Below, one piece after another: positions 1 through 45,548 of a stretch of DNA of 45,548 bases (position 1 is the stretch's first letter; every line of letters begins with the position of its first letter). The stretch lies in the NCBI GenBank assembly GCA_005787575.1, contig SYAN01000004.1, forward strand, positions 1-45,548. Direction: 5' to 3'. A model generated the notes under the pieces. The model saw only the letters and a program-made list of their open reading frames with translations, ran no database searches and was not told where the DNA came from. The translations under genes were made by a program, and so were the position numbers. This stretch comes from Actinomycetota bacterium. Lineage in GTDB: Bacteria > Actinomycetota > Actinomycetes > Nanopelagicales > Nanopelagicaceae.

Positions 1-54
1 CTTGAGGTGCTAGTGCCCGATAAGGGCTTCGGGGTTCAAGTCCCCGTTCGGACA
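1..54 (+). tRNA. tRNA-Leu(GAG), 3' part (5' end outside window)
   Basis: Bases 2-8 form a 7-base anticodon loop TTGAGGT with anticodon GAG at 4-6, followed by the 3' anticodon stem GCTAG at 9-13. A long variable arm (GCCC at 15-18 paired with GGGC at 24-27) marks a class II tRNA (Leu, Ser or Tyr), and the anticodon selects leucine (CUC/CUU). The T arm is 30-46 with loop TTCAAGT; 47-53 is the 3' acceptor strand and A54 the discriminator. CCA is not encoded. The 5' half lies before base 1. The next gene starts only 19 bases later. Confidence 0.93.
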
Positions 55-73
55 CGTAGGTTAGGGGAATTCA

Positions 74-622
74 ATGGTTGAAGAAGCTTCGCGCCAATCC
101 CCTCTCTCTGATTACATCGTCAATGTTCCCGACTATCCAAAAACCGGGATCATCTTTAAAGACATCACTCCCCTTCTTGCTGATGCCAAAGCGCTTAAGA
201 GATCGATTGTTGGTTTAGCCGAGAGACTCAACTCGCAAGGAATCGATCGAGTTGCGGGCATCGAAGCTCGTGGATTTATCTTGGGCGCTGCAGTAGCCGC
301 CGAGATCGAGGTTGGTTTTATCCCATTACGCAAACCCGGCAAGTCACCCCGAGAAGTTCACTCGATTCGATATCAACTCGAATATGGATTCGATGAACTA
401 CAAGTCCATAAGGACTTGATCGAAGGCGATATGAAAATTGCCATAATCGATGATGTTCTAGCTACTGGGGGAACTGCTGTGGCAGCGATAGATCTGATTG
501 AAAAGGCTGGCGCTCTTGTCAAGGGTTTTGGCTGTCTACTAGAACTTGAATTCCTCAATGGCAGGAAAGCGATTGCATCGAAGTATCCTGGCGTACCCGT
601 AGAAGCCTTGGTGAAACAATGA
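74..622 (+). CDS. apt: Adenine phosphoribosyltransferase
   Basis: Cytosolic purine salvage enzyme that makes AMP from adenine and PRPP. The 182-residue protein has the normal family length. The PRPP-binding loop IAIIDDVLATGGTA is at about residues 122-135, and the N-terminal PDYPKTGIIFKDITPLL and AGIEARGFILG segments are typical of Apt. The ATG at 74 has an AGGGG ribosome binding site 6-7 bases upstream. It follows the tRNA-Leu by 19 bases, so it is either co-transcribed with the tRNA or uses a promoter lying within it. tdk follows after 25 bases, making a small salvage pair. In many actinobacteria apt lies between secF and rel; here those two genes are adjacent at the far end of the window with no apt between them. 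Confidence 0.97.
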   Translation: MVEEASRQSPLSDYIVNVPDYPKTGIIFKDITPLLADAKALKRSIVGLAERLNSQGIDRVAGIEARGFILGAAVAAEIEVGFIPLRKPGKSPREVHSIRYQLEYGFDELQVHKDLIEGDMKIAIIDDVLATGGTAVAAIDLIEKAGALVKGFGCLLELEFLNGRKAIASKYPGVPVEALVKQ

Positions 623-647
623 GCGGATTGAGTGGTTTGGATTTTCG

Positions 648-1304
648 ATGGCGGAGCTGATCTACTACTGCGGAACAATGGATTCAGGTAAGTCCACACT
701 CGCCTTACAAACGGCTCACAACCATCAAAGTCGGGGGCGTCAAGGTTTAATCTTCACATCAAAGGATCGAGCAGGGACTGGCACTATCTCTTCTCGACTT
801 GGACTCCGATCTGAGGCGATTGAAGTGGCGCCGGATCTGGACATTCATAAATTTGTAGTCGAGCAGTTATCGATCGGGTCGCGTATTGATTATGTGATCT
901 GCGACGAAGCTCAGTTCTACCAAGAGACTCAGATCGAGCAACTTGCCAAGATTGCTGATGGACTCGGAATTGATGTCTATGCGTTTGGGATTCTCACTGA
1001 TTTTCGAACCAAGCTCTTTCCCGGGTCTGCGCGGCTAGTTGAACTCGCAGACCGCGTCCAAACCCTTCAAGTTGAAGCTCTCTGCTGGTGTGGCGAGAGG
1101 GCAACCCACAATGCTAGAACCGTCAATGGAACTATGGTCACGGAAGGTGAACAAGTAGTTGTCGGAGATGTTGCCACTGACGTGCCCAACCAAGTTGCTT
1201 ATGAAGTCCTATGCCGGCGACATCACATGCGAAAAGTCGTTACAGGATCCTCGAAGGAACCGTTGGTACAGAAAAGCTCAGAACCACTTCCCTTTCAAAA
1301 TTGA
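648..1304 (+). CDS. tdk: Thymidine kinase (type II)
   Basis: Phosphorylates thymidine (and deoxyuridine) to the monophosphate with ATP, in the cytosol. The P-loop GTMDSGKST is at residues 9-17. The CDEAQF segment supplies the catalytic Glu at residue 87. The lasso and zinc region has C146, C148, C189 and H192, the same Cys-Cys-Cys-His set as the E. coli type enzyme. Length, 218 residues, is slightly above average because of a hydrophilic tail of about 20 residues. No clear ribosome binding site precedes the ATG at 648; translation is probably coupled to apt, whose stop is 25 bases upstream. The gene converges on a DUF554 gene with an 11-base gap and no recognisable terminator. Confidence 0.96.
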   Translation: MAELIYYCGTMDSGKSTLALQTAHNHQSRGRQGLIFTSKDRAGTGTISSRLGLRSEAIEVAPDLDIHKFVVEQLSIGSRIDYVICDEAQFYQETQIEQLAKIADGLGIDVYAFGILTDFRTKLFPGSARLVELADRVQTLQVEALCWCGERATHNARTVNGTMVTEGEQVVVGDVATDVPNQVAYEVLCRRHHMRKVVTGSSKEPLVQKSSEPLPFQN

Positions 1305-1315
1305 AAAATCAGAAA

Positions 1316-2044
1316 TCAAATTGCGAGTAGGCCGGCGAGAATAGGTGCTATAAAAATCGCTGGAAGTAGATTTCCAACCGCGATCCGTTTGATCCCCATC
1401 GAACCCAGGGCAATCCCAATCAAAAGCAACCCTCCCGTGATCGTGAGAGCTTGAACTTGCACTGGAGTCAAGACTTCACCAAGACCAAAACCAACTCCAG
1501 TCCAAGTAAATTGATAGAGACCAACTGGGATAGCAGAGAGTCCGACCCCCCACCCGAACGATGCAGCAAACATAATCGACATGAAGAAATCTAGAGTGCT
1601 CTTGAGTACCAGTAGCTCTATCCCTTCGCCCATGCCATCACTTATCCCACCAAGGACTGCCATGGGACCAACGCCAAAAAGGATCGATGCGGCGAGAAAA
1701 CCTTCCACAAAACGAGGGTTCTCATCCCTCGAGAATCGTCTTCGAAGTCGGTCACCGAAATTTTCCAATCGTCGCTCGATTCCACTCCAATGCCCAAGGG
1801 TTGCACCAAGCGCCAAAGAAAATAGGATGACAAGTATCGATACACCACGAGCAAAAGAATCTTGAAAATCGCGATCCCAAAATGTACGAAGCGAATCAGC
1901 GGCTGCGATAAGCACTACAAAACCCATTGCCTGTGTGAGGAGATCGCGTAAATCAGAGTGAAATCTCTTGCCCATCACTAATCCAAGAAGTGTGCCCAGG
2001 ATTATCGCGGCTATATTTATGAGTGTTCCGCTACCGATGATCAC
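1316..2044 (-). CDS. DUF554 family membrane protein
   Basis: A 242-residue, very hydrophobic protein of the DUF554 (YdfK/YqgA-like) family, inner membrane, with about seven predicted membrane segments. The N-terminal GTLINIAAIILGTLLGL and the later FGVGPMAVLGGISDGMG segment are family hallmarks. The biochemical function is unknown. The start is GTG at 2044, directly after GGAG and 6 bases after a TAGACT hexamer, so a leaderless mRNA is more likely than classical initiation (the GGAG abuts the start codon). It diverges from the YczE-like gene at 2070 and the two starts are only 25 bases apart. Confidence 0.85.
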   Translation of the reverse strand: MIIGSGTLINIAAIILGTLLGLVMGKRFHSDLRDLLTQAMGFVVLIAAADSLRTFWDRDFQDSFARGVSILVILFSLALGATLGHWSGIERRLENFGDRLRRRFSRDENPRFVEGFLAASILFGVGPMAVLGGISDGMGEGIELLVLKSTLDFFMSIMFAASFGWGVGLSAIPVGLYQFTWTGVGFGLGEVLTPVQVQALTITGGLLLIGIALGSMGIKRIAVGNLLPAIFIAPILAGLLAI

Positions 2045-2050
2045 CTCCGA

Positions 2051-2060
2051 AGTCTAGACT
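2051..2060. promoter_or_regulatory. Palindromic bidirectional -10 element
   Basis: AGTCTAGACT is a perfect 10-base palindrome. It contains TAGACT on the + strand (2055-2060) and TAGACT on the minus strand (2056-2051). The + copy lies 9 bases before the ATG at 2070 and the minus copy 6 bases before the GTG at 2044. The spacer is too short to hold two independent promoters, so one symmetric -10 probably starts both genes as leaderless transcripts. No good -35 is visible on either side. Inferred from sequence only. Confidence 0.5.
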
Positions 2061-2069
2061 GCGCAGACA

Positions 2070-2738
2070 ATGATGCTTCACTCATGGTTTCGCTTCTTCA
2101 CTCCGCATAAATCGATCCCTAAAACTCCGTGGACTGCAGATCACCAATGGCAAGTATCGCCACTTCGCATTTTTATTCTTGTTTCGGGTCTAGCTTTATT
2201 TGGCATTGGCGATGCACTCGTGATCTCATCCGATATCGGAAATGCACCTTGGTCAGTTCTCGCGCAAGGAATTTCGCTGCGTCTTGGCATATCGATTGGA
2301 CTTGCGACGGTACTAGTAGGCGCCGTTGTCCTACTCTTCTGGGTTCCTTTGAAACGGCGCGTCGGCCTTGGAACAATCACGAATATTTTCGTGATTTCGG
2401 TCTTTATCGATTTCGGACTTTTCATCTTCCCCACCGCCCCCAATCACCTCTCTGGTATCGGTTATGTACTTGGTGGGACCCTTTTGGTGGGTCTTGGGTC
2501 CGCGCTCTACCTAACCTGCGGCCTTGGCGCTGGCCCGCGAGATGGGCTGATGACGGGTCTTCATGAGAAAACGGGTGTGAGAGTAGGTCGAGTTCGCCTC
2601 ACCCTTGAGGTGATGGTCTTGTTCTCAGGCGCACTTCTCAACGGAACTTGGGGTCTTGGAACCGCACTTTTCGCATTGTTTATCGGCCAATCGGTCGCAA
2701 TCTGGCTGGGTGTCGTAGCCCGAAGTACCGCTAAGTAG
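2070..2738 (+). CDS. YczE/YyaS/YitT-like integral membrane protein
   Basis: A 222-residue protein with about 35 polar N-terminal residues, then five probable membrane segments. It shows signatures of the YczE (COG2364) family: GNAPWSVLAQGISLRLGIS in the first half and GLGAGPRDGLMTGL in the second. The family role is not well defined; B. subtilis yczE lies next to the surfactin cluster, but nothing here suggests secondary metabolism. Two ATG codons (2070 and 2073) are possible starts and no Shine-Dalgarno is seen. The upstream TAGACT palindrome suggests a leaderless mRNA. The purine permease follows after about 100 bases. Confidence 0.82.
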   Translation: MMLHSWFRFFTPHKSIPKTPWTADHQWQVSPLRIFILVSGLALFGIGDALVISSDIGNAPWSVLAQGISLRLGISIGLATVLVGAVVLLFWVPLKRRVGLGTITNIFVISVFIDFGLFIFPTAPNHLSGIGYVLGGTLLVGLGSALYLTCGLGAGPRDGLMTGLHEKTGVRVGRVRLTLEVMVLFSGALLNGTWGLGTALFALFIGQSVAIWLGVVARSTAK

Positions 2739-2747
2739 CACATAGGT

Positions 2748-2800
2748 TTGGGCCTTCCCCAATACTTCCCTTTTTCTTCCTATTCACCTTCCCCCGGGGT
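2748..2800 (+). other. C/T-rich leader with two short hairpins before the purine permease
   Basis: The 99-base gap 2739-2837 contains a 5-bp hairpin (TTGGG 2748-2752 with CCCAA 2758-2762) followed by a pyrimidine-rich run with five Ts at 2771-2775. This could be a weak terminator for the YczE-like gene. A second possible stem, GGGGT at 2796-2800 with ACCCC at about 2808-2812, precedes the permease ribosome binding site. I recognise no known riboswitch consensus here. Confidence 0.3.
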
Positions 2801-2837
2801 CGAAAACACCCCCGTCACCAAAACAGAAAGGTAAATC

Positions 2838-4358
2838 GTGCTCGATAAATATTTCAAAATCACCGAGCGTGGTTCCACTATCTCCCAGGAGATTCGAGGT
2901 GGATTCGTAACGTTCTTCACGATGGGTTACATCGTGGCGTTGAATCCGTTAATTCTCGGAGGGGCAGATGCCAAGGGTAATTTCCTTGGTGGGGGAACCG
3001 CAGGTCCAAACATCGCAATGGTCGCTGCAGCTACGGCACTCATAGCTGGAGTGATGTCCATTCTCATGGGAGTTGTCGCAAACTTCCCGATTGCTATCGC
3101 AACAGGTCTTGGTCTCAACACCTTCGTTGCGGTAGGTATCGCAGAGCTCCCAGAAATGACGTGGGCTGATGCGATGGGTCTTGTAGTCCTGGAAGGACTC
3201 ATCATCCTCATTCTCGTCCTTACCGGTTTTCGAATTGCGGTTTTCAAAGCAGTTCCAAGACAACTGAAGATCGCAATCTCAGTGGGTATTGGACTATTCA
3301 TCGCCCTTATCGGGTTGGTTGATGCAGGGTTCGTCCGAAAGACTCCTGGATCGGGTCCTGTTCCGGTGGCACTCGGCTATGACGGCAAGCTAGTCGGATG
3401 GCCAGTGATCGTCTTCGCATTCGGCGTAATTCTTACAATCGCACTCTGGGTTCGTAAGGTAAAGGCGGCGCTCCTTATCGGCATCGTCGTCTCGACTCTC
3501 CTTGCGATCGTGATTGAAAGAACCTTCAAGATCGGTGCGAATTTCATCCCCAAAGGCGTCATCGACGGAGCCTTCGGTGGCAAACTGCCGCAGACCTATT
3601 TTGATGCAGGCGGGATCGTCCTCGAGAATGGCGATTTCGTAAATTCCAAAGGTTGGGGCTTGAACGTTCCCGCAGTTCCAAGTGCTGTCGTTGAGACACC
3701 AAATTTCGATCTCTTGGGTCAGTTCAGCCTCTTCGGCTCAATCAGCAAGATCGGTATCGTCACCGTGGTCTTGTTGGTATTCACACTCTTGTTGGCCGAC
3801 TTCTTCGACACGATGGGCACAATGACCGCTATCGGTCAGCAAGCGGGCCTAGTCGACAAGGAAGGCAATGTTCCTAACGCAAACAAGATCCTGATCGTTG
3901 ACTCTCTCGCTGCAACCGCAGGTGGAGCAGGTGCTGTCTCATCGAACACCTCTTACATTGAGAGCGCATCGGGAGTTGGTGAAGGCGCACGAACTGGTCT
4001 TGCATCTGTTGTGACTGGAATCCTCTTCCTACTCACTACATTTCTTGCTCCGCTAGTCAAAGTTATTCCATACGAGGCGGCTGTTCCAGCTCTCATCATC
4101 GTCGGTTTCTTGATGATGACTCAAATCAAAGAGATCGATTGGCAAGACTTCGGCATTGCAATGCCGGCTTTCTTGACGATCATCTTGATGCCATTCACTT
4201 ACAACATCGCTGTTGGCATTGGAGCAGGCTTCGTAACACACGTTGTCATCAGACTATTCCAGGGGCGCGCTAAGGAGATTCATCCTCTTCTTTGGTTTGT
4301 TTCTGGACTATTTATGGTGTATTTCCTTTCGTCACCAATAAATATTTGGTTGGCATAG
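2838..4358 (+). CDS. NCS2 family purine permease (AzgA-like)
   Basis: A 506-residue transporter of the NCS2 family, AzgA-like branch (COG2252), which imports adenine, guanine or hypoxanthine by proton symport in characterised members. Evidence: the N-terminal EIRGGFVTFFTMGYI segment followed by the LNPLIL motif, the FFDTMGTMTAIGQQAGL signature near residue 320, SNTSYIESASGVGEGARTGL near residue 370, and 12 or more hydrophobic segments. The start is GTG at 2838 with AAAGG 6 bases upstream. With apt and tdk nearby it fits a local nucleobase and nucleoside salvage theme. The exact base imported cannot be read from the sequence. It ends in a strong terminator. Confidence 0.92.
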   Translation: MLDKYFKITERGSTISQEIRGGFVTFFTMGYIVALNPLILGGADAKGNFLGGGTAGPNIAMVAAATALIAGVMSILMGVVANFPIAIATGLGLNTFVAVGIAELPEMTWADAMGLVVLEGLIILILVLTGFRIAVFKAVPRQLKIAISVGIGLFIALIGLVDAGFVRKTPGSGPVPVALGYDGKLVGWPVIVFAFGVILTIALWVRKVKAALLIGIVVSTLLAIVIERTFKIGANFIPKGVIDGAFGGKLPQTYFDAGGIVLENGDFVNSKGWGLNVPAVPSAVVETPNFDLLGQFSLFGSISKIGIVTVVLLVFTLLLADFFDTMGTMTAIGQQAGLVDKEGNVPNANKILIVDSLAATAGGAGAVSSNTSYIESASGVGEGARTGLASVVTGILFLLTTFLAPLVKVIPYEAAVPALIIVGFLMMTQIKEIDWQDFGIAMPAFLTIILMPFTYNIAVGIGAGFVTHVVIRLFQGRAKEIHPLLWFVSGLFMVYFLSSPINIWLA

Positions 4359-4390
4359 GACTTCAAAGCTAATCGCCAAACGGCGAGTGA

Positions 4391-4427
4391 CGAGGGAGGG
4401 GCTTTCGCCCCTCCCTCGTTTGCTTTC
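4391..4427 (+). terminator. Rho-independent terminator after the purine permease
   Basis: A perfect 12-bp stem (4391-4402 with 4407-4418) closes a TTTC tetraloop and is followed by TTTGCTTT. It lies 32 bases past the permease stop. The minus-strand gene ung ends at 4458, so the same hairpin may also stop transcription from that side, though the T tract on the minus strand is poor. Confidence 0.9.
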
Positions 4428-4457
4428 CCTCACTCAGGCTTTATTTCAGATTCCAAA

Positions 4458-5111
4458 TCACCAATCAATAGGTTCGGCTAATAGTGCATTGACCTTGCTA
4501 AAAGGTTTTGAGCCGAAGAAGCCTCTATGTGCCGATAACGGGCTTGGATGTACTCCGGTGATGGATCTTCCCGCGAAGAGATGACTCACCTCGCCCGCAT
4601 TTTTACCCCACAAGATGGCCGCAGCGCCCGAGGTTGCGCTTATTTCACAGATCCGATTGGTGATCTGAGCCCAGCCAAAGCTTTGATGAGAGTTCGATTC
4701 CCCTTCATTGATGGTGAGAGTTCTGTTCAGAAGCATGACGCCCTGCCGCTCCCAGTCCATCAGATCGGGAGTGGGCACCTCGCCGTCAACATCGTCTACT
4801 TTCTCTCGAAAGATATTTTTCAAAGAGGCAGGTAACTCTCTACACTCCTTCGGCACAGCGAAGGATCTTCCTATGGCAAATCGATGATCTGGATAAGGAT
4901 CTTGTCCGACGATCACTACCTTCACCGATTCTGGCGGGATCGTTAGCGCTGCAAAGACGTCCCTCTTATCCGGCAAAATTCGCTTTCCGCGTCCTATTTC
5001 GTCTTCTAACCTCGCTTCGATTTGAATCAGAAGCTCTTCGAATCCCTCTAAATGTGACCGCCAAGATTGCGGAATCAGATCAACGAGCGAGGGCGAAGTA
5101 GCGCCCATCAC
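4458..5111 (-). CDS. ung: Uracil-DNA glycosylase (family 1)
   Basis: Removes uracil from DNA as the first step of base excision repair. The 217-residue protein carries the catalytic-water motif GQDPYP at 69-74 (Asp71 is the expected base), LLNRTLTINEGESNSH at about 127-142, and the DNA-intercalation and catalytic His motif HPSPLSAHRG at 188-197 (His188). The Pro after GQDPY replaces the His of the E. coli enzyme; mycobacterial Ung also has GQDPYP, so this is a lineage trait rather than a defect. The start (ATG at 5111 or 5108) overlaps the 3' end of the upstream ABC ATPase gene by about 30 bases, which implies translational coupling. Confidence 0.96.
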   Translation of the reverse strand: MMGATSPSLVDLIPQSWRSHLEGFEELLIQIEARLEDEIGRGKRILPDKRDVFAALTIPPESVKVVIVGQDPYPDHRFAIGRSFAVPKECRELPASLKNIFREKVDDVDGEVPTPDLMDWERQGVMLLNRTLTINEGESNSHQSFGWAQITNRICEISATSGAAAILWGKNAGEVSHLFAGRSITGVHPSPLSAHRGFFGSKPFSKVNALLAEPIDW

Positions 5112-5862
5112 GAACTTCCAGTCTTATCTGATTTTGATAAAGCGCTGACAGAGTCTGCTCGGTAAGGACTTCCCGGATCTCTCCTTGTGCAAAAACAGAA
5201 CCTGATTTCAGTATCAATATGTGAGTCGTACCTCTTGGTATCTCCTCAAGATGATGTGTGACCATAACTGTTACTGGTGAAGCGGGGTCTGAGGCGAAGT
5301 CTCCTAACCGTCCCAGGAGGTCCTCGCGACCACCTAGATCTAATCCTGCTGCCGGCTCATCGAGAAGAAGCAGTTCAGGATCTGGCATAAGGGCTCGCGC
5401 GATCATTACCCGTTTTCTCTCGCCTTCACTCAGAGTTTGGAAAGTGCGATTTGCAAGCTCCTTTATTCCGAAGGCATGTAAGAGTGCACTCGATCGCGAT
5501 TCATCCCACAAGTCGTACTCTTCGATCCACCGTCCAAAGACTGCGTAAGCCGAAGAAAGGATTAGATCTGAAACTTTTTCATCACCCGGGATCAGATCTA
5601 AAGAAGAGCTCGAAGCGATACCGATACGTGTCTTTAGTTCACTGGTATCGACTCGCCCCAATTTTGATCCAAGAATTTCAGCGCTTCCGGAGGTAGGAAA
5701 GATATAACTTGATAGAACACTCAGCAGGGTTGTCTTTCCTGCCCCATTAGGTCCGATAACTACCCATCTCTGCCCTGGCATCACTTGCCATGACACTTTC
5801 GACAGGATTAGCGAGCCCGAACGTGAGACCGTAACTTCGTTCAGTTCAATCAACGGCTGCAT
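5080..5862 (-). CDS. ABC transporter ATP-binding protein (partner unknown)
   Basis: A single 260-residue ATPase domain: Walker A GPNGAGKTT at about 37-45, signature LSEGERKRVMIARAL at 144-158, Walker B LLLLDEPAAGLD at 164-175, then the H-loop VTHH. No permease or binding protein is adjacent, so substrate and partner are unknown; some stand-alone ATPases of this type act outside transport. I chose the ATG at 5862 (MQPLIEL) over an upstream start at 5949, because the latter would run across the divergent serB start and adds 29 residues without family similarity. No Shine-Dalgarno is seen, but TATCTT lies 8 bases upstream. ung follows with an overlap. Confidence 0.85.
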   Translation of the reverse strand: MQPLIELNEVTVSRSGSLILSKVSWQVMPGQRWVVIGPNGAGKTTLLSVLSSYIFPTSGSAEILGSKLGRVDTSELKTRIGIASSSSLDLIPGDEKVSDLILSSAYAVFGRWIEEYDLWDESRSSALLHAFGIKELANRTFQTLSEGERKRVMIARALMPDPELLLLDEPAAGLDLGGREDLLGRLGDFASDPASPVTVMVTHHLEEIPRGTTHILILKSGSVFAQGEIREVLTEQTLSALYQNQIRLEVRDGRYFALAR

Positions 5863-5870
5863 AGGTGGCA

Positions 5871-5876
5871 AAGATA
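5871..5876 (-). promoter_or_regulatory. Candidate -10 (TATCTT) for the ABC ATPase gene
   Basis: TATCTT on the minus strand ends 8 bases before the ATG at 5862, which lacks a Shine-Dalgarno. The pattern suits a leaderless mRNA. No -35 is evident. Confidence 0.35.
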
Positions 5877-5886
5877 TCGCGACCGC

Positions 5887-5892
5887 TAACCT
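5887..5892 (+). promoter_or_regulatory. Candidate -10 (TAACCT) for serB
   Basis: TAACCT on the + strand ends 6 bases before the GTG at 5899, which has no Shine-Dalgarno. The 36-base divergent spacer 5863-5898 would hold both this and the ABC ATPase promoter. Confidence 0.35.
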
Positions 5893-5898
5893 TCGCCA

Positions 5899-6528
5899 GT
5901 GAGATATCGCCTCCTGATGATGGATGTCGATTCGACTCTTATCGACCAAGAAGTGATTGACGAGCTGGCGCGAATTGCTGGTCTAGGCGATGTTGTAAGT
6001 CAGATCACGGCAAGGGCCATGGCAGGTGAGCTCGATTTCGAAAGCGCGCTACGGGAGCGCGTCAAACTCCTGAAAGGACAGCCACTGTCGATCCTCGACG
6101 AAGTTCAGCAGAGGATCACCCTGACTCATGGTGCGAGAGAACTTCTTGCAAGTTTGAAATCTCAAGGTGTCAAGGTTGGTGTGGTTACTGGAGGCTTCGA
6201 GGAGGTAATTCTTCCCATTGTGGAAGATCTCGAGATCGATTTTCTTCGCGGAAACAAACTAGGTGTAGAGAATGGTTCACTAACGGGTGAAGTCGAAGGA
6301 AGCATAATTGGTCGCAATGAGAAAGCAGAGGCGTTGAGGGATTTTTCTTCCTCTTATGCAATTCCACTCGGCGAGACGATAGCTGTTGGTGATGGAGCAA
6401 ACGACATTGAGATGATCAAGAGTGCTGGACTTGGAATCGCCTTCTGTGCCAAAGAAGTTCTTCGCGTGCAAGCAGATATCTCGATAGAGATTCGCGACTT
6501 AAAACTCGTCTTGGATTACTTTCTTTAG
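5899..6528 (+). CDS. serB: Phosphoserine phosphatase
   Basis: Hydrolyses O-phosphoserine to serine, the last step of serine synthesis; HAD superfamily. The nucleophile motif DVDSTL is at residues 9-14 (Asp9 nucleophile, Asp11 acid/base), VGVVTGGFEEV gives motif II, and VGDGANDIEMI near residue 163 gives the metal-binding motif IV. At 209 residues it is the short form without N-terminal ACT domains. The start is GTG at 5899; ATG codons at 5917 and 5920 would leave only one or no residues before the DVDST motif. The gene converges on hisG and the two stop codons overlap in four bases (6525-6528). Confidence 0.94.
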   Translation: MRYRLLMMDVDSTLIDQEVIDELARIAGLGDVVSQITARAMAGELDFESALRERVKLLKGQPLSILDEVQQRITLTHGARELLASLKSQGVKVGVVTGGFEEVILPIVEDLEIDFLRGNKLGVENGSLTGEVEGSIIGRNEKAEALRDFSSSYAIPLGETIAVGDGANDIEMIKSAGLGIAFCAKEVLRVQADISIEIRDLKLVLDYFL

Positions 6529-7358
6529 AGCCGGCAAGCGTGAATGTCGGTTACCAGAATTCCACGAGCTCCAACCTCATAGAGTTGATCCATCACTTGA
6601 TGGACCTCTCGCCTGGGAACCATTGCTCGTACTGCAACCCAATCGGTCTTTTGCAGCGGCGAGATTGTGGGCGATTCAATGCCTGGGGTGATTGTGCAAG
6701 CTTTATCAAGATTGTTACGGGTAACGTCATAATCCACAAGGACGTATTGTCTGGCAATAACGACTCCTTGCAGTCTTCGCAGAACCAGTTCGAAATCACT
6801 TCTCTCGCCACGAGCAATGAGAATCGCTGAGCTTTCAAGAATCGGTTGATCAAATGCCGCGAGCCCAGCTTGCCGAAGCGTGCTTCCGGTGGAGACTACA
6901 TCCGCAATGAGATCGGCTACACCAAGGCCAACAGCACTTTCGACCGCTCCGTCCAGATGCACGATATCGGCACTTACTCCACGATCTCGCAGGTACTTCG
7001 CAAGCAAGTTGGGATAAGCAGTAGCAATTCTTTTTCCTTCTAAGCTATTACTGGAAACCCCAACCGGGCCGGCTAATCTAAATGATGACCGTCCGAAGTC
7101 GAGGTCAAGCAGTTCAACAGCCGAGCTTTCGCTATCGGCAAGCAGATCCCTACCGGTCACGCCAAGATCTAGTTCGCCATTTCCTACATATGTGGCTATA
7201 TCTCTTGGGCGCAAGTAATAGAACTCGACATCATTGGTGGGGTCGAGGAATATTAAATCCTTTACGTCCTGACGTTGGCGAAAACCGGCAGCTTTGAAGA
7301 TTTCGATTGCGGACTCTGAAAGTGAACCCTTATTTGGTAGAGCAATTTTCAGGGTCAT
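6525..7358 (-). CDS. hisG: ATP phosphoribosyltransferase (long form)
   Basis: First, committed step of histidine synthesis: ATP plus PRPP gives phosphoribosyl-ATP. At 277 residues it is the long HisG with a C-terminal regulatory domain (about 205-277, ending GARGILVTDIHACRL) that binds histidine for feedback inhibition, so no HisZ is needed. The PRPP-binding motif ADLIADVVSTGSTLR is at about 148-162. The ATG overlaps the hisE stop by one base (TGATG), so the two genes are translationally coupled. It is the last gene of the 34-kb minus-strand block and ends tail-to-tail with serB. Confidence 0.97.
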   Translation of the reverse strand: MTLKIALPNKGSLSESAIEIFKAAGFRQRQDVKDLIFLDPTNDVEFYYLRPRDIATYVGNGELDLGVTGRDLLADSESSAVELLDLDFGRSSFRLAGPVGVSSNSLEGKRIATAYPNLLAKYLRDRGVSADIVHLDGAVESAVGLGVADLIADVVSTGSTLRQAGLAAFDQPILESSAILIARGERSDFELVLRRLQGVVIARQYVLVDYDVTRNNLDKACTITPGIESPTISPLQKTDWVAVRAMVPRREVHQVMDQLYEVGARGILVTDIHACRL

Positions 7359-7621
7359 CAGAGACGCTCATAAACTTTGGCCAGAGGGATCTTTCGAGCG
7401 ACCATCATCACTTGCAGGTGATAAAGCAACTGACTTATCTCATCCGCCAAGCGATCATCACTCTCATGTTCTGCAGCGAGCCAAACTTCGCCCGCCTCTT
7501 CCAAGATCTTCTTTCCTATCTCATGAACTCCCGAGTCAAGGAGTTCAACCGTTTTTGATTGTTCCGGGCGAAACTGAGCTCGCTCACTAAGTTCAGAGAA
7601 GAGTTGATCGAAAGATTTCAT
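7358..7621 (-). CDS. hisE: Phosphoribosyl-ATP pyrophosphatase
   Basis: Second step of histidine synthesis, phosphoribosyl-ATP to phosphoribosyl-AMP. The 87-residue all-alpha MazG-like protein has the metal-binding [13 protein letters not shown] at about 41-53 and [14 protein letters not shown] at about 60-73. It stands alone rather than fused to HisI, as usual in Actinobacteria. The ATG at 7621 has no Shine-Dalgarno but is preceded by TAGAAT with a 6-base spacer, so the hisE-hisG pair may start from its own leaderless promoter inside the end of rpe (stop 10 bases upstream). The remaining his genes are not in the window. Confidence 0.95.
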
Positions 7622-7627
7622 GCACGG

Positions 7628-7633
7628 ATTCTA
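7628..7633 (-). promoter_or_regulatory. Candidate -10 (TAGAAT) for hisE-hisG
   Basis: TAGAAT ends 6 bases before the hisE ATG. Its TAG is also the rpe stop codon (7633-7631). No Shine-Dalgarno is present, so a leaderless mRNA is inferred. No convincing -35 is visible. Confidence 0.4.
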
Positions 7634-8308
7634 TCTTCTTGACGCCAACGCTCGCTTCCGTAATTCCTCCACTATTCCAGCGGGGTTCTCACTCTTGTAA
7701 ACAGCGCTTCCAGCAACGAAAGTATCGGCCCCTGACGCGCTCGCTTCATCGATTGTGGCGAGAGCAATTCCCCCATCAACCTGGAGCCATGTATGTGCGA
7801 CGTCTTTGTCATCAATCCAACTCCTGAGCGTTTGCACCTTGGACATCATCTCTGACATGAAGCTCTGACCACCGAACCCTGGCTCCACAGTCATCACTAG
7901 GACCATATCCACCTTATCAAGAATTTCTTTCACTACTGCGACTGGTGTGGCAGGTTTAATCGCAACTCCACACCTAACACCTTCTGCCTTAATCAGACTG
8001 ATTGTCTGTGATAAATCCTTTGTCGCTTCGAAATGAACTGTGACTGAAAAAACGCCATTTGACTTCAAAGTTGCGTACTGAGGACCCCAATAATCAGCCT
8101 CGTTGACCATGAGATGCAGATCAATCGGCAGGAGCGATTGCTTTACGATTTTTCGTGTTTGCTCAAATGAATAAGTGAAATTCGGTACGAATTTATCGTC
8201 CATGATGTCAAGGTGTATGAAATCCGCAACCTCCTTGACTCGCTCAATTTCTTGCGCAAGGTTGTTTTGATCGGCATTGAGGACTGAGGGGCAAATTCTT
8301 ACAGTCAT
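7631..8308 (-). CDS. rpe: Ribulose-phosphate 3-epimerase
   Basis: Interconverts ribulose 5-phosphate and xylulose 5-phosphate in the pentose phosphate pathway. TIM-barrel motifs in order: CPSVLNAD near the N-terminus, HLDIMDDKFVPN (metal and catalytic His/Asp), DLHLMV, TVEPGFGGQSF, VDGGI, and FVAGSAVY (phosphate binding). About 225 residues, the usual length. Two adjacent ATGs exist (8311 and 8308). The second sits 5 bases from the AAGGGGG ribosome binding site and overlaps the rsmB stop by one base (TGATG), so it is preferred. It is coupled to rsmB upstream. Confidence 0.96.
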   Translation of the reverse strand: MTVRICPSVLNADQNNLAQEIERVKEVADFIHLDIMDDKFVPNFTYSFEQTRKIVKQSLLPIDLHLMVNEADYWGPQYATLKSNGVFSVTVHFEATKDLSQTISLIKAEGVRCGVAIKPATPVAVVKEILDKVDMVLVMTVEPGFGGQSFMSEMMSKVQTLRSWIDDKDVAHTWLQVDGGIALATIDEASASGADTFVAGSAVYKSENPAGIVEELRKRALASRR

Positions 8309-9567
8309 CATTTCCCCCTTTGTAATAAGGCTAGAAACATACCGTCGGTGCCGTGTTCGGCAGTCATGAGTTGCATCATGCCATCTGCTGCTACAGAACT
8401 TCTGAATCTTTCGCTGAGGTTTGCTTTTTCGATTGGCAATACCCTGAAGTCAGGATGGAATTTAAGGAAATCCGCTACCTGAGCCCTGGTTTCCAGCGGA
8501 TGCGGTGAACATGTCACATAAAAGATGATCCCACCAACTCGTACCAGTTTTGCAGCTGAACCTAAAAGTTCTCTTTGGAGTTTCACCAGAGATTTCAGGT
8601 CAGCTTCGCTCCTTCGCCACCTTGCATCAGGTCTTCTCCTCAAAGCGCCAAGGCCGGTACAGGGCGCATCCAGGAGAATGCGATCGAAGGAATTCTCAGC
8701 AAAGCCAGATTCCCTCGCATCCTTAACCGAGATTTCAAACCCGTTACTCCTCTTGCGTATCAGTTCAGCGCGATGTGGGTGCAGTTCGATGCCACGGAGT
8801 CGAGACTCGTTAAGAAAATGTGCAAGGTAGGCAAATTTTCCGCCCGGTCCGGCACAGAGATCTAGCCAATTGAGCTCGTGTTCTGGATCAGTAGCGAGGG
8901 CGATTTCGCAGACCAGTTGAGAGCCAAAATCCTGTACAAAGCTCCTACCACTCTTGATTGAGGAAACTGCCGATGGCGGCTTCGTGAGGGTGTAGCCAAA
9001 GGGAAGACTCATCTCGCGGATGCCTTCCTCTTGAGTTAATGGATCGAAAGAGACTGCCTGCACCTGGGCGCTTTGATTATGACTCGACAATTCATCAAGC
9101 AATGCATCGCCTTTAAGCAAGAGTGAGAAGGCATCAACAATCCATTTAGGGTGAGAAGTCCTGATTTCTAATGAGAGGTCAACCTCTTCTTTCAAGCCCT
9201 CTCTTTCTCGGCAAGCTCGGCGAAGTACGGCGTTGACGAAACTTGATCGGGCCTTTCCAAGAACCATCTTCGAAGTATCCACATACTCATTTACCAACGC
9301 ATAATCTGCAGTAGTCATAAAAAGAACTTCGTAGATGCCAAGACGCAACAACTCACGTGTTTCATCATCGACTGGTCGTTCAATAAGGCTTTCAACTGCA
9401 TGATCTAAACGGGAACGCATTCTCGTGCTTCCGAAAATAAGTTCTGTTGCAAAAGCCCGCTCTCCGGGTTTTATCCGTTCGTGCACATCATCTATCGTCA
9501 AGTTGATGTAGGAATCATTCTTAGCAGTGTCCCTGAGGAATTCCCAAGCTGCTCGCCTCGTCTTCAC
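8308..9567 (-). CDS. rsmB: 16S rRNA (cytosine-5) methyltransferase RsmB/Sun family
   Basis: Methylates a cytosine of 16S rRNA (C967 in E. coli) using SAM. An N-terminal NusB-like RNA-binding domain (about 1-130) is followed by a SAM-dependent domain with LDLCAGPGGK (SAM binding), DAPCTGLGALRRRPDARWR (motif IV with its Cys) and FYVTCSPHPLET (motif VI with the catalytic Cys). I place the start at GTG 9567, one base after the fmt stop. An upstream GTG at 9624 would add 19 residues and overlap fmt by 56 bases. The order def-fmt-rsmB-rpe is common in Actinobacteria. Confidence 0.9.
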   Translation of the reverse strand: MKTRRAAWEFLRDTAKNDSYINLTIDDVHERIKPGERAFATELIFGSTRMRSRLDHAVESLIERPVDDETRELLRLGIYEVLFMTTADYALVNEYVDTSKMVLGKARSSFVNAVLRRACREREGLKEEVDLSLEIRTSHPKWIVDAFSLLLKGDALLDELSSHNQSAQVQAVSFDPLTQEEGIREMSLPFGYTLTKPPSAVSSIKSGRSFVQDFGSQLVCEIALATDPEHELNWLDLCAGPGGKFAYLAHFLNESRLRGIELHPHRAELIRKRSNGFEISVKDARESGFAENSFDRILLDAPCTGLGALRRRPDARWRRSEADLKSLVKLQRELLGSAAKLVRVGGIIFYVTCSPHPLETRAQVADFLKFHPDFRVLPIEKANLSERFRSSVAADGMMQLMTAEHGTDGMFLALLQRGK

Positions 9568-9568
9568 C

Positions 9569-10483
9569 TCACTCAATTGGATGCGCCTGTCTGAGATCTC
9601 TCCCGCGGAGAAATTCCGACCCACTCATCTCACGTTTCCCTTCAGGAGTGATCTTCTCTATTTCGATCGACCCATCTCTCGTGCCAATAAGTAACTTCCC
9701 ATGCTCGTCCGTTATGTGATTCTCTTCAACTTTGATAGATGATGGTCGTGCCTTACTGATAATCATTCTCTGTCCTCGATAAAGAAACCAAACCCCCGGT
9801 TGCGAAGTAAAAGCCCTTATCTGGGCCATAAGTTCTACTGAGGTTGAGCCGAGCCTGAGGCGTAGCTCTCTCTTGTCGATCTTTGGCGCATTACTTGATT
9901 GACCCTGCTGAGGTATAGGCGCGATCCTTCCTTCGATCATCGCAACCGCATCCATCAGTTGTGTCGCACCGATTTCCGCCATTCGTTCTAAGGCCTCAGT
10001 TGCGCACTCATCTTGCGCATATGTAAACGAAGACTGTACATAGATAGGACCGGTATCCATGCCACGATCTATCTTGAATGTCGTCACTCCCGATTCTCTC
10101 TCTCCTGCGAGCAGAGATCTTTGCACCGGTGCCGCTCCGCGCCACAAAGGAAGCTTTGAAAAATGAATGTTGAGCCAACCATGCAATGGAAGTCCGAGGG
10201 CCTCTTCTTTGATTAAGCGGCCATAAGCAAGTGTCACCACGAGATCCGGCCCCAGGCTTTGTAAAACTTGCTGGAGATCACCGTCGCTCTCCGGGGCAAA
10301 GCACGGAATACTCCCCCATTCTTTTGAGACCAATTCTCGGAAGGGATTGGGTTTTGCACTTCCACTTCTTCCTTTTGGCTGATCTGGCATCGTGATGAAG
10401 CCAACGATTTCGTTCTGGGAATGCTCAAGTGCTTCTATGACGACGCGAGCGAGTAGAGAAGATGAAGCTATTGCTATCTTCAC
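9569..10483 (-). CDS. fmt: Methionyl-tRNA formyltransferase
   Basis: Formylates initiator Met-tRNA with 10-formyltetrahydrofolate. The 304-residue protein has the catalytic segment NIHFSKLPLWRGAAPVQ near residues 105-121 (Asn and His; canonical form NxHxSLLPxWRG) and the following GVTTFKIDRGMDTGPI with the catalytic Asp. The C-terminal tRNA-binding domain is present. The start is GTG at 10483, 16 bases after the def stop, with no strong Shine-Dalgarno. def and fmt are functionally paired: one adds the formyl group, the other removes it from the finished chain. Confidence 0.96.
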   Translation of the reverse strand: MKIAIASSSLLARVVIEALEHSQNEIVGFITMPDQPKGRSGSAKPNPFRELVSKEWGSIPCFAPESDGDLQQVLQSLGPDLVVTLAYGRLIKEEALGLPLHGWLNIHFSKLPLWRGAAPVQRSLLAGERESGVTTFKIDRGMDTGPIYVQSSFTYAQDECATEALERMAEIGATQLMDAVAMIEGRIAPIPQQGQSSNAPKIDKRELRLRLGSTSVELMAQIRAFTSQPGVWFLYRGQRMIISKARPSSIKVEENHITDEHGKLLIGTRDGSIEIEKITPEGKREMSGSEFLRGRDLRQAHPIE

Positions 10484-10499
10484 TTGCGATGCCGATTCT

Positions 10500-11048
10500 T
10501 CACATCACCAATCCACGTGTCGAGTGCGGTGATAACTTGATCACTGGTGCGCCCTGTTCTTGAAACCATTCCGATGCTCGAATTTCCTTCATTGCGGCCT
10601 TGCGGTTCTCCGGCTTCATTCGATCGATAAAAAGGACGCCGTCGAGATGATCAACCTCATGTTGAAGTGCTCGGGCTAAGAACTCGCTCCCATCAACCAC
10701 AATTGGTTCACCATGCATCGTGAATCCTTTGGCGACCGCACGCAAAGCCCTCGGCGTATCAAAATGGATTTCCGGGAAGGATAAACAACCCTCTTCGCCG
10801 TCCTGCATTTCGTCGGAGAGATCCAAGGTGGGATTTATCAAGTGCCCCAACTCCCCATCAACATGCCAAGTGAAGACTCTCAGGCCGACTCCGATTTGTG
10901 GAGCAGCAAGGCCAGCTCCCGGTGCGTCGAGCATCGTTTCGGTCAGATCTGCAACCAAAGTTCTGAGCTCTTTGTCGAAGGCCGTGACTTCGCTGGCGCG
11001 GGTGGTCAGTACTGGGTCTCCGAAATGTCGAATAGGTTGAATCGCCAC
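10500..11048 (-). CDS. def: Peptide deformylase
   Basis: Metallo-hydrolase that removes the N-formyl group from nascent proteins. All three family motifs are present: GAGLAAPQIG (near 44-53), EGCLSFPE (metal Cys, near 86-93) and QHEVDHLDG (metal His pair and catalytic Glu, near 129-137). Length 182 is normal, with an actinobacterial-style tail of about 30 residues. The start is GTG at 11048. There is no Shine-Dalgarno; TAAGAT lies 6 bases upstream, so def may head its own leaderless transcript def-fmt-rsmB-rpe. Confidence 0.96.
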   Translation of the reverse strand: MAIQPIRHFGDPVLTTRASEVTAFDKELRTLVADLTETMLDAPGAGLAAPQIGVGLRVFTWHVDGELGHLINPTLDLSDEMQDGEEGCLSFPEIHFDTPRALRAVAKGFTMHGEPIVVDGSEFLARALQHEVDHLDGVLFIDRMKPENRKAAMKEIRASEWFQEQGAPVIKLSPHSTRGLVM

Positions 11049-11054
11049 TATCGA

Positions 11055-11060
11055 ATCTTA
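11055..11060 (-). promoter_or_regulatory. Candidate -10 (TAAGAT) for def-fmt-rsmB-rpe
   Basis: TAAGAT ends 6 bases before the def GTG start. Its TAA is the priA stop codon (11060-11058). Same spacing as the candidate elements before hisE, rel, serB and the DUF554 gene. Confidence 0.4.
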
Positions 11061-12965
11061 CAGATAATCGGGCTCAAGTATGAATGAAATCGGCGACAAT
11101 CGCTTCGAACTTCTCAATCTGATCACACCTTGCAGTAACTGCAAGAGTTCGAAGCGTCTATTTCTCGAAACCTTGACCAAGAATTTTGATTCTTGAATTG
11201 GAAAGATGAAACTTGCCTTCTCGGCGAAAAGTCGGTCGCCTTCCAGATTTGTTCTCAATCGTGAGAGAACTGAAGGTTCACCGCGAATCTCGGCTACAAC
11301 AGAAAATGGAGGCAAGTTGAGATTTCGACGCTCCTTGAGAGATTCAGCCAAACTTTGTGAATATTCGCCACTTCGTATCGCTCGAAACTCGGGATGGCCC
11401 GCATCTAAATCCGCGAGGACAACTCCATCTTTGGGGGAAAGAAGTCCTAACGCCCGCCCCCACCGGACTCTCGACTCTTCATGATTTGTAAACGATGGCG
11501 AATTGAATAGTCCATTGCCACCTATCAGAGCGATTATTTGATATCCGGATGCCCTTCCAGATTCATCAACGATAATAGGTTCACATCCATGTGTAGCAAG
11601 CACAATGAGTGCTCCGGAATCCGATTGCCTTATTTCAGGCTTGTACGAATCCGAATTTGAAAGCATCACCGTTGACCCCGAAATGCTTTTGCCCAGAGTC
11701 AGAGCCCACTTCTCTGCTCCACCTTTGTATGAGAGGAACTTCTCTCCGTGACAGTGTTTACAGCGGGGCGTCAAGATCACTTTCGCGCAACGGGAGCATT
11801 CCAGATGACCTCCCCGCTCCCTCATCCTCATTGGAAACCCACAATCACAGCGCAAGACATTCTTACAGAGAGCACAAAGCATTGATGAGACGAAGGACCG
11901 ATCATTGATGCTCACCAAGATATTTGATTTGGAACGTGGTGGAATCAACTTGGCGATGGTTTTAACCAATTCGCTTGAGTTCACTGATCGAACATTGCGA
12001 GCGGTAAGAAACCGCTTTCTCGAATACGCCAAAGTCATTCCAGAAGCAAGCATTTCCATCGTTGGTGCATGATTTACAGCGAGAAAATGTTGGCATTCCT
12101 GCCACATCGCCATCTCATCAACTCGAAAATAGGGATGACGACGTTCTCGATAGTTTGAATCACCAGCGTCGAGGACAATAACGCGTTCGGGACGAAATGG
12201 CGCAAGCGCGGCAGTACGAGTGCCGATCAGAACTTTCACTCGCCCTTGAAGAAGAAGCTGGTGCAGTTCGGCCCGTTCGCTCTCAGTTCGGGATGAATGA
12301 AGGACTGCGACATCCGAAATTCCAATTTCTCTCAAGGCCACGATTAGACGATTGATGAGAGACTCCTGAGGGATCAAAACCAAAGTGCTTTTAGAATCAC
12401 TCGCCAGTAGTGAAGCGATAACTCGTTCCCAGAGGATTCCAGGGGTAAGAATCAATCCCATCTGCCTCGATTTGAGCCAACTTGTACCAAAATAGTCTGC
12501 CACGAATCTTTGATGTTTCTCCTGCACGGCAATGACACCTTCAAAAATTCCCTTTTGAAGTTTGCCTTCGGGCGCTTTCCTGGGGACTGCCAGATTGAGG
12601 ATGCTATGGAGCGAACCTCCATAGAGCGATGAAATCCTTCGAGATCTCTCCAGAAGACCAGGATCGAACCATCGATGGTTGTTGACGACTTTCTCAATTT
12701 CCTTCAGTTCGTGGCTCTTGCCCTGATCCTGCTGGGCAATGTCGATCAATTCAGTGACAAATCCAGTAGTCTTCTGCGAACCAAATGGGATTCTCACAAG
12801 TGAGCCGAGCCCGATGTTGAGATGGTCTGGAACCAAATAACTGTATTCACCCTCGAGATGAGGCACTGGAACTTTGACGGAAACCGATGCAATCCGATTA
12901 CAGGAATGCGAAGTGGAGGACCTGAGACCCGGAGCGGGCGGATTCTTCAATTTGAGCGGTTTCAC
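11058..12965 (-). CDS. priA: PriA-like replication restart protein lacking helicase motifs
   Basis: Primosomal protein N' family, which recognises stalled replication forks. The 635-residue protein keeps the N-terminal DNA-binding fold (VPVPHLEGEYSYLVP, then VRIPFGSQKTTGFV) and the zinc-binding Cys cluster in the middle (CALC, CDC, CSRC and CKHC at about 375-415). The Walker A site GxTGSGKT is missing: the corresponding region reads LILTPGILWERVIAS. The DEEH box is replaced by VLDAGDSNYRERRHPYFRVDE. Mycobacterial PriA is likewise recorded as lacking helicase motifs, so this is an actinobacterial trait and the protein probably acts as a structural loader. The start is GTG at 12965, 11 bases after metK, without a clear Shine-Dalgarno. 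Confidence 0.9.
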   Translation of the reverse strand: MKPLKLKNPPAPGLRSSTSHSCNRIASVSVKVPVPHLEGEYSYLVPDHLNIGLGSLVRIPFGSQKTTGFVTELIDIAQQDQGKSHELKEIEKVVNNHRWFDPGLLERSRRISSLYGGSLHSILNLAVPRKAPEGKLQKGIFEGVIAVQEKHQRFVADYFGTSWLKSRQMGLILTPGILWERVIASLLASDSKSTLVLIPQESLINRLIVALREIGISDVAVLHSSRTESERAELHQLLLQGRVKVLIGTRTAALAPFRPERVIVLDAGDSNYRERRHPYFRVDEMAMWQECQHFLAVNHAPTMEMLASGMTLAYSRKRFLTARNVRSVNSSELVKTIAKLIPPRSKSNILVSINDRSFVSSMLCALCKNVLRCDCGFPMRMRERGGHLECSRCAKVILTPRCKHCHGEKFLSYKGGAEKWALTLGKSISGSTVMLSNSDSYKPEIRQSDSGALIVLATHGCEPIIVDESGRASGYQIIALIGGNGLFNSPSFTNHEESRVRWGRALGLLSPKDGVVLADLDAGHPEFRAIRSGEYSQSLAESLKERRNLNLPPFSVVAEIRGEPSVLSRLRTNLEGDRLFAEKASFIFPIQESKFLVKVSRNRRFELLQLLQGVIRLRSSKRLSPISFILEPDYL

Positions 12966-12973
12966 CGCGTTAA

Positions 12974-12979
12974 AGGCTA
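12974..12979 (-). promoter_or_regulatory. Possible -10 (TAGCCT) for priA
   Basis: TAGCCT ends 8 bases before the priA GTG, and its TAG is the metK stop codon. It is weaker than the other candidates because of the longer spacer and poorer consensus. Confidence 0.25.
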
Positions 12980-14176
12980 CCCCTTGATGACGTCAGCGAG
13001 TTTCGATGCCCGGTCCGCCTTCTCCCAGGTGAACTCCGGCAGTTCACGACCGAAGTGTCCATAGGCTGCAGTTTTGCCATAGATCGGCCGCAACAAATCT
13101 AAGTCTGAGATAAGAGCAGCAGGCCTGAGATCGAATACTTTGGTGATTGCATCGCTAATTTGGGTATCTGGAACTTTTCCTGTGCCGAAGGTTTCGACAA
13201 AAAGTCCAACAGGCTGCGCCTTTCCGATTGCGTAGGCAATCTGCACTTCACATCGATCGGCAAGACCCGCCGCAACGACATTTTTCGCCACCCAGCGCAT
13301 TGCATATGCTGCAGATCTATCAACCTTTGATGGATCTTTGCCGCTGAACGCGCCGCCACCATGTCTTGCCATACCGCCATAGGAATCAACGATGATTTTT
13401 CGCCCAGTAAGTCCTGCGTCACCCATCGGTCCACCAATCACAAATCGCCCCGTTGGATTGATCAGGGTGCGCACTTTAGAAGTATCTATAACTAAGTCGC
13501 TGAGAACTGCGTCAATTACATGCTCTTTAATCTCAGGTGCCAACTTGCCTTCGACATCCACAGCTGATGCATGCTGGCTCGAAATGACTACGGTATCGAT
13601 GCTGACTGGTGTATCCCCATCGTATGCGATCGTGACTTGAGTCTTTCCATCGGGCCGAAGGTACGGAAGGAGTCCGCTCTTTCTGACCAAAGTAAGCCTT
13701 TCAGCGAGTCGATGCGCCAACCAAATTGGCAGAGGCATCAAGGTTGGAGTCTCTCTGCTCGCATAACCGAACATCAACCCTTGGTCACCAGCTCCTTGTA
13801 GATCAAAGGGATCACTTGATTGAGTTACACGCTTCTCCACGGCACTGTCGACACCTTGCGCAATATCGCTTGACTGCTGACCAATCGAGATTGAGACGCC
13901 GCAACTATTCCCGTCAAATCCCTTCTCTGAACTGTCATAGCCAATTCCAAGGACGGTATCCCTCACAAGTGAAATGACATCTGCAAAACCCTCTGTCGTA
14001 ACCTCACCAGCAACATGGACTTGCCCGGTGGTTATCAGGGTCTCAACCGCAACACGCGACTTTCTATCTTGGCGCAACAAATCATCGAGAATCGCGTCGG
14101 AAATCTGATCAGCAATCTTGTCGGGGTGGCCCTCGGTTACAGACTCAGAGGTGAACAAGCGAACTGCTTTACTCAT
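12977..14176 (-). CDS. metK: S-adenosylmethionine synthetase
   Basis: Makes SAM from methionine and ATP. The 399-residue protein has [20 protein letters not shown] at the N-terminus (ATP and Mg site), [12 protein letters not shown] (about 125-136, family signature) and the glycine-rich [19 protein letters not shown] (about 260-278, phosphate loop). The ATG at 14176 overlaps the coaBC stop by 8 bases, and AGGG lies 8 bases upstream within coaBC, so the two are coupled. The order rpoZ-coaBC-metK-priA is the standard actinobacterial one. Confidence 0.98.
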
Positions 14177-15383
14177 GACTTACCCTCTCTTTGATCTGGT
14201 CTAACAAAGTGTCAGCCAGTCTTTCCTTTGTGACGTCATTAATCGAAGTGATAGTTCCTTCTCGAGTGATGATTGCACCTCTTGTGATCTCTGATCCAAA
14301 GACTTTCCCATCTGAGACGTCGTTGACATAAATCAGGTCAGCGCCCTTTCGCGCCAGTTTGGATTTTCCAGCTTCAATCAACGCCGCCTCGTCGCCTTCG
14401 GTTTCCGCTGCGAAGCCGGCAATAACCTGGCCCCGTCGCTTCTTCGCAGAAAACTCAGCAAGCAAATCTGGATTTTCTTCCAAAATAAGAGCACCCAACT
14501 TATCTTTCTTTATCTTGTTACTAGAAACCGATACTGGCTTGGCATCTGCAACCGCTGCGCTCATGACCAGGACATCGACATCATCAAATCTAGTCAGGAT
14601 CTCTTCTCGCATCTGAAGAGCACTTTCGATTTCAACGGTCTCGATACCCTCTATAACTGGCAGTTCATTGGGCCCTAGAAGAAGGGTTACCGTGGCTCCG
14701 CGCATAGCGGCTTGGTGAGCAATTGCCCAACCCTGCTTCCCGCTCGAGCGATTTCCGATGTAACGCACTGGATCTATTGGCTCTCGAGTTCCACCCGCGG
14801 TAACTAACATTCTCACTCCGACGAGATCGGCGCAGTAGCCGTAACTCTCTTCAATAAACGTGATGATTGCAGCAGTTTCAGGAAAACGGCCGACCCCAGA
14901 ATCCGCTCCGGTGAGCCTTCCAGTCGCCGGCTCCATGACAAATAGGCCACGATCTCGAAGCTTCTCTACATTCTCCACGGTGGCTGGGTTGAACCACATC
15001 TTTGGATGCATCGCGGGAATCAGCATCACAGGAGCCGTTGTGCTCAATACTGTATTTGTAAGTAAGTCATCCGCACGACCTTGTGCGATTCTGGCGATCA
15101 AGTCGGCAGTGGCAGGCGCTATCACCACAAGATTTGCCTTATCCCCAAGCGCCACATGAGGTACATCTGCGACATGCTCCCAAAGTTCACTCTGGGCTTT
15201 GCGCCCCGAGAGCGCTTCCCACGTTGCCTTCCCGACGAAGTTCAGTGAATTTGGCGTTGGAACAACCGTGACAAGAAAACCATTATCTTGAAGGCGTCGC
15301 AATAAGTCGGCGGATTTATAAGCGGCAATCCCTGCTCCGACACCGAGGATTAATTCTCTACCTCTGGGGAATTTCGTGGTCAC
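14169..15383 (-). CDS. coaBC: Bifunctional phosphopantothenoylcysteine decarboxylase / phosphopantothenate-cysteine ligase
   Basis: Performs two steps of coenzyme A synthesis, adding Cys to 4'-phosphopantothenate (CoaB) and decarboxylating the product (CoaC, FMN-dependent). The N-terminal flavoprotein domain (about 1-180) has [39 protein letters not shown] with the catalytic His, and PAMHPKMW. The C-terminal ligase domain (about 190-404) has [23 protein letters not shown] and [10 protein letters not shown]. The start is GTG at 15383, 12 bases after rpoZ, with AGAGGT upstream. Confidence 0.97.
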
Positions 15384-15395
15384 CGACGTGACCTC

Positions 15396-15662
15396 TTACT
15401 TGCTCTGAGTCGGTTCCAATTGCTCAATGGAGAGGAGGTCTTGGTTGATTTCACGTAGCGCTATCGAAAGAGGCTTCTCGTGAACATTCGTCTCAACCAA
15501 GGGACCCACATATTCCAAGAGCCCTTCACCGAGCTGCGAGTAATAGGCGTTGATCTGTCGCGCACGCTTTGCTGCGTATAGAACGAGACTGTACTTAGAA
15601 CCGGACTTCTCCAAGAGTTGATCAATCGGAGGGTTCGTAATTCCTTCAGTCTTGATTTCCAT
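15396..15662 (-). CDS. rpoZ: RNA polymerase omega subunit
   Basis: Small subunit that aids assembly of the beta' subunit of RNA polymerase. The protein of 88 residues has the conserved [20 protein letters not shown] and [12 protein letters not shown] helices, plus the actinobacterial segment [19 protein letters not shown] chose ATG 15662 (MEIKTEG) because AAGGA is placed 9 bases before it; a GTG at 15683 would put this ribosome binding site inside the gene. It lies between gmk and coaBC, its usual place. Confidence 0.95.
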
Positions 15663-15728
15663 TGTCGCGCTTCCTTCTTTCACATCAGAACTTTTGAGTT
15701 CAACGTGTATTTGTGCGGGGGCTCCCGG

Positions 15729-16634
15729 CTAAGAGGTCGCTAAGGCTACCAGTCGATCAACTACTTCAGCCACTTCGGTATTTACCAGCACTAAATCGAA
15801 CTCATTGGAGGCTGCAAGCTCCTCTTGAGCCAGTATCAATCGCTGGGCAATTCGTGAATCGTCATCACTTCCCCGCCCCCGAATTCTTGCCTCAAGTTCC
15901 TCCCACGAAGGAGGTGAGATGAAGACCAATGTCGCCTCAGGATGACGCTTGCGAACTTGGCGCGCTCCTTGAATTTCAATTTCGAGGACGACATGTTTTC
16001 CAAGCATTCTTTTTTCATGAACATCATGCTCAAGGGTTCCATAAAGATTTCCAGCGAATTCCGCCCACTCCATGAATTCATTATTGGCGATACGAGATTC
16101 AAAATCTTCACGGCTGACGAAATGATAGGAAACGCCATCGATCTCGCCGCTACGTGGCGCTCTCGTTGTGACGCTGACACTCACAAAGAAATCATCAAAC
16201 CGACTGAGTGATTGTGTGATTGTGCTCTTGCCAACCCCACCAGGCCCCGATATAACAAAGAGTCTCCCGTAAATGGATCCGCTCACGCCTCCAAGGGTAC
16301 TAAGCAACTTTCGCGACGGATTCTTTTCGACGAGCTCCAGAAGGCGGTCTCGTTGCTTGACCCCGAGCCCCGCAATTCTCCTTCTCGAAGATATGCCGAT
16401 TCGCTCCATTAACTCCTTTGCGCGGATCTCACCTATGAACGGTAACGACTCCAACATCTCCATAACCAACATACGATCTTTTGCTTCGCTCTCAAGTCCT
16501 AGCAGGCTTCGAAGATCGAGAGTCCCTTCTTTCAATCTTCGCTTGATATCTGCACGCTCTCGCCGCGCAGCAACCGCTTTCATTCCATTGGCACGCCGAG
16601 TCTCGGAATCGAGTTGGGGTGGCAGATGCTTCAT
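15729..16634 (-). CDS. gmk: Fusion of an mIHF-type DNA-binding domain with guanylate kinase
   Basis: A single open frame of 301 codons. Residues about 10-103 match the actinobacterial integration host factor (mIHF): a basic N-terminal helix (MKAVAARRERADIKRRLKEG) and a helix-two-turn-helix segment LESLPFIGEIRAKELMERIG plus RIAGLGVKQRDRLLEL. Residues about 123-301 are a complete guanylate kinase (GMP to GDP): P-loop GPGGVGKST at 130-138, GMP-binding VTTRAPRSGEIDGVSYHF, and EIEIQGARQVRKRHPEATLVF. In mycobacteria and Streptomyces these are two separate adjacent genes. The start at ATG 16634 is 16 bases after pyrF; an upstream in-frame start at 16748 would lie inside pyrF and adds nothing recognisable. 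A GGAGG just before codon 117 (GTG) could allow separate synthesis of Gmk. Confidence 0.9.
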   Translation of the reverse strand: MKHLPPQLDSETRRANGMKAVAARRERADIKRRLKEGTLDLRSLLGLESEAKDRMLVMEMLESLPFIGEIRAKELMERIGISSRRRIAGLGVKQRDRLLELVEKNPSRKLLSTLGGVSGSIYGRLFVISGPGGVGKSTITQSLSRFDDFFVSVSVTTRAPRSGEIDGVSYHFVSREDFESRIANNEFMEWAEFAGNLYGTLEHDVHEKRMLGKHVVLEIEIQGARQVRKRHPEATLVFISPPSWEELEARIRGRGSDDDSRIAQRLILAQEELAASNEFDLVLVNTEVAEVVDRLVALATS

Positions 16635-16650
16635 AGTTTGCTTCGCTTCG

Positions 16651-17334
16651 CTAGTGAAGTGAATCAAGAATCTCCGCTGCGGCCGCTCCGGGATCTTTCG
16701 AGGCTGTGATCGGTCTTCCAATAACGAGAAAGTCGCTACCAGCGTCAATCGCCTCTTTTGGTGTCATGGTTCTAGCTTGGTCGTCTTGTGATGATCCCGC
16801 GGGACGAATCCCAGGAGTGATTGTGATTCCTGCTGGAACACACTTCTTTATCTCTGCGACCTCGCGAGCCGAAGAGACAATTGCGCGGGCACCTGCCTGA
16901 AAGGCAAGTTCGCTCAAACCAATTACTCTCTCTTGCACCGAACCTGTGAATCCGACGCGTCTCATCTCCTCTTGGTCAAGGGAAGTCAATATCGTTACGG
17001 CTGCAATCATTGTCTCTGGTACCGCATCCGCAGCAGCCTTAATCATCTCGGTTCCACCCGTCGCATGAACTGTCAAGAAAAGCGGGCGGAGCGGAGCGAT
17101 CGACCGAGCGGCCCCAGCCACGGTGTTCGCAATATCGTGGAGTTTTAGGTCCAGGAAAAGTTCGATATCGAAACGGTCAATGAAACTACGAAGAACATCT
17201 TGACCATACTTGAGATAGAACTCAAGACCGAACTTGTAAACCGAGACGGAGCCACGTGTTGCCTTTATCAAAGAATCAACAATCGCTAGATCCGTGGTGT
17301 CAACTGCGACAATTAACGGAGAGCGCTCAACCAT
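16651..17334 (-). CDS. pyrF: Orotidine 5'-phosphate decarboxylase (type 1)
   Basis: Last step of UMP synthesis. The 227-residue TIM-barrel protein has the catalytic tetrad motif FLDLKLHDIANTV at 60-72 (Asp62, Lys64, Asp67), then VTPGIRP-like ITITPGIRPAGSSQDDQ and FLVIGRPIT. This is the type 1 family, whereas mycobacteria and many other actinobacteria use the longer type 2 enzyme. I chose ATG 17334 (MVERSPL): it overlaps the pyrD stop by 8 bases and has GGAGTGG a few bases upstream; a start at 17373 would be inside pyrD. Confidence 0.95.
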   Translation of the reverse strand: MVERSPLIVAVDTTDLAIVDSLIKATRGSVSVYKFGLEFYLKYGQDVLRSFIDRFDIELFLDLKLHDIANTVAGAARSIAPLRPLFLTVHATGGTEMIKAAADAVPETMIAAVTILTSLDQEEMRRVGFTGSVQERVIGLSELAFQAGARAIVSSAREVAEIKKCVPAGITITPGIRPAGSSQDDQARTMTPKEAIDAGSDFLVIGRPITASKDPGAAAAEILDSLH

Positions 17335-18253
17335 GAGCCACTCCGATTGCATCTCGTAACCTAGCAAAGCCATGATGAATAAGAAGAGAGGCGAGTTCGC
17401 TCTTTATTCTGACTGGAGCTAGAGGATCTCCGAAAGAAGCTGTACCGACCGAGACTGCGCTAGCTCCGGCTGCAATCAACTGCAAAGCATCTGAACCAGA
17501 AGCAACCCCACCCATTCCAAGAATTGGAACTTTTGGGAACCTGGAATGCACTTGATAGATAGCTCGCACCGCAACTGGCCTAATTGCTGGGCCGGAAAGT
17601 CCACCAGTTTTGCCACCAAGTAAAGGCTTCAGGGTCTTTGGGTCAATCACCATTCCAAGCAATGTGTTGATCAAAGCTAAGCCATCGGCACCGGCGTTTA
17701 TAACTTCTCCAGCGATAGCGCAAATATCAGTCACATCGGGTGAGAGCTTCGCAATGATTGGAAACTCACCACCAATATTTATCCTGACGGTTTCAATGAC
17801 AGCTCGAGCTGAAGTTGGATCACATGCGAAAACCATTCCTCTATTCTCAACATTGGGACAGGAGATATTTACCTCTATGGCAGCTATTCCTCGAACGCCT
17901 CTAAGTCTCCTCGCAAGTGCCCCATATTCATCAACACTCTCTCCTGCGATGGAGACAACTGCCCGCGCCCCCGTTTCAAGAAGCCACGGCAAGTCATCCT
18001 CAAGGAAATGATCTATTCCAGGGCCTTGCAATCCGATGGAATTCAACATGCCCGATGGTGTTTCAGCCATCCGCGGAGTCGCTCGCCCCGACCGAGGTCT
18101 AAGCATGATCGACTTGGTGACCATGGCACCCAGTTCAGTCAGCGGGAAGAATTGTGACAACTCCTTTCCCGAAGAGGCACAACCGCTTGCGGTGAATATG
18201 GGGTTTTCAAACTTTGCATAAGCAAGTTCCGTCGAAAGATCTACAACACTCAT
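17327..18253 (-). CDS. pyrD: Dihydroorotate dehydrogenase, class 1B catalytic subunit
   Basis: Oxidises dihydroorotate to orotate. The 308-residue FMN TIM barrel carries the class 1 catalytic Cys in EVNISCPNVENRG (Cys132), preceded by NSIGLQGPGI and followed by AKLSPDV and a C-terminal MGGVASGSDALQLIAAGASAV phosphate-binding part. Pairing with pyrK just upstream makes it class 1B (NAD-linked heterotetramer) rather than a membrane quinone enzyme. ATG 18253 overlaps the pyrK stop as ATGA; a start at 18265 is possible but less likely. Confidence 0.96.
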   Translation of the reverse strand: MSVVDLSTELAYAKFENPIFTASGCASSGKELSQFFPLTELGAMVTKSIMLRPRSGRATPRMAETPSGMLNSIGLQGPGIDHFLEDDLPWLLETGARAVVSIAGESVDEYGALARRLRGVRGIAAIEVNISCPNVENRGMVFACDPTSARAVIETVRINIGGEFPIIAKLSPDVTDICAIAGEVINAGADGLALINTLLGMVIDPKTLKPLLGGKTGGLSGPAIRPVAVRAIYQVHSRFPKVPILGMGGVASGSDALQLIAAGASAVSVGTASFGDPLAPVRIKSELASLLIHHGFARLRDAIGVAHG

Positions 18254-19098
18254 GGCGCTCCCCAAGTTCCTTCAGGGATCCCGCCTGACCAAACCACGCA
18301 TTCGCTATCGATGACAGGGCCTTCGATGCACGTTCTCGACATTTTGATGGTTCCGTTGGCATCTCTGATAGGTAAGACGCATGTCATACAGATCCCGATG
18401 CCACATGCCATAGCTTCTTCCACGGAGACAAGATGTGGAATTTGTTTGCGTTGAGCGATTTCATCTACTGCTTTCAACATGGCCATGGGCCCACATGAAT
18501 AGATCAGGTCTATTTTTTGCCGCTCAATCAACTCTTCAAGCACATCAGTCACTCGACCTTGTACTCCTGCGCTTGCATCCTCTGTCGTCACAGTTACTGA
18601 ATTGACTGTTCGTTTCCCATCAAGTGGAGCGAAGATCTTTGAAGAAGTAGAGGCCCCAATTACTGCATCAACTCGACATCCGCGCGATTTAAGATGATCG
18701 GCTAGATCGAATAGTGGTGCAGATCCATAACCGCCACCAATAATCGCAACATTGACCGGCTCAGCCGGCAATGGGAAAGATGTACCGAGCGGCCCCGTGA
18801 TGCGAAGCTGACTTCCTTCACTTTGCTTGGTAAGCCATTCACTTCCCTTGCCGTGAGCAGCAACTATTATTTCAACAGTCGAGGCATGGACTCCATCGGC
18901 CTTCGCTCGATAGATCGCAAATGCGCGATGTAGCGGCATGGCGGAGTACTCGCCACCCACTGCAATCGCGATGAAGTTCCCAGGCTTGGCCAACTTGCCA
19001 ACCTCGCCCGCTTCAAGGGCAATGTGGTGGTAAGCACCAACTTTCCTATTCGAAAGAATTCGCGCAGTCGTCACTGTTGCTCGTGGGTTGATCGGCAC
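18250..19098 (-). CDS. pyrK: Dihydroorotate dehydrogenase electron-transfer subunit
   Basis: FAD and [2Fe-2S] protein that passes electrons from PyrD to NAD. It shows an N-terminal FAD-binding barrel (AMPLHRAFAIYR region), an NAD-binding core with VAIIGGGYGSAPL, YSCGPMAMLKAV, and the C-terminal iron-sulphur cluster Cys set in EEAMACGIGICMTC with a fourth Cys in MSRTC. About 282 residues if started at GTG 19098, which overlaps the carB stop as TAGTG. An open frame extends to 19215, but that part lies wholly within carB and shows no similarity to the family. Confidence 0.92.
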   Translation of the reverse strand: MPINPRATVTTARILSNRKVGAYHHIALEAGEVGKLAKPGNFIAIAVGGEYSAMPLHRAFAIYRAKADGVHASTVEIIVAAHGKGSEWLTKQSEGSQLRITGPLGTSFPLPAEPVNVAIIGGGYGSAPLFDLADHLKSRGCRVDAVIGASTSSKIFAPLDGKRTVNSVTVTTEDASAGVQGRVTDVLEELIERQKIDLIYSCGPMAMLKAVDEIAQRKQIPHLVSVEEAMACGIGICMTCVLPIRDANGTIKMSRTCIEGPVIDSECVVWSGGIPEGTWGAP

Positions 19099-22000
19099 TA
19101 TTGACCAACTTTCATCGATAGCCACTCTTGTACAGGTTTCGCTGTCATCTCTGCGCCACGCAATGCCTTTATCGCTTCCACCGCTGCTCGAAAGGCCGGA
19201 ACGGTTGTGATGCATGGCAGGTTTTTCACTATGGAGGCAGTCCGAATTAATCGCCCATCTTGGCGCTCATCTCGCCCGTACGGCGTATTCACGACAAGTG
19301 AAACTACTCCATCTCGTATCAAATCAAGCGCGCTAATTGATTCTCCTATGAAATTCGAGCTCTCGACCGCCTGGAAGTGCTTGCGCACCAAAATCGATGG
19401 CACGCCGATCTCCCTCAAGAAGGAATGAGTACCTGCTGTGGCATAAATGGAGAAACCGAGTGAATGTAGGGCCTTAGCTGAAGCTTGAGCTGCGCCTTTA
19501 TCTTTGTCTGCGAGGGAGAGGAATACTGCACCGGATTTGGGCAGTGCACCGAATGCACTTATTTGGCTCTTGGCGAATGCAGAGCCAAAATCTTTGGCAA
19601 TTCCCATTACCTCGCCAGTTGATTTCATCTCTGGCCCGAGAACCGTATCCACACCTTCGCCACCTACCCTGCGGAAGCGATTCCACGGAAGGACCGCCTC
19701 TTTGACCGAGATCCCACGCGGAACTCCTATAGCGGGAAGGAACCCTGCTTCGATCATCGAATCGATTTTCATTCCAATAGCAATTCGAGCTGCAGCTTTC
19801 GCAAGTGGTACGCCAGTTGCTTTGCTAACAAATGGAACCGTTCTTGAGGCGCGAGGATTAGCCTCTAAGACATAGAGTTTTTCAACACCCTTACTCTTAT
19901 GGCTTTCTTGGTGACGGTGAATCGCAAATTGAATATTGATTAAACCTCTCACTCCGACGGCAGAGGCAATTTTCTCTGTCGCTGATTCGATTTCGTTCAA
20001 CATCTCTCTACTCAGTGACTGGGGTGGGATGACGCATGCTGAATCACCGCTATGCACGCCAGCTTCCTCGATATGTTCCATGATTCCACCCATGAAAAGC
20101 CTCTGGCCGTCAAAGAGAGCATCAACATCGACTTCTACTGCGAGGTCGAGGAACTTATCAATCAATACGGGTCGATCCGGCGTTATCTCAGTTGCTCTAG
20201 CGATGAAAGAAGTCAGCGCCTCATCATCGTAAACTATTTCCATCCCTCGCCCACCGAGAACGAAAGAGGGGCGAACTAGGACTGGATATCCGATTCGACC
20301 AGCAACCTCTATTGCCTCACTTGCAGTCGTTGCCATTCCAAAATCTGGGGCATGCAGTTTATTTTTCGCAAGGAGATCACCAAATGCTCCGCGTTCTTCT
20401 GCGAGCTCAATCGATGCAGGCGAGGTGCCGATTATCTTCACGCCCTCAGCCTCTAGCGCTTCGGCAAGACCAAGTGGGGTCTGTCCCCCAAGTTGGACGA
20501 TAACCCCTTCAATGGGACCTGCAAGGGACTCGGCGTGAATAACTTCAAGTACGTCCTCCAGAGTCAGAGGTTCGAAATAGAGACGATCAGTGGTGTCGTA
20601 ATCGGTCGAGACTGTCTCGGGATTGCAGTTCACCATGACGGTTTCAAAACCTGCTTCACTCAAGGTAAAGCAAGCATGGACGCAGGAATAATCGAACTCA
20701 ATGCCTTGCCCGATTCGATTAGGTCCCGACCCTAAAATGATTACGGCAGGTTTCTCCCGAGGAGCGACCTCACTCTCATCGTCATAACTTGAGTAGTGAT
20801 ATGGCGTTTGGGCTTCGAATTCGGCCGCACAGGTATCAACTGTCTTATAAACCGGTCGCAGATCGAATCGATATCGAGTTTTCCTAATCTCAGCTTCGGA
20901 GGAGTTACGAATTTGTGCAATCTGGAGGTCAGAGAATCCATGTCGTTTCATTCGACGAAGAAGCTCGCCATCGAGCTCTATCGCTTCTTTACACTCCCTG
21001 GCAAGCTGGTTTAGAAGATCAATCTGAGAGAGGAACCAGGGATCGAAGCGCGTTATCGATTGAATCTCTTTCAATGGTATTCCTGCGAAAAGCGCTCGTT
21101 GGATTCCCACCAAGCGTCTCTCAGTTGGCTGACTGATTGTTTCAATTAGTTGGTCGCGACTTTCAAAACTCTCACTCCAAAAGAAGGTCGAACCTTTCTT
21201 CTCAAGCGACCTCATAGATTTCTGGAGTGCTTCGGTGAAGTTCCTGCCAAAGGCCATCGCCTCACCAACTGACTTCATAGTCGTAGTGAGTTTTGGATCG
21301 GCATCAGGAAATTTCTCAAATGCAAAACGAGGTACTTTGACGACGATGTAGTCCAATGTTGGTTCAAACGATGCTGGAGTTGCCTCTGTGATGTCGTTGG
21401 CTATCTCATCCAGGGAAAAACCAATTGCAAGTTTTGTCGCAATCTTCGCGATTGGGAACCCAGTGGCCTTCGAGGCCAACGCCGAGGAGCGCGATACTCG
21501 TGGATTCATCTCGATGACGATGATCCGACCATTTTCGGGATGGACTGCGAACTGGATATTGCATCCGCCAGTATCGACACCGACTTCGCGGATTATCGAT
21601 ATCGATAAATCCCTCAATCGTTGAAGTTCGACATCGGTAAGAGTTAGAGCTGGAGCCACGGTGATTGAATCGCCGGTGTGTACCCCCATCGGGTCGATGT
21701 TCTCGATGCTACAGACGATGACAACATTGTCATTCTTGTCTCGCATCACCTCTAGCTCAAACTCTTTCCAACCGATGATGGATTCTTCAAGTAACACTTC
21801 ATTAGTTGGCGAATGGCGAAGCCCTGCTCCCGCAATCAGATCCAAATCTTTTTCATCATAGGCAATCCCGCTACCCAATCCGCCCATGGTGAAGGAAGGT
21901 CTCACCACGACTGGAAACTTCAATTCCTTAGCAGCATCATGACACTGCTGCATGCTGTGACAGATGACCGAACGCGCTGACTCTCCACCGACTTTTCGTA

Positions 22001-22406
22001 CTATCTCGCGGAATAATTCTCGGTTCTCACCTCGTGCTATCGCCTCGACATCAGCGCCGATCAGTTTCACGCCGTGTTTAGCAAGTACCCCTTCTTTGTG
22101 AAGTGCCATCGCCGCATTGAGAGCGGTCTGCCCACCAAGTGTTGCCAGAATCGCGTCCGGTCTCTCTTTGACGATTATCTTCTCGATGAAATCTGTTGTT
22201 ATCGGTTCGATATAAGTCGCATCAGCGAACTCCGGGTCAGTCATGATCGTTGCCGGGTTGCTATTGATCAAAATAACACGGATTCCTTCAGCCCTGAGAA
22301 CTCGACAGGCTTGAGTTCCCGAATAGTCGAATTCACAGGCTTGGCCAATCACGATTGGTCCACTCCCAATAACGAGAACGGAATTGATCTTAGAGTCCCT
22401 AGCCAC
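19098..22406 (-). CDS. carB: Carbamoyl phosphate synthetase, large subunit
   Basis: Makes carbamoyl phosphate from bicarbonate, ATP and ammonia supplied by CarA, for pyrimidines and arginine. The 1102-residue protein has two homologous ATP-grasp halves: the first opens [20 protein letters not shown], the second [20 protein letters not shown] near residue 555. It ends in an MGS-like allosteric domain ([19 protein letters not shown] onward, about 945). The start is GTG at 22406, 8 bases inside carA, with AAAGG 8 bases upstream. It belongs to the pyr operon, so the single enzyme would serve both pathways unless another copy exists elsewhere. Confidence 0.98.
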
Positions 22407-23529
22407 GTTTTGCGCCTTTCATCAACGACACAAAATCATCAAAGAGATAGTTCGCATCATGAGGACCTGCCGCTGCTTCAGGATGGTACTGAACTGAGAA
22501 AGCGGGGCGTTCAAGTAATCGAATTCCTTCAACCACATCATCATTGAGACAGATATGGGTCACTTCCCCCGGTCCATAGACTGTGGAGAAGTGTCCTTCC
22601 CTTGGCGCTTCTAGAGCAAAGCCATGATTATGCGCGGTAATTTCTATTCTTCCTGATTGTCTATTCAGTACTGGTTGATTTATGCCTCTGTGACCAAATT
22701 TCAATTTATAGGTTTCGAACCCCAGTGCCCGACCAAGAATCTGATGGCCAAAACAAATTCCAAAGACCGGAATCTCCTGGTTGAGAATTTCTCGCACCAG
22801 GGCCACCGTATCGTTCATCGTCTCTGGATCCCCTGGACCGTTAGAGAGAAAGAAACCGTCTGGTGAAATGATTGCTATCTCTTTGAGTAGGTCATCATTG
22901 CTCCAAGAGCTCGGCAGAACGTGTACTTCAATCCCCCGCTCTGACATATTCCGAGGTGTAGCCGCCTTGACTCCTAGATCAAGTGCGACAACCTTGAAAA
23001 GTCTTTCTCCTTGTGCAGGCACCACATACTTGGAGGCAGTAGTAACGTCATCTGACAACATCGATCCGCTCATCTTCGGTGATTGCCGCACTGCTATCAC
23101 CATCTCCTCACGACTCTTCGAATCGCCCGAGAAAATACCGGCCCGCATAGCCCCTCGATCGCGAAGATGGCGAGTGATCGCTCTAGTGTCGAGTGACTTG
23201 ATTCCCACGACTCCTTGACGTTTCATCTCATCTTCAAGTGAACCAACGGCTCTCCAGTTGCTAACTACCGGCGAGGGATCACGTACGGCAAAACCAGATA
23301 CCCAGATTCGATTGGATTCTTGGTCCTCATCGTTGACACCAGTATTTCCAATATGAGGAGCAGTCATTACGACTACTTGCTTGTGATAAGACGGGTCTGT
23401 CAGAGTCTCTTGGTACCCAGTCATTCCAGTAGAAAAAACAGCCTCACCAAAGGTCTCTCCGAATGCGCCCCAGGCCTCGCCTTTGAATACGCGTCCATCA
23501 TCAAGAACCAGGTAAGCGACTTCACTCAT
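22399..23529 (-). CDS. carA: Carbamoyl phosphate synthetase, small subunit
   Basis: Glutaminase subunit that feeds ammonia to CarB. The 376-residue protein has the N-terminal CarA domain ([32 protein letters not shown]) and a class I glutamine amidotransferase domain with the nucleophile in [12 protein letters not shown], the second half [10 protein letters not shown], and the His/Glu in [13 protein letters not shown]. Its ATG overlaps the pyrC stop by four bases (ATGA). Confidence 0.98.
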
Positions 23530-24815
23530 TTTCTGATGACTCCATCACGCATCACCCATTGGCCCCGGTAAAGAACCGACTCGACCAAACCTTCCACTTC
23601 AAACCCGTGAAACGGTGTATTCGAGCTCTTTGATTCAACCTTCTCCCGATCAATCGTCCAGGTTCTTTCAAGGTCAATCACCGCAAGGCAGGCAGGCGCT
23701 CCGACAGTGAGACCACTCATTCGATCAGAGAGACCGCCGATAACAGCCGGTTTTGTGGTCATGGCAGCGATCAGTGTTTGAAGCGAGATTGAACCACTCT
23801 TGACTAGCGAGTGATAAGCGATGGCAAAGGCACTTTCAAGCCCGATCATTCCAAATGCTGCGGCTGGCCATTCGCATTCCTTTGCTTCAAGCGGATGCGG
23901 TGCATGGTCAGTTGCGACAATATCGATGGTCCCATCTGCAACCCCATCGCGTAAGGCATGGACATCGCGTTCAGTGCGAAGAGGTGGATTGACTTTGTAG
24001 ATCGGATTGAAGGTGGAAGCTAAGTCATCAGTAAGAAGCAGATGATGTGGCGTCACTTCAGCTGTCACCTGAATTCCGCGTGCTTTAGCCCACCTTACGA
24101 TCTCAACACTTCCTTCAGTACTCACATGGCAGATATGCAATCGAGAGCCAACGTGGTCAGCTAGAAGCACATCACGCGCGATTATCGCTTCCTCGGCCAC
24201 CGCCGGCCAACCTTTCAACCCAAGCCTTGACGAGATAACTCCTTCATTCATCTGGGCATCTTTAGTCAACTCTGGATCTTGGGCATGTTGGGCGATCACA
24301 CCATCGAAAATCTTCACATACTCCAATGCGCGCCTCATGAGGAGTGAGTCCGAGACACAATGTCCATCATCACTAAATACGCGAACGTTTGCTCGTGAAT
24401 GAGCCATCGCTAGAATCTCGGCAAGTTGCTTGCCCTCTTGCCCACGAGTCACAGCACCAATTGGAAGAACGTCACATCGACCCTCTTCGATGCCGAGGGA
24501 GTGAACTTGTTCAACAACTCCTGCGGTATCGGCAACCGGATTGGTGTTGGGCATCGCGAAGATTGCGCCGAATCCACCACGAACTGCCGCCCGAGTGCCA
24601 CTTGCCACTGTCTCGGCATCTTCCTTACCCGGCTCTCGAAGATGGGTATGAAGATCGACGAAACTTGGGCAGAGAAGTTTGCCTTTGAGGTCTATCTCTT
24701 CCATTGAACCCGAAGAATTTTCACCGATGGAGGTAATCACGCCTGATTCCACAGTGAGTGAAGTTCGCTCGTTACTAGCCAAACGAGCATTCACTAACTT
24801 GAAGGAGTTGCTCAT
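23526..24815 (-). CDS. pyrC: Dihydroorotase
   Basis: Cyclises carbamoyl aspartate to dihydroorotate; zinc amidohydrolase. The 429-residue length and the motifs [20 protein letters not shown] (about 54-73, the metal HxH), [26 protein letters not shown] and ATDHAPHP (catalytic Asp) identify the type I, PyrC-like form found in Gram-positive bacteria. The ATG overlaps the pyrB stop by four bases (ATGA). Confidence 0.97.
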
Positions 24816-25777
24816 GCTTTCGCCTCCTCCGAGAGATTAATCGACGTTCCAGAAAGTAGGAGATAGAGCACAGCCATTCTTATGAAGACACCGTTCGTCA
24901 CTTGATCAACAATGACGGAGCGGACGCTATCTGCGCTCTTAGCGTCAATCTCGACACCACGATTCATCGGTCCAGGATGAAGCACAATCGCACCGTCCTT
25001 GAGTTGCGCCAAACGATCGCCATTGAGCCCGTAATATCGTGAATATTCTCTTTCACTTGGGAAAAAAGCCTCTTCCATTCGTTCACGTTGAATCCTTAAA
25101 GTCATGATTGCATCAAACTCTTCAATCGAATCTTCTAAGCGAAAAGATACGGAGCAGGGCCAACTTTCGATTCCCACCGGGAGCAAAGTCGGCGGTGCGA
25201 TCACAGTGACGCTCGCACCGAGCATAGAAAGAAGGAAGATGTTACTTCGCGCGACTCTTGAATGAAGTATGTCCCCGATGATTGCAATCTTTAGACCATC
25301 TAGGTTCGCGTTATCTCTCTTTAAGTGCTGTCGGATGGTGAATGCATCAAGGAGTGCTTGTGTCGGATGTTCGTGGGTGCCATCTCCGGCATTGATGACC
25401 GGACCCGCAATCCAACCTGCATCGGCAAGGCGTTGCGGTGCCCCAGATGCGTGATGGCGGATGACAACTGCATCTGCTCCCATAGCTTGCAGAGTTAGCG
25501 CTGTGTCTTTAAGGCTTTCGCCCTTGCTCACGCTCGATCCCTTTGCCGCAAAATTAATCACATCAGCTGAAAGTCGCTTAGCTGCTGTTTCGAAAGAAAT
25601 TCTCGTTCGAGTGGAATCTTCGAAGAAGAGGTTGACTACAGTTCTTCCGCGCAAGGTTGGAAGTTTCTTTATTTGGCCATCAGAGATCCGGGCTAACTCT
25701 TTGGCGGTATCAAGGACCGCAAGTGCGCTCTCCTGATTGAGGTCGCCGATCGAGAGAAGATGTCGTGGGAATTTCAT
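24812..25777 (-). CDS. pyrB: Aspartate carbamoyltransferase catalytic subunit
   Basis: Joins carbamoyl phosphate and aspartate, the committed step of pyrimidine synthesis. The 321-residue protein has [19 protein letters not shown] (about 51-69, carbamoyl phosphate site), [12 protein letters not shown] with the active-site Lys, [11 protein letters not shown], and later [11 protein letters not shown]. No pyrI regulatory chain is present, as expected outside enterobacteria. The ATG overlaps the pyrR stop as ATGA. Confidence 0.98.
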
Positions 25778-26301
25778 GCTTCTAGGACCACGCTGTCTTC
25801 ACCCTCAAGCGGTTCAAGTTGGACTCGCACTTGCTCATTCCTTGATGTCGGAAGGTTCTTCCCGACGAAATCAGCACGAATCGGGAGTTCTCGATGACCA
25901 CGATCAACGAGAACGGCCAACTGCACCGTTGCTGGGCGACCCAACTCACCCAGAGCATCGAGAGCTGCCCGGATAGTTCTTCCAGAAAAGAACACATCGT
26001 CAACCAAGACCACGTCTTTACCCTCGATACCGCCCGCTGGAATCTCTGTGCGGTGAAGCGGCCTAGGCGCCCTCATTCGAAGGTCGTCGCGATGAAGTGT
26101 TATATCCAGTGAACCGAGTCCTACCGCTTTGCCTTCGATTGCCGAGATCTCGGCATGGATTCGCTGCGCAAGGAGTACGCCTCGAGTGGGAATCCCAAGG
26201 AGAAGGAGCGAATCGGCTCCCTTATTTCTTTCCAAAATTTCGTGTGAAATGCGACGGATGGCGCGGGATATCTCCTCGCCCGTCAAAACGGTACGCGTCA
26301 T
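25774..26301 (-). CDS. pyrR: Pyrimidine operon regulator / uracil phosphoribosyltransferase
   Basis: UMP-responsive RNA-binding protein of the phosphoribosyltransferase fold; some members also make UMP from uracil. The 175-residue protein shows the PRPP loop [21 protein letters not shown] near 96-116 and the flanking [12 protein letters not shown] and RAPRPL segments of PyrR. ATG 26301 has an AAGGAG ribosome binding site at 26308-26313, and directly upstream of that is a stem-loop matching the PyrR-binding consensus. It heads the operon pyrR-pyrB-pyrC-carA-carB-pyrK-pyrD-pyrF, which is separated from nusB by 88 bases. Confidence 0.97.
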
Positions 26302-26313
26302 TCTCAGCTCCTT

Positions 26314-26333
26314 GGCCGCCTCACAGGACGGTC
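26314..26333 (-). promoter_or_regulatory. PyrR-binding RNA loop abutting the pyrR ribosome binding site
   Basis: The transcript contains UCCUGUGAGG, an exact match to the PyrR-binding core UCCNGNGAGG. It folds as stem CCGUC/GGCGG closing the hexaloop CUGUGA (pattern CNGNGA), with an A/C mismatch below. The AAGGAG ribosome binding site (26308-26313) starts directly after the stem. PyrR with UMP bound here would block ribosome entry, as described for mycobacterial pyr translational repression. There is no terminator hairpin, so attenuation is unlikely. Confidence 0.8.
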
Positions 26334-26349
26334 GTTAAAGGGTTGCCGG

Positions 26350-26355
26350 AGTCTA
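26350..26355 (-). promoter_or_regulatory. Candidate -10 (TAGACT) of the pyr operon
   Basis: TAGACT on the minus strand lies 48 bases before the pyrR ATG, in the only sizeable gap (88 bases) between nusB and the pyr genes. It would give a leader of about 40 bases containing the PyrR-binding loop. The same hexamer forms the palindrome at 2051-2060. The -35 is weak. Confidence 0.4.
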
Positions 26356-26389
26356 GCCCATCAGGGCCTCTGCATTGGAATCGGCGCGG

Positions 26390-26788
26390 TTATCTCGGAA
26401 GCGTCGGTGCGAGCGAAGAAATTCGAGCAAGAAGACCATTGATGAACTTGGCGGACTTATCGGTAGAGAGTGACTCAGCCAAGTTAACCGCTTCACTCAT
26501 GGCTACCGAATGATCGAGTGAACCCCAGAGCAATTCGTAAATTGCAATGCGCAGGATGTTTCGATCTACTGCCGGGAGCCGATCCTTGTCCCAATCCTCA
26601 GCATACGTGTGGATCAATGAATCGATTTGGTTGCGGTGTTCCCTCACGCCTTCAACCAAGGCTCTGGTGTAATCCCGACTTTCTCGGCCCAATAACTCTA
26701 AATCCGCGAGCGATGGTTCTTTCCCCCGCAAATCAGCGGCGAAAAGAAGATCCACTGCAGCCTTACGCGCCTTTGTGCGAGCGCTCAT
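26390..26788 (-). CDS. nusB: Transcription antitermination factor NusB
   Basis: RNA-binding protein that acts with NusE (S10) in rRNA antitermination. The 132-residue all-helical protein has the typical RKAAVDLLFAADLRG opening, the middle LPAVDRNILRIAIYELLW, and the closing AVNLAESLSTDKSAKFINGLLARI. The ATG overlaps the efp stop by one base (TGATG). In Streptomyces bldD sits between nusB and pyrR; here that slot holds only the pyr promoter and leader. Confidence 0.97.
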   Translation of the reverse strand: MSARTKARKAAVDLLFAADLRGKEPSLADLELLGRESRDYTRALVEGVREHRNQIDSLIHTYAEDWDKDRLPAVDRNILRIAIYELLWGSLDHSVAMSEAVNLAESLSTDKSAKFINGLLARISSLAPTLPR

Positions 26789-27345
26789 CAGGCGCGCCCG
26801 AGGTACTGACCCGTCCGTGTATCGACGAGAACCTTCTCTCCCTGTTTGATGAAGAGTGGAACTTGAACATTGATTCCAGTTTCAAGCGTCGCAGGTTTAG
26901 ATCCTGCGTTTGATCTATCCCCCTGAAGCCCAGGCTCCGTGTAAGTGATTGTTAGTTCTACTGAGGCTGGCAACTCGATGAAAAGGGGGTTCCCCTCATG
27001 TATCGCAACGATCGCGTTCGTATTCTCAAGCATGTAGTTTGCAGATTCACCCACAGTCTCGCCGGAAACGGTGATTTGGTCATAGTTTGTGGAATCCATG
27101 AATACGAAATCATCACCATCTTTGTAGAGAAACTGCATCTCGCGTCTCTCAAGAATTGCTATCTCGACTTTAATCCCGGCATTGAATGTCTTCTCGACAA
27201 CTTTACCGCTCATCACGTTCTTCATCTTGGTACGTACGAAGGCCGGACCTTTGCCGGGCTTGACATGTTGGAACTCAACAACGGTCCAAAGCTGACCATC
27301 GAGGTCGAGTGTCATGCCATTCTTCAAGTCGTTTGTCGTTGCCAC
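26788..27345 (-). CDS. efp: Elongation factor P
   Basis: Relieves ribosome stalling at polyproline stretches. The 185-residue protein has three OB-like domains; the exposed loop [12 protein letters not shown] at about 27-38 carries the tip lysine in the PGKGPA context, and the C-terminal signature [26 protein letters not shown] region is intact. I see no EpmA or EpmB modification genes nearby. The start is GTG at 27345, 57 bases after aroQ, with only a weak AGAGAG upstream. Confidence 0.98.
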
Positions 27346-27402
27346 GATGCTCTCTATTCTCGGCTGGTTGATTTGGCGACTCTACGGAGTCAGAGCCTTA
27401 TT

Positions 27403-27855
27403 CTATTGGGTCTTCCTTCTAAGTTCTTTCATCGCAATCAACGCCAATCGATACGAATCCTGCTTGAAACCGGCGATAGTGCCGCTGGCCACACCGGAGA
27501 TCATCGAGGTATGCCTGAACTCCTCTCTGGCTAGTGGATTCGAGAGGTGCACTTCGATTAGCGGTGCGCGTAGCAAAACTGCAGCATCTCTTATTCCAAC
27601 CGAGTAATGGGTGAAGGCTGCTGGATTGAAGATAACTGGTTGCGACTTATCTGCTGCCTCATGGAGCCATCCAATCAAGGTTGCTTCATCATCGCTTTGA
27701 CGAATATCGACTGAAAGCTCTAACTCTCGCGCAGAATCTTCGATGAATTTATGCAATTGGGGGTAGTCGAGATCGCCATAATGTGATTTCTCGCGAAGAT
27801 CTAAGCGAGAGAGATTAGGTCCATTCAGAACCAGGATTGTTGCCGATGAACTCAA
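27403..27855 (-). CDS. aroQ: 3-dehydroquinate dehydratase, type II
   Basis: Third step of the shikimate pathway. The 150-residue protein has ILVLNGPNLSRLDLRE, a catalytic Tyr in SHYGDL, IFNPAAFTHYSVGIRDA (substrate Asn and His), and IEVHLSNPLAREEFRHTSM. The start is TTG at 27855, within the last codons of aroB. A strong GGGAGGTGA ribosome binding site 4 bases upstream supports it, and the only nearby ATG leads straight to a stop. Confidence 0.95.
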   Translation of the reverse strand: MSSSATILVLNGPNLSRLDLREKSHYGDLDYPQLHKFIEDSARELELSVDIRQSDDEATLIGWLHEAADKSQPVIFNPAAFTHYSVGIRDAAVLLRAPLIEVHLSNPLAREEFRHTSMISGVASGTIAGFKQDSYRLALIAMKELRRKTQ

Positions 27856-28904
27856 CTCATCACCTCCCGATAAGCCGTGCGCAAGTCGGTCTCCGATAAA
27901 TCTGAAGAGAGAATGGGATAACCAATAGCGCGAAGTAACACGAACCTAATTATCCCATCCCGACTCTTCTTATCCAGGTGCATCACCGAGAGAAGTGGTT
28001 CGAAAAGTTCAACATCGTATTTCACCGGTAATCCGTACCTTTCAAGGAGAGTTCGGTGAAGGAGGTAGGACTCTTGCTCTAAGCCGCTATGTTTAAATCC
28101 AAGGTGTGCAGCAAAGTGAAGCCCTATTGCAACAGCTTCGCCGTGACGAAGTTGATATTTGCTCAGGTGCTCTATGGCATGACCAAGAGTGTGCCCGTAG
28201 TTAAGGAATGCCCGCGCACCCTTCTCTTTGAAATCCTCCGAAACGATATCCGCTTTCACCACAATGCTACGTCGAACGATTTCGCTAAGTGATACCGCTC
28301 CAGCAGCACTTCTCAAAATCTCTGGACTTGAATTGTTCAATATCTTCAAGATTTCAGGATCTGCGATAAGACCGCACTTGATTACCTCAGCAAGACCAGC
28401 GCAAAAATCACGATCAGAGAGGGTCGAGAGCAGAGCGAGGTCAATAATCACCTCCACTGGTGAATGGAAAGAGCCGATCAAGTTCTTTCCACTTACTCCA
28501 TTGATCCCAGTCTTTCCGCCGATTGATGCATCAACCATCCCAGCTAAGGTTGTCGGTACAGCAACCCAATCAATACCGCGCAACCACGTTGCGGCTGCAA
28601 ATCCAGCTAAATCAGTGATTGAACCGCCACCGATTGCGACTATCAAGTCGGATCGCTCAATGCCTTTGGATTCAAAGAAATCCCAAAGCTTCTTGATCGT
28701 TACAAAATCCTTCGCATGCTCCCCATCGGGGACTAGGAAGATGTCGTATTCTTGGACCATCATCGAGATGTGCTCAACGACCTCAGATGAAGTGATTACA
28801 ACTGTCTTGCGTTTACCTTGAATCTGATTAAGGCGAGAAGCCCACGAACCGCTAAATGTCACGTGATAGGGATGCTCAGCTTTGACTTCAATCATCAAAC
28901 TCAC
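27852..28904 (-). CDS. aroB: 3-dehydroquinate synthase
   Basis: Second shikimate step, converting DAHP to 3-dehydroquinate, NAD- and zinc-dependent. The 350-residue protein has IAIGGGSITDLAGFAAATWLRG-type NAD binding (about 91-113), VPTTLAGMVDASIGGKTGIN, and the metal segment YGHTLGHAIEH near residue 240. The start is GTG 28904, overlapping the aroK stop as GTGA, or ATG 28895 three codons later. It is in the tight run aroC-aroK-aroB-aroQ. Confidence 0.97.
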   Translation of the reverse strand: MSLMIEVKAEHPYHVTFSGSWASRLNQIQGKRKTVVITSSEVVEHISMMVQEYDIFLVPDGEHAKDFVTIKKLWDFFESKGIERSDLIVAIGGGSITDLAGFAAATWLRGIDWVAVPTTLAGMVDASIGGKTGINGVSGKNLIGSFHSPVEVIIDLALLSTLSDRDFCAGLAEVIKCGLIADPEILKILNNSSPEILRSAAGAVSLSEIVRRSIVVKADIVSEDFKEKGARAFLNYGHTLGHAIEHLSKYQLRHGEAVAIGLHFAAHLGFKHSGLEQESYLLHRTLLERYGLPVKYDVELFEPLLSVMHLDKKSRDGIIRFVLLRAIGYPILSSDLSETDLRTAYREVMS

Positions 28905-29446
28905 GCCGCTTCCAATATCTTTTCAATTTCGATGACAACTATTTCTGGATTCTTGTCATTGGTGTCAACCGTGGCCGATGCGAGGGACTGATAAATCGGT
29001 CGCCGATGATTCATCAGCTCCTGCCATTGTTGACGCGGATTGATCATTAATAGAGGTCGCTCGCGATTGAATCCAACTCTGGGAGCGGCGCTCGCGAGTG
29101 AGACATCAAGATAGATGACGTCATCTCGATCTCTCAAGACTTCCTGGACTCGTTCGCTAAGGATCGAACCACCACCAAGAGCCAGCACTACTGGTTGACT
29201 TTGATTCGAGGCTTGCTCTTTTATGCTCTGCAGCACGATTGATTCCTCAATCTCGCGAAATTTCGCTTCACCGTCTTCGATGAATATCTGTGAAACTTTT
29301 TTACCAGTCGACTCTTCGATAATGAAATCGGTGTCAAGAAATGGCACGCCCAACTCTCGGGCCAAAAGTCCGCCAACTGTGCTCTTTCCAGCGCCTGGAG
29401 GTCCTATCAATATGCAACCGCGCGATCTCTTCGTTGCAGACATCAC
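28901..29446 (-). CDS. aroK: Shikimate kinase
   Basis: Phosphorylates shikimate. The 181-residue P-loop protein has [13 protein letters not shown] at about 14-26, the shikimate-binding DTD at about 38-40, ALGGGSIL near 93, and a lid region with RPLL. The start is GTG 29446 (GTGA overlap with the aroC stop) or ATG 29443 (TGATG overlap). Either way it is coupled to aroC. Confidence 0.96.
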
Positions 29447-30627
29447 TTGATCTTCATCGAACCTAGGTAATTCTCGAGATTTCGCTTTGATTCCTCGAGA
29501 CTATCGCCTCCGAACTTCTCAAGAAATGCCTCGGCGAGCACGAGTGCCACCATCGCTTCGCCAATCACACCAGCAGCAGGCACTGCACAGACATCAGAGC
29601 GTTGGTTGATCGCCTTTGCAACCTCTCCAGTCGACACATCAACAGTTGAAAGTGCCTTCGGGACAGTTGAGATTGGCTTCATTGCAGCGCGAAGTCGCAA
29701 TGTTTGGCCATTGGACATCCCGCCCTCAGTTCCTCCAGATCGATTTGTACTTCGCTCAAGTCCATCTGAACCTGGGTGAATTTCATCGTGAGCTTTTGAG
29801 CCCCTTCTGGATGCAGTGACAAAACCATCTCCAACTTCAACACCCTTTATCGCTTGAATGCTCATCAAAGCGCCAGCCAATCGACCATCGATTCTTCGAT
29901 CCCAGTGAACATGTGAACCCAGTCCAATAGGGACATTGAAAGCTAGAACTTCGAAAACTCCTCCGAGAGTATCGCCCTCACTATGAGCTGCTTCGATTTC
30001 TGAGACAAAGGCAGCGCTGAGCGAAGAATTTGCGGCACGAACCAAATCCTCATCAATACGATCTAAATCGCCGAATGTCGGATTGACTTCGATATTCAAA
30101 TTCCGATCCGAAACTGAACCGATTGACACCACATGACTAAGGATTTCAATGCCTGCGACCTGGCTCAAAAAGTTCTTCGCTACTTTTCCCAGAGCCACTC
30201 GCATCGCCGTCTCTCGAGCACTTGCTCGCTCCAAGATTGGACGTGCATCGTTAAAGCCATATTTCTGCATGCCAACAAGATCAGCATGACCGGGCCTCGG
30301 CCTGGTAAGCGCTTCGTTCCGTCCGAGCCCTTCAATCTCTTCTTCCGAGACTGGATCGGCAGACATAACTTTCTCCCATTTGGGCCATTCAGTATTTTCA
30401 ATCTCAATCGCAACCGGTCCGCCCTGGGTCAGTCCGTGGCGCACCCCGCCAAGAATTCGAAGTGCATCGACTTCAAACTTCTGACGAGCTCCTCTCCCAA
30501 AACCCAATCGACGTCGAGCCAATTCAATTTCTAAGTCTTTACTTGAGATTGAGACATTAGCGGGCACTCCCTCGAGAATTCCGAGTAGGGCCGGGCCGTG
30601 AGACTCACCTGCAGTTAGCCAGCGCAC
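29443..30627 (-). CDS. aroC: Chorismate synthase
   Basis: Last common step to aromatic compounds, EPSP to chorismate, with reduced FMN. The 394-residue protein begins [20 protein letters not shown]. It also has [44 protein letters not shown], and the C-terminal [14 protein letters not shown] and [12 protein letters not shown] motifs. The start is GTG at 30627, with GGGAG about 9 bases upstream. Confidence 0.98.
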
Positions 30628-30667
30628 CCCCGAATTCTCCCACAGCGGGGCCGGATCAAGGCGCGAG

Positions 30668-31120
30668 TTAAAGGAAAACTCCGGCCAGACTCCCTATTGC
30701 TAGAAAGGGGGCGAAAGGAAGCGGGCGATTCATTCGAAGTCGAAAAGCTAGCTGAATTCCGCCCAGGAAAAGTGATGCCAATCCAATAACCAGGAGGAAG
30801 GTGCTCCAATTGATGACCCCACCAATAGACCAGGTCACGTAGATGAGAAGTTTGATATCTCCCATACCAAAATTTTCTACAATCCAACGTCCAGGCACCG
30901 GGGCGAGAATGAGCGCTCCTGCAAGAAGAAGCGCAACTACTCCCCTTCGATAACTAACTACATCAAGTCCATCAAATCTATTAATTAACTCGAATCCAAT
31001 GTGTGAGAAGACGGCGATGAGGAGTAATGCGTTAGGGATCTTTCTGGTCCGAATATCAATTATCGAAGCACAAAATAAAGTAAGAGATGCAAGTGAAACG
31101 TGTATCTCTTCGAAAACCAC
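30668..31120 (-). CDS. A24 family prepilin peptidase, catalytic domain only
   Basis: A 150-residue membrane aspartyl protease of the type IV prepilin peptidase family. The first catalytic Asp is in [12 protein letters not shown] (about 20-31) and the second in the GMGDIKLL motif (about 85-92). About four to five membrane segments are present. The N-terminal methylase domain of classical PilD is absent, as in many actinobacterial members. No pilin or Tad genes are in the window, so the substrate is unknown. The start is GTG at 31120 with no Shine-Dalgarno; TATCTT lies 5 bases upstream. Confidence 0.88.
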
Positions 31121-31125
31121 GCTCG

Positions 31126-31131
31126 AAGATA
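31126..31131 (-). promoter_or_regulatory. Candidate -10 (TATCTT) for the prepilin peptidase gene
   Basis: TATCTT ends 5 bases before a GTG start that has no Shine-Dalgarno, inside a 30-base gap after aroE. The pattern is like the other leaderless candidates. Confidence 0.3.
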
Positions 31132-31150
31132 CTGAAAAAAGAAATTTCGA

Positions 31151-31957
31151 TTACTTTGAGGCTTCTCGTGCTGTGGATATTTTCATTTCCTGGTACATGG
31201 CATCTCGATCAAAATCTAACCCTGTGAAGAGCGCCGCCTGATCCACAGCTTGTGCTACGAGCAGTGGGAGCCCAGAAATTACTCGCCCCTTCACTACTCC
31301 CGCGAAAGTTGATGGCCAGGGCGAATATGTAACATCCAACAAAGTTCCTTCATAACCCTGCAACTTAACAGAAATATTGGTTTGTGCAGAGGTTGGGATT
31401 GTTGAGATGACCAGGTCATAGTCACTTCGATTCCATGTTTGATCTAAACCGTGAAATGTGAGTTGAATTCTGCTGGCCTTTTGCAACAGAGCATCCCTGC
31501 GCGAGCTCCTACGAAAGATTTCGACTGCGCCAATAGTCTCGCCTCTGCCACTCAACTGCCCGAGAGCAACCAAGGCAGATCGTGCTGTTGCACCCGAGCC
31601 TATGATGGCAATTTTTCGAAGACTGACGCTCAACTCCTCAAGAACTCGCACCATTCCGGATACATCGGTGTTGTAACCGCGACCACCAGTTATCGTGTTG
31701 ACGCTGTGAGCGGAGATCGAATAGCTATCACAGGGCAATTCCAAGGCAAAAACAACCTCTTTCAGCGGCATAGTCAGCGAGAACCCGTTCCACTCTCCGC
31801 TTGCAATTGCGTCTTGAATGAATGCGATAGCAGAGACCTCATCATGTTCGATTCGTTCGTAGGAGAACTCAAGGCCCAACTTCTGATAAATCTGGCCGTG
31901 CACAAACGGCGAGAGCGAGTGAGAAACGGGTTTACCTAATACCGCCGCCTTAATCAT
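31151..31957 (-). CDS. aroE: Shikimate dehydrogenase
   Basis: Reduces 3-dehydroshikimate to shikimate with NADPH. The 268-residue protein has GKPVSHSLSPFVHG (about 8-21, substrate Ser pair), FSLTMPLKE with the catalytic Lys (usually NVTxPxK, so slightly diverged), YNTDVSG with the catalytic Asp, IIGSGATARSAL (NADP loop) and the C-terminal VAQAVDQAALFTG. ATG 31957 overlaps the mltG stop by 8 bases. It completes a local aroE/C/K/B/Q set. Confidence 0.94.
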   Translation of the reverse strand: MIKAAVLGKPVSHSLSPFVHGQIYQKLGLEFSYERIEHDEVSAIAFIQDAIASGEWNGFSLTMPLKEVVFALELPCDSYSISAHSVNTITGGRGYNTDVSGMVRVLEELSVSLRKIAIIGSGATARSALVALGQLSGRGETIGAVEIFRRSSRRDALLQKASRIQLTFHGLDQTWNRSDYDLVISTIPTSAQTNISVKLQGYEGTLLDVTYSPWPSTFAGVVKGRVISGLPLLVAQAVDQAALFTGLDFDRDAMYQEMKISTAREASK

Positions 31958-32990
31958 CGAAAAGTCCGGCTTTGTAGTTCTTACGATAAAGCTCTTTCCA
32001 ACTCAAGAATTCATCATAACTTTTGGTGAAACGAGTTTCTTTCGGTGCTACGGTGATGAAGTAGAGCCAGTCACCTGCATCTGGTTCAACCGTTGCGCGC
32101 ATCGCAGCGCTTGTAGGGCTTCCTATCGGTCCAGGCGGCAATCCCTGTCTTCGATAAGTGTTGTATGGGCTCTCGATTCGGGTACCGGCCGATGAAACTG
32201 CGATGTTTCCACGCTCTCGCTTGATGTAATGAATGGTTGAATCCATTTGTAGCGCCATTTTACGATCAAGCCGGTTGTAGATGACTCGTGCGATCTTGCC
32301 GAAGACATCTGGCGTTCCCTCTGCCTCGACTATAGAAGCAATAATCAGAAATTCATCAGGAGAAATACCTTCTGGTAGTCGATCTAAATCGATTTCCGCC
32401 AACGACTTAGCAAAACGTTCGGTCATTGCATCAATCGCATCAACTGTGCTTGAGCCGGGTTCGAAGCTGTACTTTGCCGGATAAAGAAACCCTTCGATGG
32501 ACTGAAGCTTGAACGGCTCTTTCGGTCTTCGCTCACTCACGATTTCTCGGACATTTTTAAAGCCATTAGCCTCAAGCAATGCAATAACTTCATCGAGCCG
32601 CGCACCATCGCGAACCGAAATCAATCCGATAACGCGATCAAGATCGAGAAGCTGTTCGAGCGCTTGAGAAGCAGGGATTTTGGTCTCTATTCGGTAGGTC
32701 CCGGGCGCTATTCGGCCAGATCGAGAGTCGCTCACCGCCAAACGAAAGAAAGTCTCGGCTGACTTGATCACTCCTGCCTTTTCCAACTTCTGTGCAATCT
32801 CCGAGCCGCTATCGCCCGATTCGATGACCACTGTCGTCGAGGCCTCACTGAAACCGATTTGAAAGTCAGGGAGTTTTTGAGGTTGATTCGCAATCTCGCG
32901 CAAAGTAAAAGTGACTAGCCCCATCAAGATCGCCACCACGAAAAGAGCAACAAAATCACTTCTTCTCACTAACAAGCTTCTACTCTTCAT
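31950..32990 (-). CDS. mltG: Endolytic murein transglycosylase
   Basis: Inner-membrane enzyme that cuts nascent peptidoglycan strands. The 346-residue protein has one N-terminal membrane segment (about 13-30), a LysM-like part (about 50-120), and the YceG domain with SIEGFLYPAKYSF, the catalytic Glu in IIASIVEAEG near 217-226, and TYRRQGLPPGPIGSP. ATG 32990 overlaps the ruvX stop as ATGA. The order alaS-ruvX-mltG-aroE is conserved in Actinobacteria. Confidence 0.96.
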   Translation of the reverse strand: MKSRSLLVRRSDFVALFVVAILMGLVTFTLREIANQPQKLPDFQIGFSEASTTVVIESGDSGSEIAQKLEKAGVIKSAETFFRLAVSDSRSGRIAPGTYRIETKIPASQALEQLLDLDRVIGLISVRDGARLDEVIALLEANGFKNVREIVSERRPKEPFKLQSIEGFLYPAKYSFEPGSSTVDAIDAMTERFAKSLAEIDLDRLPEGISPDEFLIIASIVEAEGTPDVFGKIARVIYNRLDRKMALQMDSTIHYIKRERGNIAVSSAGTRIESPYNTYRRQGLPPGPIGSPTSAAMRATVEPDAGDWLYFITVAPKETRFTKSYDEFLSWKELYRKNYKAGLFDD

Positions 32991-33433
32991 GAGATTTCAC
33001 TCCCGGCAAGCAGACCAGTGTTTTTCTCCGTTATCAATGCCTGTTCGAGAAGAACTGTGGCGGCAACCGCATCAATCTCTTTACGAGCCTCTCGCTCACT
33101 CTTACCGCTTTCACGCAACAAAAAAGCTGCGCTCTTAGTGGAAAGTCTCTCATCAATCAGGCGAATCGGGCCCGGAAACTTCTCACTAACCTCTATTGCG
33201 AAATCTCTAGCCAAATTTGCCGCGCTCCCGACATTGCCTGTGAGGGTGACTGGGTAGCCGACATAGATGGCAGTTGGGTGATACTCCGCAATTAATTCAC
33301 TGAACTCTTTCTCCCAATCCGAACTATCCAGAGAAGTTACGGGAAAGACGAAGAGCCCTTCTGGGTCGCTAACTGCAACTCCAATTCGAACTAGACCGTA
33401 GTCGAGAGCGAGGCGGCGACCTTTCTCAACCAT
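32987..33433 (-). CDS. ruvX: RuvX/YqgF Holliday junction resolvase-like protein
   Basis: RNase H-fold nuclease of the YqgF family, linked to 16S rRNA 5' maturation and possibly to Holliday junction resolution. The 148-residue protein has catalytic acidic residues in LALDYGLVRIGVAVSD (Asp10), RLIDERLSTKSA, and KEIDAVAATVLLE. ATG 33433 has GGAG close upstream; the gene begins 34 bases after alaS. Confidence 0.94.
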   Translation of the reverse strand: MVEKGRRLALDYGLVRIGVAVSDPEGLFVFPVTSLDSSDWEKEFSELIAEYHPTAIYVGYPVTLTGNVGSAANLARDFAIEVSEKFPGPIRLIDERLSTKSAAFLLRESGKSEREARKEIDAVAATVLLEQALITEKNTGLLAGSEIS

Positions 33434-33467
33434 GATCTCCGTCCTTCAATTATTGATAGCTCAAATA

Positions 33468-36149
33468 TCACGAATGCGTGATCACGGAACGCAGTTCGCG
33501 CTCTATTGAGGTGAAGGCATCCTTCAACGCGGGAAGGTTAGTTCCGCCGCCTTGTGCGAAATCATCCTTTCCGCCACCACCTCCAGCGAGGAGATTTGAC
33601 GCTGATTTCACAAGGACACCCGCCTTAACACCCGCTTTTCGCGCTGATTCATCAACCGCAGCGACCAGAACAATCTTTCCTTCGCGGACGCTGGAGAGCA
33701 CAATCACGGAATTCAATTTCTTCGCTCTTAACGCCAAGGATATCTGTCTCAACTCATCGGCCGTAAGAGCGATATCGAATGAGTGGGAAAACAAAGTCGT
33801 CTCACCTATTTTTGGTGCTGAATCTAAATTTCTGCCAAGTGCATCTAAGGCTTTGGCAACACGGACTTCTGTTAACTCCTTCTCCGCACTCTTCAAGGAA
33901 TCGAGGAGCGAAGCGATGCGATCTGGTACCTCTTCACTCCGAGTGACCTTAAGAATTTCGACAACTCGAGCTAATAGGAGATTCTCTCTAGCTAGAAATG
34001 AGTAGGCATCGATCCCGACAAGCGCGTCTACTCGTCGCACACCCGAACCAATAGAAGACTCACCAAGAAATTTGATCAAGCCCAACTCTCCCGAAGCCTT
34101 AACATGTGTACCGCCGCAAAGCTCTTTAGCCCAATCGCCTACACTCACTACTCGAACAATCTCGCCATACTTCTCACCAAAGAGTGCCATCGCGCCGATG
34201 CGTTTGGCTTCATCTTGGCTCATCTCTGCGGCGGTCACTGGAAGGTTCGACAAAAGCAGATCATTGACTCGACCCTCGACTTCCTGCATCGTCATTTCAG
34301 ATACAGGTCCTGTGCTAGGAAAATCGAAGCGAAAGCGTCCCGGGGCATTCTCTGAGCCAGCTTGCGTAGCGGTTTCGCCCAAAACTTCTCGGAACGCCTT
34401 GTGAACCATATGAGTTGCAGTATGCGCCCGGGATATCGCGGCTCTACGATCGCCATCAATAACTGCGTGAACGCGACCACCGACACGTAACGCCCCCGAG
34501 GTCATCTCGCCCCTATGGACAAAAAGTCCCGGCACGGGAGTTTGAACGTCAAATACTTCGAAGACGCTCCCATCATCAAGAAGGATTTCGCCGTGATCGG
34601 CAAGTTGTCCGCCACCTTCAGCATAGAACGGAGTTCGATCAAGAACTAGTTCTGCCATGCCGCCACTTTCTTGCACGGACTTACCATCACTAACTATGGC
34701 TATGACGGTAGCTTCGCCGCTCGTACTTTGATAACCGATGAACTCACTGCTCTTGCCACGTTCCAAGATCTTGCGGTACTCCGATAGGTCGGTATGCCCG
34801 GACTTCTTGGCTTTAGCATCGGCTTTCGCTCGATCTTTCTGCTCACGCATCAATTGCCTGAAGCCTGCTTCATCAACTGAAAGCCCTTTTTCAGCAGCCA
34901 TTTCCAACGTCAGGTCGAAAGGGAAACCGTAGGTGTCATGAAGCATGAAGACATCATTAGCCGGCAAGACCTTCGAACTCGTCTTCTTCAATGCATCTGC
35001 CGCCAAGTCGAAAATACTCGTGCCACTCCTTAAGGTTTCAAGGAAGGTTCCCTCTTCGTTCTCGGTAACCGCCTCGATGCGTTCACGATCGCTTCGAAGC
35101 TCTGGATATTGTGGAGACATGGCTTCGATCGAGGACTTGATGAGCTCTACCAACGTCGGCTCTGCGCTACCGAGAATGCGCATATTCCTGACGACTCTAC
35201 GCATCATTCTTCGCAATACGTAGCCTCGGCCCTCGTTTCCTGGGGTCACTCCATCACCAATCAACATCGCAGCGGTTCTGGCATGATCTGCGATCACTCG
35301 CAATGAGACGTCACTTCGTTCATTCTGGCCATAGCCAACGCCAGTAAGTTCAGATGCTTTACGCAAGATAATGCTTGTTGTATCAATCTCGTAGATGTTA
35401 TCGACTCCTTGCAAGAGCGCGGCGGTGCGCTCAAGCCCCAGACCCGTGTCGATATTTTTCGCGGGCAATTCCCCAAGAATTGGGTAGTCCTCTTTACCCG
35501 GACCATCACCACGAAGATTCTGCATGAAAACTAGGTTCCAGATCTCTAGATACCGGTCTTCATCCGCAATCGGCCCGCCATCGCGTCCATATTCGGGTCC
35601 CCGATCAAAATAAATCTCAGAGCACGGACCACACGGTCCAGGAACACCCATAGACCAGAAGTTGTCTGCCATTCCTCGTCGCTGTATTCGCTCCTTCGGC
35701 ACACCAACTTCCTTATGCCAGATATCCGCCGCTTCATCATCATCAAGGTAGACAGTGACCCAAAGTCGACCTGGATCGAAACCAAAACCACCGTCGTTCT
35801 GGCTCTTTGTTAGCAGTTCCCATGCGAGGGAGATTGCGCCCGCTTTGAAATAATCACCAAAGGAGAAATTGCCACACATCTGAAAGAACGACGCATGTCG
35901 CGTTGTTTTGCCAACCTCATCAATGTCCAAAGTGCGAACACATTTCTGAACAGATGTCGCACGTGGATAAGGCGGTGGCAATTCCCCGAGGAAATATGGC
36001 TTGAATGGAACCATTCCAGCATTGACCAGGAGAAGGTTGGGATCGTTGAGGATCAAAGAGGCTGACGGCACCACAGTATGGGCAAGGCCTTGACTATTAC
36101 CCGACTCGAAGAAGTCCAGCCACCGTTTTCGGATTTCGGCGGAGTTCAC
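33468..36149 (-). CDS. alaS: Alanyl-tRNA synthetase
   Basis: Charges tRNA-Ala and edits mischarged Ser or Gly. The 893-residue protein contains an N-terminal class II catalytic domain ([41 protein letters not shown]), the editing-site zinc motif HTATHMVHK near 578 with [11 protein letters not shown] near 676, and a C-Ala domain ending with [14 protein letters not shown]. The start is GTG 36149, six bases after the DUF948 gene. Full length with no sign of decay. Confidence 0.98.
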
Positions 36150-36155
36150 AGCGTT

Positions 36156-36584
36156 CTAGAACTCCTCATCTTCGTTATAGGTGCTGCGATTAGCCCGACT
36201 CTTGGACTTGGTTCGCTTCTTTGGCGCTCCTTTACCTTCTTCTTTGCCTTGTCGCCTCTTCGTCGCCGCTTGCACCACAGTTCCGAGCAACTTGAGTGCA
36301 ACAGCATTTTTATCCATGAATCCGGATGCAGCGCCCGTGACTTTTGCGGTGAGTTCCTCGGCTGCCTTGGTGATGTTATTGACACTTTGCAAAGGCCCAT
36401 TCACCAAACGAACCGTAGTTGTTGCCTCCTCGAGTAGCGGGGTGGTGTCAGCTGTTATTGCCTTAACCGAAGCTCCCACCTCATCTATAGCTCGCCCTAA
36501 TCGGATAACGGCATATGCAATCGCGACCGCGATGACCAAGAGTGAAGATGCCGCGATGATTCCTGCGATTCCGCCTGCAGACAT
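36156..36584 (-). CDS. DUF948 family membrane-anchored protein
   Basis: A 142-residue protein with one N-terminal membrane segment (about 5-28, IAGIIAASSLLVIAVAIAYAV), a helical coiled-coil-like middle (about 30-85) and a Lys/Arg-rich tail. It matches DUF948 (YtxG-like) proteins, which in Actinobacteria lie between aspS and alaS. Function unknown. ATG 36584 is preceded by AAGGAAGG, which overlaps the end of aspS (9-base gap). Confidence 0.85.
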   Translation of the reverse strand: MSAGGIAGIIAASSLLVIAVAIAYAVIRLGRAIDEVGASVKAITADTTPLLEEATTTVRLVNGPLQSVNNITKAAEELTAKVTGAASGFMDKNAVALKLLGTVVQAATKRRQGKEEGKGAPKKRTKSKSRANRSTYNEDEEF

Positions 36585-36593
36585 GGCCAGAGT

Positions 36594-38360
36594 TTACCCT
36601 TCCTTGCTTTGCTGGGATTCCTTCGAATCTTCTGGAGTTGCATCTACGCCACTCTCTTTTCGTTGCGCTGGCGTGATGGGAGTGGGAGCGCCAGTAAGGG
36701 GATCACCGCCACTAGCTGTCTTAGGAAATGCGATGACTTCGCGAATTGATTCGGCGCCAGCCAAGAGAGCCGCTACTCGATCGAGTCCCAGCGCGATTCC
36801 ACCGTGGGGTGGCGGACCATAGTTGAAAGCTTCTAGGAGGAATCCAAATTTTGACTCTGCCTCCTCTTTGCTCAAGCCAATAGTCTTGAAGACTCGTTCC
36901 TGAATGTCACGTCGATGGATACGGATAGATCCACCTCCTATCTCATTGCCATTGAGGACAATGTCGTAGGCGTAAGCGAGAGCTTCTCCTGGATCAGTAT
37001 CGAAAGTGGATTCGAACTCTGGTTTCGGTCCGGTGAAAGGATGATGAACAGCAGTCCAACTTCCTTCCTCGGTCTTTTCAAACATCGGGGCATCAACCAC
37101 CCAAAGGAGATTCCATTTGGATTGATCGATCAATTCTTTTCGTCGCCCAATCTCAAGTCGTACAGCGCCAAGAAGATTTTGCGAAACGCTTCGCTCGCCA
37201 GCCGCAAAGAAGATCGCATCGCCATGGCTTGCTCCGACCGCTGCCGCAATCCCACCACTTTCCGTTGCGGAAAGATTCTTAGCAACTGGTCCGGTGAGTT
37301 CACCATCGTCGCCGACGAGGATGTAAGCAAGACCTTTCGCGCCGCGCGACTTAGCCCACTCTTGCCAAGCATCGAGTTCTCTTCGCGGAGTGTTTGCTCC
37401 TGCCGGCATCACAACTGCGCCTACATAGGGCGCCTGGAAGACGCGGAATTGGGTTTCCCGGAAGAACTCGGTAACTTCCTTGATTTCTAAACCAAAACGG
37501 AGATCAGGTTTGTCCGATCCATAACGATCCATAGCTTCGCGATAAGTCATATGAGGGATCGGAGTTGAAATCTCTGTTCCTAGAACGTTTCGAAATAGAT
37601 CGGTGAGAATCTTCTCGGTGACCGTGATGACATCATCTTGGTCAACGAAAGACATCTCAATATCCAATTGAGTGAACTCTGGCTGACGGTCTGCTCGAAA
37701 ATCTTCATCGCGAAAACATCGTGCAATCTGATAGTAACGTTCCATTCCAGCGACCATAAGGAGCTGTTTGAAGAGTTGTGGTGACTGCGGAAGTGCGTAC
37801 CAAGAGCCAGGCTGCAGTCGTACTGGGACTAAAAAGTCACGCGCTCCTTCAGGAGTCGAACGAGTGAGATAAGGAGTCTCTATCTCAAGGAATTTCAACT
37901 CGTCCATAGATTTACGGATTGAAGAAGTGATCTTTGATCTCAATCGCAGATTCGCAGCCGGGCCCTCTCGACGTAGATCGAGATAGCGATACTTGTATCG
38001 GACTTCTTCGCTTACATTTATCGTTTCGCCACTATCTACCGGAAACGGTAGAGCAGCCGCTTCGCTAAGTACAGTCAATGTCTCACACCGCACCTCGATT
38101 TCACCGGTCGGGATCTGAGAGTTTGCATTGCCTTCCGGTCGCTTTGAAATCTCCCCTTCTACAAGGACACACCATTCAGCTCGGAGTTGCCCTGCAACTT
38201 TCTCGTCGCTGATGACAACCTGAACCGAACCGGATGCATCTCGAAGATCAATGAAGGCGACTCCCCCGTGATCACGACGTCGAGCGACCCAGCCGGCAAG
38301 GCGAACCTTGCGGCCAATATCGGCGGCGCGCAATGAACCTGCGTCATCTGAACGAAGCAA
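36594..38360 (-). CDS. aspS: Aspartyl-tRNA synthetase (possibly non-discriminating, Asp/Asn)
   Basis: Charges tRNA-Asp and perhaps tRNA-Asn. The 588-residue bacterial type has an N-terminal anticodon domain ([21 protein letters not shown]), the catalytic motifs [18 protein letters not shown] and [13 protein letters not shown], and a bacterial insertion domain. His31 in the RRDHGG segment is the residue reported in non-discriminating enzymes such as that of Pseudomonas, so tRNA-Asn may be served by transamidation. The start is TTG at 38360 with AGAGGG 8 bases upstream; the nearby upstream ATG is out of frame. Confidence 0.97.
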
Positions 38361-38391
38361 TGCCGAGCCCTCTACTTCCCATGAACGTGAA

Positions 38392-39657
38392 CTATTTCCT
38401 CGAAGTTACGGCGCTGAGGAGATCTGAGTGCGAGAGTCTAACCGCGCTCTCATCTCCCGTGCTCATCTCTTTTACCTTGACGACTCCAGCATTGAGTTCA
38501 TCATCACCAATAACTGCCACATATTTTGCTCCCAGTCGATCAGCGGCCTTCATCGCGCCCTTGAGGCCACGGTCGCCGAAGTTGATATCACTGCAGACAC
38601 CTGCTTCACGTAAACCATGAACGAGCGCTAGGACCGCACTCTTTGATTCAGGAGAGAGGGCGATCATGTAAAGATCGAGACCGTTCTGATTTGAAGCTGC
38701 GACACTCTCCGCTTCGCAAGCTAGAGCGATTCGGTCTATTCCCATCGCAAATCCAATTCCACTCAGCTCTGCCCCACCTAACTCCTTCATCAATCCGTCG
38801 TAGCGTCCACCCCCACCAATTCCAGATTGAGCACCGAGTGAGTGATGTTCGAACTCGAATGTTGTGCGCGTGTAGTAATCAAGTCCGCGAACCATTCGAG
38901 GTTCTATGACAAACTTGATTCGAAGCGTCTTCAATTGTTCTTGTACGGATTCGAAGTTTGATTGAGCCTCTGAAGTCAAATAATCTAGAAGTAGGGGCGC
39001 ATCACTCATCGCTCTCGAGATACTCTCTCGCTTATCATCGAAAAGTCGCAACGGATTCTTAGACGCTCGTACCTTTGTCTCTTCATCGAGATTCAACTTG
39101 GCGATGAATTTGACCAAATCCTCTCGATGTTTCGCTCGCGAGTCTCGGTCTCCAAGGGATGTGATCTTCAATGTGTAATCAGATAAACCAAGTGATTTAA
39201 GACCCGAGTCCGCGATAGCAATCACTTCGACATCCAGGGCCGCATCATCTACTCCGATTGCCTCAATCCCGAACTGATAAAACTGACGGAAACGACCGGC
39301 CTGTGGTCGCTCTGCGCGGAAGAACGGTCCGACATAGAAAACCTTAACTGGCAACTGTCCGCGATCTAAGCCGTGCTCGATCACAGCGCGCATTGCTCCT
39401 GCAGTTCCCTCAGGTCGGAGCGTTATCGAGCGGCCGCCTCGATCTTCAAATGTGTACATTTCCTTCGTAACAACATCAGTGGAGTCCCCTACCCCGCGAG
39501 TAAATAGCTCGGTATCTTCAAAGACCGGCAGTTCAATCAATTGATATCCAGCTAGACGCGCTGGTCTCAGTAGCGAATCGCGGACTCGCTCGAAGAGCGC
39601 GCTGCGAGGCGGGAAATACTCGCTCACACCTTTAGGCGCTTGGAAAGAGTTTGCCAT
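38392..39657 (-). CDS. hisS: Histidyl-tRNA synthetase
   Basis: Charges tRNA-His. The 421-residue class II enzyme has [11 protein letters not shown] at the start, motif 2 in [18 protein letters not shown] and [18 protein letters not shown], the His-specific loops [13 protein letters not shown] and GGGGRYDGL, and a C-terminal anticodon domain (about 330-421). ATG 39657 has GGAG immediately adjacent, too close to act well; a TAGAAT hexamer lies further up in the 88-base gap. Confidence 0.97.
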
Positions 39658-39687
39658 CTCCTATATTCACCCTTCGATTAAGAGAGA

Positions 39688-39693
39688 ATTCTA
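39688..39693 (-). promoter_or_regulatory. Possible -10 (TAGAAT) before hisS
   Basis: TAGAAT lies 30 bases before the hisS ATG in the 88-base gap after the metallo-hydrolase gene. No -35 is evident. It could give hisS-aspS their own promoter. Confidence 0.25.
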
Positions 39694-39745
39694 TCGGTTC
39701 ACTCCACGAAGGTGCGGGAGATACTCGCGCGAGGATGACAGTTCG

Positions 39746-40420
39746 TTACAGAAGTCCTTGCAAATATGGATTATTGACGCGTTCTGCGCCGATGCTGGTC
39801 TCATCTCCATGACCAGGCAGTACTCGAATGGAATCATCCAGCGATAGGACCTTCTCCTTCAACGACTTAGTCATATCTTCTGGATTGCTTGTGGGCAGAT
39901 CCGAACGACCGATTGCTCCTTTGAAGAGGACATCTCCAGAGAGAAGATCGATTCCGTTTACCATGAACATCGTTGATCCACGTGTATGACCCGGAGCATG
40001 AATAGCTTTGAGATTTATGCCAGCGACCTGGAAATCTATTCCATCGCTCAATTCAATGACGCGATCTGGTTCAGCCCACTTCTTATTTGGTGCCAGCTCT
40101 TTCAGTAGCGCACGACCTTGTGGTCCCATTCCGACTTCTGGGTTTGCGAGCAACTCTCGATCTTCACTATGGACATAGCAGGTTGCGATGCCTTCAGATT
40201 GACTCAACGGAAATAGCGAGAATGTGTGATCAAGATGTCCGTGAGTGATCAACACTGCCACCGGCTTGAGATTTGACTCTCGAATAACTGTGGCGATTTG
40301 GGGAACGAAGTCCGGTTCAGCAATCCCCGGATCGACGATGAAGCACTCCGATCCAACGCCTGTAGCAAGGACCCAACAATTTGTGTTGAAGTAAGGGGCA
40401 ACCAGCCGCTTTATCAGCAT
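39746..40420 (-). CDS. Metallo-beta-lactamase fold hydrolase (glyoxalase II-like)
   Basis: A 224-residue cytosolic protein with the metal-binding motif THGHLDHTF (HxHxDH, about 79-87), a later metal His in APGHTRGST, Asp in LLSGDVLF, and the final metal His in VLPGHGDET. This pattern fits the glyoxalase II-like group. Proteins of this group sit between rel and hisS in many actinobacteria, and the true substrate is not established. ATG 40420 has AAGGGG about 6 bases upstream. It is the first gene of the long minus-strand block. Confidence 0.92.
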   Translation of the reverse strand: MLIKRLVAPYFNTNCWVLATGVGSECFIVDPGIAEPDFVPQIATVIRESNLKPVAVLITHGHLDHTFSLFPLSQSEGIATCYVHSEDRELLANPEVGMGPQGRALLKELAPNKKWAEPDRVIELSDGIDFQVAGINLKAIHAPGHTRGSTMFMVNGIDLLSGDVLFKGAIGRSDLPTSNPEDMTKSLKEKVLSLDDSIRVLPGHGDETSIGAERVNNPYLQGLL

Positions 40421-40467
40421 ATAAACCCCTTTTTCTCTCAGCCCGCTTGATCATTTCACGCAGGATA

Positions 40468-40497
40468 TTGAGTCAAGGGCGGGTCTCAGGGTACCTT
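40468..40497 (+). promoter_or_regulatory. Promoter candidate for the DUF349 gene, with a divergent -35 overlap
   Basis: TTGAGT (40468-40473) and TACCTT (40492-40497) are separated by 18 bases, a fair -35/-10 pair reading toward the DUF349 gene; the 5' leader would be about 115 bases. The -35 region reads TTGAGTCAA, so its complement gives TTGACT on the minus strand, pointing toward the metallo-hydrolase gene. The rest of the 200-base gap 40421-40620 shows no other structure I can name. Confidence 0.4.
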
Positions 40498-40620
40498 TAC
40501 CAACCCTTCGGATGGTGGCGGATCGGCTCCACCGCTCGATTGCACAATCAAGACAACCCCATACACAAGTTCGCCCTAGCGAAGATCCGAATCATCTGAC
40601 GCGCAACGCAGGAGGTTCAC

Positions 40621-41907
40621 ATGTCAGAGATTGCATCACCAGCTTCAGCTTTAATCGGGGATCCTGCGGCATACGGGCGAGTTGGCGAAGATGGCACTGT
40701 CTACGTAATCACAGATTCTGGTGAGCGGGCGGTCGGTTCATATCCAGGTAAGAGCGCCGAAGAAGCCCTTGCGTATTTCGTAAGAAAATTCGAAATGGCT
40801 GCATCTGAGATCGCACTCCTTGGTGCGCGCATCAAAAGTGGTGCGATGGTTCCGGATGAAGCGCTAGCGGCAGTGAGCAAACTTCGCTCTCAGTTAGAGA
40901 ACTTCAATGGCGTGGGCAACCTTCTTGCTCTCAGAGTTTCACTCGAGCAGCTTCCTTCCCTGATCGAAGCAAATCGCGGTGCCTACGCAGAGAAGAAGGC
41001 AGCAGAGCGGGCAGCGAAAGACGCCAAGCGTGCCGAGAGTCTTGCGGCAAAGGAGCGGATCGTTGTAGAGGCTGAAGGGCTCGCTAACTCCGAGTCTTGG
41101 AAAGCATCGAGTGAGAAGCTTAAGGAACTCCTCGACGAATGGAAGAAGGCACCAAGACTCGATAAGGCAACAGATGCTGCGCTTTGGAAACGCTTCTCTT
41201 CATCACGCAATCGATTCGATAAGCGCCGTCGTCAGCATTTCGCACAACTGATCTCCAAGCAAAGTGAAGTGAAACAGACCAAGGAATCGATTGTTAGTGA
41301 AGCTGAGTCCCTACGCAACTCACGCGATTGGATTGCAACGGCTAATAAGTTCAAAGAATTGATGTCAAAGTGGAAGGTAGCGGGTCGGGGAAAACATAGC
41401 GATGATGCAAAGCTTTGGGGCAGATTCAAGGCCGCCCAAGATGAATTCTTCGCAGCAAAGAAGGCAGATTTAGATAAGCGCGGCGTCGCTATGGATGAGA
41501 ATCTCGCTAAGCGTGAAGCCCTCCTTGCACAATACGAGTCACTTCTGCCGGTGGGCGATCACCACGCTGCCAGAAAGAAATTCAGGGATCTTGATGATCA
41601 GTGGCGAAAGATCGGTATGACTGACCGTAAAAAGCGCGATTCAATGGAATCTCGTATCAAGAAGGTCAATGAAGCGATTCGTGAGGCTGAGCAAACTCAC
41701 GCGCGCAAAACCGACCCTACGGCCAAAGCAAGAGCAAATGATGTGGTTACACAGTTACAAACGGCTATCGAGAATTACGATGCACAGGCGGCGAAGGCGG
41801 AGAAGGCCGGAAACGCTAAGCGGGCAGCAGAACTTCGTGAAGCAGCAGAGGCTCGACGAGGCTGGCTTGCTGAAGCGCAAAAGGGTCTTGCTGAGTTCGC
41901 AAACTAG
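40621..41907 (+). CDS. DUF349 domain-containing protein
   Basis: A 428-residue, highly charged, mostly helical protein with repeated DUF349 units. The repeat core W-K-x-L-x-x-x-W-x-x-A recurs as SWKASSEKLKELLDEWKKA, DWIATANKFKELMSKWKVA and a more diverged ARKKFRDLDDQWRKIG, each followed by LWxRF- or MESR-like helices. The C-terminal 80 residues form a coiled-coil of Lys/Glu/Ala. Function unknown; members neighbour rel in many actinobacteria. ATG 40621 has AGGAGG 6 bases upstream. It converges on rel with a 26-base gap and no visible terminator. Confidence 0.93.
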   Translation: MSEIASPASALIGDPAAYGRVGEDGTVYVITDSGERAVGSYPGKSAEEALAYFVRKFEMAASEIALLGARIKSGAMVPDEALAAVSKLRSQLENFNGVGNLLALRVSLEQLPSLIEANRGAYAEKKAAERAAKDAKRAESLAAKERIVVEAEGLANSESWKASSEKLKELLDEWKKAPRLDKATDAALWKRFSSSRNRFDKRRRQHFAQLISKQSEVKQTKESIVSEAESLRNSRDWIATANKFKELMSKWKVAGRGKHSDDAKLWGRFKAAQDEFFAAKKADLDKRGVAMDENLAKREALLAQYESLLPVGDHHAARKKFRDLDDQWRKIGMTDRKKRDSMESRIKKVNEAIREAEQTHARKTDPTAKARANDVVTQLQTAIENYDAQAAKAEKAGNAKRAAELREAAEARRGWLAEAQKGLAEFAN

Positions 41908-41933
41908 AACTTTGTAACTTCTAAGGTCTCTCT

Positions 41934-44111
41934 TTAACTGTTGGTGACTCGATAGACGTCATAGACGCCATCGACCGCTCTTACTGCGCTTAGTACTGCA
42001 TCCAAGTGTGAGGCATCAGCCATTTCGAAAGTAAACCTCGAATATGCCGTTCGATCCTTGGCGGTGTGGACTGAGGCATTGAGAATGTTGACGTGTTGGT
42101 CAGAGAGCGCTTTTGTGACATCAGAGAGAAGGCGGCTTCGATCTAGAGCCTCTACCTGGATATTGACCATGAAGAGCGATCGAGCATCTGCGTTCCAACG
42201 AACCTCGACAAGTCTCTCATTTTGATTTTTACGCAAATCTTCCATGTTGATGCAATCGCTCCGATGAACGGAGACTCCGCTTCCTCGCGTAATGAAACCA
42301 GTGATTTCATCTCCAGGGACCGGAGTGCAACATCGCGCTAACTTCACCAGGAGGTCATCGACACCCTCCACATGCACACCGGAATTGCTTCGTCGCTCCA
42401 GCTGTCCGATAGCTGTCTGCGTAACGATTGCTGAATCGGTTACATCCTCGAATGGTTCTTCGACACCGATGGCGACAATTAACTTATCCACGACCGATGC
42501 AGATGAAATATGCCCGTCACCGATTGCAGAGTAGAGCGAATCCATATCTTCGAAGCGAAGATCGTGTGCAAGTTCCAAGAGGGCCTGACCCGAGAGGATC
42601 TTCTGAATCGGAAGGCCAGCCTTTCGCATCTGACGAGCGAGTGAAGACTTACCGGCTTCGATTGCTTCTTCTCGTCGTTCCTTTGTGAACCATGCCTTGA
42701 TTTTCGATCTCGCGCGTTGGGATTTGGCGAAAGCGAGCCAATCACGGCTTGGTGCTGCCTGAGGACTTTTATTGGTCAAGACTTCAACGGTATCGCCGTT
42801 ATTCAATGGAACTTCCAAGGAGACTAGTTTTCCGTTGACTTTAGCGCCGACGCATTTATTTCCAACCTCAGTGTGAACCGCATAAGCAAAATCAACTGGA
42901 GTAGAACCAAAAGGCAAGGCGATGACGCTCCCCTTCGGTGTGAAGACGAAGACCTCCGGGGTTCGTAAGTCATATCGGAGCGCGTCGAGGAATTCATCGA
43001 CATCTTTGTTCTCCTGTTGAATTTCGTGGAGTTGCCTAAGCCAGATCATCTCGGCATTGCTATCACCTTGCTTGTTCTCGCTCTTGCCACCTTTGTATTT
43101 CCAGTGAGCAGCGATACCGAATTCCGCCCTAGCGTGCATCTCTGCGGTGCGGATCTGTAGCTCAACCGCTTTGCCAGTTGGACCGATTACCGTCGTGTGT
43201 AACGACTGATAGAGATTGAACTTAGGCATGGCGATGTAATCCTTGAAGCGACCGGGTACTGGGCTCCACCTTGCGTGGATTGCACCAAGTGTTGCGTAAC
43301 AATCACGGACATCATCGACCAAGACTCTGATTCCTACCAAGTCATAGATATCGTTGAAGTCACGGCCACGCACCACCATCTTCTGATAAACGCTGTAATG
43401 ATGCTTCTGTCGTCCTTTGACATCTGCCTTGATTCCCTCTTTCTTGAGATCTTCGCTCACTATCGAGAGAACATCTCGGGTGAGTTCGTCGCGACTTGGG
43501 TTTCGCTCCACAATGAGTCGGTCGATCTCCTCATATTTCTTTGGCTCCAGCGTCTTGAACGAGAGGTCTTCGAGCTCCCACTTGATCGCATTTATTCCCA
43601 GTCGATGAGCGAGCGGGGCATAGATCTCAAGCGTTTCCTTAGCTTTGCGCGTCGCACTCTCAGGGGAAACGAATTGCCAGGTTCTTGCATTATGTAAGCG
43701 ATCCGCAAGCTTGATGATGAGCACACGGATATCTCTCGACATCGCAACCACCATCTTTCGCACCGTCTCAGCTTCTGCGGTTGGCCCATAGGTGAGTCGA
43801 TCCAATTTGGTCACACCATCGACTAACGATGCGATCTCCTCACCAAACTCATCCTGGAGTTTCGAAAGGGAATATTGAGTGTCCTCCACCGTGTCATGAA
43901 GGAGCGCGGCACAGATTGTGGCTGCATCTAAACCCAGTTCAACAAGAATCTCGGCGACTGCAACGGGATGAGTGATGTATGGGTCGCCGGATTTTCTTAC
44001 CTGTCCGTGATGCGCTGAATTAGCCCGCTCAAAGGCCTTCTCCAGAAGTTCGATGTCACTCTTCTTCCATGAGCCGGAAAGGCGTTCACGGACCGGCGCG
44101 ATCAGAGTCAT
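41934..44111 (-). CDS. rel: Bifunctional (p)ppGpp synthetase/hydrolase
   Basis: Makes and degrades the stringent-response alarmone. The 725-residue protein has an HD hydrolase domain (HDTVEDT at 72-78, KLADRLHNART), a synthetase domain with RFKDYIAMPK (the RxKD form found in bifunctional enzymes) near 290, then TGS (VFVFTPKGSVIALPFGSTP), a conserved-Cys part (KLARCCTPVPGD, VHRSDCIN) and a C-terminal ACT domain (about 645-725). Both active sites appear intact. ATG 44111 has no Shine-Dalgarno; TAAAAT lies 6 bases upstream. apt, usually the next gene upstream, is absent and secF follows instead after 23 bases. Confidence 0.98.
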   Translation of the reverse strand: MTLIAPVRERLSGSWKKSDIELLEKAFERANSAHHGQVRKSGDPYITHPVAVAEILVELGLDAATICAALLHDTVEDTQYSLSKLQDEFGEEIASLVDGVTKLDRLTYGPTAEAETVRKMVVAMSRDIRVLIIKLADRLHNARTWQFVSPESATRKAKETLEIYAPLAHRLGINAIKWELEDLSFKTLEPKKYEEIDRLIVERNPSRDELTRDVLSIVSEDLKKEGIKADVKGRQKHHYSVYQKMVVRGRDFNDIYDLVGIRVLVDDVRDCYATLGAIHARWSPVPGRFKDYIAMPKFNLYQSLHTTVIGPTGKAVELQIRTAEMHARAEFGIAAHWKYKGGKSENKQGDSNAEMIWLRQLHEIQQENKDVDEFLDALRYDLRTPEVFVFTPKGSVIALPFGSTPVDFAYAVHTEVGNKCVGAKVNGKLVSLEVPLNNGDTVEVLTNKSPQAAPSRDWLAFAKSQRARSKIKAWFTKERREEAIEAGKSSLARQMRKAGLPIQKILSGQALLELAHDLRFEDMDSLYSAIGDGHISSASVVDKLIVAIGVEEPFEDVTDSAIVTQTAIGQLERRSNSGVHVEGVDDLLVKLARCCTPVPGDEITGFITRGSGVSVHRSDCINMEDLRKNQNERLVEVRWNADARSLFMVNIQVEALDRSRLLSDVTKALSDQHVNILNASVHTAKDRTAYSRFTFEMADASHLDAVLSAVRAVDGVYDVYRVTNS

Positions 44112-44117
44112 GCCGAG

Positions 44118-44123
44118 ATTTTA
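44118..44123 (-). promoter_or_regulatory. Candidate -10 (TAAAAT) for rel
   Basis: TAAAAT ends 6 bases before the rel ATG, which has no Shine-Dalgarno, within the 23-base gap after secF. It is the best consensus match of the leaderless set, but no -35 is clear. Confidence 0.45.
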
Positions 44124-44134
44124 CTGCTGAAGAT

Positions 44135-45166
44135 TTATCGGCGCTTTTTGCGCTTGGGCTGTGTTCGTTGAACCGGGGCGCTCTCACCCTCGCCGCTACC
44201 CCGAGAATTCACACGCTTTGCTAGTGCGATCATCGCTGGCTCTCGTTCGCGTGATGAAGCGAGGAATGGGGTTGCTATGAATATTGAGGAGAAGGTGCCG
44301 ATGATTAAACCTACGAACAAAACAAGAGCTATATCTTTGAGAGTCCCAGCGCCAAGTAACCCTGCTCCGACGAAGAGCAATGATGCCACTGGCAAAACCG
44401 CGATGATCGAAGTGTTGATAGAGCGAATCAGTGTTTGATTCACGGCCAAGTTAGCCGCTTGCGAATAGGTCATTCGCGCCACTTGAGTGATGTTCTTAGT
44501 GTTCTCTCGGACTTTATCGAAGACCACCACGGTGTCGTAGAGTGAATAGGCAAGAATCGTCAAGAAACCAATAAGTGTCGCAGGCGAGACTTCAAAGCCG
44601 ACCAGTGCGTAGATACCAACAGTAATGAAGACGTCATGGAATAGCGCAAGGAGTGCAGCAAGACCCATCTTCGGCTCGAAAGTGAGTGCCAGATAAATGA
44701 CAACGATGACCAAAAAGGCCACAAGTCCAATCGTTCCCTTGCGAGTTATCTCGGCACCCCATGATGGCCCGATTGCCTGCACATCAATAGTCTCGAGTGA
44801 GATCGAGTATCGCGATGCAAGAAGATCTTGAACCTCATTCAATTCGCTCGGCTCGAGGGCATCAGTCTGGATTCTTACCTTGTCGCTTCCTAGTTCTTGG
44901 ACGATCAAACCATCGATGAATGGGAGGGACTCAACCGTTTCGCGGGCGTTCTTTGCATCCGCAGTAGCTGATGAAACTGTAATAACAGTGCCACCTTTGA
45001 ACTCGATGCCTAAGGTCAAGCCTTTGAAGAAGAAGGCGCTACAGGAGAGGATGAATAGAACCAGCGAGACTGTGTACCACTGCTTCCTTCGTCCGACGAT
45101 ATCGAGAGAGACTTCACCTCGATAAAGGCGACCACCGAGGGAGCCGACTTCATGACGCTTGGCCAT
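44135..45166 (-). CDS. secF: Protein translocase subunit SecF
   Basis: Membrane partner of SecD that uses the proton gradient to help export through SecYEG. The 343-residue protein has six membrane segments, the first at about 31-50, then an exported loop beginning GIEFKGGTVI, and a C-terminal core with GPSWGAEITRKG, LYDTVVVFDKVRENT, NQTLIRSINTS and SIFIATPFLA. The tail is basic (PKRKKRR). ATG 45166 has a near-perfect AAGGAGGTGA ribosome binding site 5 bases upstream and overlaps the secD end by 17 bases. Confidence 0.98.
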   Translation of the reverse strand: MAKRHEVGSLGGRLYRGEVSLDIVGRRKQWYTVSLVLFILSCSAFFFKGLTLGIEFKGGTVITVSSATADAKNARETVESLPFIDGLIVQELGSDKVRIQTDALEPSELNEVQDLLASRYSISLETIDVQAIGPSWGAEITRKGTIGLVAFLVIVVIYLALTFEPKMGLAALLALFHDVFITVGIYALVGFEVSPATLIGFLTILAYSLYDTVVVFDKVRENTKNITQVARMTYSQAANLAVNQTLIRSINTSIIAVLPVASLLFVGAGLLGAGTLKDIALVLFVGLIIGTFSSIFIATPFLASSREREPAMIALAKRVNSRGSGEGESAPVQRTQPKRKKRR

Positions 45167-45548
45167 TGCTCACCTCCTTGACGCTTGCAGGTTTCAATCC
45201 AAGACTCATCGGTGACATTCCGCTCAATCTCGCGCCCCGCTGGAAGAACTTAAGTCGCGAGAGCAGTACGACTAGTGGCTTTGAGAAGAAGAAGATGACG
45301 AGGAGATCAATAAGCGTGCTCAGTCCCAGCGTGAAAGCGAATCCGCGCACGCCACCGACTGCAAAGATGTAGAGAAGCACTGCAGCTATCAAAGAGACAA
45401 CATCCGAGACAATTACAGTGCGACGTGCACGCACCCATGCAGTCTCAACAGCGGTCTTGATCGACTTTCCTTCACGAACTTCATCTCGAAGGCGCTCAAA
45501 ATAGAGAACGAAAGAGTCAGCCGTGATACCGATTGAGACAATGGCTCC
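45150..45548 (-). CDS. secD: Protein translocase subunit SecD, C-terminal part (5' end outside window)
   Basis: 132 codons are visible, reading in from the window edge. The segment opens GAIVSIGITADSFVLYFERL, the conserved RND-type motif of SecD, followed by VREGKSIKTAVETAW, the paired membrane segments near the end, and a polar tail ending SVKEVSNGQAS. The stop lies 17 bases inside secF. An apparent start at 45434 is an internal GTG codon, not the real start. Confidence 0.97.
   Translation of the reverse strand, partial: GAIVSIGITADSFVLYFERLRDEVREGKSIKTAVETAWVRARRTVIVSDVVSLIAAVLLYIFAVGGVRGFAFTLGLSTLIDLLVIFFFSKPLVVLLSRLKFFQRGARLSGMSPMSLGLKPASVKEVSNGQAS

Follow-up and report, generated by a model that had tools for sequence, protein, structure and literature searches.

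The window, i.e. the whole stretch of 45,548 nucleotides analyzed here, carries an mIHF-Gmk fusion gene on its minus strand at positions 15729..16634 (16634→15729, an interval that the original prediction had placed correctly). The gene runs from an ATG at 16634 to a stop codon at 15731-15729 and encodes 301 amino acids, while frame inspection of the plus strand of the same interval finds stops throughout and no coding frame. An extended version of the frame could begin upstream at TTG 16748, within the 3' end of pyrF. In one relative (G581), however, the open frame is just 302 codons long, and Met1 (ATG 16634) is therefore the likely start.

The N-terminal part of the protein is an mIHF domain (residues 6-101; 16332..16619, minus strand), composed of a basic lid helix and an S13-like helix-two-turn-helix, and passes the cut-off of the NCBIfam model actino_IHF (NF041260; 1.8e-25, 89.4 bits vs. 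a cut-off of 60). The C-terminal part is a guanylate kinase domain (residues 123-299; 15738..16268, minus strand) that lies above the TIGR03263 guanyl_kin cut-off (1.6e-64, 216.9 bits vs. 160.45) and, when aligned to 1znw, shows an intact P-loop, GPGGVGKS at 130-137, and GMP-binding region, SVTTRAPRSGEIDGVSYHF. Between them lies a linker of approximately 21 residues (102-122; 16269..16331, minus strand; VEKNPSRKLLSTLGGVSGSIY), and the junction of the window gene shows no stop, frameshift, or low-complexity stretch. Pfam domains are placed accordingly, with H2TH_5 at 35-100 and Guanylate_kin at 123-295. By sequence, the N-terminal part matches the PDB entries 4itq (Streptomyces SCO1480, 1.4e-18) and 6tob (mycobacterial mIHF, 5.8e-16), and the nearest solved structure for the C-terminal part is the Mycobacterium tuberculosis Gmk 1znw (1.1e-43); given these E-values, chance resemblance is excluded. 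As such, the predicted mIHF domain, joined in one frame to a complete Gmk by a linker of about 20 residues, is borne out by two curated models. One feature of actinobacterial IHF that is missing is its occurrence as a small stand-alone protein, as here mIHF runs in frame into Gmk. In sIHF numbering, the positions R11, R22, R25, K29, R54, R71, R85, and R86 are all basic in the window mIHF, and K56 and K69 are not (L and E, respectively). An AlphaFold model of the fusion, built from four sequences, has a pLDDT of 56.2, which is too poor to judge contact between the halves.

The fusion sits in a run of genes on the same strand, with the transcription order carB-like, pyrK-like, pyrD, pyrF, fusion, rpoZ, coaBC, metK, and priA-like. 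The pyrF gene (16651..17373, minus strand) is immediately upstream, with 16 bases from its stop to the fusion ATG, and rpoZ, encoding RNA polymerase omega (15396..15683, minus strand), is the next gene downstream, followed by coaBC (14169..15383, minus strand) and metK (12977..14176, minus strand). The carB-like neighbor is named by a look at its sequence alone, and the pyrK-like electron-transfer subunit scores below its curated cut-offs. A full-length Rel/SpoT (p)ppGpp synthetase is also present in the window (41949-44036, minus strand; 829.9 bits vs. a cut-off of 499.2), and is single copy in the genome.

The draft genome that holds the window comprises 1.24 Mb in 105 contigs and is 88% complete. 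In this assembly, the only guanylate kinase (PF00625 match) is that of the fusion gene, and the genome search found no separate mIHF, nor was a second copy found in a further 80 genomes from the order; exactly one mIHF above cut-off is present in each of these 81 genomes. The fusion gene is thus the only detected source of both predicted activities in the window genome, and its Gmk is presumably essential. The genome also has one copy of HU, and Lsr2 was not detectable in it.

The same architecture is widespread in relatives, as a search of actinobacterial genomes reveals. Within the genus of the window (g1), the junction is open in all five members, the other four proteins being 59-89% identical to that of the window. 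Across the order, which we take to be Ca. Nanopelagicales (acI), a match is found in 149 of 151 genomes, and 125 of these 149 carry a full-length, stop-free fusion. The other 24 comprise 2 matches cut at contig ends, 19 genomes whose best match is kinase-only, and 3 with one in-frame stop between the halves (L012, L061, and L062, i.e. genomes G125, G122, and G134), where mihF and gmk share a frame. Fused genera account for 9 of the 15 in the order (g1, g2, g3, g4, g5, g7, g10, g12, and g14), and the unfused ones are g6, g8, g9, g11, g13, and g15. In family f36, probably Microbacteriaceae, the fusion is present in 74 of 79 genomes, each from a different genus, and two genomes of one genus in family f34 are also fused. 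As such, the fusion has come close to fixation in two large bacterial lineages, and is both real and recurrent.

Among the five unfused f36 genomes, one has the halves in different frames, and the other four (L152-L155; G514, G517, G573, and G568) carry a Gmk with no mIHF detectable closer than about 1.2 kb to gmk, possibly reflecting mIHF loss in small genomes. Three loci from families f5 and f34 (L113, L115, and L116) likewise have gmk without mIHF in the flanking sequence. In a search for fusions in other classes of the phylum, which covered 247 genomes, mIHF and Gmk often lie in the same frame with a stop between them, and among the matches listed the only stop-free fusions are those of the window and of one f36 genome, with none from the other classes. 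Viral contigs (L144-L151) match only the kinase half, and distantly, with best segments 33-45% identical.

A tree built on both halves (80 rows) requires five changes of the fused state, and at least three of these are forced by well-supported branches. The AU test rejects a tree on which all fused proteins form one clade (P = 0.0206), and therefore the fusion either originated two or more times, or originated and was later undone. Single clades of the order's fused proteins (AU P = 0.20) and of the f36 and f34 fused proteins (AU P = 0.29) are not rejected. In the early-branching genera of the order, mihF and gmk are split, and the fused g1 sits in an unresolved knot with the split g8 and g11. 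In most g8 and g11 members, the gmk start lies within the mihF stop (ATGA, or a one-base overlap of start and stop). The two genes are also found in frame and without a gap, TAG being directly followed by ATG in G125 and TAA by GTG in G122, so that a single substitution would fuse them in either genome. Because relatives show these ATGA overlaps and in-frame junctions, we propose that the fusion would have formed by loss of the stop codon between neighboring, cotranscribed genes (pyrF-mihF-gmk-rpoZ order). The graded junctions—i.e. apart, in-frame stop, ATGA overlap, fused with an internal start, and fused without one—make up a natural series for the fusion of operon neighbors.

Based on the sequences, we consider it quite probable that the gene encodes a genuine bifunctional fusion, with an N-terminal actinobacterial IHF (mIHF/sIHF) and a complete C-terminal guanylate kinase each in its ancestral role. 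This reading has to be weighed against others. The window derives from a draft assembly of 105 contigs, and an open frame could arise there from a sequencing or assembly error that deleted a stop codon, as the original prediction had cautioned. However, all five genus members share this open junction, as do roughly two hundred of the other genomes sampled, some of them assembled into a single contig, and we reject this explanation as having next to no probability. A more serious alternative is that the one frame gives two products, i.e. the fusion and a separate Gmk, translated from an internal start retained from the formerly separate gmk, in which case some of the Gmk would be free and its level would not follow that of mIHF 1:1. 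The evidence is strongest in g4, g5, g7, g10, and g14, where 33 of 33 genes have an ATG, GTG, or TTG in the 11 codons that precede the kinase (for a single gene, the chance of this is about 0.47), although sequences within a genus are related and these counts are not independent events. In these genera, the median Shine-Dalgarno pairing is −7.7 kcal/mol, compared with −2.6 at other in-frame start-like codons, and pairing of −6 kcal/mol or lower is found in 85% of cases vs. 10% of other start-like codons. Codon usage points the same way, as at codon −8 Leu is encoded by TTG in 16 of 18 cases and Val by GTG in 7 of 9, compared with 25% and 21%, respectively, across the same genes. Lastly, the observed pairing of −8.2 is stronger than the −3.5 expected from synonymous reshuffling; taken singly, just 36% of the genes are at P ≤ 0.05, and the case rests on the group. 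Together, these signals suggest that the five genera also make a stand-alone Gmk; internal starts with a strong Shine-Dalgarno (e.g. L023, L032, L052, L123, and L136) would be missed by annotation, and predict a second product. In the window's genus, the candidate ancestral gmk start is the Val117 codon (GTG, 16284..16286, minus strand), which lies near the position where split gmk genes begin and is GTG in three of five species and ATG in the other two. A start-like codon so close to the kinase makes a separate Gmk conceivable, but the Shine-Dalgarno signal of this genus is at background (−2.0 vs. −1.8 after reshuffling), and GGAGG is just one base from the GTG. Nor is the internal start general, being absent in most of f36 and parts of g2 and g3. 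Specifically, 10 of 13 f36 genes and 10 of 27 g2 genes have no ATG, GTG, or TTG in the 11 codons before the kinase, and therefore Gmk can most likely be obtained only from the fusion there; the same is likely in g3, where the start signal is at background, and in g2, where it is slightly above. Overall, two products from one frame are a tentative possibility, on balance doubtful, and in the window's genus the fusion would be the main product, possibly with some extra free Gmk.

It is also conceivable that the mIHF half is decaying into a mere N-terminal extension of Gmk, with HU, of which the window genome has one copy, left to pack the chromosome. Relative to the kinase, mIHF evolves faster in fused lineages (genus medians of the mIHF/kinase rate ratio 0.5-2.2, median about 1.5) than in split ones (0.2-1.2, median 0.86; Mann-Whitney P = 0.0009), although this comparison uses non-independent genera, and its split set is limited in size and in part made up of closer relatives. 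For order-internal pairs of matched divergence, the gap narrows to 1.53 for fused vs. 1.27 for split. The faster rate could mean partial loss of function, which would also count against the bifunctional reading, and decay would fit both the score of the window mIHF (91 bits in the search of the order genomes, below the split mIHFs of the order, which reach 138) and the four f36 genomes that have gmk and no detectable mIHF nearby. By contrast, the core of basic and glycine residues (R11, R22, R25, K29, K/R54, R71, R85, R86, G91, and Q94 in sIHF numbering) is conserved in almost every fused or split protein, the net charge of mIHF is similar in both (about +7 to +10), the fused mIHFs of g2 and g3 score about equal to split ones, and mIHF is never lost in the 81 order genomes searched. 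Moreover, dN/dS between the window and G116 is far under 1, at about 0.05 in each half (dS saturated), and both halves are under purifying selection. We read the faster evolution of mIHF as looser surface constraint and not as loss, and regard decay as unlikely. The linker may be constrained as well, as residues 105-121 show a dN of 0.00-0.03 and a dS of 0.49-0.67 among the three closest species, where the mIHF half has a dN of 0.15-0.18; these 17 codons are few and provide a hint.

We therefore retain the bifunctional fusion, for which the 88% complete draft leaves room for a second copy. The mIHF half would most likely bind and bend DNA, and the kinase half would most likely convert GMP to GDP, both as ancestrally. 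The protein probably remains uncleaved, and the fusion would lock mIHF and Gmk synthesis at 1:1 and keep some or all of the GMP kinase bound to the nucleoid. The idea that a nucleoid protein is tethered to a GMP kinase thus follows from the architecture, with the restriction that in sister genera an internal start probably also frees Gmk.

Given what is reported for the separate proteins, we wondered whether the two activities could be coupled. The sIHF protein is among the most abundant DNA-binding proteins of Streptomyces nucleoids (PMC3784963) and, according to PMC10028186, binds DNA in monomeric form. GMK is described as a dimer that (p)ppGpp inhibits in several phyla (PMC6783271). mIHF is essential in M. 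tuberculosis (PMC6155035), and mycobacterial Gmk is likewise essential (PMC5686395). Kinase dimerization or (p)ppGpp may possibly provide a link. A stronger version, in which DNA packing and the guanine-nucleotide state would form one machine, with kinase dimerization supplying a second mIHF copy and DNA bridging modulated by kinase-bound nucleotides, appears decidedly improbable; a Rel is encoded in the same window.

In a literature search that covered few subscription journals, we found no description of this fusion. NCBI types the mIHF model NF041260 as "equivalog_domain," which suggests that its curators are aware that mIHF occurs inside longer proteins. Considering this typing and the many sequenced genomes that carry it, the fusion is therefore a widespread and overlooked variant of known families. 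A nucleoid protein and a purine-nucleotide kinase in one polypeptide, across two large actinobacterial lineages, is nonetheless unusual, and bears on why mihF and gmk remain neighbors across the phylum, on whether an abundant protein of the nucleoid can be linked 1:1 to a kinase, and on whether chromosome structure responds to GTP supply or (p)ppGpp.

As the original prediction stated, the two genes are separate in mycobacteria and Streptomyces: mihF, gmk, and rpoZ are separate genes in that order in M. tuberculosis, where deletion of mihF required supplied gmk and rpoZ owing to polar effects (PMC6155035), and the Streptomyces sIHF SCO1480 is a separate protein of 107 amino acids. The N-terminal half resembles Mycobacterium Rv1388 and SCO1480 in its whole-length family match, its neighborhood upstream of gmk/rpoZ, and its basic core, but these are stand-alone proteins of approximately 105-110 amino acids, whereas here a C-terminal kinase has been added and the mIHF's own stop codon is gone. 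Similarly, the C-terminal half shares with bacterial Gmk (TIGR03263; M. tuberculosis 1znw) the full catalytic domain, P-loop, single copy, and gene order; it differs in having a DNA-binding N-terminal part of approximately 122 residues and, in the window's genus, no well-supported start of its own. The eukaryotic MAGUK and LRGUK proteins also join a guanylate kinase domain to other domains, but their kinase domains match that of the window as distant relatives only, and their partners are PDZ, SH3, or LRR domains, unlike mIHF.
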